Both the position numbers and the translations under genes were made by a program. Positions 1 through 64,000 of a stretch of 64,000 bases of DNA are shown piece after piece. Origin of the DNA: Candidatus Nitrosacidococcus sp. I8 (GTDB lineage Bacteria > Pseudomonadota > Gammaproteobacteria > Nitrosococcales > Nitrosococcaceae); NCBI RefSeq assembly GCF_945836005.1, contig NZ_OX241534.1, positions 930,001 through 994,000 on the forward strand, in the 5' to 3' direction. How positions within the stretch are numbered: position 1 is the first letter of the stretch; each line of letters starts with the position of its first letter. Below the pieces are notes generated by a model, which saw only the letters and a list, made by a program, of their open reading frames with translations, ran no database searches and was not told the DNA's origin.

Positions 1-607
1 GATAAGGTAGATTCGGAGCACGATTATCCCACTCACTCATTAAGTGATTTTCCATAAGTTGAAAAGCGCGTTTTAAAATAGAAATATCGGTAAATTCAGC
101 AGGGAAAGAATAAGTATCTGGAAAAAATCTACCTTCAGGATGGATATTTGAATATCCTAAGTACTCCATAATTTCAGTAGGTCCACTCTGAATTAGAGTA
201 TGCTGTAGATAAGGAGTGTTATTAATTGCATTTATTAGCTGAATAAAAGTCCAACCCTCAATAATAGTAAAACTATGCTGTACAACTTTTCCATTTACAA
301 TTTGCGCTAAGAAAGAAGGAGGTGTAGTTTCGGAAGGAATATAGTATTCGCCTGCTTTTATTGCTTGAGTTTTTCCCTTCCAGCGAGTAAATAAAGAAAA
401 ATATAGAGGATGTGTGAGTAGTAATCCTTGGTCATATAACTCTTTAGCTATAGAGCGAGCGGTTGCTCCTTTAGGTATCTCAAAATAAGAGCCGCCTTCC
501 TCTACTTTAAGAAATGTATTAATAAATTTATGATATTCGAATTTAATCCATACCCCTAAAGATAATATAATAGATAGAAAAAAAAAGAAGAGTCTTTTTT
601 TACTCAT
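1..607 (-). CDS. mltG: Endolytic transglycosylase MltG (YceG-like), N-terminal part
   Basis: MltG is an inner-membrane lytic transglycosylase that cuts nascent peptidoglycan strands. I translated it by hand from ATG at 607; the frame stays open to position 1, so the C-terminal part lies outside the window. The 202 visible residues begin MSKKRLFFFFLSIILSLGVW, a short basic N-terminus plus one membrane anchor (about residues 5-22), then a LysM-like region (FEIPKGATARSIAKEL) and the family motif EGRFFPDTY at about 158-166. The catalytic Glu region is expected beyond the window edge. The start codon overlaps the pabC stop by 8 bp (ATGAGTAA), which suggests translational coupling. The pabC-mltG order matches E. 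coli pabC-yceG. Confidence 0.9.
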   Translation of the reverse strand, partial: MSKKRLFFFFLSIILSLGVWIKFEYHKFINTFLKVEEGGSYFEIPKGATARSIAKELYDQGLLLTHPLYFSLFTRWKGKTQAIKAGEYYIPSETTPPSFLAQIVNGKVVQHSFTIIEGWTFIQLINAINNTPYLQHTLIQSGPTEIMEYLGYSNIHPEGRFFPDTYSFPAEFTDISILKRAFQLMENHLMSEWDNRAPNLPY

Positions 608-1430
608 AACCCTCTATCCACATCTGAATAAGATTTTGAATATCTCTAGTTTTAGTACTGATTGGATAAGATATTTCCTCTAAATGACGTACTGGCCATA
701 GACCAATTAAACTATTACAAACAAATACTTCTTCTGCCTGTTTTAAGTCATTTAAACTTATTGGTTTAACGATAGTTTTTATTCCTAAAGTAGGCACTCT
801 CTGTAATATAAACTCTCGCATTACTCCGGCAACCCCGCAATTATTAAGATCTGGAGTTTGTAAATAATTTGATGTGAAGATAAAAATATTACTCATAGTT
901 CCAGAAATTACTTGTCCTTTATTATCCAGCATTATCCCCTCTGGAATTTTTGGATCACTCCATTCGCTTCGAGCAAGTATTTGTTCTAGCCGGTTTAAGT
1001 GTTTAATCCCAGAGAGTATTGGGTTATGTCCTAAAGTAGTAGTACAAATCCGAAGTGTAATACCATTTTTGGAGAAATCTATAGGATAATCTGGCCAAGG
1101 ATGGATAGAGAGCACTCGAGTAGGCTTATTATTATGTGGAATACGATAGCCTCTCTGTTCTGATATTCCTCTAGTAAGGATAATCTTCAGAACCCCTTGA
1201 GAAATTTCACTACAGAGTTCTGTTACTTCTTTATCTAAAACCTTTGAATCTAGAACAGGAAATTTTAATCGGTGGCAACTTAATTTTAAGCGATTAAGAT
1301 GAAAATTATAGAAAGGAATCCTTCCCTTATGAATTGCGATGGTCTCGAATAAACCATCCCCATATTGAAATCCTCGATCAGAAAACGAAACTTTAGAAGA
1401 TGGGCTACCGTTAATTAGTGTTTTTTTCAG
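600..1430 (-). CDS. pabC: Aminodeoxychorismate lyase (PabC), non-canonical start
   Basis: PabC is a PLP fold-type IV lyase that converts 4-amino-4-deoxychorismate to p-aminobenzoate and pyruvate for folate synthesis. Hand translation gives LINGSPSSKVSFSDRGFQYG then DGLFETIAI, followed by RGISEQRGYRIP, GIKHLNRLEQILAR (PLP-lysine region), SGTMSNIF, GVMREFIL and CNSLIGLWPV, all typical of PabC. The first standard start (GTG at 1115) would delete about 100 conserved residues. In the open frame upstream, which begins inside the end of fabF, there is no ATG, GTG or TTG. CTG at 1430-1428 (276 aa) and ATT at 1415-1413 (271 aa; E. coli PabC is 269 aa) are the only plausible initiators. The end given is the CTG. 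Translation is probably coupled to fabF. Confidence 0.8.
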   Translation of the reverse strand: MKKTLINGSPSSKVSFSDRGFQYGDGLFETIAIHKGRIPFYNFHLNRLKLSCHRLKFPVLDSKVLDKEVTELCSEISQGVLKIILTRGISEQRGYRIPHNNKPTRVLSIHPWPDYPIDFSKNGITLRICTTTLGHNPILSGIKHLNRLEQILARSEWSDPKIPEGIMLDNKGQVISGTMSNIFIFTSNYLQTPDLNNCGVAGVMREFILQRVPTLGIKTIVKPISLNDLKQAEEVFVCNSLIGLWPVRHLEEISYPISTKTRDIQNLIQMWIEGYE

Positions 1431-1449
1431 AGAAAAACAATAGGTAGGA

Positions 1450-2694
1450 TTAACTAAATTGCTTAAATACTAAAGATCCATTTGTACCACCAAACCCAAA
1501 AGAATTAGATAGTGCAACTTTAACTTCTTTTTCTTGGGATGTACCAATGACATAATTTAATCCTTCACATTTAGGATCAAGGTTAAAAACATTTATGGTG
1601 GGAGGGATAACTTGATCTCTGATGGAAAGTATAGAAAATATCGCTTCTATTCCTCCTGCAGCTCCTAGTAAATGACCTGTCATAGATTTCGTCGAACTTA
1701 CAGCAATTTTTTTTACGAAATTTCCTACAAAAGTCTTAATTGCTAGGGCTTCAATTTGATCACCTACTGGTGTAGAAGTACCATGAGCATTAATATAATC
1801 TAGAGATTCAACATTAATTTGAGCACTTTTAAGTGCACTATTCATACAACGAATTGCACCTTCTCCACTTTCAGGGGGTTGAGTCATATGATATGCATCA
1901 GCACTCATTCCAAACCCTGCAAGTTCTGCATAAATTTTTGCACCCCTGTTTTGAGCATGGTTTAGTTCTTCTAATACTAAAACGCCGGCACCATCGCCTA
2001 GTACAAATCCATCTCGATCTATATCCCAAGGACGGCTTGCAGTTTTTGGATCATCATTACGGGTAGATAAAGCACGAGCAGCTGCAAAACCACCTAAACT
2101 CATTGGAGAAGTAGACATTTCTGCACCACCCGCAATCATTACCTCTGCATCACCTCGTTTAATGATATACATTGCTTCCCCGATATTATGAGTACCTGTT
2201 GAGCATGCAGTCACAATAGCTAAATTAGGACCCTTCATGCCATATATAATGGAGAGGTTTCCTGCAAGCATATTAATAATGCTGCTAGGTACAAAGAATG
2301 GGGAGATTTTTCTTGGTCCTCCATTCAGATAAGTCTCATGGGATAATTCGATGGCATGAAGCCCACCAATACCAGAACCTAGAGCTATCCCAACCCTAGT
2401 TGCGTTCTCTTCGTTAATTTCTAAACCTGAATCGCTAATTGCCTCTTTAGCAGCAGCAATACCATAATGGATAAAAAGATCCATTTTCTTGGAATCCTTA
2501 GAAGGAATATAGCTCTTAGCATCAAATCCTTCAATAGTACCGCCAAAATGGACAGGAAAATGAGTAGCATCAAAATCAGTAATCGGTCTAATCCCGGATT
2601 TACCTTTAAGGATATTACTCCAAGAATCTTTTATATTTAATCCTACTGGGCAAATAATACCCAGTCCAGTAACAACAACTCTTCTATTTATCAA
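1450..2694 (-). CDS. fabF: 3-oxoacyl-[acyl-carrier-protein] synthase II (FabF)
   Basis: FabF is the cytosolic condensing enzyme that elongates acyl-ACP with malonyl-ACP, and controls temperature-dependent unsaturated fatty-acid elongation in enterobacteria. The 414-aa protein has the family's usual length. The Cys-His-His triad is visible: Cys164 in VTACSTGTHN, His in NAHGTSTPVGD (about 304) and His in SMTGHLLGAAGG (about 341). The glycine-rich C-terminus NSFGFGGTNGSLVF is typical of thiolase-fold KAS enzymes. It lies downstream of acpP, separated by a terminator-like hairpin, and its end overlaps the open reading frame used by pabC. Confidence 0.97.
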   Translation of the reverse strand: MINRRVVVTGLGIICPVGLNIKDSWSNILKGKSGIRPITDFDATHFPVHFGGTIEGFDAKSYIPSKDSKKMDLFIHYGIAAAKEAISDSGLEINEENATRVGIALGSGIGGLHAIELSHETYLNGGPRKISPFFVPSSIINMLAGNLSIIYGMKGPNLAIVTACSTGTHNIGEAMYIIKRGDAEVMIAGGAEMSTSPMSLGGFAAARALSTRNDDPKTASRPWDIDRDGFVLGDGAGVLVLEELNHAQNRGAKIYAELAGFGMSADAYHMTQPPESGEGAIRCMNSALKSAQINVESLDYINAHGTSTPVGDQIEALAIKTFVGNFVKKIAVSSTKSMTGHLLGAAGGIEAIFSILSIRDQVIPPTINVFNLDPKCEGLNYVIGTSQEKEVKVALSNSFGFGGTNGSLVFKQFS

Positions 2695-2716
2695 CGGTCT
2701 TTAATATCACTAAACT

Positions 2717-2753
2717 AAAAAAGAAAAAAGGCCGCGCTGATTACCGCACGGCC
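2717..2753 (-). terminator. Hairpin with T-tract between acpP and fabF
   Basis: On the minus strand the 8-bp arms GGCCGTGC and GCGCGGCC (2753-2746 and 2737-2730, one G-U pair) enclose an 8-nt loop and are followed by a T-rich tract (2729-2717). It starts 7 bp after the acpP stop. Within an operon it probably works as a partial terminator, giving more acpP than fabF message. Confidence 0.75.
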
Positions 2754-2759
2754 TATATT

Positions 2760-2999
2760 TTATTTATCTTGACACTCTTTAATATAATCAATCGCTTCTT
2801 GAACTGTAGAAATTTTTTCTGCTTCCTCATCAGGAATTTCGCATTCAAAAGCCTCTTCTAACGCCATCACAAGCTCTACAGTATCTAATGAATCAGCACC
2901 TAAATCATCAACAAAAGATGATTCATTTGTTACTTCTTCAGGATTCACACCTAATTGTTCAACTACAATTTCTTTAACTCGAGATTCTATATCGCTCAT
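2760..2999 (-). CDS. acpP: Acyl carrier protein
   Basis: AcpP carries growing acyl chains on a phosphopantetheine arm in type II fatty-acid synthesis and donates them to PlsX and other acyltransferases. The protein is 79 aa, very acidic, with the modification site [18 protein letters not shown] (Ser37) and the helix II-III recognition region [13 protein letters not shown]. It sits between fabG and fabF, the standard position. A 102-bp gap upstream and a hairpin downstream suggest its own promoter and an abundant short transcript. Confidence 0.98.
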
Positions 3000-3101
3000 A
3001 ATAATTTATTTCTCCAAAAATATTTTTTATATAAAAATGATAAGTTTAAAAGTATTCTATTAATTTTAATACTGTCTTAACTGTTTCCTTAATACATCTT
3101 A

Positions 3102-3845
3102 TTAGGCCATACAAAGCCCACCATTGACATTAATTGTTTCTCCTGTAATATATCCTGCCTCAGAGCTTGCAAGAAAGGCAACAGCTGCAGCTATATCTTG
3201 CACATTGCCTAATCTATTTAGTGGGATATTAGATAATAATCCCTCTTTCTGAGAGTTAGTAAGCACGTCAGTCATATCTGTCTCAATAAATCCAGGAGCT
3301 ATAGCATTTACTGTAATACCACGAGCACCTACTTCACGGGCGAGAGATTTAGTAAAACCAATCATTCCAGCTTTTGAAGCTGCATAATTAGTTTGCCCTC
3401 TATTTCCCATAATACCTACTACAGAAGATATATTAATAATACGCCCCCACGAAGATTTAAGCATTCCCCTAATACACCCTTTGGAGAGCCGATAAATCGA
3501 AGTAAGATTAGTATTAATTACTGCTTCCCAATCGCTATCTTTCATTCTCATCAGTAATCCATCTCGAGTAATACCTGCATTATTTACAAGAATAGTAGGA
3601 ATACCTATTTGCTCTGAAATTAATGTAAGAGCTTGATCAATAGATTCTGATTGAGAAACATCTAGAATAATACCTCTACCAGACCAGCCATTTTCTCTTA
3701 TAAATGAATCAATTTTATCTACACCCAATTGCGATGTGGCTGTACCTATGACAACAGCACCTTGTGTAGCTAAGGTTTGAGCTACAGCATAGCCAATTCC
3801 TCGGCTAGCCCCTGTTATTAAGGCAATTTTCCCTTCTAAGCTCAT
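3102..3845 (-). CDS. fabG: 3-oxoacyl-ACP reductase (FabG)
   Basis: FabG is the NADPH-dependent short-chain dehydrogenase that reduces 3-ketoacyl-ACP to 3-hydroxyacyl-ACP. The 247-aa protein shows the Rossmann motif TGASRGIG (11-18), NNAG (88-91) and the catalytic Ser141, Tyr154 and Lys158 (INISSVVG and NYAASKAG). The C-terminal end ETINVNGGLCMA is characteristic. Its ATG overlaps the fabD stop by 4 bp, so the two are translationally coupled. Confidence 0.97.
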   Translation of the reverse strand: MSLEGKIALITGASRGIGYAVAQTLATQGAVVIGTATSQLGVDKIDSFIRENGWSGRGIILDVSQSESIDQALTLISEQIGIPTILVNNAGITRDGLLMRMKDSDWEAVINTNLTSIYRLSKGCIRGMLKSSWGRIINISSVVGIMGNRGQTNYAASKAGMIGFTKSLAREVGARGITVNAIAPGFIETDMTDVLTNSQKEGLLSNIPLNRLGNVQDIAAAVAFLASSEAGYITGETINVNGGLCMA

Positions 3846-4786
3846 TTATTTTTCTCAGTAATTTGTAATGCCTTATTAAGGCTATCTATATCAAAAATAG
3901 ATAGCACAGTTACACTCCTATCTATTCTTTTTACCAATCCAGCAAGAACTTTCCCTGGTCCACACTCAATGAATGTGTCCACACCTTGATTTATTAAAAA
4001 GTTAATTATCTCTACCCAGCGTACTGGATGATTAAGCTGGCGTATTAAAGCATCTCGAATATCTTCAGGATTATTATTAATAGCCACATCTATATTGTTT
4101 ACTACTGGAATAGATGGAGAAGTAATAGAAATATTGGCTAAATATTCTTTAAATTTAGTTACTGCTGGTAACATAAGTTGGCAATGAGAAGGAATAGTTA
4201 CAGGTAAGAGTAACGCTTTTGCACCAATACGTTGTGCTTTTTCGATCATCTTATCTACAGCATGCTTATGTCCGGCAACAACTACTTGACCAGGTGCATT
4301 AAAATTAACTGGTTCCACAATTCCATTATTGTTTAATTGCTGGCAGATATCTTTCACTTCTTCATCTTTAAGTCCTAAGATTGCTGCCATTGCTCCTATA
4401 TCTTTTGGCACTGCCTCTTGCATATAAGCAGCTCTATGAGCTACTGCATCTACTGCAATCTCAAACTTTAAGCTATTAGCACAAACCCATGCACTATATT
4501 CACCTAAACTATGACCAGTCATAAATTCAGGAAATTTTCCACCCATGCTACGCCAAATTTGCCAAACAGCCACCCCTCCTGCTAACATCGCAGGTTGAGT
4601 GTGTTCAGTAAGATTTAAACGATCTTTAGGTCCGTTTTGAATAAGGTGCCATAAATCGTAATCTAATACAGTGGATGCTTGTGCAAACACCTCCTTTACT
4701 TTTGGGTACGCATTAGATAACTCAGCAAGCATACCTACGGTTTGTGATCCTTGGCCTGGAAATAAAAAAGCAAGCTTGTCACTCAT
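3842..4786 (-). CDS. fabD: Malonyl-CoA:ACP transacylase (FabD)
   Basis: FabD moves malonyl from CoA to ACP, supplying the elongation unit. The 314-aa protein has the FPGQGSQ motif (9-15), the nucleophile elbow GHSLGEYSA with Ser93, the VNFNAPGQVVVAG segment and the C-terminal ECGPGKVL motif. Length is typical (about 310 aa). It lies 10 bp after fabH and overlaps fabG by 4 bp, so it is inside the fab operon. Confidence 0.97.
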   Translation of the reverse strand: MSDKLAFLFPGQGSQTVGMLAELSNAYPKVKEVFAQASTVLDYDLWHLIQNGPKDRLNLTEHTQPAMLAGGVAVWQIWRSMGGKFPEFMTGHSLGEYSAWVCANSLKFEIAVDAVAHRAAYMQEAVPKDIGAMAAILGLKDEEVKDICQQLNNNGIVEPVNFNAPGQVVVAGHKHAVDKMIEKAQRIGAKALLLPVTIPSHCQLMLPAVTKFKEYLANISITSPSIPVVNNIDVAINNNPEDIRDALIRQLNHPVRWVEIINFLINQGVDTFIECGPGKVLAGLVKRIDRSVTVLSIFDIDSLNKALQITEKNK

Positions 4787-4796
4787 AATACGTATA

Positions 4797-5768
4797 TTAA
4801 TATTTTAATAATGCCGAACCCCAAGTAAAGCCGCCTCCAAAGGCTTCGAGAAATAACTTATCTCCCCTTTTAATTCTACCATCTCGAACTGCTATATCAA
4901 GTGCTAGAGGCACGGAAGCAGCAGAAGTATTCCCATGGGAATCAACAGTGACGACAACTCTTTCCATTGGGAGATTTAGCTTTTTTGCAGTCGCTTCAAT
5001 TATTCTAATATTAGCTTGATGTGGAATTAACCAATCAATTTCCCCCTTATCCATATTATTTGCAGCCAAGGTTTCCTCCACGATCCGCTCTAAAGTACGT
5101 ACAGCTACTCTAAAAACCTCACTGCCTTGCATTTGGATAAATGCTCCCTCTTTTCTTAATTTATGATAATTTTCAGAGATTCCAGCAGGAACAGTAAGTA
5201 ACTGCTGATAATTACCGTCTGCATGCAAATGAGTTGAGATAATTCCAGGATCTTTGCTTGCCTGTAATACGACAGCACCTGCTCCATCGCCAAAAAGTAC
5301 GCAGGTAGTTCGATCTTGCCAATCAATAATTCTAGACAGAGTTTCAGTACCTACAACTAAAGCAGTATGTGCACTTCCCGTATGAATAAATTTTTCAGCA
5401 ATACTTAAGGCATAAATAAATCCAGTGCAAACCGCTTGTATATCAAAAGCAGCTGACCCAGAAATACCTAATTTTTTCTGAAGCAAGCATGCAGTACTAG
5501 GAAAAATCCGATCAGGAGTTGTCGTAGCTACAATAATAAGATCAATATCCGAAGGGGATATCTGGGCTGCTTTTAGAGCATTACGGGAAGCCATCTCAGC
5601 TAAGTCACAAGCAGTTTGCCCTGTATCTGCAATATGTCTTTTTTTTATGCCCGTTCTTTTTGTAATCCACTCATCTGTAGTGTCTACCATCTGCTCTAAA
5701 TCAGCATTAGTAAGTATTTTCTCTGGAAGATATCCTCCAGTACCTATAATACGAGCATAGTTTCTCAA
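4797..5768 (-). CDS. fabH: 3-oxoacyl-ACP synthase III (FabH), probable TTG start
   Basis: FabH starts fatty-acid synthesis by condensing acetyl-CoA with malonyl-ACP. The catalytic Cys lies in DIQAVCTGF; His ([11 protein letters not shown]) and Asn (HGNTSAAS) complete the triad. The longest frame begins with ATG at 5792, inside plsX, but its first eight residues have no family counterpart and it has no good ribosome site. A TTG at 5768-5766 lies about 8 nt after AGAGAGG, overlaps the plsX stop as TTGA, and gives [15 protein letters not shown], the normal FabH N-terminus. That makes a 323-aa protein with Cys114 (E. coli Cys112). I prefer the TTG; the gene itself is certain. Confidence 0.93.
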
Positions 5769-6787
5769 CTGACTTGCCTCTCTACTAACCATGGCTCTAA
5801 GTGAATACTAATGTGTTTAGGTACATCTTTTTGAGCTTCAATAATAGCAATATGAATTGCATGGGCAAAAGCCATAATATCAGCTCCACCATGGCTTTTT
5901 ATGACAACACCATTTAATCCAATCAAATTGGCACCATTATATCGCCTTGGATCCATTTTTTTGCGGAATTTATTGAGAACAGGTAGAGTTAAAAAACCTA
6001 TAAACTTGGTAAGAAAGTTACTATCAAAGGATTCTTTTAAGAAATGTTTAACTAGCTGGGCTACTCCTTCACTAGATTTTAACGCAACATTACCTACAAA
6101 CCCATCGCATACCACTACGTCAGCACTACCCTTATAAATATCATCCCCTTCTACAAATCCAATGTAATTTAAGCGACTTTTAGCTAGCATCTGCCCAGCT
6201 TTTTTAATTTGCTCATTACCTTTAATAAGTTCGGTTCCTATATTCAATAAACCTACTCTAGGGTTGGGTACATTATCAATAGCACTAGCTAACACCGATC
6301 CCATTAGAGCAAATTGATATAGATTCTCAGCACTGGAATCTACATTAGCACCTAAATCAAGCACATAACAATGTCCTAATACGGTAGGTAAAGTAGAAAC
6401 AATCGCTGGCCTATCTATCCCAGGTAAAGTTTTTAATACAAATCGAGCAGTTGCCATTAAAGCACCCGTATTACCCGCACTTACACAAGCGTCTGCTTTT
6501 CCTGATTTAATCAAATTAATAGCTACCCGCATAGAAGAGTCTTTTTTATTGCGCAACGCCTGAGAGGGTAACTCATCCATTTCTACCTTTTGAGAGGCAT
6601 GTTGGATAGTTAGCCGTTCATCAAGTGCTCCTTTATTTGCTATTATTAGATTATAAATTAATTGATGATCCCCTACTAAAATAAGAGTTACATCTTTTAT
6701 TTCAAGAAGTACACTTAATGCGGCAGGGACAACAACTTGGGGGCCATAATCCCCACCCATTGCATCTAGTGCAATTGTAATAGCCAA
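5765..6787 (-). CDS. plsX: Phosphate acyltransferase PlsX
   Basis: PlsX makes acyl-phosphate from acyl-ACP and phosphate for the PlsY route of phospholipid synthesis, acting as a peripheral membrane enzyme. The 340-aa protein begins [20 protein letters not shown], the family signature, and contains [23 protein letters not shown] and [13 protein letters not shown]. It lies 7 bp after rpmF and its stop overlaps the likely fabH start. The rpmF-plsX-fabH order is classic. Confidence 0.97.
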
Positions 6788-6794
6788 AACTAAT

Positions 6795-6989
6795 TTATTC
6801 CTCTTCCTCGGTATTATTCTTTTTTATTATTACTTGTCTTCCCCGATAATAACCATCAGGGGTAATGTGATGTCTACGATGAAGCTCTCCAGATAGAGAG
6901 TCTGTAGATAGGGTAGGACCAGTTAATGCATCATGAGCACGGCGCATACCTTTTCTAGAGGTAGATTTTTTGCTTTTTTGAACAGCCAT
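6795..6989 (-). CDS. rpmF: 50S ribosomal protein L32
   Basis: A small basic ribosomal protein of 64 aa. The start [20 protein letters not shown] is the L32 signature, followed by the conserved [20 protein letters not shown]. It is encoded between yceD and plsX, the usual proteobacterial order linking ribosome and membrane-lipid synthesis. The C-terminal tail is short and acidic (NNTEEEE). Confidence 0.98.
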
Positions 6990-7017
6990 ATTTAAAAATA
7001 TCCTAATTATTAGTAAG

Positions 7018-7524
7018 TTACTTTAACTTATTTAAAACAGAAAACGAATTTTGCTTATTGTTTAGATTGCTTATAGAAGGACTTTCTCCACTTAAACAAT
7101 TTGATTCTTGCACATGTTTAGGTGCTATAGGAAAAGATAATAATAATTCATCTTCTATTAAATCCCATAAAGAAAGATTATCTAGAGTACTTAATACTAT
7201 AAATTCATAAGGTAATTTATTATATTGATCGATATCCGTATCTTTATAAACCAAACATAATGCTATTTTACTACTTATTCCAGTATTCATTGGCTGTAAA
7301 CACCGCTGACAAGTAAAATATATATTAGCTTTAATATTGCCCTGAATAATTGGAATTCCCTTATTATCGTACCCAAATTTTAAATTTGCCCATACCGATC
7401 CTGTTTTATTTAAAACCTCTTCTATTACTCGTGGCATATTTGCAAATAAAATCTCTCCTTCCAAGGTAGTGCCAGATTTCACTAACTGCCAAGGCAATAC
7501 CTCATTAGGCAAGTATGCTAGCAT
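7018..7524 (-). CDS. yceD: YceD family protein (DUF177)
   Basis: YceD-family proteins are encoded upstream of rpmF and are linked to 23S rRNA accumulation. The 168-aa protein has the family CxxC ([11 protein letters not shown]) and the acidic central segment [15 protein letters not shown], followed by a second Cys (ESNCLSG). It lies 28 bp before rpmF. The family and synteny assignments are firm; the molecular role is poorly known. Confidence 0.88.
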
Positions 7525-7549
7525 AAAAAAAGGGGAAATCTAATTCTTA

Positions 7550-9067
7550 CTAGGTAAAATTATGAATTTCAATTGCATTCATGGAATTTGTTTCTAAAGC
7601 AGGAGAAGTAGCTTCCATATGACTTGTAGCATTTAAATCGAAATATTTGGAACTAATATTACCTGCCACATAATCCCCATCAAAGCAAGAAGTATCAAAC
7701 TTTGTAATACTAGGATTATATTTTTGCGCAGCTTCAATTAAATCCGATAAATCTTGATAAATAAGTCTATCGGCACCGAGTAAAATAGCAATTTCTTCTT
7801 CAGATCGATTATAAGCAACTAGATCATTGGCTGCAGGCATATCAATCCCATAAACATTTGGATGACGAACCGGGGGGGATGCAGAGGCAAAGTAAACTTT
7901 TTTAGCTCCAGCATCTCTAGCCATTTGAATAATCTGCTGTGAAGTTGTACCTCGCACAATAGAATCATCTACGAGTAATACATTTTTATCTTTAAATTCT
8001 AAACTAATCGGGTTTAATTTTTGACGAACTGATTTTTTCCTTTGCTTCTGACCCGGCATAATAAATGTTCGTCCAATATATCGATTTTTAATGAATCCTT
8101 CTCGGTATACAACTCCTAAAGCATAAGAGAGCTGCAGAGCAGCACTACGGCTTGTATCTGGAATTGGAATAACCACATCAATATCATGATCCGGCCACTC
8201 TTGTAGAATTTTTCTTGCTAATTTTTCCCCCATACGCATACGAGATTTATGTACAGAAATATTATCAACAATGGAATCTGGGCGAGCTAAATAAACATAT
8301 TCGAAGATACAAGGAGCGTATATAGTACTCTCTACACATTTACGAGTGTAAAAATTGCTATTAGAATCGATGAAAATAGCCTCCCCTGGCTGTATATCTC
8401 GAATAAGATTATATCCAAGAGAATCAATTGCTACGCTTTCAGATGCAATAATATATTCATGTTTATTTTCTAATTCTATAAAGCGGCTACCAAAAGCCAA
8501 TGGGCGGATACCGCAAGGATCTCGAAAAGCTAATATGCCATAACCTGCTATCATAGCAATTGCTGCATATGCACCATGACAACGCTTATAGACTTGAGAA
8601 ACTGCTGTAAATAAATCATCCGGAGTAAGCGCTATTTTATCTAACTGCTGTAATTCATGAGCCAGTACATTGAGTAATACCTCTGAATCAGAATTAGTGT
8701 TTATGTGGCGTTTATCAGACTGAAACAATGCTTGTTTCAATTCTGCTGCATTGGTTAAATTACCGTTGTGAGCGATAGTAATTCCATAAGGAGAATTTAC
8801 ATAGAATGGCTGAGCTTCAGTAGGAGAGGAATTATTGGAAGTAGAATAGTGCACATGACCTATTCCGATACATCCTTTAAGAGTCATCATATGATTAGTG
8901 CGAAATACATCTTTAACGAGGCCGCTACCTTTTCGTAAAAATAATTTACTCCTATCATAAGTGACAATTCCAGCAGCATCTTGTCCGCGGTGCTGTAGTA
9001 TTGTAAGTCCATCATATAGAGCTTGATTTACCGCTTCTGTTGCAACAATTCCGATAACACCGCCCAT
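7550..9067 (-). CDS. purF: Amidophosphoribosyltransferase with Cys1-to-Gly change
   Basis: PurF commits PRPP to purine synthesis: an N-terminal Ntn glutaminase releases ammonia that is channelled to a C-terminal phosphoribosyltransferase. The 505-aa protein is otherwise complete: LQHRGQDAAGI (24-34), HNGNLTN (Asn101, Gly102), NSDSEV (Asp127), PDTSRSAALQ, FIMPGQKQR and the PRPP loop LLVDDSIVRGTTS (about 370). However, the start reads MGGVIGIV, not MCG(I/V)xGI. The codon after ATG is GGC, so the Cys that becomes the N-terminal nucleophile is missing. No upstream start is possible because the cvpA stop is 2 bp away. As written, the enzyme could use free ammonia but not glutamine. It is in an operon with cvpA. 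Confidence 0.95.
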   Translation of the reverse strand: MGGVIGIVATEAVNQALYDGLTILQHRGQDAAGIVTYDRSKLFLRKGSGLVKDVFRTNHMMTLKGCIGIGHVHYSTSNNSSPTEAQPFYVNSPYGITIAHNGNLTNAAELKQALFQSDKRHINTNSDSEVLLNVLAHELQQLDKIALTPDDLFTAVSQVYKRCHGAYAAIAMIAGYGILAFRDPCGIRPLAFGSRFIELENKHEYIIASESVAIDSLGYNLIRDIQPGEAIFIDSNSNFYTRKCVESTIYAPCIFEYVYLARPDSIVDNISVHKSRMRMGEKLARKILQEWPDHDIDVVIPIPDTSRSAALQLSYALGVVYREGFIKNRYIGRTFIMPGQKQRKKSVRQKLNPISLEFKDKNVLLVDDSIVRGTTSQQIIQMARDAGAKKVYFASASPPVRHPNVYGIDMPAANDLVAYNRSEEEIAILLGADRLIYQDLSDLIEAAQKYNPSITKFDTSCFDGDYVAGNISSKYFDLNATSHMEATSPALETNSMNAIEIHNFT

Positions 9068-9069
9068 AA

Positions 9070-9564
9070 TTAATTCAATATATCCATAGGTATATAAGAC
9101 TTAATTTGAAGTGCAAAACCTTGAAAGTAAACTAGTAATTGAGAGTGTTTCCACCAAGCCTCCTGAGAGAGTGAAGTCATTTCAGAAAGGGCAATTAAAA
9201 TTACAATAATTGCTACACCTCGAATGGCACCAAAAAAGATACCTAAAATGCGATCTATGTTTGTTAATCCCATCTCTTTTATTAGAAATCCTAAGAGGAC
9301 ACTAACAATAGCACTCAACAGCAAAACCGTAATAAGCAATAAAAAAAAAGCAGTCGCTGTTTGAAACGACAATGGGACAGACGGAAGTATTTCATCAACT
9401 AGGTAAGTTATCTGGGATGAAAAATGCCACGCTACCAAAAATCCTACCCCCCAAGAGATAAGAGATAAAAATTCCTTAACAAATCCTCTAGAAAAACCAA
9501 TAAAACTAGAGATTAAAACTATTCCTGTAATTAAGTAATCGATCCAAATAAAGTGATTCACCAT
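9070..9564 (-). CDS. cvpA: CvpA family membrane protein
   Basis: An inner-membrane protein of 164 aa with four predicted membrane segments (about 8-25, 29-48, 63-88 and 101-122). It begins WIDYLITGIVLISSFIGFSRG FVKE, the CvpA signature. The family is linked to colicin V production and envelope homeostasis. It lies 2 bp before purF and 8 bp after the DedD-like gene, matching the dedD-cvpA-purF order of gammaproteobacteria. Confidence 0.92.
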   Translation of the reverse strand: MVNHFIWIDYLITGIVLISSFIGFSRGFVKEFLSLISWGVGFLVAWHFSSQITYLVDEILPSVPLSFQTATAFFLLLITVLLLSAIVSVLLGFLIKEMGLTNIDRILGIFFGAIRGVAIIVILIALSEMTSLSQEAWWKHSQLLVYFQGFALQIKSYIPMDILN

Positions 9565-9572
9565 AGCGAATC

Positions 9573-10091
9573 TTATTTAATAAAAATAGATTTTGTACCC
9601 AATTGTTGTTCTAGTAATTTTTTAAGTGCTGCTGGATCTGTTGGTTGGTTATGGTTTAAACGAATTCTTACTTTATAAATTATTTGATTACCGCTTTGCA
9701 TTGATTCTATAAACGCCTTATATCCTGAAGAAACTGCTTTGTCCCTGATCTGTATCGCATTTTCTTTATGAGAAAAGCTTCCTACTTGAATTAATAGAGG
9801 AGAAGTATTGTTGTATCTGTTAGCTATATTAGAATCTTGAGTAGCCTTTCTATTTTCGCTTTCAAAAAAAGAATCGAGATCATCTAAATTTTGATCATTA
9901 TTAGATAATAATTCCACTGATGATGAAAATTCACGATCAAATCCAGGTGTATTACTACTCCCTAAACTATTAGGTTCTAAATTAGATGGGTATCGCAATA
10001 GTATAGGTATTGTAATGATACCTAATCCTAACAGAACTAATGCCCCGATAAGTCGTTGCTTAATTTCTTTTTCTAATATTAACCCTTCCAT
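9573..10091 (-). CDS. dedD: SPOR-domain protein (DedD-like)
   Basis: DedD-type proteins are single-pass membrane proteins whose periplasmic SPOR domain binds denuded septal peptidoglycan. From ATG at 10091 the protein starts MEGLILEKEIKQRLIGALVL, with one membrane helix (about 11-30), a Ser/Asn-rich linker, and a C-terminal SPOR repeat (LLIQVGSFSHKENAIQIRDK to the end). A GTG at 10103 would add four residues; the ATG fits DedD better. Position before cvpA supports the name, although sequence similarity outside the SPOR domain is weak. Confidence 0.85.
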   Translation of the reverse strand: MEGLILEKEIKQRLIGALVLLGLGIITIPILLRYPSNLEPNSLGSSNTPGFDREFSSSVELLSNNDQNLDDLDSFFESENRKATQDSNIANRYNNTSPLLIQVGSFSHKENAIQIRDKAVSSGYKAFIESMQSGNQIIYKVRIRLNHNQPTDPAALKKLLEQQLGTKSIFIK

Positions 10092-10121
10092 AATAAATAC
10101 CACTATTTGAGCATTTAAATG

Positions 10122-12536
10122 CTAGTGTGCTCTAATTAATTCAGACTCTTTTCCTTCTTTCACATCTATAAGGTGATTTTCAATTTCTTTAGGCTGAGGC
10201 ATTTTTTGCAATGCAATTGCAAGTACATCCTCAATCCATCTAACAGGGCGAATATCAAGCCCACTTTTAACATTTTCTGGAAGATCTACTAAATCTTTAC
10301 AATTCTCTTCAGGGATAATAACAACATTTATCCCGCCCCGTAATGCCGCAAGTAGCTTTTCCTTAAGACCACCAATCGCTAAAACTTCACCACGTAGGGT
10401 AATTTCTCCAGTCATCGCAACATGTGCATGTACTGGAATATCTGTTAGTGCAGAAACTAAAGCAATACACATTCCTACGCCAGCACTAGGTCCATCCTTA
10501 GGAATAGCACCTTCAGGAACATGGACATGTAAATCATATTTTTGATAAAAATCTTGAGCGATTCCTAGACGGTCTGTACGATTTCTTACTACTGTAGTTG
10601 CTGCTTGAATAGATTCTCGCATCACATCACCTAAGTGACCAGTATAGACCGATTTACCTGTTCCCAACATGATTGCTGCTTCAATTGTGAGTAAATCCCC
10701 CCCCATTTCAGTCCAAGCCAATCCGGTTACTTGCCCTACTCGATCTTGATCTTCAGCAAGACCAAAACGATACTGTTTTACCCCTAAAAATTTCTCTAGA
10801 TTTTTATTAGTAATTGCAACTTTCTTAGCAATATTGAGCTGGATATTTTTAACAACTTTACGGCAAATTTTTGATATTTCTTGATCTAAATTGCGAACAC
10901 CTGCCTCCCTAGTATAATAACGAACAATATCTTGAATTGCATTTTGTGATATGGATATCTCGCTTTTTTTTAAACCGTGATTTCTGATAGATTTTGAAAG
11001 AAGATAATTCTGAGCAATATTAATTTTTTCATCTTCTGTATAGCCTGGAATTCTAATCACTTCCATTCTATCCAATAAAGGACTAGGGATATTTAAGGTG
11101 TTTGCAGTAGCAACAAACATTACTTCAGACAGACTATAGTCTACTTCTAAGTAGTGATCATTAAAAGCATGATTTTGCTCTGGATCTAATACTTCTAGTA
11201 GTGCTGATGCAGGATCGCCGCGGAAATCCATTGCCATTTTATCTACTTCATCTAGCAGAAATAAGGGGTTTTTTGTACCTACTTTTGTTAGATTTTGAAC
11301 AATTTTACCTGGCATTGAACCAATGTAGGTTCTTCGATGACCGCGAATTTCAGCCTCATCCCGAATTCCCCCTAAGGATATGCGAGAGAATTTACGATTA
11401 GTTGCGCGGGCAATAGAGCGGGCAATCGATGTTTTTCCTACCCCAGGCGGTCCAACTAAACATAAAATTGGTCCTTTAGGATATTTTACCCGTTGCTGTA
11501 CCGCAAGATACTCTATTATTCTTTCTTTAACTTTCTCTAAGCCATAGTGATCAGACTCAAGAATAGACTCAGCTTTAACAAGATTTGCACTAATTTTGCT
11601 TCTTTTTTTCCATGGTACGTCCACCAACCAATCAAGATAATTTCTTACCACAGTTGCCTCTGCAGACATAGGAGACATCATTTGTAGCTTACTAAGTTCC
11701 GCTCTTGCTTTAGATTTAGCTTCTTGTGGCATCCCAACTTTTTCAATTTTACTAGCAAGATCCTCAACTTCATTTGGTATATCTTCAATATCCCCAAGTT
11801 CTTTTTGAATAGCTTTTATTTGCTCATTTAAGTAATATTCTCGTTGGCTTTTCTCCATTTGCTTTTTAACTCGATTACGTACTTGCTTTTCTATTTGTAG
11901 AATATCAATTTCAGATTCTAGAAGAGCCAACAAGTGCTCGAGTCTTTCTTGGATATCATCTACTTCTAATAGAGATTGTTTTTCCTCTATTTTTAGTGTT
12001 ATATGTGCAGCAATTGTATCTACAAGACGGGCAGGGTTATCTATACCCGATAAAGAAGATAATATCTCGTGAGGAATTTTTTTATTTAATTTAACATATT
12101 GCTCGAATTGGTTGAGTAAAGATCGAGCTAAAACTTTTATTTCTTGACTATCAACCCTATATTCTTTTTCTTTATATTGAGAAAGTTGAGCACAAAAATA
12201 ACTATCATTATTTACATATTGTTGTACTTTGGCTCTTTCACTACCCTCTACTAGTACTTTAACGGTACCATCTGGTAACTTTAATAGCTGAAGGATATTG
12301 GCTAAAGTTCCAATATCATAGATATCCTCTAGTTTAGGATCGTCAAGGCTAGGATTTTTTTGAGCTACTAATAGTATCTGTTGTTTAAACTCCATGGCTA
12401 CTTCAAGTGCTTTAATGGATTTCTCTCTACCTACAAATAGAGGGATAACCATATATGGATAAACTACAACATCACGTAATAGTAAAACAGGTATAGTCTC
12501 TTCAGTTATATCAGGTACTGTACTATCTTTATCCAT
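10122..12536 (-). CDS. lon: ATP-dependent protease Lon
   Basis: Lon is a homo-hexameric AAA+ serine protease for damaged and regulatory proteins. The 804-aa protein has the N-terminal substrate domain (IPVLLLRDVVVYPYMVIPLF), a coiled coil, Walker A GPPGVGKTS, Walker B PLFLLDEVDKM, and the protease domain with the Ser motif PKDGPSAGVG plus the Lys region of the Ser-Lys dyad. Its length is close to E. coli Lon (784). It follows clpX, giving the common tig-clpP-clpX-lon cluster. Confidence 0.98.
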   Translation of the reverse strand: MDKDSTVPDITEETIPVLLLRDVVVYPYMVIPLFVGREKSIKALEVAMEFKQQILLVAQKNPSLDDPKLEDIYDIGTLANILQLLKLPDGTVKVLVEGSERAKVQQYVNNDSYFCAQLSQYKEKEYRVDSQEIKVLARSLLNQFEQYVKLNKKIPHEILSSLSGIDNPARLVDTIAAHITLKIEEKQSLLEVDDIQERLEHLLALLESEIDILQIEKQVRNRVKKQMEKSQREYYLNEQIKAIQKELGDIEDIPNEVEDLASKIEKVGMPQEAKSKARAELSKLQMMSPMSAEATVVRNYLDWLVDVPWKKRSKISANLVKAESILESDHYGLEKVKERIIEYLAVQQRVKYPKGPILCLVGPPGVGKTSIARSIARATNRKFSRISLGGIRDEAEIRGHRRTYIGSMPGKIVQNLTKVGTKNPLFLLDEVDKMAMDFRGDPASALLEVLDPEQNHAFNDHYLEVDYSLSEVMFVATANTLNIPSPLLDRMEVIRIPGYTEDEKINIAQNYLLSKSIRNHGLKKSEISISQNAIQDIVRYYTREAGVRNLDQEISKICRKVVKNIQLNIAKKVAITNKNLEKFLGVKQYRFGLAEDQDRVGQVTGLAWTEMGGDLLTIEAAIMLGTGKSVYTGHLGDVMRESIQAATTVVRNRTDRLGIAQDFYQKYDLHVHVPEGAIPKDGPSAGVGMCIALVSALTDIPVHAHVAMTGEITLRGEVLAIGGLKEKLLAALRGGINVVIIPEENCKDLVDLPENVKSGLDIRPVRWIEDVLAIALQKMPQPKEIENHLIDVKEGKESELIRAH

Positions 12537-12603
12537 ATATGCCTCTGATTCTATGTATAAACCTATAATAGAGAGCGGTATTTAAACAAATACCATTACC
12601 CAA

Positions 12604-13884
12604 TTAGTCTGATGCTGCCCTGTAGTTTTCTTGATCCTTATACACTAGTAAAGGCTCAGATTCTCCGTAAACAACATTTTTATCAACGATTACTTTACTT
12701 ACCCCTTCCATAGAAGGGAGATCGTACATCACATCCAGTAATATATTTTCAAGAATTGATCGTAGCCCTCGAGCACCTGTTTTACGATTCATCGCTTTAG
12801 TTGCAATAGCTTGTAACGAATCCTTTCGAAACTCTATAGTACAGTTTTCCATTTCAAAAAGACTAGAAAATTGCTTAACTAGGGCGTTTTTAGGTTCTGT
12901 TAGAATACGTACAAAAGTATCCTCATCTAATTCATCTAAAGTTGCAATAACAGGCATACGCCCTATAAACTCTGGAATTAATCCGTATTTTATTAAATCT
13001 TCAGGCTCTACCTCTTTTAGTATCTCACCAACACTACGTTTACTTTCAGTACTTCTAACTTCAGCAAAGAACCCAACCCCACTTTTCTTAGATCGATCTC
13101 CAATTACTTTCTCAAGCCCTGAAAAAGCACCACCACAAATGAAAAGGATATTCGTGGTATCTACTTGCAAGAACTCTTGTTGTGGGTGTTTTCTCCCTCC
13201 TTGAGGGGGGACTGATGCTGTAGTTCCTTCGATAAGCTTAAGCAATGCTTGCTGTACACCCTCGCCGGAGACATCTCTAGTAATAGAAGGGTTATCTGAT
13301 TTACGAGAGATCTTATCTATCTCATCTATATATATAATGCCTGTTTGTGCCTTTTCAACATCATAATCGCACTTTTGCAGGAGTTTTTGGATGATATTTT
13401 CTACATCTTCACCAACATACCCTGCCTCTGTAAGAGTTGTTGCGTCAGCAATAGTAAAGGGTACATTTAATAAACGGGCTAGGGTTTCTGCTAATAAAGT
13501 TTTACCGCTTCCAGTAGGACCTATGAGTAAAATATTACTTTTTGATAATTCAACCTCATTATTTTTTTTACCAAGATGTAGTCGCTTGTAATGATTATAA
13601 ACAGCAACTGCTAATATTTTTTTAGCATGATTTTGACCAACCACATACTGATTAAGAATATCCCTGATTTCATGGGGTGTAGGAAGGTAGTTATTCTTGT
13701 CGGTAAACGGTTTATCCCGTAACTCCTCTCGAATAATATCGTTACAAAGCTCTACACATTCATCACAAATAGATACTGAGTCGGGTCCCGCAATTAACTT
13801 AACTACTTCATGTTGGTTCTTACTGCAAAAGGAGCAATTAAGAAGTTTGTCATCCTTGCTTTTCTGAGGATTATCATCACTCAT
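12604..13884 (-). CDS. clpX: ClpX ATPase subunit of ClpXP
   Basis: ClpX unfolds tagged substrates and feeds them to ClpP. The 426-aa protein has the N-terminal C4 zinc finger ([11 protein letters not shown] and CDECVELC), Walker A GPTGSGKT, the [10 protein letters not shown] pore-1 segment, Walker [11 protein letters not shown], the [10 protein letters not shown] pore loop and sensor 2 TGARGLRS. The ClpP-docking tripeptide loop reads GVGF. It lies 73 bp after clpP. Confidence 0.98.
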
Positions 13885-13957
13885 AACTTAAAGTCCCTCA
13901 TTAAAGTGAGCTAGTACATTTGCTTTCATAATTTAATAAATAATACACACTACTACA

Positions 13958-14569
13958 CTAATTTGCAGGTATCTCGCCTCGTTTTTCAATGACAGTATCA
14001 ATTATCCCATAGGTAACAGACTCTGCAGCACTCATAAAATAATCTCGATCTGTATCCTTTTGGATTTTTTCAATGGATTGCCCCGTATGATAGGAAAGTA
14101 TTTGATTTAATCGCTCTCGTATCAGCAAAATTTCTTTTGCATGAATGTCAATATCTACTGCCTGACCTTGAAATCCACCCAAAGGTTGATGAATAAGGAC
14201 CCGAGAATGGGGTAAGCAATACCTTTTTCCAGTAGCTCCTCCAGCAAGCAACACTGCTCCCATACTTGCAGCTTGCCCAAGGCAAAGTGTACTTACATCA
14301 GGTTTAATAAACTGCATCGTATCATAGATAGATAACCCTGCAGTGACTGATCCTCCCGGAGAATTAATATAGAGATGAATATCTTTATCCGGGTTTTCTG
14401 ACTCTAAAAAAAGTAACTGAGCAACAACTAAATTAGCCATGTGATCTTCAACTGCACCAACTAAGAATATAACTCGTTCCTTTAATAGTCGAGAGTAAAT
14501 ATCATAGGCTCGTTCACCTCGGTTGGTTTGCTCTACAACCATAGGGACTAAAGTATTAAAATTAGCCAT
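13958..14569 (-). CDS. clpP: ClpP proteolytic subunit
   Basis: The tetradecameric serine protease of ClpXP. The 203-aa protein contains the catalytic Ser102 ([14 protein letters not shown]) and His127 ([10 protein letters not shown]), with an Asp near residue 176. The oxyanion segment [11 protein letters not shown] (69-79) is intact. The N-terminal [14 protein letters not shown] is a short processed leader in this family. It lies 44 bp after tig. Confidence 0.98.
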
Positions 14570-14613
14570 GTCCTATTTTGTCCGTTTAATATACTTTGGT
14601 AAATCTTTATAAA

Positions 14614-15912
14614 TCAATGTACAACTTCTTGGAACCCCATAGGCTCATCAGAGACTTCAATTTGGCTTAATACCCAATTAATTGCCTCCATCTCTATAAT
14701 ACTACCTCTAATTTCTGAAAGTTTTTCTCGATTACTAAAAACCCATCGAGCAAATCCTTCTGGATCTTCGTAATTAGCAGCTAACTCCGCCACTTTTTCT
14801 TTTATTTTTCCTTGATCTATTTTAATATCTGCTTTTTCAATAATAGCCTCTAAAATAATGCCTAAAGCAATACGTTTACGTGCTTGTTCTTCAAACTGAC
14901 TCAACTCTAAAGATATTTTGTGAGTATCTATTCCTTTTTTAGATAGATTCTCTTTTGCTCTTCTAAGTAAAGACTCTGCTTCACTCTTTACTAAAGATTG
15001 GGGTAGCACTTCCATAGAATGGTTAACAAGGAGAAAATCCATAACTTGATCTCGTACACGAGCGTGAATTCCTTGCTCTAAACTACGATTCATAGATTTT
15101 TTTACCTCTTGTCGAAGCATTTCTACACTACCATCGCTAATTCCTAATTTTTTCGCAAATGCTTCATTAATTTCTGGAAGATTTGGTTCTGCCACAGATA
15201 AAACATCTACGGTAAATTGAGCAACTTTACTAGCAAGATCTTGGTTATGATAATCTGCTGGGAAAGTAATTTTAAATTTGAGTTGCTGATCTTTTTGAGC
15301 AGCTATTAAGTGATTCTCAAAATCCTCAAGCATAGTGTACTTACCTAAGATGGTGAAAAAATTCTCCCGCTCTCCACCAGGAAAAAGTTGCCCATCAATA
15401 GTGCCACGGTAAGAAATAGTAACTCCATCCTCTTTCTGGGCAGGACGATCCACAGGATTCCACTGAACGTATTGGTATTGAAGTTTATTGATGACTTGAA
15501 TTATGTCATCCTCAGTAATCTGAACAGTTGGTCGTTTAACTTTAATCCCTGATAAATTAATCGATTCAATTTGAGGTAAAACCTCGAAAGTTGCTATATA
15601 TTGAAAAGGTTGATCTGAGGGAAGCTGGGGAAAGTCAATTTTTGGTGTACTCGCAAGCTGAAGAGATTCTTGCTTTATCGCATTTTGAAAACTACTTTGT
15701 ACTAAATGATCTATAATTTCTTTATGTACGGTAGCACCGTAATGACGCTCCAATACTTTATAAGGAATTTTTCCAGGGCGAAACCCATTAATCTTCGCTC
15801 TAGGAGCCATTGCTTGAATTCGCTCCCTAACTTGAGATCCTATATTTTCTGACGGTAATTTAACTGTCAATCGACGCTTTAGTTCGTCAATTCTTTCTAC
15901 TACAACCTCCAT
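14614..15912 (-). CDS. tig: Trigger factor
   Basis: Ribosome-bound chaperone for nascent chains. The 432-aa protein shows the ribosome-docking motif NGFRPGKIP (about 41-49), the FKBP-type PPIase domain (EDGVTISYRGTIDG to about residue 245) and the helical C-terminal cradle. The start is ATG at 15912. A promoter is expected in the AT-rich 80 bp upstream, between this gene and the tRNA-Leu gene on the same strand. It heads the tig-clpP-clpX-lon cluster. Confidence 0.97.
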   Translation of the reverse strand: MEVVVERIDELKRRLTVKLPSENIGSQVRERIQAMAPRAKINGFRPGKIPYKVLERHYGATVHKEIIDHLVQSSFQNAIKQESLQLASTPKIDFPQLPSDQPFQYIATFEVLPQIESINLSGIKVKRPTVQITEDDIIQVINKLQYQYVQWNPVDRPAQKEDGVTISYRGTIDGQLFPGGERENFFTILGKYTMLEDFENHLIAAQKDQQLKFKITFPADYHNQDLASKVAQFTVDVLSVAEPNLPEINEAFAKKLGISDGSVEMLRQEVKKSMNRSLEQGIHARVRDQVMDFLLVNHSMEVLPQSLVKSEAESLLRRAKENLSKKGIDTHKISLELSQFEEQARKRIALGIILEAIIEKADIKIDQGKIKEKVAELAANYEDPEGFARWVFSNREKLSEIRGSIIEMEAINWVLSQIEVSDEPMGFQEVVH

Positions 15913-15992
15913 AAAAACTTACCTCAGTGGTTTAAGATTATTTTAATTTATTGTAGATAAAGCAGATTTACTAAGAAGATGAGAAACTAATT

Positions 15993-16077
15993 TGGTGCGA
16001 AAGGAGAGAATCGAACTCTCACGGGTCACCCCACTGGCACCTAAAACCAGCGCGTCTACCTATTCCGCCACTTTCGC
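15993..16077 (-). tRNA. tRNA-Leu (UAG)
   Basis: An 85-nt class II tRNA. Acceptor arms GCGAAAG and CTTTCGC pair fully, the anticodon stem-loop CTGGT-TTTAGGT-GCCAG has anticodon TAG, a long variable arm follows, the T arm has GTTCGATTC, and the 3' CCA is encoded (complement TGG at 15993-15995). Confidence 0.97.
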
Positions 16078-16130
16078 TTTTTAATTTACAGTGCTGTTAT
16101 TTTATCCTAAAAACACAAATATATACTACC

Positions 16131-16640
16131 CTACTCTTTATTTACTTTAGCTTCTGTAGAAAGAACACGATGAGACCACTTTATCTGACCCTCTGGATGA
16201 AGCTCGCTTAGATAGAGCCGTTTATGAAAAGATTTTTGCTCATTAGGATTTAGATATAAGCTAATATGAGCTTCTGTTTTCTCAATAGTACTACAATTTT
16301 CTTGATTCTGTATGTCCTTACAGTCTTGTACAATCAATTCAATATCAAAACCAGTGAGTATATAAGAGGATTGATTAGAGATTTCTCCAATAAAATTCCA
16401 GCCCACTCCCCGATTAGGCTGTAAATCTGCTTCTGATACACTAATTTGGTTAACAGGAATCAGGGTCTTAGCTCGCTCTGATATCTCCTCTGGTTCTGAA
16501 AGGATAAAACCTGCAAAAATTAATAACCCAAGAACTCCTAGTATATAAGGGCGAGATTTACGAAATGAGGTAAAAATAATTAGAATGATGATTAAAATTA
16601 ACCATATCCGTGGATTTCTTAAGATGAGTAAGAAATTCAT
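16131..16640 (-). CDS. Membrane protein of unknown function
   Basis: A 169-aa protein that I do not recognise. It has two hydrophobic helices near the N-terminus (about 10-25 and 32-48) separated by a basic turn (FRKSRP), then a soluble domain of about 115 residues, presumably periplasmic. That domain contains two Cys (IVQDCKDIQNQENCST) that could form a disulfide and a beta-rich pattern (WNFIGEISNQSSYILTGFDI). It lies 7 bp after treY, so it is probably co-transcribed with the trehalose genes, but nothing in the sequence connects it with sugar metabolism. Confidence 0.75.
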   Translation of the reverse strand: MNFLLILRNPRIWLILIIILIIFTSFRKSRPYILGVLGLLIFAGFILSEPEEISERAKTLIPVNQISVSEADLQPNRGVGWNFIGEISNQSSYILTGFDIELIVQDCKDIQNQENCSTIEKTEAHISLYLNPNEQKSFHKRLYLSELHPEGQIKWSHRVLSTEAKVNKE

Positions 16641-16647
16641 TGCTACT

Positions 16648-19584
16648 TTAATCCATTGTTGATGGTATCAATAAAGCTAAAGGGAAATGAGTGAAAATTT
16701 GACTACTATTTATATAGAATTTTCTCAACCCTGATGTAATCTCTACCTCTTGATCAGTTAATATATTCCTAAATATATTACATTTTTCTATTTCCGGAAT
16801 TTCTACTTGAGTATTTTGCCAACAAGACTCGCCTAAAGGGAGCCCATTGTCATCACTTCCTAAAATAGAGAACCAACGAGAGGCGATAATAATAGCTACT
16901 TGGTTTTCATTCTTTCTTAAAAAAGCACATAAATGATCTGCCTTTTCTCCTTGAATAGATAAAGGCATGTATTCTCCATTTTCAAATAGCTGTGAGTACT
17001 TAGATCTAAAATTAAGCACCTTCCAAATTAAAAAAAGCTTTAAACGCCCATCTTCTCTATTCTTAAGTAGATCATAGGCATAAGTACAAAGAGATTGTGT
17101 CTTGTTAGCCGTATCAATTAAATCCTCTAGCATTTGCTCTCTTAATGAAAAATTAACAGGCGCCCGACTATCTGGATCTACTAACCTAAACTCCCAAAGT
17201 TCGTTACCCTGATAAATATCAGGTACACCGGGGGCAGTTAACTTTAAAAAAACTTGGGATGCACTGTTTAATAACCCATAGGAAGCAACTTCCTTTTGAA
17301 AGGGTAAAAAATTATCTAAGAATCTATTTTTCTCTAAATTGCTCAAAGTACTATGTATGAAGTCTATTAGTCCTGATTCGTATTCATGATCAGGACTAAT
17401 CCAAGAGCTATAGATTTTAGCCTCTCGTATAGCTTTAATCATATAAGTTTCGATGCGATCTCTATAACTAGCCAGTTCTTTTTCATCCATCTCATATAGT
17501 GGCCAAGTACCTAAGACTGTTTGATAAAACAAGTATTCATCATTATAACTAGGTACTCGATGGTCTTTAGATTTCCTAATTTTTAGAATATTTATTCTTC
17601 GCCAGAGGTTTAATGACGTACGCCATTTAGCAGGTATTTCTGAAAGCACATTGATACGAGCACGAACATCTTCACTTCGCTTACTATCATGGGTAGAGGA
17701 AGCGATCATAGCGTAGGGCCATCTTTGTGCTCGACCTTGATTTTCTCGATGAAACGCCGCAATCGTTGTGCCATAATTCCTTGGATCACAACCCACATCA
17801 TTTAATGACGTAAAATAGTTATAGGTATAAAGTGCGGTATCTTCAAAGGCCTTTGCCATGACAGGCCCTGTATACTGTTGAAACCGCATGACAAAAGGGA
17901 TAATTTCTTGATAAATATCCACGCCGGTAGGTATTTCTAAAAGAAGAATGCTTTGGATAAAATCAAAGATAGTGGTATCTTCTCCGGGGTTTACTTTCTT
18001 AGCTTGTGCTATTGCCCACTGAATAAACCGTTTATCTTCTTCGGAAACTCGATCTACATTAATATAAGTTCGATACACTGGGAAGTAGGCAAGAATTTCA
18101 ATCAAAGCTTCCCGTAAACCATTTAACGTAAAATCTCGAGAGTACCGGCTGGATTGGGCAATATTATCTAGCATATTCACCAATACGGTAAGATCGCTTG
18201 AAATACGAGTTTTAATAATTATTTTTTTACATTTATAAAGCAATCTATCAAAGTCAAATTGATACTTAATAAAACGAGCATAAATTTGCTCTAATTCTTT
18301 TTGGGTAGATGAATAAATAAAAACTCCATTACATATATTGGCGAAGTTATACCCAGTCGTACCGCAAATAGACCAACTTTGAGGAAGATGCTCGTAGCTA
18401 GCAAGAATTTTTTCAATAACAATATAGAAGTTAGGCTTAGCAGAATTATCTATTACTTGTACTTGGCTAGGCTGCCCTTTGGCTTCTGCAATATACTGCG
18501 TAAGCCGTTGATAGTATTGAGGAGGATCATAAAGACCGTCTGGATGATCAATCCGCAGTCCATCTACTTTTCCTGTTTTTATCAGTTCTAAAATAAAGCT
18601 ATGGGTCGCAGTAAATACTTCTGGAATTTCCATATTGAGCCCAGCAAGATCATTTACGTCGAAAAAGCGACGATAGTTAATCTCATAAGCTGCTACTCGC
18701 CAATAGGTAAGGCGGTAGGCTTGATTTTCTAGTAGGTGATGAAGTAAATCAAAATGTTTAGTTTGACCGCCATTAAATATGGAAACAATATTGGCAATAA
18801 ACTCTTTAATCGCAGGGCATTTCTGACAAATTTCTCCCAAACGTCGTTTAAAAATAATACTATCTCGTAGCCGCTCCTCTCTTCTTTCTGGATCATTTAA
18901 TAGTGCATTTCGATCAGGGAGGTTTTTAAAAGCAGTAATTAAACTTTGATACTCTAAAAAATAAGGATCTGTCTCAATTGAATTACCCCCTAATAATGAA
19001 TCAGATTTATGCTCCAAGATATATGGGTAAGTACTAGGATCAACAGGCAAATGCTGATCATAAAAACAGATAGTAAATTGACCTGTTTCAGATGAAAGAA
19101 AAAGCTTTATATCTCCATCTTCTAATGCCTCGCCGTAATGCTTCCCTAATCTTGGTAGTAAAACTTTACCACGCAATTCTTCCTTAAAAGGTTGCCAGTC
19201 AATATCAAAATAAGAAGCATATTTGGATGCCGGACCATGCTCTAGTACATCTAACCACCAGCGGTTATCATCTCCCCCTATCCCCATATGATTAGGTACA
19301 ATGTCCAGAATTTGTTTCATATCATAGCGGTGCAGACAAGCCACCATCGATTCAAAATCCTCTAAGCTACCTATTTCTGGATTTAACTGGCTATGATCAA
19401 CGATATCGTAACCATGGAGACTACCAGAGCGAGCTTTCAGGTAAGGTGAGGCATAGCAATGACTAATCCCTAACTTATGCAGATAGGGAATAAGTTTTTC
19501 CCCATCAGCAAAAGTAAATAATTTATTAAATTGTAATCGATAAGTCGCACGAGGAATATTAATCGAGGATACCTCTGTAGGCAT
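16648..19584 (-). CDS. treY: Maltooligosyl trehalose synthase (TreY)
   Basis: TreY rearranges the reducing-end alpha-1,4 bond of maltodextrins to alpha,alpha-1,1, giving maltooligosyl-trehalose. The 978-aa GH13 protein starts with the diagnostic PRATYRLQFNKLFTFADG and LGISHCYASPYLKARSGSLHG, then ILDIVPNHMGIGGDDNRWWLD, GLRIDHPDGLYDPPQY, the TreY insertion domain, and SSTHDSKRSEDVRARI near residue 635. The C-terminal PGVPDIYQGNELWEFRLVDP is typical. It lies 25 bp after treZ, forming the TreY-TreZ route from glycogen or maltodextrin to trehalose, a compatible solute. Confidence 0.97.
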   Translation of the reverse strand: MPTEVSSINIPRATYRLQFNKLFTFADGEKLIPYLHKLGISHCYASPYLKARSGSLHGYDIVDHSQLNPEIGSLEDFESMVACLHRYDMKQILDIVPNHMGIGGDDNRWWLDVLEHGPASKYASYFDIDWQPFKEELRGKVLLPRLGKHYGEALEDGDIKLFLSSETGQFTICFYDQHLPVDPSTYPYILEHKSDSLLGGNSIETDPYFLEYQSLITAFKNLPDRNALLNDPERREERLRDSIIFKRRLGEICQKCPAIKEFIANIVSIFNGGQTKHFDLLHHLLENQAYRLTYWRVAAYEINYRRFFDVNDLAGLNMEIPEVFTATHSFILELIKTGKVDGLRIDHPDGLYDPPQYYQRLTQYIAEAKGQPSQVQVIDNSAKPNFYIVIEKILASYEHLPQSWSICGTTGYNFANICNGVFIYSSTQKELEQIYARFIKYQFDFDRLLYKCKKIIIKTRISSDLTVLVNMLDNIAQSSRYSRDFTLNGLREALIEILAYFPVYRTYINVDRVSEEDKRFIQWAIAQAKKVNPGEDTTIFDFIQSILLLEIPTGVDIYQEIIPFVMRFQQYTGPVMAKAFEDTALYTYNYFTSLNDVGCDPRNYGTTIAAFHRENQGRAQRWPYAMIASSTHDSKRSEDVRARINVLSEIPAKWRTSLNLWRRINILKIRKSKDHRVPSYNDEYLFYQTVLGTWPLYEMDEKELASYRDRIETYMIKAIREAKIYSSWISPDHEYESGLIDFIHSTLSNLEKNRFLDNFLPFQKEVASYGLLNSASQVFLKLTAPGVPDIYQGNELWEFRLVDPDSRAPVNFSLREQMLEDLIDTANKTQSLCTYAYDLLKNREDGRLKLFLIWKVLNFRSKYSQLFENGEYMPLSIQGEKADHLCAFLRKNENQVAIIIASRWFSILGSDDNGLPLGESCWQNTQVEIPEIEKCNIFRNILTDQEVEITSGLRKFYINSSQIFTHFPLALLIPSTMD

Positions 19585-19609
19585 ATTTTTTTTAGATTCC
19601 TAATCTTAA

Positions 19610-21445
19610 TTAGTTAGAGAGAGTATGTAAAAAGCAAATAAGAGACCAGCTAGGTAAAATATGAGTTTTAACTACTTCATCTAAATGTTCAACAGTAGAA
19701 AAAATAGCTTGGCTAGGAAGGGTGTTCGGTAAGCGAATTACTGTCTCTCCTAAATTGATGAACATAATTAATTGAGAGCAATCTTTGAACTGCCATGTAA
19801 TACATAGCCCGCTTTCAGCTAAGAAAGTGTAGATTCCATTTGTTGAAGTCATCTGGTTTAGTTTAGGTTCCACCATTTCATGGCGTAACGCTAATAAGCG
19901 TTTAAATAAGCTTAACCACCCCTTTCCCTCGCTACTTTCAGATTCTTGCCAATTAAGCTTACTATTTTGAAATGCAACAGGGTTCGTTGGATCAGGGATC
20001 CTCTCTAGGGTTTCCGGATCCTTAAAGTCGGGAAAAGCTGCAAATTCTCGCTTTCTTCCTTCCCGAACGTTGGTTGATAGTTCATCACCAAAATTACAGA
20101 AAAATAAAAAAGGCTGCTTTGAGCCCCATTCTTGTCCCATAAATAACATAGGAGGAAATGGAGCAAGCAATATAAGTGCTGTTAATACTTTTATTTTCCT
20201 ATCGTCTGCTAAGGTATTAATCCGATCTCCAAAAGCCCGATTACCTATTTGATCATGATTTTGTAAAAAAGAAATAAAAGCACCGGGTGGCAAATCCTTA
20301 CTAGATTCCCCTCTAGGTTGATTTTTCCTAAAATGAGATATTTCACCCTGATAGCCAAATCCTTGGCTTAAACATTTTGCCAGATGAGTAGTAGGACGAT
20401 CTGCATAATCTACATAATAGCCTGTTTTTTCTTGAGTGGCTAAAATATGCAGAATATGATGAATATCATCATTCCATTGGGCCACATACCAATTAGGTTG
20501 ATTTTCCTCATTTCGAGTCAAATAGCGAGCCTCATTACTATCATTTTCAAGAATAAGGTGAATATGCCGATCAGACTCAAGTGTACAATGAACTGTTTCA
20601 GCTAGTTCTTTAAGAATATGATGAGCAGAATGATCATAAATGGCATGAATCGCATCTAACCTAAGACCATCCAATTGGTATTCTAGTAACCAAAATAACG
20701 CATTGTTAATAAAAAATTGCCGAACCCACTCGGAATTTTCTTGATCATAGTTAATGGCCGCACCCCAAGGAGTATGATATTTTTCGGTAAAAAAATCTGG
20801 AGCGTATTGATGTAGATAATTTCCTTCCGGCCCAAAGTGATTGTAAACTACATCTAAAAACACCATTAATCTATGGTGATGTGCTGTTTGAACTAAGGAT
20901 TTTAGATCTGCAGGAGTCCCATAACTACTATCAGGGGCAAACAAATACACCCCATCGTAGCCCCAATTCCAACGCCCCGGGAAATCAGCAATAGGCATAA
21001 TTTCCAAAGCGGTAATGCCTAATTCTACTAAATGAGGGATTTTTGCCTCAAGTGCTTTAAAAGTACCCTCTGGCGTAAAAGCGCCTATATGTGCCTCATA
21101 AATAACCGCTTCCTCCCAAGGTCTACCCTTCCATTTCTCGCTTTTCCATTGAAATTTTTCCGGATCTACCACTTGGCTGAATCCGTGAATATCTTGAGGC
21201 TGGAATCTAGAGGCAGGATCCGGGACAATCGCTCCATCGTTTATCCTATACCTATATAGAGTCCCTTCGGTTGCTTGATCAGTTTCTAACTCAAACCAAC
21301 CCTCACTTTGTGAAGGCATTTCTAGCGGATGAGCATTTTCTCCTAATAATAGAGTTACGCTCTGGGCAGAGGGTGCCCAAAGACGAAAGCGGACACCTTT
21401 TGTAGTTAATTCAGCACCGAAAGGCATATGATGGTAGTACTGCAT
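19610..21445 (-). CDS. treZ: Malto-oligosyltrehalose trehalohydrolase (TreZ)
   Basis: TreZ hydrolyses maltooligosyl-trehalose to release trehalose. The 611-aa protein has an N-terminal CBM48-like domain (FGAELTTKGVRFRLWAPSAQ), then the GH13 barrel: ALEIMPIADFPGRWNWGYDG, VVYNHFGPEGNYL, DGLRLDAIHAI (nucleophile Asp), LILENDSNEA (acid/base Glu) and FLQNHDQIGNRAFG. It starts the treZ-treY operon. No glgX/treX debranching enzyme is in the window. Confidence 0.97.
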   Translation of the reverse strand: MQYYHHMPFGAELTTKGVRFRLWAPSAQSVTLLLGENAHPLEMPSQSEGWFELETDQATEGTLYRYRINDGAIVPDPASRFQPQDIHGFSQVVDPEKFQWKSEKWKGRPWEEAVIYEAHIGAFTPEGTFKALEAKIPHLVELGITALEIMPIADFPGRWNWGYDGVYLFAPDSSYGTPADLKSLVQTAHHHRLMVFLDVVYNHFGPEGNYLHQYAPDFFTEKYHTPWGAAINYDQENSEWVRQFFINNALFWLLEYQLDGLRLDAIHAIYDHSAHHILKELAETVHCTLESDRHIHLILENDSNEARYLTRNEENQPNWYVAQWNDDIHHILHILATQEKTGYYVDYADRPTTHLAKCLSQGFGYQGEISHFRKNQPRGESSKDLPPGAFISFLQNHDQIGNRAFGDRINTLADDRKIKVLTALILLAPFPPMLFMGQEWGSKQPFLFFCNFGDELSTNVREGRKREFAAFPDFKDPETLERIPDPTNPVAFQNSKLNWQESESSEGKGWLSLFKRLLALRHEMVEPKLNQMTSTNGIYTFLAESGLCITWQFKDCSQLIMFINLGETVIRLPNTLPSQAIFSTVEHLDEVVKTHILPSWSLICFLHTLSN

Positions 21446-21633
21446 TTTAATACTCTATTGAAACTAATTTAGATAATTGTAACAGAAGATAAGGAGCTTT
21501 AACGGTAGAAAACATGGAAACAAAAGGCAGGTTAATACAGTTATTTAATAGATTATAGAACAAGACTCTGCTAAAAATTATAAAATAAATATACAGTTAA
21601 CCATTTGATATTAGTTATATTTGTATCTTATAA

Positions 21634-22809
21634 AATAGTAAATATTGTGATGAATTACGTGGGGGGATGGATGCTTCCCAATATAAGGGCTATGTCCTTA
21701 CCTTATTGTTTGTAAAATATATTTCTGACAAATATAAAGACGATCCCTATGCCGCAATTGCCGTCCCCAAAGGGGCTTCCTTTGGTGATATGGTAGAACT
21801 CATTGGGAATAGTGAGATTGGAAACAAGATCAACAAGTAAATCCTCAATCCAATTAAAGAAGCCAATCAGCTAAGTGAATTCCCTGATTTCAATGATGAA
21901 AGCAAACTGGGGAAAGGTAAGAATTTGGTAGATACGGTTTCTAACCTAGTCGGAATTTTTAACGACAGTAAACTGGATTTTGCCAAAAATACTGCCGATG
22001 GCGATGATATTTTAGGGGATGCCTACGAGTATTTAATACGAAATTTCGCCACTGAATCTGGAAAAAGTAAGGGGCAGTTTTATACCCCGGCAGAAGTCTC
22101 AAGAATTTTAGCCACCGTAATTGGCATCAGACCCGATAATACCACTCCTCAAACTACAGCTCATGACCCTGCCTGTGGGTCAGGATCTTTATTATTAAAA
22201 GTGGCTACTCAGTCGGGCAAGCAAATCACGCTTTATGGTCAAGAAAAAGAAACTGCTACCGCAAACCTTGCCAAAATGAATATGATCTTGCATCACAATC
22301 CCACCGCTGAGGTGGTGGCAGACAACACCCTTTCAAGACCATTTTATCAGGAAGAAGATGGATCGCTGAAAAGATTTGATTATGTGGTGGCTAATCCCCC
22401 CTTTTCCTTAAAAAACTGGAGCAACGGGATTAATCCACAACAGGATGAATTCAATCGTTTTGACCTTGGTATACCCCCGGATAAAAATGGCGATTATGTT
22501 TGGTTACTACATATTATTAAAGTCATCAAATCCACCGGAAAAGCTGCCGTGGTTTTACCCCATGGAGTTTTATTTAGAGGAAATACAGAAGGGGCAATTC
22601 GAAAAGAAATCCTCAAAAAAGGCTATACCAAAGGAATCATTGGCTTGCCTGCTAATTTATTTTATAGCACAGGGATTCCTGCCTGTGTGATTGTGTTGGA
22701 TAAAGAAGATGCACTACAGCGGAAAGGAATCTTTATGATAGATGCCAGTAAAGGTTTTGTGAAAGATGGCAATAAAAACCGCTTACGGAAGCAGGATATC
22801 CGAAGGAAA
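21634..22809 (+). pseudogene. hsdM: Type I restriction methylase HsdM remnant
   Basis: HsdM methylates adenine as part of a type I restriction complex. The frame can be followed from KYCDELRGGMDASQYKGYVL (21640 onward), which corresponds to an internal N-terminal region of HsdM, so the real start is gone. An in-frame TAA lies at 21838-21840, followed in the same frame by ILNPIKEANQLSEFPDF and the methylase core: GQFYTPAEVSRIL, motif I DPACGSGSLL and motif IV YVVANPPFSL. Similarity stops near KNRLRKQDIRR (about 22805). No hsdS or hsdR is present. The gene is truncated at both ends and interrupted. It points opposite to its neighbours and ends about 67 bp from the 3' end of a tRNA gene, a common integration site. 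Confidence 0.9.
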
Positions 22810-22875
22810 AGCTTTAATTTAGCTAAGATCTTAGAGAATATTTTTAAAGGCAGGCGTATCTATCCTCATTTCATG

Positions 22876-23197
22876 TGGTGCCCGGGGCCGGAGTCGAACC
22901 GGCATGGGGTTTCCCCCGAGGGATTTTCATACCTACTACAACTTTCGTTGCTATATATCTTAGATAGCTCCGATATATATTTGTGGTCTGGACTTTCTCT
23001 TTACCCTACTATGTTTCATAGTTTAGGCAGGAGCCGTTAAGTCTCTACACTTTCCTTAAAAAGGCTTAGCTCGGGATTACCACCATCCATATTATGCTGA
23101 GGCTTCCCCGAATTTGACTCCATTCACACTAGATGTTTCCAGTCTAGGTGCTCAAACTTATTAAGTCCCTTGCGTCTACCTATTTCGCCACCCGGGC
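22876..23197 (-). tRNA. tRNA-Leu (UAA), interrupted by a group I intron
   Basis: Exon 1 (23197-23163, 35 nt) runs from GCCCGGGTGGCGAAATAGG to the anticodon base U34; exon 2 (22927-22876, 52 nt) starts AAAATCCCTCGGGGG and ends with encoded CCA. Joined, they make an 87-nt class II tRNA with paired acceptor arms GCCCGGG and CCCGGGC, anticodon stem AGGGA-CTTAAAA-TCCCT (anticodon TAA) and T arm CCGGTTCGACTCCGG. It is the last of three tRNA genes after pgsA, the leuZ position of E. coli. Confidence 0.95.
22928..23162 (-). ncRNA. Group I self-splicing intron in tRNA-Leu(UAA)
   Basis: The 235-nt intron sits between U34 and A35 of the anticodon, the site used by cyanobacterial and plastid tRNA-Leu introns, and ends in G (22928). 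The conserved core elements occur in order: P (AATTCGGGGAAGCC, 23114-23101), Q (AATCCCGAGCTAAGCC, 23078-23063), R (GTGTAGAGACTTAACGG, 23050-23034) and S (AAGAGAAAGTCCAGACC, 23001-22985). The R and S arms give the P7 guanosine-binding helix, and UUGAGC near the 5' end can form P1 with the exon's CUU. No homing endonuclease ORF is present. The subgroup is probably IC3, inferred from the site and size. Confidence 0.93.
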
Positions 23198-23205
23198 TTG
23201 TAAAT

Positions 23206-23279
23206 TGGAGGCTGGGGTCGGATTTGAACCGGCGTCCACGGCTTTGCAGGCCGCTGCATAACCCCTCTGCCACCCAGCC
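23206..23279 (-). tRNA. tRNA-Cys (GCA)
   Basis: A 74-nt tRNA. The acceptor GGCTGGG pairs with CCCAGCC, the discriminator is U, CCA is encoded, the anticodon loop CTGCAAA reads GCA, and the T arm contains GGTTCAAATCC. It corresponds in position to cysT of E. coli, between tRNA-Gly and tRNA-Leu. Confidence 0.97.
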
Positions 23280-23317
23280 TAATCCATTGGCTTACTTATA
23301 AAAATATCAAAAACAAC

Positions 23318-23393
<76 letters not shown>

Positions 23394-23446
23394 CTCTTAA
23401 AGATAGATATTCCATCAATGGGTACAGCTATGTCAACTGATATAAA

Positions 23447-24010
23447 CTAGTACTCTCCAGTTCGTGCCAGTGCTGCCCAAGCTGCACTAAAATATATTAA
23501 CATAGAACCTAAGGTAAGAATAGCAGATATATATAATAACATTAACCCAATATCCCATACTGAGATGGATCCTACCGAATTTCGATATAAAAGTAGGGAA
23601 ATCGCAATCATTTGAAAGGTGGTTTTAAATTTACCTAACTTAGAGACAGCAACCGTATCACGCATCCCCATGCTAGCCATCCATTCACGTAAAGCAGATA
23701 CTAAAATTTCTCTACCTACAATAATCATGACTGAAAGTGCCATCAGGGTGGAAGGATAGCTTTGTAGAATCAGTATCAGGGATACCACTACAATAAGTTT
23801 ATCTGCTACTGGATCTAAAAAAGCACCAAAAGGTGAAGTCTGTTGCCATCTTCTTGCTAAATAACCATCTAACCAATCTGTAATCGCAGCAAAAATAAAC
23901 AATGCAGCACAAATTTCTCGAGTATTAGGAAGGTAAAAAATAACCACCAAAGCCGGAATAGCGATAAGACGAAGGATAGTGATTAAATTAGGAATCGTAT
24001 AGATAGGCAT
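23447..24010 (-). CDS. pgsA: CDP-diacylglycerol-glycerol-3-phosphate phosphatidyltransferase
   Basis: PgsA makes phosphatidylglycerol phosphate, the committed step to PG and cardiolipin, in the inner membrane. The 187-aa protein carries the full CDP-alcohol phosphotransferase motif between residues 45 and 70 (DWLDGYLARR, then G62, D66 and D70) and several membrane helices. It begins MPIYTIPNLITILRLIAIP, typical of PgsA. It lies 88 bp after uvrC and before the tRNA cluster. Confidence 0.97.
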   Translation of the reverse strand: MPIYTIPNLITILRLIAIPALVVIFYLPNTREICAALFIFAAITDWLDGYLARRWQQTSPFGAFLDPVADKLIVVVSLILILQSYPSTLMALSVMIIVGREILVSALREWMASMGMRDTVAVSKLGKFKTTFQMIAISLLLYRNSVGSISVWDIGLMLLYISAILTLGSMLIYFSAAWAALARTGEY

Positions 24011-24098
24011 AGATATGTAACATTTTTCACTTGTAAAAATGAATAAATATTTTATAACTATAGAACACTATTCACTTTAGACTAAATAATATCACTAA

Positions 24099-25940
24099 TT
24101 AACTTCTATTGTGAAAATAGTTATAAATACGATGAGCAAGATTCTCACCTATTCCTTTCACTTGAGTTAAATCCTCAATTTTTAACTTAGAAATTTCCTG
24201 TATTCCTCCAAATTGCTCAAATAATTGTTGGCGACGTGATGCTCCTAGCCCAGAAATATATTTCTCTAAAAAAGTGTGATCGTATTTTTTAAGGCTACGT
24301 TTGCGGTGATGGGTAATGGCAAAACGATGTGCTTCATCCCGAATTTGTTGTAGTAAATGTAGTACTTTAGAATTAGAAGGGAGTTTTATAGGGGTTTTAT
24401 CTAAATTTAAAAATAGAGTTTCCTCCCCTACTTTACGTTCAACCCCTTTGGCAATGCCTAGTATATTTATTTGAGATAGTCCCATCTCTGCTAAACTAAC
24501 AGTAGCATAGCTTAACTGCCCTTTACCTCCATCTACGATTAATAGATCAGGAAGTGCTTTCTTTTCTTTTTTCAGTCTTGAATAGTGCCGAGTAAGTACC
24601 TGTCTCATCGCACCATAATCATCACCAGCAGTAACATTACTGATATTGAACTGACGATAGCGAGTTTTGTCAGGAACCCCGGAGTCAAATACAACACAGG
24701 AAGCTGTTGTATCTCCTCCTTGAGTATGACTAATATCAAAGCATTCAATTTTTTTAGGCAATACGGGCAATCTAAGTAGTTTCTGTAAATCTTCTAGGGA
24801 GGTAGAAGTCCTTTCTTTTTTAATCAACTGTTGTTCTACACGATTTTCTCCATTAGCCAATGCCATAGTAACCCACTTTGCTTTTGGACCTCGAATAGGT
24901 GTAAGTAATTTCACACTACTGCCTTTCTTTTTGCTAAGTATCTCAGAGAGTAATTCTTTATCCTTAAGTTTATGGCTTAATACAAGGGTAGAAGGGATAT
25001 CTTGCTCTAACTTTAAGTAATGCTGCGAAATAAATGCAGCCATAAAGTCTTGTGGGGTAGTTTCTCCTTGAAACTTAGGAAAAAAAGTTCTATCCCCTAA
25101 ATTATGCCCACCTCTAATAAAAAAAACATTGATGCAGGCAATATTCTGCTTGGTTACTACACCGATAATATCGAAATCTATACCTAATTTACTATCAATA
25201 TACTGTGGTTCTTGTGTTTTCTTTAAACTAGAAATTTGGTTTCGATAATGGGTCGCTTGTTCAAAATGTAGCGTTTGTACGCTTTTTTTCATTTTTACTT
25301 CAAGAGTATCAATAATCTCTTTATTTTTTCCGTTTAGAAATAAAGTAATAAAATGAATATCCTCTTGATAATCTTTCTCAGAAATGAGTCCCACACATGG
25401 GGCAGTACAACGTTTAATCTGATATTCTAAGCAGGGTCGAGAACGGTTATTAAAGGTAGTATCAGTGCATTGCCGTACAAGAAATATTTCCTGTAGTAAA
25501 GCGATTGTTTCTCGTGCAGCATTTGTATGGGGATAAGGACCAAAGTATTGACCAAGAGAGTAATCTACTTTACGACTGAGGATAAGTCTAGGAAATTTAT
25601 CATTAGAAATAAAAATATAGGGATAACTCTTATCATCCCTAAGTAATATATTATAGTGGGGTTGTAGTGCTTTAATTAAGTTATTTTCTAAGATCAATGC
25701 CTCACTTTCGCTATGAGTAATGGTGACCTCAATACTGTTGACTTGACTAATAAGTGCACTATTCTTAGCTGTTAGATTATTTTTTGTAAAATAACTATTG
25801 ACCCGATTCTTTAAATTCTTAGCCTTGCCTACATATAGTACCTCTCCGCTTTTATTTAACATTTTATAAATGCCCGGAGAGGTAGTGAGATGTTTTAAAA
25901 AGTGAGAAATATCAAATAGCGTGTCATTTTCTATTTCCAT
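24099..25940 (-). CDS. uvrC: Excinuclease ABC subunit C (UvrC)
   Basis: UvrC makes both incisions in nucleotide excision repair. The 613-aa protein has the GIY-YIG nuclease domain (SPGIYKMLNKSGEVLYVGKA), a UVR motif (about 200-235), the RNase H-like 5'-incision domain (IECFDISHTQGG, DLLIVDGGKGQL, DEAHRFAITHHR) and C-terminal helix-hairpin-helix repeats (ISGLGASRRQQL, VKGIGENLAHRI). It is 88 bp upstream of pgsA, the standard uvrC-pgsA pair. Confidence 0.98.
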   Translation of the reverse strand: MEIENDTLFDISHFLKHLTTSPGIYKMLNKSGEVLYVGKAKNLKNRVNSYFTKNNLTAKNSALISQVNSIEVTITHSESEALILENNLIKALQPHYNILLRDDKSYPYIFISNDKFPRLILSRKVDYSLGQYFGPYPHTNAARETIALLQEIFLVRQCTDTTFNNRSRPCLEYQIKRCTAPCVGLISEKDYQEDIHFITLFLNGKNKEIIDTLEVKMKKSVQTLHFEQATHYRNQISSLKKTQEPQYIDSKLGIDFDIIGVVTKQNIACINVFFIRGGHNLGDRTFFPKFQGETTPQDFMAAFISQHYLKLEQDIPSTLVLSHKLKDKELLSEILSKKKGSSVKLLTPIRGPKAKWVTMALANGENRVEQQLIKKERTSTSLEDLQKLLRLPVLPKKIECFDISHTQGGDTTASCVVFDSGVPDKTRYRQFNISNVTAGDDYGAMRQVLTRHYSRLKKEKKALPDLLIVDGGKGQLSYATVSLAEMGLSQINILGIAKGVERKVGEETLFLNLDKTPIKLPSNSKVLHLLQQIRDEAHRFAITHHRKRSLKKYDHTFLEKYISGLGASRRQQLFEQFGGIQEISKLKIEDLTQVKGIGENLAHRIYNYFHNRS

Positions 25941-25981
25941 AATCGTTCAAGGAACCGAGGTTCAATAAATTTTAATTTATA

Positions 25982-26527
25982 TTAAATTTCTTCGATATGC
26001 TCGTCTTCAGAGGGTGGCGGATACTTTTTATTAATAATTAATAATGATGAATAATGCACAATGATAAAAAGTAAAATAGCAACAGATAATCCCATCGTAA
26101 AAATTACAGGATAAGGCATTCCTACCATGGTTTCTAACATCTCTTCCTTTTTAGAATATTTTTTGGCAGCATAAGAAGGAAGATATTTAGTAATTAATTC
26201 ATCTCTTTGTGTATCAAGATCATCTAATACGCTATTTAATTTATTTACCTCATCTGTATCTGATCCAATTTTAGCCTCAAGTAGTTGAAGATATACTTTA
26301 CGTGTATCCTTTTGTATTTCCTCATATAAAACCTGATCAGGTGAGCGCATCCGCTCTTTTACTGTATTGACTGGAGATTTTTCTTTGGTGTGTATTAAAG
26401 CCAACCAACTGCCAGTAAATATTGTTGTACCTATAATGGCAATAATTGAAGGAATAATAACTAGCCACGCTTTTCTTATTCCATCTAAATGGGCACTACT
26501 GATTTCTTTCTTACTATCGTTGCTCAT
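25982..26527 (-). CDS. Two-helix membrane protein of unknown function
   Basis: A 181-aa protein that I do not recognise. One membrane helix lies at about residues 20-46 (AWLVIIPSIIAIIGTTIF), another at about 136-160 (PVIFTMGLSVAILLFIIVHY), and between them is a charged helical stretch with coiled-coil character (VNKLNSVLDDLDTQRDELI). The N-terminus is hydrophilic and Ser/Lys-rich, and the C-terminal tail is acidic (PPPSEDEHIEEI). It ends 41 bp upstream of uvrC and is on the same strand, so co-transcription is possible. A periplasmic coiled coil between two helices is a reasonable topology. Confidence 0.7.
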   Translation of the reverse strand: MSNDSKKEISSAHLDGIRKAWLVIIPSIIAIIGTTIFTGSWLALIHTKEKSPVNTVKERMRSPDQVLYEEIQKDTRKVYLQLLEAKIGSDTDEVNKLNSVLDDLDTQRDELITKYLPSYAAKKYSKKEEMLETMVGMPYPVIFTMGLSVAILLFIIVHYSSLLIINKKYPPPSEDEHIEEI

Positions 26528-26596
26528 CTACTTGTTGTCCTATCTAAACTAAAGAAAGGGGTTACAAAAAACTCTATAGCTATTTTAAAACTAGCT

Positions 26597-26650
26597 AAAT
26601 AAATACATCATTAGATGACTAACAAATAAATACATCATTAGATGACTAAC
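26597..26650. repeat. Perfect 27-bp tandem duplication
   Basis: Positions 26597-26623 and 26624-26650 are identical. The unit contains ATACATCATTAGATGACT, itself partly palindromic (CATCattaGATG). It lies in the divergent intergenic region between the two-helix membrane protein and the NUC1 nuclease gene. Confidence 0.95.
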
Positions 26651-26664
26651 ATAGTATAAATCCA

Positions 26665-26702
26665 TTTTTATAGCTTATAAAAATTTTTATAGCTTATAAA
26701 AA
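26665..26702. repeat. 19-bp tandem repeat, each unit a hairpin
   Basis: The unit TTTTTATAGCTTATAAAAA occurs at 26665-26683 and 26684-26702. Each can fold with an 8-bp TTTTTATA/TATAAAAA stem around GCT. It is about 70 bp upstream of the nuclease gene and could include promoter elements; nothing more specific can be said. Confidence 0.9.
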
Positions 26703-26770
26703 ATTAATTTTTTATTTATTTTCCTAATAGAGTTCTTTACTATATCTGCTTTAAATAAGAGCTACCTAGC

Positions 26771-27727
26771 ATGAAAGGGAAAAGAAAGAATTTAGATTTT
26801 ATTTTTAAACTCTTAAGAAGAAATTATAAACGCAGCCCTCCTGCTCTTAGTTTACTCATAAAAGTTCTTCCCGATCTTTTTACACTTGAAAAACGCTACC
26901 CTCGTCTTTTCTTCCCCTTAATACTTTTAATTCTAGGTGGATTATATGGGTATGAGCTATATGCTCGTTCCCAAATGGTATACATGGGTATCCCAAAAGC
27001 CATAAACCAGATATCTCCTTATACATGGACTCGTATCTTTCGTAATCATGGCTATATAGTGGGCTATTCAGATCTTCGAGGCAACCCTCTCTGGGTAAGC
27101 TATTTATTAAAACCAGTACCAGAAAATACTCCCTCTTATAAACGTCCTCCTAGATTTAGCTCAGATTGGCGTAATTTCTATCTTACAGGCCATGATTCAT
27201 ATACAGGTAGTGGTTATGATCGGGGGCATATGGCACCAAATTATGCCATTAGCCATATTTATGGGCAAATAGGGCAATTAGATACTTTTAAAATAACTAA
27301 CATCACACCCCAAACTAAGAATTTGAATGAAAAATTATGGGAGCGATTAGAGGAAGTGGGAATCAACCACTTTACCAAGCAATTTGGTGAAGTATGGGTA
27401 TTTACTGGTCCTATTTTTGGAGATAATCCCCAACGACTTAAGTCTTCTTTCTTAATACAAATCCCAGAGAGTTTTTACAAAATATATCTTGTTCCACCTA
27501 AAGAAAAAGGTGAAATACCTAAAGTACTTGCGTTTATCATGCCGCAAAAGGTGCGTGGTAATGAGCCATTAGATCACTACCTTGTCAGTATCGATCACGT
27601 AGAAGAGAAAACAGGGTTTGATTTTTTTCATAAACTAGATGATCAGATAGAGCAAAAATTAGAAGCTGAGGTTGATTCTAACCCTTGGCATTTGAAATCA
27701 GTATCTAAACTACCAAGTCGTTATTAA
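26771..27727 (+). CDS. Membrane-anchored DNA/RNA non-specific endonuclease (NUC1 family)
   Basis: A beta-beta-alpha metal nuclease related to Serratia nuclease and mitochondrial EndoG. The 318-aa protein has a basic N-terminus and one membrane helix (about 45-62, LFFPLILLILGGLYGYEL), so the nuclease domain is likely periplasmic. The domain starts near GYSDLRGNPLWVSYLL, carries the active-site DRGHMAP (150-156, general base His153) and the metal-binding segment ITNITPQTKNLNEKLWERLE. It is followed after 32 bp by a secreted protein gene. A role in DNA scavenging or defence cannot be told from sequence. Confidence 0.9.
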   Translation: MKGKRKNLDFIFKLLRRNYKRSPPALSLLIKVLPDLFTLEKRYPRLFFPLILLILGGLYGYELYARSQMVYMGIPKAINQISPYTWTRIFRNHGYIVGYSDLRGNPLWVSYLLKPVPENTPSYKRPPRFSSDWRNFYLTGHDSYTGSGYDRGHMAPNYAISHIYGQIGQLDTFKITNITPQTKNLNEKLWERLEEVGINHFTKQFGEVWVFTGPIFGDNPQRLKSSFLIQIPESFYKIYLVPPKEKGEIPKVLAFIMPQKVRGNEPLDHYLVSIDHVEEKTGFDFFHKLDDQIEQKLEAEVDSNPWHLKSVSKLPSRY

Positions 27728-27759
27728 TTGACAAAATATAAAATAATGGAGCGTAATGC

Positions 27760-28401
27760 GTGATTAACAATAAAAGAAATTTTGCTATAAGCATCATTAC
27801 AATTTTCTGCTTATTAAATAGTTCAATACTATTAGCTGAGGAGGAACTTGTAAGAACCAGCTGGTTCGGTGGTCCTGTTTATGATGGCGATCCAGATCTA
27901 AGTATCAGTGCTGCACTCATTAAAGCAGGTGGAGGGGAAAAAAGCTTTAGCTTCAAAAAAGCACTTATATCAATGCTAGGAGATAAGGTTGTTAGCCAAG
28001 AGATCGCAGAATTATCTGAAAAAGATGGTACAAAAAAAATTAATCACTGGCTATCTGGAATGGACTTTTTGGTAAATGCCGCAATTAAGCATATGAATGA
28101 CCGTGGTATCAAATTTCCTGATGCCTCTACCGATATGGCAGGAGTAACCCTTGCCAAAACATTATTAAAATCAGGAACTGCTCCAGACGGTGCTTATTGG
28201 GGTGGCTGGATGTTTGATAACATTATTCCTCATAGTATTCATAATCAAGTTATGATTGATATTGATAATAAATATGATTATAGATTTAATAAAGAGCTAC
28301 ACTGTATCTTAAATTTAGCTATGTATGATGTTGCTCAAGCTTTAGGTGAAACTCAAATTAAACTATCTGCACTTGCTTCAAAGTACTGTACTGATGATTA
28401 G
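27760..28401 (+). CDS. Secreted protein of unknown function
   Basis: A 213-aa protein that I do not recognise. The start is GTG at 27760, preceded by GGAG. A signal peptide is clear: basic MINNKRN, hydrophobic FAISIITIFCLLNSSILL, with cleavage likely after AEE or nearby. The mature part begins RTSWFGGPVYDGDPDLSISA and is helical, with a Trp/Gly cluster GAYWGGWMFDN near residue 147 and two Cys (LHCIL and SKYCTDD) that may bond. It lies between the NUC1 nuclease and the carbonic anhydrase gene, 32 and 38 bp away, on the same strand. Confidence 0.75.
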   Translation: MINNKRNFAISIITIFCLLNSSILLAEEELVRTSWFGGPVYDGDPDLSISAALIKAGGGEKSFSFKKALISMLGDKVVSQEIAELSEKDGTKKINHWLSGMDFLVNAAIKHMNDRGIKFPDASTDMAGVTLAKTLLKSGTAPDGAYWGGWMFDNIIPHSIHNQVMIDIDNKYDYRFNKELHCILNLAMYDVAQALGETQIKLSALASKYCTDD

Positions 28402-28439
28402 GTAATTTATTAGAACTCTGCGAAATATAAGGAGGCAGT

Positions 28440-29024
28440 ATGAGTGAAATTCAAAAAGAGGTACTGGCGGCTAATCAAAAATATGCAACAACCTTTGGTG
28501 AAAAAAGCAAACTGCCTATGCCTCCAGGGCGACATTTTGCTATTTTAACCTGCATGGATGCACGGCTAGATCCGGCAAAATTTGCAGGTCTTTCTGAGGG
28601 AGATGCCCATGTGATCCGCAATGCAGGAGGAAGAGCAAGTGATGATGCTATTCGCTCTTTAGTCATTTCCTATAAACTACTAGGTACTTATGAATGGTTT
28701 GTAGTGCACCATACAGATTGTGGTATGGAAGTATTTACTAACGAAACCATCACTGATCTTTTAGCTAAAAGTTTAGAGACTGCTGCCTTAGATAATAATG
28801 GCTGGAGGGATGTAGGCACAGGCCCTGGAAGCTTAGAGGGTAAGTATATTAATTGGCTTCCTATTGCTGATCAAGCTCAAAGTGTCTTTGAGGATGTACA
28901 GCGAATTTGCACACACCCTTTAGTTCCTCACCATATTCCTGTTTATGGCTATATCTATGATGTAAAATCAGGGCGACTCATAGAGGTACCTAAGGCAAAT
29001 AACCTTCTAGGGAACACTCTATGA
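28440..29024 (+). CDS. Beta-class carbonic anhydrase
   Basis: Interconverts CO2 and bicarbonate. The 194-aa protein carries the beta-class signature: Cys38-Met-Asp40-Ala-Arg42 ([10 protein letters not shown]), [13 protein letters not shown] and the HxxC zinc pair His91 and Cys94 (VHHTDCGM). Asp40 and Arg42 form the catalytic dyad. No signal peptide is seen, so it is cytosolic. A good Shine-Dalgarno (GGAGG) lies 7 nt before the ATG. Its stop overlaps the following FAD monooxygenase start, so the two are co-translated, an unusual pairing. Confidence 0.93.
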
Positions 29025-30253
29025 TGTCTCTTGAAGAGCACACCACCTGTGTCATTGCTGGTGGTGGACCGGCTGGTATGATGCTAGGTTATTTACTAGC
29101 TCGTGCAGGCATTGCAGTTACGATATTGGAAAAGCACGCAGATTTTTTGCGTGACTTTCGTGGTGATACTATCCATCCCTCAACACTCGAAGTTATGCAG
29201 CAATTGGGGCTACTCAAACCATTGCTAGCACAATCTCATCAGAAAGTGTTGCAGATAAGTGCCCATATTGGGGATATGCATTTTACCATTGCAGATTTTT
29301 CACAGCTACCTATTCCCTATATTGTATTGATGCCCCAGTGGGATTTTCTTAATTTACTTGCTGAAGCGGGTAAGTCTCAGCCTAGTTTTAACTTACGCAT
29401 GAATACAGAAGTGAAAGATCTGTTAGTTGAATCGGGTAGAATAGCTGGTGTCAAGGCGTATGATACCAGCACGAAAAATGATCTGATCATTCGTGCTACT
29501 TTAGTTGTAGGCGCAGATGGTCGCACATCACAGATTCGCAAGTGTGCCAATATGGCTATCATAGACATGGGTGTACCTATTGATGTGCTCTGGATGTGCC
29601 TGCCGAAACGTAATACCGATCAGACAGCTTCCCTTGGAGGAAGGATAGATAGGGGAAAAATACTAGTTATGTTAGATCGCGGTAACTATTGGCAGTGTGC
29701 CTTTATCATCAAAAAAGGTACCTTTCCTGATTGGCACCAACGTGGATTGTCTGCTTTTCAGCAAGCTTTGGCGACTCTACAGCCGATGTTTTCTGATCGA
29801 GTTGAAGAATTACACAATTGGGATAAAATTAAACTACTGACCGTTAAGCTAGACCGGTTACAGCATTGGGCAAGAGAAGGGCTATTGTGTATTGGTGATG
29901 CCGCACACGCTATGTCACCAGTAGGGGGAATTGGCATTAATCTGGCCATACAAGATGCAGTTGCTACTGCCAATTGCCTAGCAGTGCCATTACTAAATAA
30001 TTGTCTGACTCTAGCTGATCTACATATGGTGCAGCAACGCAGATTTTGGCCAACCAAGATTACACAAGGGATTCAAGCCTTTATTCATCGGCATGCTATT
30101 ACCCCAGCACTACAAGTAAATAGTAAAATAACAACTCCTCCTTGGCCCCTCAGATTGCTTAATCGCTCTTCTTGGTTACGCTGCTTGCTTGGACGTGCAG
30201 TAGGCATAGGTATTAGACCAGAAAGAGTGAGCCAGATAATAATCTGTAAATAA
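29021..30253 (+). CDS. FAD-dependent monooxygenase (UbiH/PHBH-like)
   Basis: Flavoprotein hydroxylase of the aromatic-ring monooxygenase family, 410 aa. It has the N-terminal FAD Rossmann motif [20 protein letters not shown], the [14 protein letters not shown] (DG) motif near residue 165, and the second FAD motif [20 protein letters not shown] near residue 290. The substrate is not deducible; ubiquinone hydroxylases and phenolic hydroxylases share these motifs. It overlaps the carbonic anhydrase by 4 bp (ATGA) and ends 8 bp from the convergent apaH. Confidence 0.9.
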
Positions 30254-30261
30254 TATCTCTA

Positions 30262-31098
30262 TTATATAGCTTTATAACTTGGACAAGGAATAGAAAACCA
30301 TCGGGGAATACCTCCATCAACTCGCAGGGCTACTAATTTTCCTCCCCAAACACACCCTCCATCTAAAGCAAACATAGATTGATTATAAATACCTGGGTTT
30401 AGGGTAGCCCAGTGACCAAAAATAATCTTAGTTTTTTGGTTTCTTCGGCTGGGCATCTCAAACCAAGGAATTAACCCTTCATTGTTAGTTTTACTATTAG
30501 GAGCATATTTCTCTTTTAAGGAAATCTCACCTATGCTATTGCAATAACGTACTCGAGTAAGCCCATTAGAAATGAGTCGTAAACGATCCCAGCCTCTTAG
30601 CTCTTCACTCCACTTATTTGGGGTATCTCCATACATATGGGCTAAAAATTCTTGCCAATTCTCTCCCTGCAACACTTTTTCTAAAGATCGTGCATAAACT
30701 ATCCCCCTAGGAATATCCCATTGAGGCAGTAACCCTGCATGCACCATAATAGTATTTGATAAAAAGTCTTGATAGAGTAAGGGACGATATCGCAACCAAG
30801 TAATTAACTCCTCCCTATCTGAAGCAGCCAGTATTGTGTTTAGAGTATCGGAGGATCTAGGTTCTTTAACTTTTGCAGCAAGGGCAAGTAAATGAAGGTC
30901 ATGGTTACCCAAAACCGTAATTGCTCTATTCCCTAAGCTATGAATAAATCGTAGTGTTTCAAGAGACTTTGATCCTCTATTTACCAAATCCCCCGTAAGC
31001 CATAATTGATCGCATTTAGGGTTGAATTGAATATAGCTTAAAAGTTGCTGTAACTCATCATAGCATCCCTGAATATCCCCTATGGCATAAATCGCCAT
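30262..31098 (-). CDS. apaH: Diadenosine tetraphosphatase (symmetrical) ApaH
   Basis: ApaH hydrolyses Ap4A to two ADP and also removes Np4 caps from RNA. The 278-aa phosphoesterase has metal-binding motifs GDIQGCYDEL (7-16), GDLVNRGSKSLETLRFI and GNHDLHLLA, with FGHWATLNPG near residue 225. It follows apaG by 4 bp, the classic apaG-apaH pair. Confidence 0.97.
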   Translation of the reverse strand: MAIYAIGDIQGCYDELQQLLSYIQFNPKCDQLWLTGDLVNRGSKSLETLRFIHSLGNRAITVLGNHDLHLLALAAKVKEPRSSDTLNTILAASDREELITWLRYRPLLYQDFLSNTIMVHAGLLPQWDIPRGIVYARSLEKVLQGENWQEFLAHMYGDTPNKWSEELRGWDRLRLISNGLTRVRYCNSIGEISLKEKYAPNSKTNNEGLIPWFEMPSRRNQKTKIIFGHWATLNPGIYNQSMFALDGGCVWGGKLVALRVDGGIPRWFSIPCPSYKAI

Positions 31099-31102
31099 AT
31101 TT

Positions 31103-31483
31103 TTAATGAACGCATCCAGGCACAGCCAGTGAAAAAACGCCTATATCCACTTCAAAAGCAACACCATCTTCAGTAACCATAGAGTAACTACCCTGCATTG
31201 TGCCTACCGGAGTTTCAAGCATAGCACCACTGGTATAACAAAACTCCCCACCTGGCTTTAAGTAGGGCTGCTTTCCAACCACACCTTGTCCATGTATTTC
31301 TTGTACTTGTCCTTCTCCATTAGTAATCACCCAATGTCTTGCTAGTAAGGTTACTGCTATCGTACTTAAGTTGCAAATTTTTATAGTATAAGCAAAGACA
31401 TATCTAGATTCATCTGGATCTGATTGTTCCTCGATAAAGAGAGGTTCTGCCGTTACTGAGACTTTATAGATGGGATCTTCCAT
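31103..31483 (-). CDS. apaG: ApaG protein
   Basis: Small beta-sandwich (FnIII-like) protein of 126 aa encoded next to ApaH. Recognisable segments are RYVFAYTIKICNLS, LARHWVITNGEGQVQEIHGQ, GVVGKQPYLKPGGEFCYTSG and PVGTMQGSYSMVTEDG. The role in enterobacteria is linked to cobalt resistance and magnesium efflux and is not biochemically settled. It lies 24 bp after glk. Confidence 0.96.
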   Translation of the reverse strand: MEDPIYKVSVTAEPLFIEEQSDPDESRYVFAYTIKICNLSTIAVTLLARHWVITNGEGQVQEIHGQGVVGKQPYLKPGGEFCYTSGAMLETPVGTMQGSYSMVTEDGVAFEVDIGVFSLAVPGCVH

Positions 31484-31507
31484 GAAACTAGCTATTAAAA
31501 CAAGATA

Positions 31508-32524
31508 TTACATTTTTCCATCTGTATACCTTGCAGCTACTAGAGATGCACCCCATAAGCCAACTTTCGGCTCTAAAATTACTTTAACCGGAATATGTTC
31601 TAGTAATACAGATAAACGTCCCTTATTAAGGAAAGCTTTCATAAATCCACCTGCCTGTAAGTATTTAAGTATTTTAGGAGCAATACCCCCTCCCACAAAT
31701 ACACCTCCTTGAGAAATGCAGGTAAGTGCTAAATTACCTGCTTGTGCTCCATAAATTTGAGCAAATAATTCCAATGATTTATGAGCTAAAAAATCTTCAT
31801 ATTCCATAGCAAAACGACTAATAGCTGCTGCGGGATCCCCTTCTCGCATCGCATCTTTTAGTGTAGGATTTTCAGCAGTTGGATTCTGCTCTTTAAGAAA
31901 ACGATAAATATTAACCAGTCCGCTACCTGATAATAAACGTTCATAGGAAACTCTGGTTAAACTCTGGGAGAGGTATTCTAGCAATTTAATTTGAAGAGGT
32001 CCTGAAGGGGCAAAGTCTACATGCCCACCTTCCGTGGCTAATACTTGATAATGCCCTAACAATTCATGCCATACTAGAAGTGCTTGACCTAGTCCTGTCC
32101 CTGCTCCAATAAGTGTTTGCGGTGCTTTTAGTTCGGGATCCCCTTGTTGCAACACTGCAAAATCATCTGGACATAAACACTCGATACCATAGCCTTGTGC
32201 CTGAAAGTCATTAATTAAAATGACTTGAGGTATTTTAAATTTTATTTTAAGTGCCTCTGGATCAAGTTGCCAAGGGAGATTAGTTGCTTTAGCAACCCCA
32301 TTCACCACAGGACCTGCTACGGCAAAACAAGCACTTACAAGATCTTTGGTAATTTTACTACCTACTTCAGATAAAAACTCTTGTAATAAGGTATCAAAGC
32401 TCAAATAATCATTACTATGATAGCGATGTTCTACAAGAACATGGCGATCTTCTCTTCTTGCTGCCCACTCGATAATCTGAAATAGAGTTTTAGTGCCTCC
32501 AATATCTGCTGCTAATACTCTCAT
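31508..32524 (-). CDS. glk: Glucokinase
   Basis: ATP-dependent hexokinase-type enzyme that phosphorylates glucose. The 338-aa protein has the N-terminal ATP motif RVLAADIGGTKTLFQI, LINDFQAQGYGI with the catalytic Asp, GAGTGLGQALLV, EGGHVDFAPSG and GGVFVGGGIAPKIL, all of the proteobacterial Glk type. Its ATG overlaps the pgl stop by 4 bp, so glucose 6-phosphate formation and the oxidative pentose/Entner-Doudoroff entry are coupled. Glucose could come from trehalose or glycogen turnover. Confidence 0.96.
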   Translation of the reverse strand: MRVLAADIGGTKTLFQIIEWAARREDRHVLVEHRYHSNDYLSFDTLLQEFLSEVGSKITKDLVSACFAVAGPVVNGVAKATNLPWQLDPEALKIKFKIPQVILINDFQAQGYGIECLCPDDFAVLQQGDPELKAPQTLIGAGTGLGQALLVWHELLGHYQVLATEGGHVDFAPSGPLQIKLLEYLSQSLTRVSYERLLSGSGLVNIYRFLKEQNPTAENPTLKDAMREGDPAAAISRFAMEYEDFLAHKSLELFAQIYGAQAGNLALTCISQGGVFVGGGIAPKILKYLQAGGFMKAFLNKGRLSVLLEHIPVKVILEPKVGLWGASLVAARYTDGKM

Positions 32525-33252
32525 CGTCTATTCTCCCACGCTTGTGCTGCTTGTTTATCTAAATACCAAACAACTTCTTCTTTAGCTTGTAGCAGGAGTT
32601 GAATTGGATAGTCCTTGCCTTCTAGATTTTTTAAAATATTAGCAATCACTAGAGATTTACCTATTCCAGAGGCTAAAAAGAAAACTTGATGTGCTTGTTC
32701 AATTAAAGGATAGGTAATACTAATTCGCCAAGTGTTTAATTTTTCTACGTATACTGCTGCAACTAAACGATCTCGTACTTCTAAAATAGAAGTATGAGGA
32801 AAAAGAGAAGCAGTATGCCCATCTGATCCTACTCCTAAAAGAATAAGATCAAATTTACTTTGATCAGGTAAATAATTTTTTAATAGTTCAGCGTAGCTAT
32901 CTGCAGATACTTGAGGGTTTGGATCTTCAGTCGGTATTCTAAATATTTGATAAGGTGGGATAGGGATTTGGTCAAGAAAAGACTCCCGTGCCATACGGTA
33001 ATTACTCTCCTTATCGTCCATAGGCACATAGCGTTCATCCCCAAAATAGATATATACCTTTTGCCAATCTATCTCATTTATATAGGGGGTATTCGCTAGC
33101 AATTTGTATAAACCTTTTGGAGTATTACCACCAGATAAGGCAACATGAAATGAACCCTTTTGGCTAATTGCTAAATTAGCCACCTCTTTCCAATAATCTG
33201 CTGCACCTTTATAAAGATCAGATTGCGTAGGAAATACTCGGATTCTATCCAT
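32521..33252 (-). CDS. pgl: 6-phosphogluconolactonase
   Basis: Hydrolyses 6-phosphogluconolactone in the oxidative pentose phosphate pathway. The 243-aa protein of the DevB/Pgl type has HVALSGGNTPKGLYKLL, VYIYFGDERYVPMDDKESNY and LILLGVGSDGHTASLFPH, diagnostic of the family. It starts the pgl-glk-apaG-apaH run. The expected partner zwf is not in the window. Confidence 0.96.
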   Translation of the reverse strand: MDRIRVFPTQSDLYKGAADYWKEVANLAISQKGSFHVALSGGNTPKGLYKLLANTPYINEIDWQKVYIYFGDERYVPMDDKESNYRMARESFLDQIPIPPYQIFRIPTEDPNPQVSADSYAELLKNYLPDQSKFDLILLGVGSDGHTASLFPHTSILEVRDRLVAAVYVEKLNTWRISITYPLIEQAHQVFFLASGIGKSLVIANILKNLEGKDYPIQLLLQAKEEVVWYLDKQAAQAWENRR

Positions 33253-33347
33253 AATTCACCTTATTTAGCCTATATTGATTATTAAAATACCATATAAGTT
33301 TACTTGCAATTAGCCAATCAGCTTACGCTTAGATTGGAATGGTTAAA

Positions 33348-33590
33348 TTAAGTAATCTCAACCTTAATCTGCTTAAATAACGCAAATAGTGCACCTATTG
33401 CAGTTAATTTTGGCACAAACATAATAAGTATACCTACTACGACAAGAGTCGCTGCTAGAGGCACATCGGTTAAAATACTTCCTTGATTACCATAAATAGA
33501 AAGCCGATATAAGCCAATATTTTTTAGCGTTTTAGTTATGAACGCTATAAATTTTTCATATTGTTCTTTAAACATATCTGTATTTTGCAT
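33348..33590 (-). CDS. DUF4342-like small membrane protein
   Basis: An 80-aa protein. The second half, IYGNQGSILTDVPLAATLVV followed by a hydrophobic helix (about 45-73), resembles DUF4342 proteins (a GN..L..IPL segment followed by a hydrophobic stretch and a short charged end, KVEIT). One membrane helix, or a re-entrant pair, is likely. The function of the family is unknown. It stands alone between pgl (divergent gap 95 bp) and the glycosyltransferase. The family call is from recalled pattern only. Confidence 0.6.
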   Translation of the reverse strand: MQNTDMFKEQYEKFIAFITKTLKNIGLYRLSIYGNQGSILTDVPLAATLVVVGILIMFVPKLTAIGALFALFKQIKVEIT

Positions 33591-33652
33591 ATTTTACACC
33601 ACCTATATTTTTTACTAACAGTGTTTTTTAAAAAAATATTGATAACTACATA

Positions 33653-34939
33653 TTAAACTTGATTAGGTAACACAGGTTTTCCTGTAGCAGCAACCTGCTC
33701 AATAATTTTAACGGCTAAATCAACTCCTCCTGATTTTTTAATTGATTCTTGCATTTTCAATGCCTTTTCTTTGTAAGATTTATTTTCTAGTACTTTCTTA
33801 ATTGCATCAGTGAGTCTAGGGGCAGTCAAGCGAAAAATATGTACTACCTCTCCTACTCCCGTCCATGCAATACGTGCAGCAACACCCGGCTGATCGCTAG
33901 TAATAGGAATAGCAACTAAAGGTACACCATTAGTAAGTGCCTCTAGAGTAGAGTTCAATCCTGCATGGGTAATCATTAGTGTAGCCCGTTTTAATAATTC
34001 TAGTTGAGGAGCATAATTTACTACAATCGGATTTCCAGGTAGGGAAGGAAACATTGTATTATCCCCTGATCCTCCTAGAGATAGTACTAATTGAATATCT
34101 AAATTTTTACAAGCATCGGCAATAATATGAAAAGTACTTTCTGCCTTATTTTGAATAGTACCTAAGGAGGCATAAACTAAAGGTTTATCTGATGATAATT
34201 TCTCCCATGGAAACTCTACCTCTTCTCGATGTTCTTCAGTATGGTAAGGGCCTGTAAAATGAAAATAGGGAGGTAAATCAGTTCTAGGAAATTCAAATTC
34301 TTTAGGTTGTTGGCTAATTTGAGCAAGGGAGGAATAATCATCATTAGGATTAGGATGAAGCGGAAGTCCCCACTGCTTCCGATAGCTACTTAGCACCCTA
34401 CTAATAGGTTTTGATATATAGTAGAGTAACTGATATCCCATCCAGTTTCTCATATTGCCAAGTAGGCTAGGAGGGCGATAATGCCAAGGCATAAATACAG
34501 GAGGAATAGATGAATCTGCGTTAAGCACTACGGCACTACATATACTCACAAAAGGAATCTGTAAGTATTCAGCAACCCCATCTGCACCTCGGGAAGTTTG
34601 ATCGATAAGTAACATATCAATCCCGGTTGTTTTAATTATCTGAGGAGTATCTTCCATAATAGCAGCTGCCTTTTTTCCAAATAAGGCAATTGCATGGCGT
34701 AACGAAGTTAGTCCATCTGTTTTCCCCATTTCTGCAAGAGGATCCTCCATACTTCCCAATGGAAAATCGCGTACACCTATAGGTGAGAAATCCAGATTTG
34801 CAGCGACTACTCTAGCTTGTGCATCTAGAAAATTAATTACCGTTACTTTATGCCCACGCTCTTTTAATTTTTGTCCTATAGGGAGGAGCGTGTTTAAATG
34901 CCCAGTTGCTGCCGGGCAAACAATACCAAAATGAGTCAT
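33653..34939 (-). CDS. UGT/MGT-type glycosyltransferase (GT1 family)
   Basis: A 428-aa GT-B fold enzyme transferring a sugar from an NDP-sugar to a small lipophilic acceptor. The N-terminal GIVCPAATGHLNTLLPIGQK has the acceptor-side His; the C-terminal donor site contains LVYASLGTIQNK, NYAPQLELLKRATLMITHAG and NSTLEALTNGVPLVAIPITS. It is close to the macrolide/zeaxanthin glucosyltransferase group, but no carotenoid genes are adjacent, so the acceptor is open. It is divergent from the porin pseudogene. Confidence 0.88.
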   Translation of the reverse strand: MTHFGIVCPAATGHLNTLLPIGQKLKERGHKVTVINFLDAQARVVAANLDFSPIGVRDFPLGSMEDPLAEMGKTDGLTSLRHAIALFGKKAAAIMEDTPQIIKTTGIDMLLIDQTSRGADGVAEYLQIPFVSICSAVVLNADSSIPPVFMPWHYRPPSLLGNMRNWMGYQLLYYISKPISRVLSSYRKQWGLPLHPNPNDDYSSLAQISQQPKEFEFPRTDLPPYFHFTGPYHTEEHREEVEFPWEKLSSDKPLVYASLGTIQNKAESTFHIIADACKNLDIQLVLSLGGSGDNTMFPSLPGNPIVVNYAPQLELLKRATLMITHAGLNSTLEALTNGVPLVAIPITSDQPGVAARIAWTGVGEVVHIFRLTAPRLTDAIKKVLENKSYKEKALKMQESIKKSGGVDLAVKIIEQVAATGKPVLPNQV

Positions 34940-35023
34940 GAATAAAGGGCTCCGAAGCGATTGATTTTTGTTTCAGTAATATAACTAAAAAATGGCCGAC
35001 ATTATAGGCATTTATTTAAGTTT

Positions 35024-36447
35024 ATGATGATTAGTTTTCAGCATATTATTTTTATTATATTTTATATAATATTTTTTTCTTATCCACTTGAGGCTTTTGC
35101 TCAAAAATTTTCTGCTACCCAGTTAGCAGAAAAAAAAGAAATCAACTTATTTCAAACAAGTAAAAATCAGCTACTACAACTCTCAGAAATTGAGTTTAAA
35201 GAATCAAAAAGGCTACAAGGATTTGAACAAGGATTTATTCAAAGAAACAGGTTAGATGAAGTTAATCCTAAATCCCTTGAATGGGGTGCTGACTTCATAT
35301 CAGGAGAAGGAATGTACTTACGTACCATCAATCGGGATTTTGAAGTTAGTGTTCATGGGTATCTACAAATAGATCGTCGCTCTTTTTTTGGCCCTACCCT
35401 TAATATTTTAATGGCAAGGCGTGCTCGCCCAATCCTTGCAGGAAAATTATTCCGATATCTTAGTTTTAAGTATATGCCTGATTTTGGGCAATTTAGGCAA
35501 GTACTGACAGTAGATGGGTTTCTTGATTTTAGTTATTGGCCTCAATTTAGAGTTATGGCAGGGAAATTTCGTCTCCCTGTGGAGCTAGAAATGCAGCAAA
35601 CTGCCCGAGAAAATCTATTTATCGAACGGGGGCTTCCCATGAATTTACTTCCTAATCGAGGGACTGGGATCAAATTTTATGGAGATGTACTTGCTAATCG
35701 GTTGAGTTATCAGTTCGGTTTTTTACAGGTATGCGGGATAATACTATTACTACTGATTTTCAATCCTATGATGGCTATGATTTTACCGCAAGGATAATGG
35801 CACATCCTTTCGTTAATCAAACTAATCACTGGCTAAAAGAGCTAGGAATTGGGATAGGTAGTATGTATGGTAATGTGAGTGGAAAACTTTCTGATTTTAG
35901 AGAACCTGCCCAAGGAATCGGTGGTATACCAATGTTTAAGTATGTAGATGGCACCGCTGCAGCTGGGCAAATTTTTGAGATTGCCCCTCAAGCTTATTAT
36001 ACTCGGGGTTCTTTTAGAGCTTTTGGAGAGTATATATTTCATTCTCAAGAAGTACAAAACATTACTGCTCAGAAAACACTTTATAATCAATCTTGGCAAG
36101 TAGCTGCTTCCTATATCCTCACTGGAGAAAACGCTATTTTTATACCAAGCGGAGTGATTGTAAAACAGAATTTTGATCCATCCCAGCACCACTGGGGAGC
36201 AGTAGAAATAAAAGCTCGCTATAACCGGCTTTATGTAGATCCCCATGCTTTTCCCTTATTTGCCGATCCTAATAGAAGTGCAACTGGAGCTAAAGGATGG
36301 ACTATAGGAGTAAATTGGTATTTCACCTCCCAAATGAAAGCCATGCTGGACTATCAGCAAGCCATTTTTCAGGGAAAAGGAGGAAAAACCCTAGGAAATC
36401 ACGGAGTAGAACATTTACTGATGACTAGACTATAATATGTTTTCTAG
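35024..36447 (+). pseudogene. OprP-like phosphate-selective porin, frameshifted
   Basis: Outer-membrane beta-barrel porin of the O/P type, with a signal peptide (IIFIIFYIIFFSYPLEAFAQ) and a body closely matching the intact paralog at 37777-39120. The frame runs from 35024 to NRLSYQFGF, then a 1-nt loss in or next to the T6 run at 35719-35724 shifts it; the paralog reads FGVFAGVRDN here and this copy resumes as GMRDNTITTDFQ in the next frame. A second lesion turns the paralog's final CAA into TAA (36433-36435), leaving Y-V-F unread before TAG at 36445. The terminal aromatic residue needed for barrel assembly is therefore lost too. This is probably a true pseudogene, not a sequencing slip. Confidence 0.85.
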
Positions 36448-36935
36448 ATTTAAATTTCCTTGCAGTACGATCCTACCGTTTCTTACATCCCCTGCTTTAT
36501 TGTCCACAGTTTTTAAACTTACAATGCATATATCCATACGTGTACGTTAAATAGTTCTTATTTTAATTAATTACCTGTTAGATTAAAAATTCTAACTAAA
36601 TTAACCTTTCTTAAAACAATCAGATAGATCGGGACGATTGCTATCCCTTCTCCCTTTTAATTTTTATTGCACACTGAATAAATCAATACTGACAGTTTAA
36701 ATACTCATAGCTTTAAGCTGCCTCCCTGTGCTTCTCCATAAAATGGCTTCCTTATTCCTATTCCTATTCCTATTCCTATTCCTATGCAGATTGTCGCTAT
36801 AGTAGCCTTATAGGTTTATATAATTTTTTATTATATTTAACTATTAAAATATAATTTTATTTAATATAAAATATTAAATATTATTCAAAGAGATTTTAGT
36901 TAGGTCATTCTTCTCTTAATTATAGGAAATTACAT
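36448..36935. other. Intergenic region without a gene
   Basis: A stretch of 488 bp between the porin pseudogene and the TauE gene. No ORF with recognisable features is present. It contains a hexanucleotide repeat (36754-36783) and a very AT-rich segment (about 36815-36895) that may hold the promoter of the downstream genes. Confidence 0.8.
36754..36783. repeat. Hexanucleotide repeat (ATTCCT)5
   Basis: Five perfect copies of ATTCCT. Such short repeats can change copy number by slippage. It lies about 150 bp upstream of the TauE start, in no coding frame that I can support. Confidence 0.97.
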
Positions 36936-37736
36936 ATGGAACTAGGATATATAGTATCTGGCTTATTCGTAGGATTTGTAGTAGGGCTTACTGGGGTAGG
37001 TGGTGGTTCACTGATGACTCCAATTTTAATTTTTGGATTTGGTCTCTCTCCTTTGAGAGCGGTAGGTACTGATTTACTCTTTGCTGCTCTTACTAAAGTA
37101 GGTGGCGTGTGGAGCCATTGGCATCACCATACCATTCAGTGGCGTATTGTAGGATTTTTAGCCCTAGGGAGTATCCCCTCTACCTTAATAACACTACAAG
37201 TATTAAAAATCTTTCAGTACCATGATCAAGAGCTTATAAACTTTATTAATTTTGTATTAGGACTAGCATTAATTTTAACGGCAATTGTATTGCCGCTAAA
37301 AAGCTGGTTGAAGCGAGCTGCCAAAGCTAATCATTCCTCCAAGTTTGTACAAATAATTCAATATCTCCGCCGGAATCAAAATTTTATTATGGTGAGTACC
37401 ATTATGACTGGTTGGATACTAGGGTTTATCGTCACTATGTCTTCCATCGGAGCAGGTGCTTTAGGATCAGTTGCTTTGTTATATCTCTATCCAAATCTGT
37501 ATATGAATCAACTTGCAGCAACTGATATAGCTCATGCGGTTCCTTTAACACTGATTGCTGGCATCGGGCATTGGCATTTGGGGACGGTAGATATACATAT
37601 TTTAAGTAATCTTCTTTTAGGATCTTTGCCTGGAGTTTATTTAGGCAGTCGCTTTAGTATCAGTCTTCCAGATAGAGCAATACAAATTACGCTTTCAACT
37701 TTGCTCATATTAATTGGTATTAAATTTATTCTTTAA
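36936..37736 (+). CDS. Sulfite exporter TauE/SafE family permease
   Basis: An integral membrane protein of 266 aa with about eight hydrophobic segments. The first repeat, YIVSGLFVGFVVGLTGVGGG followed by SLMTPILI, and a second, WILGFIVTMSSIGAGALGSV, are the TauE/SafE signature. Family members export or import sulfonates, sulfite or other small anions; substrate unknown here. It is encoded between two related O/P-type porins, which hints at an anion-handling locus. Confidence 0.92.
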   Translation: MELGYIVSGLFVGFVVGLTGVGGGSLMTPILIFGFGLSPLRAVGTDLLFAALTKVGGVWSHWHHHTIQWRIVGFLALGSIPSTLITLQVLKIFQYHDQELINFINFVLGLALILTAIVLPLKSWLKRAAKANHSSKFVQIIQYLRRNQNFIMVSTIMTGWILGFIVTMSSIGAGALGSVALLYLYPNLYMNQLAATDIAHAVPLTLIAGIGHWHLGTVDIHILSNLLLGSLPGVYLGSRFSISLPDRAIQITLSTLLILIGIKFIL

Positions 37737-37776
37737 ATTAAGAAGTACTTTTTGCTTATTTCCGGCATTAATAATT

Positions 37777-39120
37777 ATGTATCTGATTGTTTTTGACGTA
37801 GGTCCGAGAAAAAAAATATTATGGGTTATATCATTTTTTTTACTGTTCCTTTTCTTTGGACTTTCTTTCCCCAAAAAGAGTTTTCCTCAGGAATTATCTA
37901 CCAATAAATTCGATAAAACTAACTCCAAATCCCTTGAATGGGGTGCAGATTTTCTCTCTGGAAAAGGAATTTATTTGCGTACTACCGATCGGGATTTTGA
38001 AATAAATATTCATGGGTATTTACAAGGGGACAGGCGTTCTTTTTTTGATGATCAAACCCCTGAAACTCTGATGTTTAGACGTGCTCGCCCTTCTATTGCT
38101 GGCAAGCTATTTCGCTATTTTAATTTTAAATACACACCTGATTTAGGTCAGTTTAGAACAAATCTTGTTGTAGATGGATTTGTTGATTTTAGTTACTGGT
38201 CTCAATTTAGAATCATGGCAGGAAAATTTCGACTTCCTGTAGGATTAGAAATGCAGCAAACCACTCGAGATACTATATTCATTGAACGAGGACTTACTAT
38301 GAATTTAATTCCCAATCGAAGCACTGGAATGCAATTCTATGGGGACCTATGGAAAAACCGCTTAAGTTATCAATTTGGTGTCTTTGCAGGGGTACGGGAT
38401 AACACAAATAGTACCGATTTTCAGGAATCTCATGGCTACAATGTAGCCACAAGGGTGATGACTCATCCTTTTATTAACCAGACTGATCATTGGCTAAAGG
38501 CACTTGATATTGGAATAGGCAGCATGTACGGCAATACAAATGGAGAACTCTCCAATTTCAGAGATCCTGCTCAAGGAATTGGAGGAATTTATTTTTTTAA
38601 TTACCAGAGTAGTACGATTGCTGCAGGGCAAAACTTTACCATTGCTCCTCAATTTCATTACATTAAAAATCATTTTAGAGCCTTAGGAGAGTATGTATTC
38701 CGTGCTCAAGAGGTACAGAATGTAGTTATTCAACGTACCTTGTATTATCAATCTTGGCAACTTGCTGCTTCCTATATTTTAATAGGAAAGAATGTTATTT
38801 TTGAGCCAAACGTAGTTCCGGGTGGAGTTATTGTAAAGGAAATTTTTAACCCATCCCAAGGGCATTGGGGTGCAGTAGAAATTAAAGCCCGCTATAATGA
38901 ATTTTATGTAGATCCCAATGCTTTCCCTTTATTTTCTAATCCCAACCAAAGTGCAAGTGATGCCAAAGGATGGACGATAGGGGTGAACTGGTATTTCACT
39001 TCTCAAACAAAAATGATGCTGGACTATCAACAAACCACTTTCCAAGGTATAGAGGGAAAAACTCTTGGAAATCATGGCATAGAGCACCTACTGATGGCTA
39101 GGCTACAATACTCTTTTTGA
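37777..39120 (+). CDS. OprP-like phosphate-selective porin (intact copy)
   Basis: Outer-membrane porin of the O/P family. The open frame starts at 37714 inside the end of tauE, but ATG at 37777 (MYLIVFDVGPRKKILW) is a likelier start; the signal peptide follows (ILWVISFFLLFLFFGLSF). The mature barrel contains SLEWGADFLSGKGIYLRTTD, FRIMAGKFRLPVGLEMQQ, ERGLTMNLIPNRSTGMQFYG and ends in ARLQYSF with a terminal Phe, the normal assembly signal. The family usually forms anion-selective trimeric channels. It is paralogous to the pseudogene at 35024. Confidence 0.9.
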   Translation: MYLIVFDVGPRKKILWVISFFLLFLFFGLSFPKKSFPQELSTNKFDKTNSKSLEWGADFLSGKGIYLRTTDRDFEINIHGYLQGDRRSFFDDQTPETLMFRRARPSIAGKLFRYFNFKYTPDLGQFRTNLVVDGFVDFSYWSQFRIMAGKFRLPVGLEMQQTTRDTIFIERGLTMNLIPNRSTGMQFYGDLWKNRLSYQFGVFAGVRDNTNSTDFQESHGYNVATRVMTHPFINQTDHWLKALDIGIGSMYGNTNGELSNFRDPAQGIGGIYFFNYQSSTIAAGQNFTIAPQFHYIKNHFRALGEYVFRAQEVQNVVIQRTLYYQSWQLAASYILIGKNVIFEPNVVPGGVIVKEIFNPSQGHWGAVEIKARYNEFYVDPNAFPLFSNPNQSASDAKGWTIGVNWYFTSQTKMMLDYQQTTFQGIEGKTLGNHGIEHLLMARLQYSF

Positions 39121-39121
39121 C

Positions 39122-39772
39122 CTAAAAAGGAACCCATGATTTTTCCTTAGCAAAACGTATATATTCCATATTAACTCCAGCACGCCAACCAGAACTACTA
39201 CGCATTATTGCTAGTACCAAATCATCCTTTTTCATATAGGTTACTTTGATATTTCCGGGAAAATCTAGACTATTCCCCATATTGGGAATTCTTTGAAATA
39301 GCGTTTTTACATTGTCTAAATGGTAAATAAAAATAAATACTTTAGAGGCATTACCACCGAGATCAAGCCCTACTGATGGGCTACGCCAGTATATTTCTTG
39401 ATCCCGCCAATCTTCCCCATGTAATGTTCCTTTACCATAACGAACTCCAAAAAACGCAGCTCCCCCATTTTCAGTACCAGAAATATACCCAATGGGATCC
39501 CCATAATTTTTGAAAATATCCTCCACAGCTCCTTGAATATCATCAGTAGGTACCTCAAGAGATTGGGCGGCTATTTGCGTAAGATCAGTATGGATAAAAT
39601 CTTCCGCTGTATTACTACTCTCTTCAATCTCTGGAGCTTCAGATTTTTGTGCCTCTATTTCCTCACCATTATTATCATTAATCAAATCAATGGTACTCAC
39701 CGTAGCACTATAAGCTATGGTGTAAACAGATAAAAAAATAGTCATTAATATAAAATGCCAGCCCTTGTTCAT
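39122..39772 (-). CDS. DUF1134 (EipA-like) secreted protein, copy 1
   Basis: A 216-aa protein with a signal peptide (GWHFILMTIFLSVYTIAYSA), an acidic Glu-rich linker (about 30-60), and a DUF1134 domain: GYISGTENGGAAFFGVRYGK, YWRSPSVGLDLGGNASKVFI, FQRIPNMGNSLDFPG and SGWRAGVNMEYIRFAKEKSW. EipA in Brucella is a periplasmic envelope-integrity protein. It ends 2 bp from the convergent porin and is the last gene of slp-DUF1134-DUF1134. Confidence 0.88.
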   Translation of the reverse strand: MNKGWHFILMTIFLSVYTIAYSATVSTIDLINDNNGEEIEAQKSEAPEIEESSNTAEDFIHTDLTQIAAQSLEVPTDDIQGAVEDIFKNYGDPIGYISGTENGGAAFFGVRYGKGTLHGEDWRDQEIYWRSPSVGLDLGGNASKVFIFIYHLDNVKTLFQRIPNMGNSLDFPGNIKVTYMKKDDLVLAIMRSSSGWRAGVNMEYIRFAKEKSWVPF

Positions 39773-39796
39773 ATTTCCCTCATTTACCCTATTTTT

Positions 39797-40390
39797 TTAA
39801 AATGGAATCCATGATTTTTTATCAGTGAATTTCATATAATCTACATTTACCCCTGCTCGCCAGCCTACACCAGTACGAATAGGAGCTAAAATAAGATCAC
39901 CTGTCTGCTGGTAATTAACCCCTATGCCACCTACTACATAAAAACTTCCGCCAACACCCGGAATTCTCTGAAAAATATCATTAGGGTTTTTTAAGTGATA
40001 AACCAAAATGAATACCTTAGAAAGGTTACCACCTACATCAAAGCCTATAGAAGGGCTACTCCAATATACATTTTTATCTTTCCAAGTTTTGCTATGGAGC
40101 ACACCTTCGCCATAACGCAGTCCAATCCCTAATGCACCGCCCCCTTCTTCACCGGTAATATAGCCATTAGGTTGACCTTGTTTTTTAAACACTCCTTCAA
40201 TAACTTCCGCAAGAGCTTTAGTTGATTCTCCAAAGAAATCCGAAGCTGCACTAATGACTCCTTGCTGAGAATATTCTTTATCTTCTGGCTTGGTATCTGC
40301 ATATAGCCAAGTGCTATAGATTATGAAAAAAAATAATAAAAACTTTATTACCTGCTGTTTATTTCCTCTATTCATCATTGTATTTACCAC
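39797..40390 (-). CDS. DUF1134 (EipA-like) secreted protein, copy 2
   Basis: A 197-aa paralog of its neighbour with the same layout: signal peptide (VIKFLLFFFIIYSTWLYA), short linker, and DUF1134 domain (GYITGEEGGGALGIGLRYGE, YWSSPSIGFDVGGNLSKVFI, FQRIPGVGGSFYVVGGIGVN, GVGWRAGVNVDYMKFTDKKS). Both end in SW(V/I)PF. The start may be 40390 or one of two in-frame ATGs at 40378 and 40375. It overlaps the end of the slp gene by 7 bp, so the three genes form one unit. Confidence 0.88.
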   Translation of the reverse strand: MVNTMMNRGNKQQVIKFLLFFFIIYSTWLYADTKPEDKEYSQQGVISAASDFFGESTKALAEVIEGVFKKQGQPNGYITGEEGGGALGIGLRYGEGVLHSKTWKDKNVYWSSPSIGFDVGGNLSKVFILVYHLKNPNDIFQRIPGVGGSFYVVGGIGVNYQQTGDLILAPIRTGVGWRAGVNVDYMKFTDKKSWIPF

Positions 40391-40947
40391 CAGTAGTAGC
40401 CAAAGGGTGAAAAACCATAGGGATACATATAAGGATAACCAAACCCGTAAGGGTAGCCAAATCCATAAGGATAACCAAATCCACCATAGTAAGGGTAATA
40501 ATTACGAGCAGTAATCGGCTCCCAGAGATAGTATTTTACAGTCTGTATCACTGGGAAAGGATAGGCATGTTCTCCAATTTGACCTTCCTCTAAGTCTGCT
40601 ACTTTACCGTAAATCGTAATTTCCCTATCTTTTTTATAAATCTCTGGATCTAAAAATTCAGCCACTGTAGCAATAAAACGCCCATAGCTTTCATCCCCCC
40701 CTACAGGTCGACCTTCATCTCCTAAAGGTTGAGCAAGAATTTCAAAAATAGTACCTTCTTTTTTATTATGAATACTAGCAATTTTTCCGCCCCAGCGTAT
40801 AAAACTACCTTGATAGCGGTGGATATCAGTTTGTACTGCCTGAATACTAGGGTTTTTAGGTGGTTGATCTCGGATCAATAGAGGTACTTGGCTCTCACAA
40901 CCGATTAATATCAGCGTAGTAAAAATAAGTGCTATTTTTTTTAGCAT
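40384..40947 (-). CDS. slp: Slp-family outer-membrane lipoprotein with Tyr/Gly-rich tail
   Basis: The open frame starts at 41052, but ATG at 40947 gives a clean lipoprotein signal: MLKKIALIFTTLILIGCESQ with lipobox LIGC (Cys17). The body follows the Slp pattern (YQGSFIRWGGKIASIHNKKE, FEILAQPLGDEGRP, GRFIATVAEFLDPEIYKKDR, VTIYGKV-like ITIYGKVADLEEGQIG). The last 40 residues are a repetitive Tyr/Gly/Phe/Pro segment built on FGYPYG. Slp is a starvation or stationary-phase lipoprotein in E. coli. It leads the DUF1134 pair. Confidence 0.9.
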   Translation of the reverse strand: MLKKIALIFTTLILIGCESQVPLLIRDQPPKNPSIQAVQTDIHRYQGSFIRWGGKIASIHNKKEGTIFEILAQPLGDEGRPVGGDESYGRFIATVAEFLDPEIYKKDREITIYGKVADLEEGQIGEHAYPFPVIQTVKYYLWEPITARNYYPYYGGFGYPYGFGYPYGFGYPYMYPYGFSPFGYYWW

Positions 40948-41041
40948 AGGGTATTTTCTTAAATTAGAGTAATTCATTAGATCGTTATAAACTATGTAGC
41001 TAATTTTTAACAAGCAAATATCAACTCGTCTAATTTTCACA

Positions 41042-41704
41042 ATGGAACCCACTACATCTTATTTTAGTACAAATAAACAAGAAACGATTGTTTTACTCCA
41101 CGGACTTTGGATGTATAAATTTGGCCTATATCCTATGGCGAAACGTTTAAGAGGTTATGGCTATCATGTGGTTTGTTTTGGCTATCCCTCTGTACGAAGG
41201 CATCCAAAGGAAATCTCTGATTCACTACATCAACAAATAGCTCAATTAGAAAATGAAACTATTCATTTTGTGGGTCATAGTTTAGGCGGATTACTCATTC
41301 AGCATTTTTTTGAAACCTATCCCAATCAAAGATCAGGGCGTGTAGTTGCCTTAGGTAGTCCTTTTGGAAGCAGTAAAGCGGCCCATAAGGTTTATAGTCT
41401 TCCTCTAGGTCGCTATATTTTAGGGAAAAGCACAGAAGAAAAGTTATTACTTGAACCTAGATCGCCTTGGCATTTCAAGCAAGAATTAGGGGTTATTTCT
41501 GGTACTCGAAGTGCTGATTTAGGTAAAATTATTACCCACCTACCTTTGCCTAACGATGGGACCATTACTGTTGAAGAAACAAAACAAGAAGGAATGACAG
41601 ATCATTGTTTGTTAGAAATCAACCATAATGGGTTACTTTTCTCCCCATTAGTTGTGCCCTTTATTGATCGTTTTTTACAAATGGGGCACTTTCAAGATAA
41701 ATAA
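41042..41704 (+). CDS. Alpha/beta hydrolase
   Basis: A 220-aa esterase/lipase-like protein. The strand-turn TIVLLHGLWMYKFGLYPMAK carries the HG oxyanion motif, the nucleophile elbow is FVGHSLGGLL, and VALGSPFGSSKAAH and DHCLLEINHNGLLF provide likely acid and base positions. No signal peptide. It is close to a family of small acylglycerol-lipase/PGAP1-type hydrolases; substrate unknown. It is divergent from slp and convergent with yjbQ. Confidence 0.85.
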   Translation: MEPTTSYFSTNKQETIVLLHGLWMYKFGLYPMAKRLRGYGYHVVCFGYPSVRRHPKEISDSLHQQIAQLENETIHFVGHSLGGLLIQHFFETYPNQRSGRVVALGSPFGSSKAAHKVYSLPLGRYILGKSTEEKLLLEPRSPWHFKQELGVISGTRSADLGKIITHLPLPNDGTITVEETKQEGMTDHCLLEINHNGLLFSPLVVPFIDRFLQMGHFQDK

Positions 41705-41705
41705 A

Positions 41706-42131
41706 TTACACCTCTCCCCAAAGGGTAAGAACAATTTGCCGACTACCCCTATAATTTCGGTGTTCACCTAAATAAATTCCTTGCCAAATCCCTAGGTTAA
41801 GCTGCCCCTGGGTAATAGGAATCTGCACGTTCGATCCTAAAATACTACTTTTAATATGGGCAGGTAAATCATCACTACCCTCTAAAACATGGTGATAATA
41901 AGGTTCATTTTCAGGTACAGATCGACTAAAAAAATTTTCAAAATCAGATCGAACGGTAGGATCAGCATTTTCATTAATCGTAAGTGATGCAGAGCTATGC
42001 TTGATAAAAATATGTAATAGCCCAATCTTGATTTGAGCTAGTTCTGGCTGGCAAGCCATTTTAATTTCTCGGGTAATTAAATGAAATCCTCGTTTATATG
42101 GGTTAAGCTTAATTTCTTTTTGAATCCACAT
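41706..42131 (-). CDS. yjbQ: YjbQ family protein (UPF0047)
   Basis: A small beta-rich protein of 141 aa. The conserved segments IKHSSASLTINENADPTVRS, HHVLEGSDDLPAHIKSSILG and GQLNLGIWQGIYLGEHR are the UPF0047 signature. Members have weak thiamine-phosphate-synthase activity in vitro; the true role is unclear. Confidence 0.95.
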   Translation of the reverse strand: MWIQKEIKLNPYKRGFHLITREIKMACQPELAQIKIGLLHIFIKHSSASLTINENADPTVRSDFENFFSRSVPENEPYYHHVLEGSDDLPAHIKSSILGSNVQIPITQGQLNLGIWQGIYLGEHRNYRGSRQIVLTLWGEV

Positions 42132-42171
42132 GAAATAATAGCTCAGTCAAAGTATATAAAAAAATGAATAA

Positions 42172-42545
42172 ATGATGAAACGGCATATACCTTTTATTAT
42201 TGCATATGATTTTGATAGTACCTTAACTTCCGGTAAGCTGAAGAAGGGAAAATTGCTAGAGCAAAGTGCAGATAGAATTCTTGCTTATATGAATTTAATG
42301 CTGCAAAAAGCAAGTGCAACTAGTATTTCTATTCGTAAAGAAAAATTCATAGAAATACGGAAAAGGCATTAAGCTATTTCTTGGAGTAGAAGACTGGTTT
42401 GATTGAATCACTCGCTATGGTAAGGAGCAAAGAGTCATAGTAGGGCATTTTATTATCTCAAATGAGAGAAGGAATCATCATTGAGAAGAAATTTAAAAAA
42501 ATCTATGCCTCTGGGTTTATGTTTGATGAAAAAGAAGTGTGGATC
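42172..42545 (+). pseudogene. Decayed HAD-family phosphatase gene
   Basis: The beginning reads MMKRHIPFIIAYDFDSTLTS, HAD motif I with a Gly-to-Ser change, then ADRILAYMNLMLQKA before a stop at 42370-42372. The next frame continues GKGIKLFLGVEDWFD then TGA, GKEQRVIVGHFIIS, and another shift gives EKKFKKIYASGFMFDEKEV. These fragments follow the order of a haloacid dehalogenase-like protein with large internal deletions, so the gene has at least two frameshifts and several stops. Confidence 0.75.
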
Positions 42546-42549
42546 TCAA

Positions 42550-42702
42550 ACTAAAGTGGATCAATTAATTGCTGATAGTCGGGCTACTCTTGGGGCTGCT
42601 GCAAATTATAGGGAAAATGAGATTATTGATCGAGCAGTTAAAACCATGATAGATATGGCAGTAGTAATACACACACTATATGAAATAAGCAGAAAAATCT
42701 AA
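42550..42702 (+). pseudogene. Short remnant of unidentified coding sequence
   Basis: A frame ending at 42702 reads TKVDQLIADSRATLGAAANY and RAVKTMIDMAVVIHTLYEIS. It looks coding in composition but follows directly on the HAD remnant in another frame and lacks a start with a ribosome site. It may be the tail of the same decayed locus or of a lost neighbour. I cannot name a family. Confidence 0.4.
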
Positions 42703-42902
42703 AAAGCTACTTTTTCAATCTCAGTGGTAGGATTGCTACCATTTTGGATTTTTTGTAGCATATCTCGCACATAACAACCGCACTTGCCGCAATCTTGAAT
42801 AATCCCAAGTTCATCTCTTAAGCCATGAATACTATTGGTTCCTTGATCAATTGCTTGTTGTAATTTTCTATCAGTGACTGCTCGGCATACACAGATGTAC
42901 AT
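42699..42902 (-). CDS. bfd: Bacterioferritin-associated ferredoxin (Bfd)
   Basis: Bfd is a [2Fe-2S] protein that reduces bacterioferritin to release stored iron. From ATG at 42902 the protein is 67 aa, MYICVCRAVTDRKLQQAIDQ, with cluster ligands Cys4, Cys6, Cys38 and Cys41 (C-x-C and DCGKC). A longer frame starts at 42944, but that would reach upstream toward the Fur site, so the shorter start is better. No bacterioferritin gene is adjacent. Regulation by iron is supported by the Fur box just upstream. Confidence 0.93.
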   Translation of the reverse strand: MYICVCRAVTDRKLQQAIDQGTNSIHGLRDELGIIQDCGKCGCYVRDMLQKIQNGSNPTTEIEKVAF

Positions 42903-42945
42903 AACTTCATCCTCTATTGTTTTTATACCACTATATAAATACAAA

Positions 42946-42960
42946 TGATAATGATTGTCA
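42946..42960. promoter_or_regulatory. Fur box upstream of bfd
   Basis: TGATAATGATTGTCA matches the 7-1-7 Fur motif TGATAATnATTATCA at 13 of 14 specified positions. It is 44 bp before the bfd start, consistent with iron repression of bfd. Confidence 0.85.
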
Positions 42961-42987
42961 ATATACTTTTAATAAAAAATAAATATG

Positions 42988-45030
<2,043 letters not shown>

Positions 45031-46020
45031 CTACATTCCTAAAGATCGACGGTTACGATTAAAACCAAGAATTCGTTCCTTAATATGAGCGATTGCTTCT
45101 GTGGTTAGAATATTTCTTTTTTCATCTTTTAGATCACCACTTAGATTTCTTGCTAGAATGCGAGCAAAATTTAGCATCGCCTCAAAAGCCGCAAATCCTC
45201 CGGAAGGACCAGGCAATCTCATAAATAGGGTGAGCCCTGGTGTGGTAAAGCTATTCATCTTATCCAAATTGAATGTGCCAGGTTTAACCATATTAACTAC
45301 ACTAAAAATAGGTTTATCACGGGCATAAGCATGAAAAATACTCATTTCTCCAAATTGGAGTCCGTTTTCTATTAAAATAGAGGCGATATCTCTACCTTGA
45401 AATACCCCTTTTCCCCGGGCTGTGACAGTTAAAGCAATAATAAGATCTGGTCTCTGTTCCGTAGTAGACTGTTTTTTAGCATGAGATTCTGTAAAACTAG
45501 ATTGAGGTTCAAGTTTAGGTGAATAAGCAGGTGATTTAGATTTAATACCTTGAGAAGAAGGTAGAGTTGCTTCTTTTTGTCTATCTTCTAAGGGATATTT
45601 ATCTCCCTTTATCTCATCGGTAGAAAAGGTAGAATACCTTGATTTTTCTTGAGAATAAGGAGGTATCTTTTTATTAAAAGGATCCTCTACTTCGTAGGAT
45701 TCATCTAAGCCTACAGAATTTATCTGCTCTTTTTTAATTTCTTGATTGCGTTTAAATTGAATTGTCCTTGATGTATCTACATCATCGTTGATCGCAGAGG
45801 GTGCGGCAAAAGAATTCTCCTGTTGATAGGCTGTATTAGATACTGCTAAGTCTAAATCCTCTTTATGGGTATTGGCGATATCTTTTTGATGGCTGTCATC
45901 ATTAATATTTTGCTCATCAGAAATTGTCCCTCTTTTCTTTAATTCCCAACGGGAGTAAAAATAAATAAGTACAAGCAGTAGAATACTAATAATAAATAAC
46001 GTAAGACGTAAATTATTCAT
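45031..46020 (-). CDS. zipA: Cell division protein ZipA
   Basis: ZipA tethers FtsZ to the membrane at the division site. The 329-aa protein has an N-terminal membrane helix (LRLTLFIISILLLVLIYFYS), a basic/acidic and Ser/Gln-rich linker (about 25-185), and a C-terminal FtsZ-binding domain (DLIIALTVTARGKGVFQGRD through FARILARNLSGDLKDEKR). The smc-zipA-ligA order is conserved. Confidence 0.96.
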   Translation of the reverse strand: MNNLRLTLFIISILLLVLIYFYSRWELKKRGTISDEQNINDDSHQKDIANTHKEDLDLAVSNTAYQQENSFAAPSAINDDVDTSRTIQFKRNQEIKKEQINSVGLDESYEVEDPFNKKIPPYSQEKSRYSTFSTDEIKGDKYPLEDRQKEATLPSSQGIKSKSPAYSPKLEPQSSFTESHAKKQSTTEQRPDLIIALTVTARGKGVFQGRDIASILIENGLQFGEMSIFHAYARDKPIFSVVNMVKPGTFNLDKMNSFTTPGLTLFMRLPGPSGGFAAFEAMLNFARILARNLSGDLKDEKRNILTTEAIAHIKERILGFNRNRRSLGM

Positions 46021-46038
46021 AAAATTTCTCTCTATTTT

Positions 46039-49000
46039 CTAAATAGCCGCTAACTCTATGGCTTTATCTATATCTACTGCAACCAAACGAGAAACTCCTG
46101 GTTCGTGCATTGTGACGCCAGTTAATTGATTTCCTATTTCCATGGTGGTTTTATTGTGAGTCACAATAATAAATTGTACTTTTTCTGACATCTCTTTTAC
46201 TAAATTGCAAAAGCGTCCTACATTTGCCTCATCAAGAGGGGCATCTACTTCATCTAGCATGCAAAATGGGGCAGGATTTAGTTGGAAAATAGAAAAAACA
46301 AGAGCAATGGCAGTGAGTGCTTTTTCCCCTCCAGAAAGAAGATGAATAGTACTATTTTTCTTGCCCGGAGGGCGTGCCATAATGGTTACACCAGAATTGA
46401 GTAAATTATTACTGTCTAGCTCTAAATAAGATTTTCCACCACCAAATAATTTTGGGAAAAGAAGCTGTAATCCTTCATTAACCTTATCAAATATTTCCCG
46501 AAAACGACTGCGAGTTTCTTTATCAATACGTTCAATAGCATTATTTAAAGTATTCAAGGCATCAGTTAGATCTGTATACTGAGATTGTAAGTACTGTAGA
46601 CGCTCTTGCTGCGTTTTATATTCTTCAATGGCAGCTATATTAATTGCACCTAACTGATTAATTTTTCTATAAATATTATTATGCTCAGATTCTAATTGAG
46701 CAGCATTATTCTCCGCTAAGAATAAATTTTCTGGCATTTCCTTAACATTAAACTCTTGCTCTCTAATTTGTTCCTCGAGGGTTTGAGCGCGCACCTTAGT
46801 TTCTTGGGATTCTATTTGTATTTGTGATAAGCGAGATCTATCCTCAGAGATAATAGCTTCTTGTTCCTTTTTTTGCTGCTGGAGTAGATGCACTTTATTT
46901 TCTTCATCAGTCATTTCTGCTCTGAGGGTATGGAGCTGTTTTTCTATCACAAGCCGTTGTTGAAGCTGTATATCTAACTGTTGTTTTAAATTTTGTATTG
47001 GTGATTGATTATTCGAGCATTTTAGTGCTAGCTCTACTTGACGCTGGGTAAGATCATTATATTCCTTTTGGATTTGCTCTAGAATTTCTTTTGCAGTCAA
47101 TTTTCTATTCTCTAAATCTTTACTCCTTATTTCTAATTGATGAATGACCTCTTTTTGCAGCATAGCTGTATTTTGAATTTTTTCATCTTTACCACGGATC
47201 TCTTTTTTTCTTTCTAAATGCTCAATTTGAAACTTCTTAGATTGATCCACCTCATAGGTTATTTTTTGGAGCTGAATGACAAGCTGTTTTGATTCCTCTT
47301 CATTATCACGATATTGATGATTAGCTTCATTACACTCTTGCTCAATTTGTCTCCAACGAATCTGATAATGCTCATTTTGAGCCTCAGCTCGAGTTAAACG
47401 AGTCTGTTGGTGATGTAATGCCTCTTTTAAAGAATTAATATTTTCTTGGTGTTTAGTTTGATCTTTTTTAAATAAATAGACTTGATTATATAATTCTTTT
47501 TGTTTTTGTTTAATTAGGGTAGATTCTTGGTGCTGTACCTTTACTTTTTCTTGTATCTGGCTTATTTCCTGTTCCCGGGTAACTATTCCAGTTTGTGTTT
47601 TTTCTTTTTTATTTCCTAAGCTTATCCAGTTGCTTCCCAGCCAAATTCCACTGCGGGTAATGATAGATTCACCTATACCAAGTTTAGGCTTTAATACTAA
47701 AGCATCTTCTAAAGTTTCGGTGGTGCAAATCCCTAAAAATAGAGAACTTAGGGGAAGAGAGGTGTATACTTTATCCCATAAGCTAGATTTATCTTCAGTA
47801 GATTGAGAGTATGCATATGCGGACTCTGGAATGCTATCTACTAGCATGAGTTCTTCTCCAGCTAGATGAATGAGTTGTATTGGATTTAAGGCAGATATTT
47901 TGTCTATACAAATTGCCCCTAGATAAGTACCAATGACTCTTTCAACTGCTAATTCCCAGCCAACCTCTACTTTAATTTTATTGAGTAACTTAGGATTGTT
48001 TTCTAATTTTTGCTGATGAATCCATTGATCTACCTTATTACTGTAACTAAGTGCTGTTTTTTGTAGCTTTTGTAAAGAGCTTAGTTGTCCTTGTAATCGG
48101 TTCCAATGACTTTCATATTGTTGAAGCGTTTGTATCAACTGCTTCTCTTCTTTCTCATTGGCTAGAACTTGGATTTTACACTGTGCAAGCTTTGCCTCTT
48201 GTTCTGTAATTTCTTGAGTTAGGAAAAAACATTCATTTTCTATAGAATCAATTCTTATTTCTTCTTTTTTTTCAGAAAGTTGCTGTTTTTCTAGCTCCAG
48301 ACGCTCTATTCTCTGGGAAAGTTGAAGCTGTTGCCGCTCCAATTGCTTTAGACTGGCTTGATCTCCTTGTAATTGTTGTATTAGTTTATGGTTATGTTGA
48401 TTTAGTTTTTCCCATTGAGTTTGCCAATTTTCTATTTCATTTTTAGATGTGCTGGAAAGTTTTTGGGTGCTTTCCCACTGAATTCGAGCACTATTATATT
48501 CCTGCCTGTTTTCAGTAATTAAGGAATCTACTTGCTCAATAATTGCTAGTTTTTCAGTCCTAATCACTTCAATTTGGGTTAAGCGAATAACTACTTGCTC
48601 TAGCTCTTTTTTAGCCTGTGCTTGCTGAGTTTGACTATAGTGAATACTTTGTTCTAGTTTAGTAATTTCAGTGCTTTGATGGTAATACTGTGCTTGTATT
48701 TTTTCAGTTTGTTCCCGGATATTTTGTAATTTTTCTTGAGAAGATAACCATTGAGACTCTAAGTGCTCTAAGGTTGCGGTAGTTTTTTCTAATTTATTTT
48801 CTTGAGTTTGAATAGCATGTTGTTGTTTTTTTCTCTCTTCAATAAGCTGTTGCCAGCGTAGCATGTAAATTTTCTTTTTAATTTCCCGCTCAGCTGTTTT
48901 TAAGATTTGGTATTTTTCTGCATTTTCTGCTTGGCGTTTTAAGCTATTGAGCTGTCGCTCTATCTCGTTTTTTAAATCTTCAATCCGTGCTAAATTTTCT

Positions 49001-49563
49001 CCTGTATTTTTCATACGAAGCTCAGTTTCTCGTCGCCGCTCCTTGTACTTAGAAATGCCTGCAGCTTCTTCAAGAAAACCACGTAATTCTTCAGGTTTTG
49101 CTTCAACTAAGCGAGAGATTGTTCCTTGCTCAATAATGGAATAGCTACGAGGGCCAAGACCAGTACCTAAGAAAATATCGGCAATATCTCGACGACGGCA
49201 ACGAGTATTATTTAAAAAATAACTAGATTGTCCATCTCGACTTACTTGCCGTTTAATGGCAAGCTCGGCATAAGTGGCATATTGCCCTCCTAACCTACCT
49301 TGGCTGTTATCAAAAATAAGTTCCACAAAACATTGACCGATAGGTTTACGGGAAGTAGATCCATTAAAAATAACATCGACCATAGAATCACCACGAAGGT
49401 ATTTAGCAGAACTCTCTCCCATGACCCAGCGTACCGCATCAATAATATTAGATTTTCCACATCCATTGGGTCCCACGATAACTACTCGATTGCTGGGTAG
49501 AGGGAAATTAACTGCATCTACGAAAGACTTGAAGCCAGCCAGCTTAATTTTTTTTAACCGCAT
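46039..49563 (-). CDS. smc: Chromosome segregation protein SMC
   Basis: SMC forms V-shaped dimers with ScpAB that extrude DNA loops for chromosome organisation. The 1174-aa protein has the N-terminal head with Walker A GPNGCGKSN (about 32-40), two long coiled coils flanking a hinge (about 510-660, KIKVEVGWELAVERVIGTYL), and the C-terminal head with signature LLSGGEKALTAIALVFS and Walker B FCMLDEVDAPLDEANV. It starts the smc-zipA-ligA operon and is divergent from queF. Confidence 0.98.
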   Translation of the reverse strand: MRLKKIKLAGFKSFVDAVNFPLPSNRVVIVGPNGCGKSNIIDAVRWVMGESSAKYLRGDSMVDVIFNGSTSRKPIGQCFVELIFDNSQGRLGGQYATYAELAIKRQVSRDGQSSYFLNNTRCRRRDIADIFLGTGLGPRSYSIIEQGTISRLVEAKPEELRGFLEEAAGISKYKERRRETELRMKNTGENLARIEDLKNEIERQLNSLKRQAENAEKYQILKTAEREIKKKIYMLRWQQLIEERKKQQHAIQTQENKLEKTTATLEHLESQWLSSQEKLQNIREQTEKIQAQYYHQSTEITKLEQSIHYSQTQQAQAKKELEQVVIRLTQIEVIRTEKLAIIEQVDSLITENRQEYNSARIQWESTQKLSSTSKNEIENWQTQWEKLNQHNHKLIQQLQGDQASLKQLERQQLQLSQRIERLELEKQQLSEKKEEIRIDSIENECFFLTQEITEQEAKLAQCKIQVLANEKEEKQLIQTLQQYESHWNRLQGQLSSLQKLQKTALSYSNKVDQWIHQQKLENNPKLLNKIKVEVGWELAVERVIGTYLGAICIDKISALNPIQLIHLAGEELMLVDSIPESAYAYSQSTEDKSSLWDKVYTSLPLSSLFLGICTTETLEDALVLKPKLGIGESIITRSGIWLGSNWISLGNKKEKTQTGIVTREQEISQIQEKVKVQHQESTLIKQKQKELYNQVYLFKKDQTKHQENINSLKEALHHQQTRLTRAEAQNEHYQIRWRQIEQECNEANHQYRDNEEESKQLVIQLQKITYEVDQSKKFQIEHLERKKEIRGKDEKIQNTAMLQKEVIHQLEIRSKDLENRKLTAKEILEQIQKEYNDLTQRQVELALKCSNNQSPIQNLKQQLDIQLQQRLVIEKQLHTLRAEMTDEENKVHLLQQQKKEQEAIISEDRSRLSQIQIESQETKVRAQTLEEQIREQEFNVKEMPENLFLAENNAAQLESEHNNIYRKINQLGAINIAAIEEYKTQQERLQYLQSQYTDLTDALNTLNNAIERIDKETRSRFREIFDKVNEGLQLLFPKLFGGGKSYLELDSNNLLNSGVTIMARPPGKKNSTIHLLSGGEKALTAIALVFSIFQLNPAPFCMLDEVDAPLDEANVGRFCNLVKEMSEKVQFIIVTHNKTTMEIGNQLTGVTMHEPGVSRLVAVDIDKAIELAAI

Positions 49564-49626
49564 CCTTCTATTTTAAGAGATAATAACCCATTTAGATTGG
49601 AGATTTTTACAGGAATATAGCTAAAA

Positions 49627-50016
49627 ATGAGTACTCAGCCTAGTAAAATATTAGAGACTTTTCCTAATCCATTCCCAAAGCGGGATTATACTATTCGGAT
49701 TAAAATACCGGAATTTACTTGTCTTTGCCCAAAAACAGGTCAACCAGACTTTGCCATCCTTCATTTAGAGTATATTCCTGATAGTCACTGTGTGGAGCTA
49801 AAAGCTCTTAAGCTTTATATCTGGTCTTATCGAGATCAGGGGGCATTTCATGAGGCAGTCACTAATCAAATTTTAGATGATTTAGTTGCAGTCTGTAATC
49901 CTAGATTTATGCGGTTGACCTCTGAGTTTAATGTACGAGGCGGAATTTATACTAACGTAGTTGCCGAATACTGCCAACCAAACTGGAGTCCTGCTCCCAT
50001 TGTACAGTTAGCCTAA
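49627..50016 (+). CDS. queF: NADPH-dependent 7-cyano-7-deazaguanine reductase (QueF, short type)
   Basis: QueF reduces preQ0 to preQ1 in queuosine synthesis. The 129-aa unimodular protein has the nucleophile segment [15 protein letters not shown] with Cys34 (the thioimide-forming Cys by alignment with type I QueF), Asp41 and the QueF motif [20 protein letters not shown] (Glu57). It is divergent from smc. Confidence 0.96.
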
Positions 50017-50024
50017 TAAATAAT

Positions 50025-51317
50025 ATGGCTGAAGCCTTTTTTGTAGGAATTGATCTAGGTACTTCTGGTTATCGTGCCATCGCAATCACCCAAGAAGGTA
50101 TTATTGTAGAGCAAAGTTATCTTTCAGTTTCTATAGAAATTGCTCAGGCAAAAGAGCAAAACCCAATAGCTTGGTGGGAAGGAATTAAACAGGTACTCAC
50201 CCATCTCTTTCAAACAGTGCCTGCCCATCAAGTAAAATCCATTGCAGTAAATGGAACTTCTGGGACTGTATTTCTTGCTGATTCACAAGGTATATCTATT
50301 ACTCCTGCCTTGCTTTATCACCACAATCTAAGTAAAAAACAAGCACAATATATTGCCCAATATGCTCCTCTTGATAGTGGGGCTTTAGGGGCTACTTCAG
50401 GGTTGGCTAAATTACTCTATTTACAACAACACTACCCTGAGAAAGTTAAACATGCAGCTTATTTAGTACATCAAGCCGATTGGATCGCCTTTTGTTTGGG
50501 AGCACCGTTAGGAATTAGTGACGAGAACAATTGCTTAAAAACGGGCTACGATCCTTACTATAGGGCTTGGCCTGCTTGGATCAATCATCTCCCTATATCC
50601 CGCTCCTTATTACCTAAGGTAGTCCCTCCAGGCACCCCTATAGGTAAAGTTAATCAAAAGATGGTAAGTGATTTTGGCTTAAATCAAGATACTATCTTAG
50701 TTGCCGGAACTACCGATAGTGTGGCTGCGGTGATTGCAACTGATGCTAAACAGGTTGGGGATGCAGTCACTTCCTTAGGCTCAACCCTAGTGCTAAAAAT
50801 TATTACATCCCAACCTATTTTTAATCAGGATCAAGGAATTTATAGCCATAGATTAGGGGATTTGTGGCTGGCAGGAGGAGCTTCTAATAGTGGTGGTGCC
50901 GTACTACAACATTATTTCAGCCAAGATCAAATAGACAAGATGACTCCTATGTTAAAACCTAATGAGCCAACCGGGCTTAATTATTATCCTTTGGTTGATT
51001 CTGGCGAGCGGTTTCCTACCTGTGATTCTGATTACTCACCAAGAGTGACTCCTCGCCCTAAAAGTGATCTTATTTTTTTTCAAGGAATTCTAGAGGGCAT
51101 TGCTCAGATTGAAGCTCAAGGCTATCACCAATTACATAAGTTTGGAGCACCCTTTCCCAATCATATTAAAACCGTAGGTGGTGGAGCAAAAAACCTTCCT
51201 TGGGTAAAAATTCGAGAACAAATAACAGATACTAAAATAACCATTGCTGCTCATACTGAAGCGGCATACGGCAGTGCACTACTAGCACGGCAAGGAGCTT
51301 TTTATCATGAACACTAG
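50025..51317 (+). CDS. FGGY-family kinase, D-ribulokinase-like
   Basis: A 430-aa sugar kinase of the FGGY family. It begins FFVGIDLGTSGYRAIAITQE and contains NGTSGTVFLAD, AGTTDSVAAVIATDAKQVGD, VTSLGSTLVLKI, YSHRLGDLWLAGGASNSGGA and VGGGAKNLPWVKIREQ. This pattern and the short length match the cyanobacterial SePSK / plant XK1 group, shown to phosphorylate D-ribulose, rather than classical xylulokinase (about 480-500 aa). It is 8 bp after queF and overlaps the acyl-CoA synthetase by 11 bp. Confidence 0.85.
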   Translation: MAEAFFVGIDLGTSGYRAIAITQEGIIVEQSYLSVSIEIAQAKEQNPIAWWEGIKQVLTHLFQTVPAHQVKSIAVNGTSGTVFLADSQGISITPALLYHHNLSKKQAQYIAQYAPLDSGALGATSGLAKLLYLQQHYPEKVKHAAYLVHQADWIAFCLGAPLGISDENNCLKTGYDPYYRAWPAWINHLPISRSLLPKVVPPGTPIGKVNQKMVSDFGLNQDTILVAGTTDSVAAVIATDAKQVGDAVTSLGSTLVLKIITSQPIFNQDQGIYSHRLGDLWLAGGASNSGGAVLQHYFSQDQIDKMTPMLKPNEPTGLNYYPLVDSGERFPTCDSDYSPRVTPRPKSDLIFFQGILEGIAQIEAQGYHQLHKFGAPFPNHIKTVGGGAKNLPWVKIREQITDTKITIAAHTEAAYGSALLARQGAFYHEH

Positions 51318-53097
51318 TTATTCAATTGCTTTAGAAAAAGCAAAAACACTACCTGGGTTGTTTCAAGAACGAGTACGACTGACTCCCAATAAGATTGCAT
51401 ACCAATACTTTAATACAGAGAAAAAAACTTGGGAGCAATTAAACTGGGCTGATATGGATACCCAGTTAAAACGCTGGCAAATAGCACTTATTAAAGAAAA
51501 CTTAAATAGAGGAGATCGGGTGGCTATTATGCTGCCAAACTGCCCTGAGTGGGTACTGGCAGATCAAGCCGCTTTGAGTTTAGGTCTAGTGATAGTGCCT
51601 TTGTATGTTTCTGATCGAGCGGAGAATATTCTTTATATATTAAAAGATTCCAATGTAAAGTTACTGATCATTAAAAATAGTCGTCAATGGCAGGAAGTAA
51701 AACAGGGAGCATCATTAGACGATCTTAATAAAGTAGTTTCTTTAACTCAGGCAGAAAATAATGAAAGTGAAAGTAAACTCTATATTATGGATCAGTGGTT
51801 ACCACTCCATGGAGAAGAGATAGCCCTTCCTCCCTGCGAACCCAATGATCTAGCTACCATTGTATATACCTCGGGTACTACTGGAAATCCTAAAGGGGTG
51901 ATGCTCAGTCATCATAATATTTTATGGAATGCTAATAGTAGCTTACAAAGAGTGCCTATTTATCCTGAAGATTCCTTACTTTCTTTTTTGCCCCTATCTC
52001 ATATGTTTGAGCGTACCTTAGGCTATTACCTACCTATGATGGTAGGCGCCTCTGTAAGTTACGCTCGAGCACCTACTAAGGTAGCCGAAGACTTAGTTAC
52101 CTTAAAACCTACCGCTATGATTAGCGTACCCCGGGTTTATGAACGAATTTACGATAAAATTCACCAAACCTTAGAGAAAAAACCTAAATGGGTGAAATAC
52201 TTATTTAGATTGGCTATAGCCAGTGGGTGGCAACAATTTAGAGCACAGCAAAAACAAATCCCATGGCATCCGCTTTGTTTACTTTATCCTTTACTAAAAA
52301 GTAAAGTTAGCCAGCCTATTTTAGATCAATTTGGAGGAAATATCCGAGTCGCTGTATGTGGTGGTGCTGCCCTTAGTTATGACATTTCTAAAGAATTTTT
52401 AGCATTAGGCGTACCCCTACTTCAAGGTTATGGCTTAACAGAGGCAAGCCCTACCATCAGTGCAAATGCTGCAGATAATAACGATCCCCATAGTATAGGT
52501 ATGCCCTTGCAAGACGTGGAAGTTAAGGTAGAAAATACTGGTGAATTACTCGTAAGAAGCCCAGGGGTCATGCTAGGGTATTGGAATAATCCACAAGCAA
52601 CGACTGAAATAATTGATAAGAACCATTGGCTTCATACCGGCGATCAAGTACGGATAGATCAAAATAGAATTTACATTACAGGTAGAATTAAAGAAATTAT
52701 TGTCCTAACTAATGGGGAAAAAATTCCTCCGGCAGAAATGGAAACAGTGATTGGCATGGATCCACTATTCGATCAGGTTATGGTAGTGGGTGAGCATAAA
52801 CCCTATTTAGCCGCCTTGATTGTATTAAATTCTGAGGGATGGACTGAGCTTAGCAAGAACTTAGATCTTACTCCTCATCAGGAAAAATCCTTAAAACATC
52901 CAGAAATAATTAAACAAGTACTAGGGCGAGTAAAATTACATACCCGCTCTTTTCCGGGTTACGCTAAGATACGCAATGTATTCCTTACCCTCACACCTTG
53001 GACCATAGAAAATGGACTGCTTACCCCAACCCTTAAAATTCGCCGTAATAAAATTCTCTCTCAGTACCAGCGACAAATTGATGATTTGTATTCATAG
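51307..53097 (+). CDS. Long-chain acyl-CoA synthetase (AMP-forming)
   Basis: A 596-aa adenylate-forming enzyme activating fatty acids to acyl-CoA. The P-loop [16 protein letters not shown] lies at about residue 190, followed by [52 protein letters not shown] and the C-terminal lid with [12 protein letters not shown]. It resembles the bacterial FAA1-like long-chain group. It overlaps the kinase upstream and the ynfA-like gene downstream, so three genes share a unit. Confidence 0.93.
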
Positions 53098-53420
53098 TGC
53101 TTTTTCTTAAAACTTTAATTCTTTTTATGGTAACAGCTTTAGCGGAAATTATGGGCTGTTACCTTCCTTATTTATGGCTTAAACAAGCTAAATCAGCCTG
53201 GTTACTCATCCCAGCGGCATTTAGTCTAGCTGGATTTGTTTGGCTACTTACTCTGCATCCACAAGCGACAGGAAGGGTGTATGCAGCTTATGGTGGGGTA
53301 TATATTAGCGTGGCTTTAATTTGGTTATGGGTCGTTAATTCAATCATACCGACTTGGACCGATTGGGTTGGGGTAGGATTATGTTTATTAGGAATGACCA
53401 TTATTATGCTCGGTGCATAA
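53097..53420 (+). CDS. ynfA: YnfA family membrane protein (UPF0060)
   Basis: A 107-aa inner-membrane protein with four hydrophobic helices and family motifs [37 protein letters not shown] and [16 protein letters not shown]. The start is a GTG that overlaps the acyl-CoA synthetase stop by 1 bp. UPF0060 resembles small multidrug resistance transporters, but the function is not established. Confidence 0.95.
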
Positions 53421-53479
53421 AGCGATATAAAATGTAGTATTATTTTTTATGAACAGTACTCAACCTATCACAATAAAAT

Positions 53480-54586
53480 ATGTCTGATCCCAAAGTGCTA
53501 GTGGGTTTATCAGGAGGAGTGGATTCTTCAGTTGCCGCTTTTCAATTACAGCAACAAGGCTATAGAGTGAATGGGCTTTTTATGAAGAATTGGGTGGATT
53601 TTACTGAAGAATCGGAGTGCACTATCATAGAAGATCGGGCGGATGCTAAAAATGTTGCCTCTACTTTAGACATTCCTTTTTATGAAGCAAATTTTGCTGA
53701 GGATTATTGGGATCATGTTTTTCAGCACTTTCTAAAAGAATATGAGGCGGGGCGTACCCCTAATCCGGATATTTTATGTAATCGGGAAATAAAATTTAAA
53801 GTATTTTTAGATCATGCCCTAAGTTTAGGCAATCATTTGATTGCTACTGGACACTACGCACGGATTTGGCAATCTGATGATGGAGTCTATCACCTGCTTA
53901 AAGGTAGGGATAATAATAAAGATCAAAGCTATTTTTTATATACCTTAGGTCAAAAACAACTTTCCCATACTTTATTTCCTTTAGGGGATCTTGAAAAAAC
54001 GGAAGTACGTAAGATTGCTGCTAAAGCAGAATTTTCAAATTATAATAAGAAGGACAGTACAGGAATTTGCTTTATTGGCGAACGCCGGTTTAAGGACTTT
54101 CTTAGCCGCTATTTGTTAAATAAGCCCGGAGAAATCTGCACTCCAGAAGGAGAAATTGTGAGTCATCATGAAGGGTTAATGTATTATACCTTAGGGCAAA
54201 GACAAGGATTAGGTATTGGCGGGCACAAAAATGGTAATGGGCTACCTTGGTATGTAGTGAGCAAACAAATGACAACAAATACCCTATATGTTGCTCAAGA
54301 TAAGGAGCATCCATGGCTGCAAAGCCAGAGAGTTAACGTAAATGAATTACATTGGGTTATAGGGCAATCTCCTAGTCTACCTTTTTTATGCACCGCTAAG
54401 ACTCGCTATCGCCAACCCGATCAACTTTGTACTCTGGCTCAAATGGCTAACGATTCTATTGAAGTTATTTTTGATACACCACAGCGAGCGGTAACCCCAG
54501 GGCAAGCCATTGTTTTTTATAAAAATGAGGAATGTCTTGGGGGTGGCACAATTACAACTACAGATGCACCAGGAATAGCACTATGA
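53480..54586 (+). CDS. mnmA: tRNA 2-thiouridylase MnmA
   Basis: MnmA thiolates U34 of Lys, Glu and Gln tRNAs using sulfur from the Tus relay. The 368-aa protein has the PP-loop GLSGGVDSSVAAF (9-21), catalytic Cys100 (DILCNREIKF) and Cys197 (STGICFIGERRF), and the C-terminal barrel ending TPGQAIVFYKNEECLGGGTI. It overlaps hflD by 4 bp, the usual pairing. Confidence 0.97.
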   Translation: MSDPKVLVGLSGGVDSSVAAFQLQQQGYRVNGLFMKNWVDFTEESECTIIEDRADAKNVASTLDIPFYEANFAEDYWDHVFQHFLKEYEAGRTPNPDILCNREIKFKVFLDHALSLGNHLIATGHYARIWQSDDGVYHLLKGRDNNKDQSYFLYTLGQKQLSHTLFPLGDLEKTEVRKIAAKAEFSNYNKKDSTGICFIGERRFKDFLSRYLLNKPGEICTPEGEIVSHHEGLMYYTLGQRQGLGIGGHKNGNGLPWYVVSKQMTTNTLYVAQDKEHPWLQSQRVNVNELHWVIGQSPSLPFLCTAKTRYRQPDQLCTLAQMANDSIEVIFDTPQRAVTPGQAIVFYKNEECLGGGTITTTDAPGIAL

Positions 54587-55233
54587 AAACAATATGGCAT
54601 GATAGGGTATTAGCTCTAGCAGGTATGATTCAGGCACTTAATTCAGTACAACAAATAGCACGCCATGGTAGTGTCGCTACTGATACAATGAATGCTAGTT
54701 TATTTAGTATTTTTGAGCTTAACCCAGAAACCACTGAAGGCGTTTATGGAGGTATCCAAGGGCTTTCTGTAGGGCTAAAATTCTTAAATCAACAGCTTAA
54801 TAAAAAACTTCGCCGAGCAGAGCCGGAACTTCTTCGCTATTTAATAACTATTATTTATCTAGAAAAAAAACTAAAACATAACACCCAAATGCTAGATAAA
54901 GTTGGTCATGAGATAGAAATTCTCAAGCTGCAAACAGAAAATTTAACCCCAATGCAGCCAGAAACCATCACTCGTCTTGCCCAAATTTACCTTAATACCA
55001 TTAGCACCCTTACGCCAAGGATTCAAATTAGAGGCGAACAAACCCATTTAAAGCAAGTAGAGAATATTGAATTAGTTCGAGCTTTGCTTCTCTCAGGGAT
55101 TCGTTCAGCAGTGCTTTGGCGACAAATGGGAGGCAGACGTTATCAACTGTTATTTAATAACCAGCAGCTATTACGAGAAACGGAATCTATGCTACAAAAA
55201 CTCTCTGAGATTGAGTCTAGTCAACGAACATAA
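54583..55233 (+). CDS. hflD: HflD homolog (high-frequency lysogenization protein)
   Basis: A helical protein of 216 aa, peripheral to the inner membrane, which affects lambda lysogeny by binding CII in E. coli; its wider role is unclear. The longest frame starts at 54532 inside mnmA, but ATG at 54583 (MKTIWHDRVLALAGMIQALN) overlaps the mnmA stop as ATGA and matches the family start. The ends IQIRGEQTHLKQVENIELVR and GIRSAVLWRQMGGRRYQLLF are conserved. Confidence 0.94.
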   Translation: MKTIWHDRVLALAGMIQALNSVQQIARHGSVATDTMNASLFSIFELNPETTEGVYGGIQGLSVGLKFLNQQLNKKLRRAEPELLRYLITIIYLEKKLKHNTQMLDKVGHEIEILKLQTENLTPMQPETITRLAQIYLNTISTLTPRIQIRGEQTHLKQVENIELVRALLLSGIRSAVLWRQMGGRRYQLLFNNQQLLRETESMLQKLSEIESSQRT

Positions 55234-55238
55234 TCCTT

Positions 55239-55910
55239 TTAAGGAGTAAAATGATTTAAAGCAACCAGAGAAAGAGTATTTAAACTACCATGGGCAAGGA
55301 TAGCAGGCCATAAAGTATTCCAGCGGCTAGTAAAAAAGGCAAGTATCATACCAAAGAGTCCTGTCTGTACTACCCCTATCCACCCTTGGTATAGATGACC
55401 AAACCCAAAAAGAAGTGAGGAAAATAAGATTCCCTTATGAGTACTTCCAAGGGCAATTGAACAGCGGTTTAATAAAAAACCTCGTGTCATAATTTCTTCA
55501 TAGATACCTACAAACAACATCATAAAACTTACTTCCAGTACGGAGAAGTTACCATCTAACTGACTTGCAAGAGTTTGTAATTGGCTAAGATGTTGCGTAA
55601 GTAATGGCATATTAAATAGTGCGATAGAGGCATTTAATAATATATTCACCCCGATGCCACTGCTTAACACAATAAAGGCTTGGGGGATATTACCAAGTTT
55701 TAGGGGTTGTAGTTTTATGTATTGCCAGTCTTGATTACGGCACATTAATAAAACTTTTATTCCAACAAGAATAGTAATACCTTGTAAAATCAACACAGCA
55801 AATAACTGATGAGGAGCGATAAACGTACCTACCCATTTCACAGTGATTCCACTCACTCCAACAAGGATTAATGCAAAGAATATATCTACCCATGCTTGGT
55901 CACGGTTCAT
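55239..55910 (-). CDS. CPBP-family intramembrane metalloprotease
   Basis: A 223-aa membrane protein with about seven helices. The CPBP/Abi motifs are present: EE-x3-R at Glu138, Glu139 and Arg143 (GIYEEIMTRGFLLNRC), a second motif FGFGHLYQG with His172, and the third AHGSLN with His207 and Asn211. Members process membrane-associated peptides, sometimes bacteriocin-related. It is isolated on the minus strand between hflD and the ABC exporter, so no substrate is suggested. Confidence 0.88.
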   Translation of the reverse strand: MNRDQAWVDIFFALILVGVSGITVKWVGTFIAPHQLFAVLILQGITILVGIKVLLMCRNQDWQYIKLQPLKLGNIPQAFIVLSSGIGVNILLNASIALFNMPLLTQHLSQLQTLASQLDGNFSVLEVSFMMLFVGIYEEIMTRGFLLNRCSIALGSTHKGILFSSLLFGFGHLYQGWIGVVQTGLFGMILAFFTSRWNTLWPAILAHGSLNTLSLVALNHFTP

Positions 55911-55957
55911 TGTGATTTATTACCTATAAATTTAAGATCCTACCTTATAGTATAGTA

Positions 55958-56641
55958 ATGCCTGCATTAGAATTAGTTAACCTAAGTAAATCCTATTGGA
56001 AGGGAAATACAGAGCACCCTATTTTGGAAAATTTAAATACCACCATTGAATTAGGCGAATGCATTGTACTTTTAGGACGTAGTGGATCAGGGAAATCTAC
56101 CCTCCTTAATTTAATTGCTGGCATTGACTATCCAGATACTGGAGAAGTGAAGGTTAATAATATAAATCTAACCCAGCTTTCAGAAGAAGAGCGTACCTTA
56201 TTTCGGCGACGCTATCTAGGGATTGTTTTTCAATTTTTTAATCTTATCCCTACCCTTACGGTTGAAGAGAATGTGCTACTACCTTTAGCACTTAATGGTC
56301 AAAATAACCTCCAGGGACAACATAGAGCAAAAGAGCTACTTCAAGAGGTTGGATTAGCTGATCGTACTCATAGTAGTCCTGATGAGCTCTCAGGAGGCGA
56401 GCAACAAAGAGTAGCTATTGCTCGTGCACTCGTCCATGATCCTGCATTAATTTTAGCCGATGAGCCTACCGGAAATTTAGACTTTGAGACAGGACAACAA
56501 GTCCTTGCTCTTTTAGATCGGATGATCAAACAAAAGGGTAAGACTCTAATTATGGTAACCCATAGCTTAGAGATGATAGGTCAAGCCGATCGGGTGTTAA
56601 AACTAAGTTCAACAGGGTTAATACCAGAAAAATTTAATTAA
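55958..56641 (+). CDS. ABC transporter ATP-binding protein (LolD/YbbA-like)
   Basis: A 227-aa ATPase: Walker A LLGRSGSGKSTL (38-49), Q-loop VFQFFNLIPTLTVEENVLLP, signature LSGGEQQRVAIARAL, Walker B LILADEPTGNLD and H-loop VTHSLEM. The Q-loop and short length are typical of the MacB/LolD class that works with FtsX-type permeases. Its stop is immediately followed by the permease ATG. Confidence 0.95.
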   Translation: MPALELVNLSKSYWKGNTEHPILENLNTTIELGECIVLLGRSGSGKSTLLNLIAGIDYPDTGEVKVNNINLTQLSEEERTLFRRRYLGIVFQFFNLIPTLTVEENVLLPLALNGQNNLQGQHRAKELLQEVGLADRTHSSPDELSGGEQQRVAIARALVHDPALILADEPTGNLDFETGQQVLALLDRMIKQKGKTLIMVTHSLEMIGQADRVLKLSSTGLIPEKFN

Positions 56642-59197
56642 ATGCTCTCTTTTTTCTGGCGAATTAGCTGGCGAAGCCTATTTAATCATCCTTGGCAAAT
56701 TTTACTTACCTTACTTGGAATCATTCTTGGGGTTGCCGTAGTGATTGCCATTGATCTGGTCAATGAGAGTGCCTATCAATCTTTTACCCTAACCACAAGT
56801 AGTATGGCAGGGCACACAACCCATGAAATTATTGGTGGTTCTAGTGGGTTAGATGAAAAAGTATATACCCAGATTCGGCTAGCTTACTCATCTATACCGG
56901 CAGCACCTATCCTAGAAGGATTTATTTCCCTATCAGGAGATGAAACGCACCAATTAAGGGTTTTAGGTGTTGATCCCTTCGCTGAAGCTCCTTTTCGAGA
57001 CTATATTAATCAAAAAAATAATCTAGCAGAAATAAATCTTATAGCTTTATTAACAGAGCCTAACACCATTATCCTTGAACAGGCGACTGCTCAGGCACTA
57101 AATGTTGCACTTAAAGATAAAATTTCAGTTGTATTTAACAATGCAACTCACTTACTTACAGTAGTGGGTATTTTTAAAGGAGATACCTTAACTCAAAAAG
57201 GATTATCTCAGATTCTAATTACTGATATTGCAACTGCCCAAGAAATTTTAGATCAACTAGGTCACCTTACCCATATTGATCTTATTTTACCCTCTGGTAA
57301 ACAGGAATTAATTCAAGAAAACCAGCTCAAGAATTTACTGCCAGCAGGAGCAATACTCAGAACCACTAATGAACGTGGTCAAGCATTAAGAACCCTCACC
57401 CATGCATTTAAAATTAATTTAACTGCATTAAGCCTGCTTGCCCTACTCGTGGGTGCATTTATAGTGTTTAATACCATCACTTTTCTTTGGTTACAGCGAC
57501 GACGTACTATTGGACTACTTCGTGCCTTAGGGGTAACACAAAAACAAACCTTTCTGCTGCTTTTAACTGAAGCCCTCATCATAGGGATAATAGGATCTAT
57601 TGGAGGTGTGCTTCTAGGAATTTTTCTAGCACAAATTCTACTCAGCCCTATCATTCAAACTTTTAATGATCTCTATGCTCAAGTACAGGTGCAAGGTTTA
57701 TTTATTTCTCCTAGTACGCTATTTACAGGGACCATCTTGGGAATAGGGGCTACCTTAGTTGCTACTATTATTCCCGCATTAGAAATTGTGTATACTCCTC
57801 CCGGAATCGGTATTAAGCGTGCCCCTTTAGAAAGTCAAGCTCGCCGTTGGATAAAAGGCGCTGCTTTCATGGGAAGTGGACTATTTATGTTTGGAGTCGT
57901 CATTTCATTGATACCAAGTAAAAATATTATCCTTGGTTTTTTAGGAGTGACGGGAGTCCTCATTGGCGGAACCCTAATTGCTCCTGTTTTAGGTATTTTT
58001 CTACTTAAAGCTATATTGCCCTTTTTGAAAAAAAGCTTGGGTATTTTAGGACAGCTCTCAGCACGAAGTATTATTGCTAGTTTAAGTCGCTCAGGTATTG
58101 CTATGGCAGCCCTTACCCTTGCTGTGGCTGCTACCATAGGAATTGGGATGATGATCAGTAGTTTTCGTCATTCAGTCAATCAGTGGTTATTAATCACCTT
58201 GCAGGCTGATCTTTATGTATCTACTACGGGCACCCATACTGGACCCGATAGTCGTTTTTTAGATTCACAGCTAATTGTTCATATTAGTGCATTGCCTGAA
58301 ATAGATTCGGTAAGTACTACCTATTGGCTTCGCCTTGAGGGTGAAGAAAATAATACCACCGATATGGTGATTTTTAACCCTGCCCCTCAAAGCCTAGAGA
58401 GTTTTCAATTTGTTGCAGGCCATCCCCAAAAAGCTTGGGATGCTTTTCTTAATGACGAATCCGTACTCATTTCTGAACCCTACGCCACCCATCATCAATT
58501 ATCTCCCGGATCAAAAATAATGCTACCTACTGCACAAGGTCCCCATTCTTTTACAGTTTCTGGAGTTTATTTAAGTTATGGATCAAATCAAGGGGTAGTG
58601 ACTATCCATAAAAAAAATTATGAGCACTATTGGTCTGATTCTAAAGTATCCAGCATAGGTATCTACGTGAAACCTCATACTGATTTTGATGCACTTCGTA
58701 GCAAGTTATTGACGCTAATTTCGCCTAATAGTGGGGTTGAAATTAACACCAACCGTGAAGTTCGAGATTTATCATTAGAAGTTTTTGATCGTACCTTTGC
58801 TATTACGGAAATAGTACGCTTCTTAGCGGGATTAATTGCTTTTGCAGGGATTTTAAGTGCCTTAATGGCACTTCAGCTTGAAAGAACACGTGAGTTTGGT
58901 ACTCTACGAGCTATTGGGATTACTCCTCGTCAGATTCGCTGGTTAATTACAGGTCAAACTGCACTAATGGGGATCATATGCGGATTACTTGCGATTCCTT
59001 TAGGGTTAGTTTCTGCTGCTGGGTTAATTTATATTATTAATTACCGCTCCTTTGGTTGGACCATGGAATTTAACATTATTCCTATGGAATTATTTCAAGG
59101 AATTTTGCTTGCCCTCATTGCTTCCTTACTAGCAGGGATTTATCCTGCTTGGCGTGCCTCTCAAGTTGCTCCTGCGGTTGCCCTGCATGAAGAATAA
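56642..59197 (+). CDS. FtsX-type ABC permease (YbbP-like)
   Basis: An 851-aa membrane protein. An N-terminal helix (PWQILLTLLGIILGVAVVIA) precedes a large periplasmic domain; then three helices, a second extracytoplasmic region and a C-terminal three-helix FtsX domain ending LLAGIYPAWRASQVAPAVAL. Two FtsX domains in one chain match the YbbP type, which with YbbA forms a lipid or envelope exporter of unclear substrate. It abuts the ATPase gene. Confidence 0.93.
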   Translation: MLSFFWRISWRSLFNHPWQILLTLLGIILGVAVVIAIDLVNESAYQSFTLTTSSMAGHTTHEIIGGSSGLDEKVYTQIRLAYSSIPAAPILEGFISLSGDETHQLRVLGVDPFAEAPFRDYINQKNNLAEINLIALLTEPNTIILEQATAQALNVALKDKISVVFNNATHLLTVVGIFKGDTLTQKGLSQILITDIATAQEILDQLGHLTHIDLILPSGKQELIQENQLKNLLPAGAILRTTNERGQALRTLTHAFKINLTALSLLALLVGAFIVFNTITFLWLQRRRTIGLLRALGVTQKQTFLLLLTEALIIGIIGSIGGVLLGIFLAQILLSPIIQTFNDLYAQVQVQGLFISPSTLFTGTILGIGATLVATIIPALEIVYTPPGIGIKRAPLESQARRWIKGAAFMGSGLFMFGVVISLIPSKNIILGFLGVTGVLIGGTLIAPVLGIFLLKAILPFLKKSLGILGQLSARSIIASLSRSGIAMAALTLAVAATIGIGMMISSFRHSVNQWLLITLQADLYVSTTGTHTGPDSRFLDSQLIVHISALPEIDSVSTTYWLRLEGEENNTTDMVIFNPAPQSLESFQFVAGHPQKAWDAFLNDESVLISEPYATHHQLSPGSKIMLPTAQGPHSFTVSGVYLSYGSNQGVVTIHKKNYEHYWSDSKVSSIGIYVKPHTDFDALRSKLLTLISPNSGVEINTNREVRDLSLEVFDRTFAITEIVRFLAGLIAFAGILSALMALQLERTREFGTLRAIGITPRQIRWLITGQTALMGIICGLLAIPLGLVSAAGLIYIINYRSFGWTMEFNIIPMELFQGILLALIASLLAGIYPAWRASQVAPAVALHEE

Positions 59198-59223
59198 TTT
59201 CCAATTTAGTTTACACTAGTGCT

Positions 59224-60045
59224 ATGAAAGGTCGTGTGTTTATTATTGCGGGATCAGATTCTGGCGGAGGTGCTGGGATTCAAGCGGATATTAAAACTGT
59301 TACTACCCTTGGTGGATATGCAGCGACTGCCATTACTGCTTTAACCGCTCAAAATACCCAAGGAGTATTTGGTATATTACCTATTCCTCCTGATTTTATC
59401 GCTGAACAGATAAAGCGTGTACTTACGGATATCGGGGCTGACTGTATTAAAATAGGGATGCTCCACTCTAAAGAAATCATCGAAGCAGTGGCAGTTACTT
59501 TAAAATCATTTGCTCTTGATATCCCTATTGTATTAGATCCTGTAATGATTGCTAAAGATGGTACTGCTCTTCTAGATCCAGAAAGCATAGATAGTTTAAA
59601 ACATTACCTCTTTCCATTAGCAACTTTGATCACTCCCAATATTCCAGAAGCTCAAGCATTGACTGGGCTAGCAATTAAGGATTTACAAGCAATGGATGCG
59701 GCTACTTATCAGCTACAGAATCTAGGAATACCTTGGATTTTGATGAAAGGTGGTCATCTACTTAGCGATCGCCTTTGCGATATACTAATTTCCAAAAATA
59801 GCAAAAAAATTTTTGAAACTCAGCGAATTAATACACTTCATACTCATGGTACAGGCTGTACCCTAGCTTCAGCTATTGCTACAGGTATAGCTCAAGGACA
59901 ATCTATTGAAAATTCTTGCGCTTACGCCCATCGCTACGTACAAAAGGCTATTCAAACCGCCGTAGGCTACGGTAAAGGAAAAGGTCCTTTAAACCATAGC
60001 CATACTGTAACTTCTCCTTTTTTAAAGGAAATAATTCACAATTAG
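59224..60045 (+). CDS. thiD: Hydroxymethylpyrimidine/phosphomethylpyrimidine kinase (ThiD)
   Basis: ThiD makes HMP-pyrophosphate for thiamine synthesis. The 273-aa ribokinase-fold protein begins IIAGSDSGGGAGIQADIKTV, then GGYAATAITALTAQNTQGV, VLDPVMIAKDGTALL, TPNIPEAQALTG and HTHGTGCTLASAIATGIAQG with the catalytic Asp/Cys-like site at GTGCT. No TPP riboswitch is visible in the 26-bp gap upstream. Confidence 0.95.
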   Translation: MKGRVFIIAGSDSGGGAGIQADIKTVTTLGGYAATAITALTAQNTQGVFGILPIPPDFIAEQIKRVLTDIGADCIKIGMLHSKEIIEAVAVTLKSFALDIPIVLDPVMIAKDGTALLDPESIDSLKHYLFPLATLITPNIPEAQALTGLAIKDLQAMDAATYQLQNLGIPWILMKGGHLLSDRLCDILISKNSKKIFETQRINTLHTHGTGCTLASAIATGIAQGQSIENSCAYAHRYVQKAIQTAVGYGKGKGPLNHSHTVTSPFLKEIIHN

Positions 60046-60054
60046 GAATAAATT

Positions 60055-60717
60055 ATGTCTAAAAAAACCCTTCAAATTACCGATGCCCTATATGATTATT
60101 TACTCTCGGTTTCTTTACGAGAACCTGATGTTTTAAGAGAGCTTCGGGATGAAACCAACACCATGGAAAAGGCTAATATGCAAATTTCCCCTGAGCAAGG
60201 TCAGTTTATGGCACTACTCATTGAATTGATTGGTGCTAAAAAAACATTAGAAATTGGGGTATTTACTGGTTATAGCTCCCTTTGTACTGCCCTTGCTCTT
60301 CCGCCAGATGGAAAGGTAGTGGGCTGTGATGTAAGCGAAGAGTGGACTGCAATAGCAAAACGATATTGGGAAAAAGCAGGGGTATCCCATAAGATCGATT
60401 TACGCCTAGCCCCTGCCATTGAAACTCTTGATCAGATGATTAATGCTGGAGAGAGCGGCACTTTTGATTTTGCTTTTATTGATGCCGAAAAAACGGAATA
60501 CGAAGATTACTATCAGCGGACATGGAAGCTTTTAAGATCAGGTGGTTTAATTGCAATAGATAATGTACTTCGTTCTGGACGAGTCATTGATCCAGATTTC
60601 GATGATGAAGATACTAATGCTATTCGTGACTTTAACTTAGCTCGCTTTAATGATAAAAGCGTACCCCTAAGCTTGGTGCCTATCGCCGATGGCTTAACCT
60701 TAATTCGTAAACCTTAA
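60055..60717 (+). CDS. SAM-dependent O-methyltransferase (caffeoyl-CoA OMT-like)
   Basis: A 220-aa class I methyltransferase. The SAM-binding motif LEIGVFTGYSSLCTALALPP, the metal-binding FDFAFIDAEKTEYEDYY and LLRSGGLIAIDNVLRSGRVI match the cation-dependent OMT family; bacterial members have broad catechol-type substrates. It is 9 bp after thiD, so likely co-transcribed, but its substrate is unknown. Confidence 0.93.
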   Translation: MSKKTLQITDALYDYLLSVSLREPDVLRELRDETNTMEKANMQISPEQGQFMALLIELIGAKKTLEIGVFTGYSSLCTALALPPDGKVVGCDVSEEWTAIAKRYWEKAGVSHKIDLRLAPAIETLDQMINAGESGTFDFAFIDAEKTEYEDYYQRTWKLLRSGGLIAIDNVLRSGRVIDPDFDDEDTNAIRDFNLARFNDKSVPLSLVPIADGLTLIRKP

Positions 60718-60765
60718 AAAATAAATAGTAAAGCTAGAGTCTTGTCTAACCTAAAGACTCTAGCT
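60718..60765 (-). terminator. Terminator downstream of folE
   Basis: A perfect 12-bp inverted repeat (60732-60743 and 60754-60765, arms AGCTAGAGTCTT and AAGACTCTAGCT) is followed on the minus strand by a T-rich tail (60731-60718). It lies between convergent folE and the O-methyltransferase gene; on the plus strand the following sequence is A-rich, so it mainly serves folE. Confidence 0.8.
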
Positions 60766-60773
60766 ACAAAAAC

Positions 60774-61373
60774 CTAAGAAGTACGATGAATCAGTTCTAT
60801 AAATTCAGATCGAGTACGGGGATCTTTTTGAAACGTGCCTAGCATAGAGCTAGTTACCGTATGGCTATTTTGTTTCTGCACACCACGCATTACCATACAA
60901 AAGTGGCAAGCTTCTAGCACTACCCCTACGCCACGAGGGTTTAAAATGGACATCAGCCCTTGAGCAATTTGATTAGTTAAACGCTCTTGTACTTGCAGCC
61001 TTCTTGCAAACACGTCAATCACTCGGGCAATTTTGCTTAATCCTACAATTTTCTTATTAGGCAAGTATCCTACATGGGCTCGACCAAAGAAAGGAAGCAT
61101 GTGATGTTCACATAAAGAGTAAAATTCCACATCTTTGACAATGACCATCTCTTCACATTCATCATCAAATAGAGCATCTTTTACTACTTCTTCTACGGTT
61201 AAGTGATAGCCACTGGTTAAAAACTCATAGGCTTTTGCAACTCGCTCGGGGGTTTTTTTAAGCCCATCTCGGTCCGGATCTTCACCCACCCGAGTAAGAA
61301 TTTGTTTTACTGCACTTTCAAGTTCCGGATCGTAGTGATCATCACATTGTTCCTGTGTAATTTTTTTATCCAT
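60774..61373 (-). CDS. folE: GTP cyclohydrolase I (FolE)
   Basis: Converts GTP to dihydroneopterin triphosphate, the first step of folate and of queuosine precursor synthesis. The 199-aa protein has [20 protein letters not shown], zinc site and catalytic residues in [40 protein letters not shown] and the second Cys in [16 protein letters not shown]. It is classical FolE-I. Confidence 0.98.
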
Positions 61374-61452
61374 CCAAACTTACCTATTTTATGCTAGGGC
61401 TTAAAAGTGTTCTATTATAACAGCCTAGATAAATAGGGCTAAGAAAACTAAG

Positions 61453-62508
61453 CTATTTTTCATCCCTAAGAGTTTGCATGTCAATCACAAAGCGGTATTT
61501 CACATCACTTTTGAGCATTCGCTCGTAGGCTACATTAATATCTTTCATTGGGATTGTCTCAATATCGCTCACAATATTATGCTTTGCACAAAAATCAAGC
61601 ATTTCTTGGGTTTCTTTAACCCCTCCAATCAAAGATCCAGCAATCGCCCTGCGTTTAGAGATAAGGCTGAAAGTATGAGGCATAGGATGAGGTTCAGGGG
61701 GAACACCCACTAAACATAGAGTCCCGTTTTTTTTCAAAAGACTAAGGTAAGGATCAAGATCATGAGGTACTGCTACCGTATTAATAATAAAATTCAAACT
61801 AGCAGCGTGACTGTTCATCTGTTTTGGATCTTTAGAAATCACCACTTCATCGGCACCTAGATTTCTAGCCTCGGATGCTTTATTAGGAGAAGTAGTAAAT
61901 AGCACTACATGAGCACCCATCGCATGGGCAAGTTTTACTCCCATATGCCCCAATCCGCCTAATCCTACAATGCCTACCTTTTTAGTAGAATCAACATGCC
62001 AATGACGTAACGGGGAATACATGGTAATGCCCGCACATAATAAGGGGGCAATTGCTGCTAAATTATTTTGATGGGCAATAGATAGTACAAATTGTTCATT
62101 AACTACAATGTGGGTGGAATAGCCGCCAAAAGTATGGCTATGGTTAGAATCTTTACTGTTATAGGTTAAAGTAAAGCCCTGTTCGCAATAATTTTCTTCC
62201 CCAGCTTGGCAGGAATGACAATGTCCACAGCTGCCTACCATACAACCCACCCCTACCGTGTCCCCTACTTTAAACTTGGTAACACTTTTGCCTATTGATA
62301 CCACAGTGCCAATAATTTCATGGCCAGGTACGCAAGGATAAAGCGTATCTCTCCATTCATTGCGTGCCGTATGTAAGTCTGAATGGCACACACCACAATA
62401 GCGAATATCGATGGCTATATCATGAGCATTAGGGATGCGGCGTTCAATAGTATGAGGAACTAAAGGTTGATCTGATCTTTGAGCAGCATAAGCGGCAATC
62501 TGAGGCAT
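61453..62508 (-). CDS. Zinc-dependent alcohol dehydrogenase (CAD type)
   Basis: A 351-aa medium-chain dehydrogenase. The catalytic zinc ligands are in CGVCHSDLH (Cys41) and PGHEIIG (His63), and the structural zinc site is GSCGHCHSCQAGEENYC with Cys94, Cys97, Cys100 and Cys108. The Rossmann motif is VGIVGLGGLGHMGVKLAHAM. The pattern matches cinnamyl-alcohol dehydrogenase-like enzymes such as YahK, usually NADPH-linked reductases of aldehydes. Confidence 0.95.
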   Translation of the reverse strand: MPQIAAYAAQRSDQPLVPHTIERRIPNAHDIAIDIRYCGVCHSDLHTARNEWRDTLYPCVPGHEIIGTVVSIGKSVTKFKVGDTVGVGCMVGSCGHCHSCQAGEENYCEQGFTLTYNSKDSNHSHTFGGYSTHIVVNEQFVLSIAHQNNLAAIAPLLCAGITMYSPLRHWHVDSTKKVGIVGLGGLGHMGVKLAHAMGAHVVLFTTSPNKASEARNLGADEVVISKDPKQMNSHAASLNFIINTVAVPHDLDPYLSLLKKNGTLCLVGVPPEPHPMPHTFSLISKRRAIAGSLIGGVKETQEMLDFCAKHNIVSDIETIPMKDINVAYERMLKSDVKYRFVIDMQTLRDEK

Positions 62509-62597
62509 TTATTTCTCCTATCGTCTGAAAGAATCTATATATCATTCCTTCAGTATAGTGCCACTTTACTAAAATTTGTATTGGTAAAAACCCTGCA

Positions 62598-62634
62598 TAA
62601 AAAAATACCCCCCTATGGTGTTTAGGGAGGTATT
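62598..62634 (-). terminator. Rho-independent terminator of the PEP-CTERM gene
   Basis: On the minus strand AATACCTCCCTA (62634-62623) pairs with TAGGGGGGTATT (62615-62604) around a 7-nt loop, with one G-U pair, and is followed by a T run (62605-62598). It lies about 60 bp after the PEP-CTERM stop. Confidence 0.9.
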
Positions 62635-62696
62635 CTGGAGTTTGGAATAAATGATGTATCTAGTTATGTATTATATACTAGAGATGAGAACTAAAG

Positions 62697-63587
62697 TTAT
62701 GCAGCAATAGAGCTTAATTCTCTACGTGGATTGAGCTTTGGAGCAACACTCATTAAAAGTAAGCCTAAACCAAATAATCCTAAAATAGCAGGTTCTGGCA
62801 CACTAGTATTAGCATTAGGGTGTACAGATTCTACCATTACGACAAAGTCGTTATAGTCGTGATTAGATGAGGCAAGAGCAGTATCCTCCCAAGCTAGAAT
62901 AAATTCATTTAAAAGAAATGTAGCAGGGGATCGAGTACCAATTTGTAATTGAGTCTCACCATTGCCTTGTATTGCAACCATATTAGGATTGCCCTCTGGA
63001 TAGAGGCTACTGGTTCCATTTAAGGTTGGGTCAGAGTAGAAAGTATCTGCTCCGTTGGTTAAATAATAACCAAAAAGATTAGAAGTACTAAAATGTGCAG
63101 TTTGCTCGCTAATAAAATTCCCATTAGCGTTAGAATATTGAGCTACATAATTTCCATCTGATGGATTGCTTAAGCTCGTTGTATAACCAGCTCCTGCAGT
63201 TCCTGAAAATAACTGCAAACGAGTCTTTGGATTATTAGGATCGTAAATCCCAAAAGAGTTTATACCTGCATTCGCTGCAATTTCAAACATTAAAGAGTTT
63301 TCACTAACACCGGTTGCCCCGATAGACCAATAATCACTCGGGTTAGTTTGATCAGTGTAGACATTAATGTTTGGACCTGAAGTTGTGATGTTATTTATCT
63401 GGCTTTGTAAGTCTTTACCAGCTCCATTACTACTAGTCGTTGAAATACATACAGGTGATCCCATTTGCCCTGATGGGCAACTTGCTGGTGCAACTACGGC
63501 ACCTGCCATGGCTTGGCTAGCAAGTAAAGTAGTGGCTGCTAGGCCTGTTATACTAGAAAAAATCTATTTTTTATAATTATGCATCAT
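62697..63587 (-). pseudogene. PEP-CTERM / DUF4114 surface protein with amber codon in signal peptide
   Basis: A secreted protein with a DUF4114-like domain (EFILAWEDTALASSNHDYND FVVMVESV) and a PEP-CTERM sorting tail (SVPEPAILGLFGLGLLLMSV, then PRRE), which is normally handled by an exosortase. The natural start is ATG ATG at 63587-63582 with a good AAGGAG site, giving MMHNYKK; then TAG at 63566-63564 interrupts the frame. The same frame continues IFSSITGLAATTLLASQAMA, a normal signal-peptide core with AMA cleavage. A single-base change made the stop. The next ATG (63509) starts after the signal peptide and would give a cytoplasmic, unsorted 270-aa protein. No exosortase gene is in the window. 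Confidence 0.8.
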
Positions 63588-63593
63588 TAAATG

Positions 63594-63599
63594 CTCCTT
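63594..63599 (-). promoter_or_regulatory. Ribosome binding site that fixes the PEP-CTERM start
   Basis: AAGGAG, 6 nt before the tandem ATG at 63587. It shows that translation was meant to begin upstream of the amber codon and not at the internal ATG at 63509, which has no such site. Confidence 0.8.
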
Positions 63600-63631
63600 T
63601 CGTGGTTAAAAACATCTAACTTAGGGAAAGT

Positions 63632-63649
63632 TAGGTAAATATTTACCTA
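63632..63649. promoter_or_regulatory. 18-bp perfect palindrome upstream of the PEP-CTERM gene
   Basis: TAGGTAAATATTTACCTA is a perfect inverted repeat 45 bp upstream of the PEP-CTERM start, in the promoter region. It could be an operator for a dimeric regulator; nothing in the window names that regulator. Confidence 0.5.
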
Positions 63650-63800
63650 GGATAAGGAGCAAAAATCATGCCAATCTTATATGATTTAGCTAGTGTTAAA
63701 AAATATTTAATAAATTTATATAGTTATCTATTAAAGAAAGGCTGCTATCTTGCAATATAGGAATTATGAACTGGAGGATAGGTAAAAATTAGTACATATT

Positions 63801-64000
63801 ATGACTTTTTTTGTCAAACTTATTCATTATAAAGAATTAATTTCAGCTAAAAGCCTATTTGCTTCATATCTATATTCAGTAATATATTATATATTACATA
63901 TATTTGATAATAATCAAACAACTATAATCTATATAAAAAATATTTTATTTATACTGACATTATTTGTCATAATATTAGTTTCTGAATGTATGCTCTACTT
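63801..64000 (+). CDS. Possible membrane protein, partial (open to the window end)
   Basis: A frame from ATG at 63801 stays open to position 64000 (66 codons) and reads MTFFVKLIHYKELISAKSLF then a hydrophobic helix near the end ([17 protein letters not shown]). There is no clear ribosome site and the region is very AT-rich, so it may be chance. Positions 63660-63800 hold nothing that I recognise. Confidence 0.25.
   Translation, partial: MTFFVKLIHYKELISAKSLFASYLYSVIYYILHIFDNNQTTIIYIKNILFILTLFVIILVSECMLY

What the first reader, a model, noticed from the sequence alone, without database searches (positions are those of the whole stretch)
22876..23197. Group I intron in the anticodon loop of tRNA-Leu(UAA)
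The tRNA is split after U34 by a 235-nt intron with recognisable P, Q, R and S elements and terminal G. Introns at this exact position are classic for cyanobacteria and plastids; in a gammaproteobacterial pgsA-tRNA cluster one is unexpected and points to horizontal transfer or independent persistence. It contains no endonuclease gene, so it depends on self-splicing and vertical inheritance.
Basis: partly seen in the sequence, partly recalled or inferred. Interest (0 to 1): 0.7.

Follow-up and report, generated by a model that had tools for sequence, protein, structure and literature searches.

The report
Self-splicing intron in bacterial leucine tRNA
The only tRNA found for the UUA codon in this acid-tolerant ammonia-oxidising bacterium is split by a well-preserved self-splicing RNA intron; the intron is ordinary in itself and less unexpected than thought, but close relatives of it carry their own DNA-cutting gene and sit in the same tRNA gene of bacterial viruses, which may explain how this supposedly immobile intron spread.

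Summary
Confirmed. tRNA-Leu(UAA), window 22876-23197 (-), is split after U34 by a 235-nt group I intron (22928-23162) with intact P1-P9a, the U-G splice-site pair and a terminal G. It is the only UAA tRNA-Leu found in the closed genome of 'Candidatus Nitrosacidococcus urinae' I8. The interpretation needs changing. It is not unexpected: all 6 Nitrosococcaceae genomes have it behind pgsA-tRNA-Gly-tRNA-Cys, 27 of 369 sampled Gammaproteobacteria (23 families) have one at this site, and Beggiatoaceae cases are published. The gamma introns form a clade (99-100% support) apart from all cyanobacterial ones, so a recent cyanobacterial transfer is not supported. This copy has no endonuclease gene, but about a dozen gamma relatives carry a ~154-aa HNH endonuclease antisense in the P6 loop. 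Phage genomes carry tRNA-Leu(UAA) genes with the same intron at the same site, often with an HNH gene inside or beside it; five of them fall inside the gamma clade. Best reading: an inherited, endonuclease-free member of a mobile family shared with phages. The window's intron is a new member of a known kind; armed, phage-borne tRNA-Leu introns are the surprising part. Splicing, endonuclease activity and direction of transfer were not tested.

The parts
22876..23197 (-). tRNA-Leu(UAA) precursor gene, 322 nt, the only UAA tRNA-Leu gene found in the genome
   Evidence: ARAGORN intron mode; own-genome searches
23163..23197 (-). 5' exon, 35 nt, ending CUU (C32 U33 U34)
22928..23162 (-). group I intron, 235 nt, ends in G
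   Evidence: Rfam RF00028 65.2 bits; ARAGORN; own covariance model 207.7 bits (this sequence was in the model)
22876..22927 (-). 3' exon, 52 nt, starts A35 A36 A37 A38, encodes CCA
23151..23165 (-). P1: exon CUU plus intron AA paired with the internal guide UUGAG; [quoted passage not shown]
   Evidence: structure; invariant in 23 of 23 relatives
23030..23121 (-). P3 (23121-23116 with 23035-23030), enclosing P4 (23111-23107 with 23075-23071), P5 and P6
23048..23069 (-). P6, with a closed loop of a few nt; this is where the HNH gene sits in armed relatives, and here it is empty
22991..23043 (-). P7 guanosine-binding helix (23043-23040 with 22994-22991), enclosing P8 (23027-23004); one P7 pair shows U-A to C-G covariation among relatives
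22938..22979 (-). P9 (22979-22952) and P9a (22951-22938), with P9.0 ACC/GGU
23206..23279 (-). tRNA-Cys(GCA), next gene upstream in the cluster
23318..23393 (-). tRNA-Gly(GCC)
23447..24010 (-). pgsA, head of the pgsA-Gly-Cys-Leu cluster
   Evidence: same order in most gamma relatives

Best explanation
This is a working group I ribozyme of the tRNA-Leu(UAA) family (most likely subgroup IC3) in the native gammaproteobacterial gene of the pgsA-tRNA-Gly-tRNA-Cys-tRNA-Leu cluster. The precursor folds so that the 5' exon end CUU pairs with the intron's guide sequence (P1, U-G at the cut). A free guanosine bound in P7 attacks after U34, then U34 attacks after the terminal G, joining U34 to A35 and releasing 235 nt; normal tRNA processing does the rest. 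Because no other UAA tRNA-Leu was found, growth should depend on this splicing. The intron was in the common ancestor of Nitrosococcaceae and has since been inherited without an endonuclease. It belongs to a gamma clade that also holds HNH-armed chromosomal introns and phage-borne armed tRNA-Leu introns, so the family probably spread between hosts by endonuclease-driven homing, with phages as plausible carriers, and this copy is an unarmed, domesticated member. Shown: structure, position, apparent single copy, distribution, tree, armed and phage relatives. Inferred: splicing, essentiality, homing, direction of transfer.
For: Rfam hit; ARAGORN boundaries; covariation over 23 relatives, all core helices, 0/500 shuffles; independent fold z -3.0; only UAA tRNA-Leu found. 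All 6 family genomes split, while the sister family has an uninterrupted tRNA in most of its 57 genomes; same pgsA-Gly-Cys order in all six. Family introns one group once rogue rows are dropped (74/97), gamma clade 100/99 and 99/99 with phages. Armed relatives: HNH ORF antisense in P6, PF13392, phrog_10822 4e-49, pN 0.22 against pS 0.81, 55 of 55 pairs; decayed copies. Phage tRNA-Leu introns.
Against: No RNA data: splicing is not shown. Support for the six family introns as one group is only moderate, and in trees with long-branched rows they scatter within the gamma clade. A tree with the family introns next to the cyanobacterial ones is not rejected (p 0.24). No armed intron was found in this family, so its own armed ancestor is conjecture.
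Confidence: 0.88

Rival explanations
1. Recent horizontal transfer of a cyanobacterial tRNA-Leu(UAA) intron or locus into this lineage.
For: Same insertion site, homologous core and similar sequence blocks in cyanobacteria.
Against: Cyanobacterial introns form one side of a branch (100/99 to 100/100) with no gamma intron inside, apart from a contaminant contig. Exons are host-like (AGGGACUU/AAAAUCCCU against CGGACUU/AAAAUCCG). Gene order is gammaproteobacterial, never cyanobacterial.
Confidence: 0.05
2. Strictly vertical inheritance from a common ancestor of Gammaproteobacteria or of all Proteobacteria, with many losses and no mobility.
For: Constant site and gene order; gamma and alpha introns largely in separate clades.
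Against: Patchy: 27 of 369 genomes, not found in the 57-genome sister family. Armed versions under purifying selection. Phage introns inside the gamma clade. Some tRNA-Arg(CCU) introns sit among alpha tRNA-Leu introns.
Confidence: 0.2
3. The gene is a dead pseudogene and UUA is read some other way.
For: No transcript data.
Against: Core fully conserved and covarying, exons fold perfectly, no replacement UAA tRNA found, kept in all 6 family genomes.
Confidence: 0.02

Closest known systems
Cyanobacterial and plastid tRNA-Leu(UAA) group I introns (subgroup IC3; Anabaena type)
   Same: Same tRNA, same U34-A35 site, same core blocks and size, no ORF
   Different: Separate clade with a long dividing branch, different P3 and exon sequences, different gene neighbourhood
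Interrupted tRNA-Leu(UAA) of Beggiatoa BOGUAY and Thiomargarita nelsonii (PMC4853749, citing MacGregor 2013)
   Same: Gammaproteobacterial tRNA-Leu(UAA) with a putative group I intron; three genomes of family f33, possibly Beggiatoaceae, have homologous introns
   Different: Those authors did not determine structure, type or relatives of their tRNA introns
Azoarcus tRNA-Ile(CAU) and Agrobacterium tRNA-Arg(CCU) introns
   Same: Small ORF-less bacterial tRNA group I introns, related core
   Different: Other tRNAs; inserted after base 36 instead of 34; mostly separate clades
Synechocystis tRNA-fMet intron with I-Ssp6803I (from own knowledge)
   Same: A bacterial tRNA group I intron carrying a homing endonuclease
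   Different: That enzyme is of the PD-(D/E)XK type; the armed tRNA-Leu introns here have an antisense HNH gene in P6. A PDDEXK_5 protein was seen here in a tRNA-Arg(UCU) intron
Phage group I introns (Hausner 2014, PMC3984707)
   Same: Group I introns with HNH endonucleases in phage genomes
   Different: All introns in bacteriophages known to that review were in protein genes; those here are in phage tRNA-Leu genes

Membership tests
Group I intron | Covariance-model match over the whole core | tested here: met
   RF00028, 65.2 bits, positions 1-253 of 253
[quoted passage not shown]
   U-G in 23 of 23
Group I intron | P3-P8 and P4-P6 domains with P7 guanosine site, supported by covariation | tested here: met
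Group I intron | Terminal G before the 3' splice site | tested here: met
   window 22928
Group I intron | Self-splicing with guanosine cofactor | not testable with these tools
   needs RNA
tRNA-Leu(UAA) U34-A35 intron family | Insertion exactly between anticodon bases 34 and 35 | tested here: met
tRNA-Leu(UAA) U34-A35 intron family | Homologous core with cyanobacterial members | tested here: met
   the pattern matches both groups; alignments and trees
Subgroup IC3 | No P5a-d extension (PMC11835236), short P6, P9/P9a | tested here: met
   the subtype models themselves were not run
Recent cyanobacterial transfer | Intron nests within cyanobacterial introns | tested here: not met
Mobile (endonuclease-armed) group I intron | Homing endonuclease ORF in or beside the intron | tested here: not met
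   none in this copy (P6 loop of a few nt, no ORF); present in relatives

The most novel reading that the evidence does not exclude
The textbook 'ancient, immobile' tRNA-Leu(UAA) intron has a living mobile form: an HNH-armed intron carried in phage tRNA-Leu(UAA) genes that homes into bacterial tRNA-Leu(UAA) genes. The endonuclease-free introns of Nitrosococcaceae and other gammas would be domesticated remains of such invasions.
Probability: 0.5. Interest if true: 0.8.

Novelty: new member of a known kind. Interest (0 to 1): 0.58.

Why it matters
How tRNA-Leu(UAA) introns came to be scattered over bacteria and plastids, by descent or by transfer, has been argued since 1990, hampered by the lack of any mobile form. 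Endonuclease-armed copies in gammaproteobacterial chromosomes and in phage genomes, at the same base, and an intron-bearing tRNA-Leu(UAA) in an isolated phage of a laboratory bacterium, make mobility directly testable. It also shows that routine tRNA annotation can miss an essential tRNA: ARAGORN in its default mode skips this gene.

Tried and rejected
Recent cyanobacterial origin: rejected on tree, exons and gene order. An intact backup tRNA: not found. An endonuclease remnant in this intron: none, the P6 loop is a few nt. Two genome-contig loci called gamma are doubtful: L129 ('Tatlockia' MAG) has cyanobacterial exons and intron and is probably contamination; L157 is labelled Klebsiella but looks mis-binned. 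Long-branched rows (L282, L268, L285, L244 and f33) pulled family introns about in the first careful tree, so it was rebuilt without them. Viral hits L312 and L313 (one phage type) were not confirmed as tRNA introns. MacGregor 2013 (PMC3697557) was not in the library. A pattern search for tRNA-Ile(GAU) in the host found only a weak chance-like match, so the published count of 44 tRNAs could not be reconciled gene by gene.

Full report
WHAT IS THERE. On the minus strand at window 22876-23197 lies tRNA-Leu(UAA). ARAGORN in its default mode skips it and reports only tRNA-Cys and tRNA-Gly of the cluster. In intron mode it reports tRNA-Leu(taa) with a 235-nt intron after U34, with the 5' exon at 23197-23163, the intron at 23162-22928 and the 3' exon at 22927-22876. 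Rfam's group I model matches over its full length, 65.2 bits, E 2.7e-14. I wrote out P1 to P9a on the window sequence; every pair is standard except one U-U in P5, and that position is unpaired in 20 of the 23 aligned sequences. Across 23 full-length gammaproteobacterial introns the structure pairs in 93.6% of cells, with 155 cells changed on both sides and none of 500 shuffles as good; sliding partners by one column drops pairing to about 44%. P7 has a compensated U-A to C-G change. Folding the precursor alone also returns most of these helices, z -3.0.

HOST AND COPY NUMBER. The genome is one closed contig of 1,848,551 bp, the published length of 'Candidatus Nitrosacidococcus urinae' I8, an acid-tolerant gammaproteobacterial ammonia oxidiser (PMC9574496). 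A tRNA scan of the genome found Leu anticodons TAG, CAA, CAG and GAG; a search with the spliced tRNA found only the two halves of this gene and other Leu tRNAs. So this split gene is the only source found for reading UUA and, by inference, splicing is essential. The published count of 44 tRNAs (Prokka annotation) may leave it out; I could not check that.

DISTRIBUTION. In the sister family of 57 genomes no tRNA-Leu(UAA) intron was found with a dedicated covariance model (R1), and the tRNA is mostly matched uninterrupted; the tRNA behind one R1 hit there (G020) was not identified, but that genome also has an uninterrupted match. In an even sample of 369 Gammaproteobacteria (GTDB sense) I count 27 genomes of 23 families with an intron at this exact site; a sample across the phylum adds 11 genomes outside the class. 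A scan of named species genomes returned only Cyanobacteria and Proteobacteria, almost all Gammaproteobacteria where classified. Prior art: interrupted tRNA-Leu(UAA) in Beggiatoa and Thiomargarita (PMC4853749). The review consulted lists cyanobacteria, alpha- and betaproteobacteria for bacterial tRNA introns (PMC4033280). The tRNAscan-SE 2.0 authors note that their program was not designed to detect group I introns in tRNAs (PMC8450103).

ORIGIN. In maximum-likelihood trees of the intron core the cyanobacterial introns are one side of a branch (100/99 to 100/100), and the gamma introns, including the window's, form another group (100/99; 99/99 with phages). With long-branched rows removed the six family introns form one group (74/97); with those rows included they scatter within the gamma group without support. 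Exons are host-type and the gene order is gammaproteobacterial, never seen in the cyanobacterial loci. So the locus is native and the intron is not a recent cyanobacterial import. A tree with the family introns as neighbours of the cyanobacterial ones is not formally rejected (p 0.24), so the deepest branching stays open.

THE ARMED RELATIVES. The window's P6 loop is a few nt and holds no gene. In about a dozen gamma genomes the same intron is 680-740 nt long because the P6 loop holds an ORF of about 154 aa on the opposite strand. It is an HNH endonuclease (PF13392 above its cut-off; phrog_10822 E 4e-49), with pN 0.22 against pS 0.81 and pN below pS in all 55 pairs, and an invariant C..C...LDH.NG...LCPNCH core. 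These tRNAs mostly sit behind pgsA-Gly-Cys, so they are chromosomal genes. Shortened or decayed versions (L133, L164, L279) look like stages of endonuclease loss. A search for the protein in viral contigs gave 244 relatives; of the best 80 loci, many of them near-duplicates, 47 also hold an intron found by model R1. In the 26 examined, ARAGORN in intron mode found a split tRNA at the intron in every one, most reported as tRNA-Leu(UAA) and most of the rest having the same U34-A35 exon ends under another anticodon label. The HNH gene lies antisense in P6, in sense at the 5' side, or just outside a short intron of about 200 nt. L314 (28-kb contig) has tRNA-Leu(UAA) and L311 (36-kb contig) tRNA-Leu(UAG), each with intron and antisense HNH. 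Neighbours include a phage DNA polymerase (L335, E 6e-136), an anaerobic ribonucleotide reductase (L311; reading) and phage tRNA arrays. The isolated Agrobacterium phage Atu_ph07 (MF403008) has tRNA-Leu(UAA) with a 278-nt intron where the record has no annotation, and a 735-kb phage genome has one of 205 nt. Five phage introns (L311, L314, L332, L335, L369) fall inside the gamma clade, L369 next to family f33 (98/86), while most phage introns form a group of their own. The gamma chromosomal HNH proteins form one clade (98/92) among phage ones.

MECHANISM. Shown: anatomy, conservation, apparent single copy, phylogeny, armed and phage-borne relatives. Inferred from established group I biochemistry: guanosine-started two-step splicing joining U34 to A35. 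Inferred from the comparison: the family spreads by endonuclease-driven homing into the conserved anticodon-arm sequence, with phages as plausible vehicles; the endonuclease decays; and the bare intron persists because its host cannot lose it without exact excision. The window's copy is at that last stage. Direction of transfer between phage and bacterium is not resolved.

NOVELTY. The window's intron is a new member of a known kind. The armed and phage-borne tRNA-Leu introns are, as far as the consulted literature goes, not described: Hausner 2014 (PMC3984707) states that all introns observed in bacteriophages were in protein genes, and two 2025 phage-intron papers searched for tRNA mention none in tRNAs. 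The library is partial, so this is a lead and not a proof of novelty.

Noticed in passing
L113, L115, L122, L125, L138, L149, L151, L157, L158, L175, L278 (L133 truncated; L164 and L279 decayed): HNH_3 endonuclease of about 154 aa antisense in the P6 loop of chromosomal tRNA-Leu(UAA) introns of Gammaproteobacteria.
   Followed up: yes
Viral contigs L311, L314-L316, L321, L330, L332, L335, L336, L346, L350, L357, L369, L377-L379, L394 and others; phage records L436, L439, L440 (Atu_ph07): Phage tRNA-Leu genes, mostly UAA, interrupted by R1-class group I introns at the same site, often with an HNH gene inside or beside them.
   Followed up: partly
L280, L281, L283, L285, L287, L288, L291, L292, L294, L307, L308: tRNA-Arg(UCU) introns after U34 in Gammaproteobacteria; L292 carries a PDDEXK_5 endonuclease in sense (PF11645, 4.7e-40), L287 a fragment.
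   Followed up: partly
L055, L060, L063 (Thr UGU); L066 (Lys CUU); L248 (Leu CAA): Group I introns in further gammaproteobacterial tRNAs: read by eye as tRNA-Thr(UGU) and tRNA-Lys(CUU) after base 36 and tRNA-Leu(CAA) after base 34.
   Followed up: no
L094, L109, L300: tRNA with anticodon CAU apparently split between U33 and C34, a site I did not find described.
   Followed up: no
L033 (G004, sister family): A tRNA-Leu gene, probably CAA, with an intron apparently between bases 32 and 33; the genome also has a separate uninterrupted match to tRNA-Leu(UAA).
   Followed up: no
L441, L443: Pelagibacter-type phages with R1-class group I introns splitting the capsid gene (94 and 99.5 bits).
   Followed up: no
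window 21620-22875 (+): Decayed type I restriction hsdM gene (N6_Mtase 3e-87) with an in-frame stop near 21840, its end running into the 3' end of the split tRNA; possibly the remnant of an element inserted at this tRNA.
   Followed up: partly
L129, L157: Probable mis-binned MAG contigs: 'Tatlockia' with a cyanobacterial tRNA-Leu intron, 'Klebsiella pneumoniae' with an armed gamma intron.
   Followed up: no
L032, L040, L041 (G014): Three strong group I intron hits (81-100 bits) on one 209-kb contig of a sister-family genome, not in tRNAs; host genes not identified.
   Followed up: no
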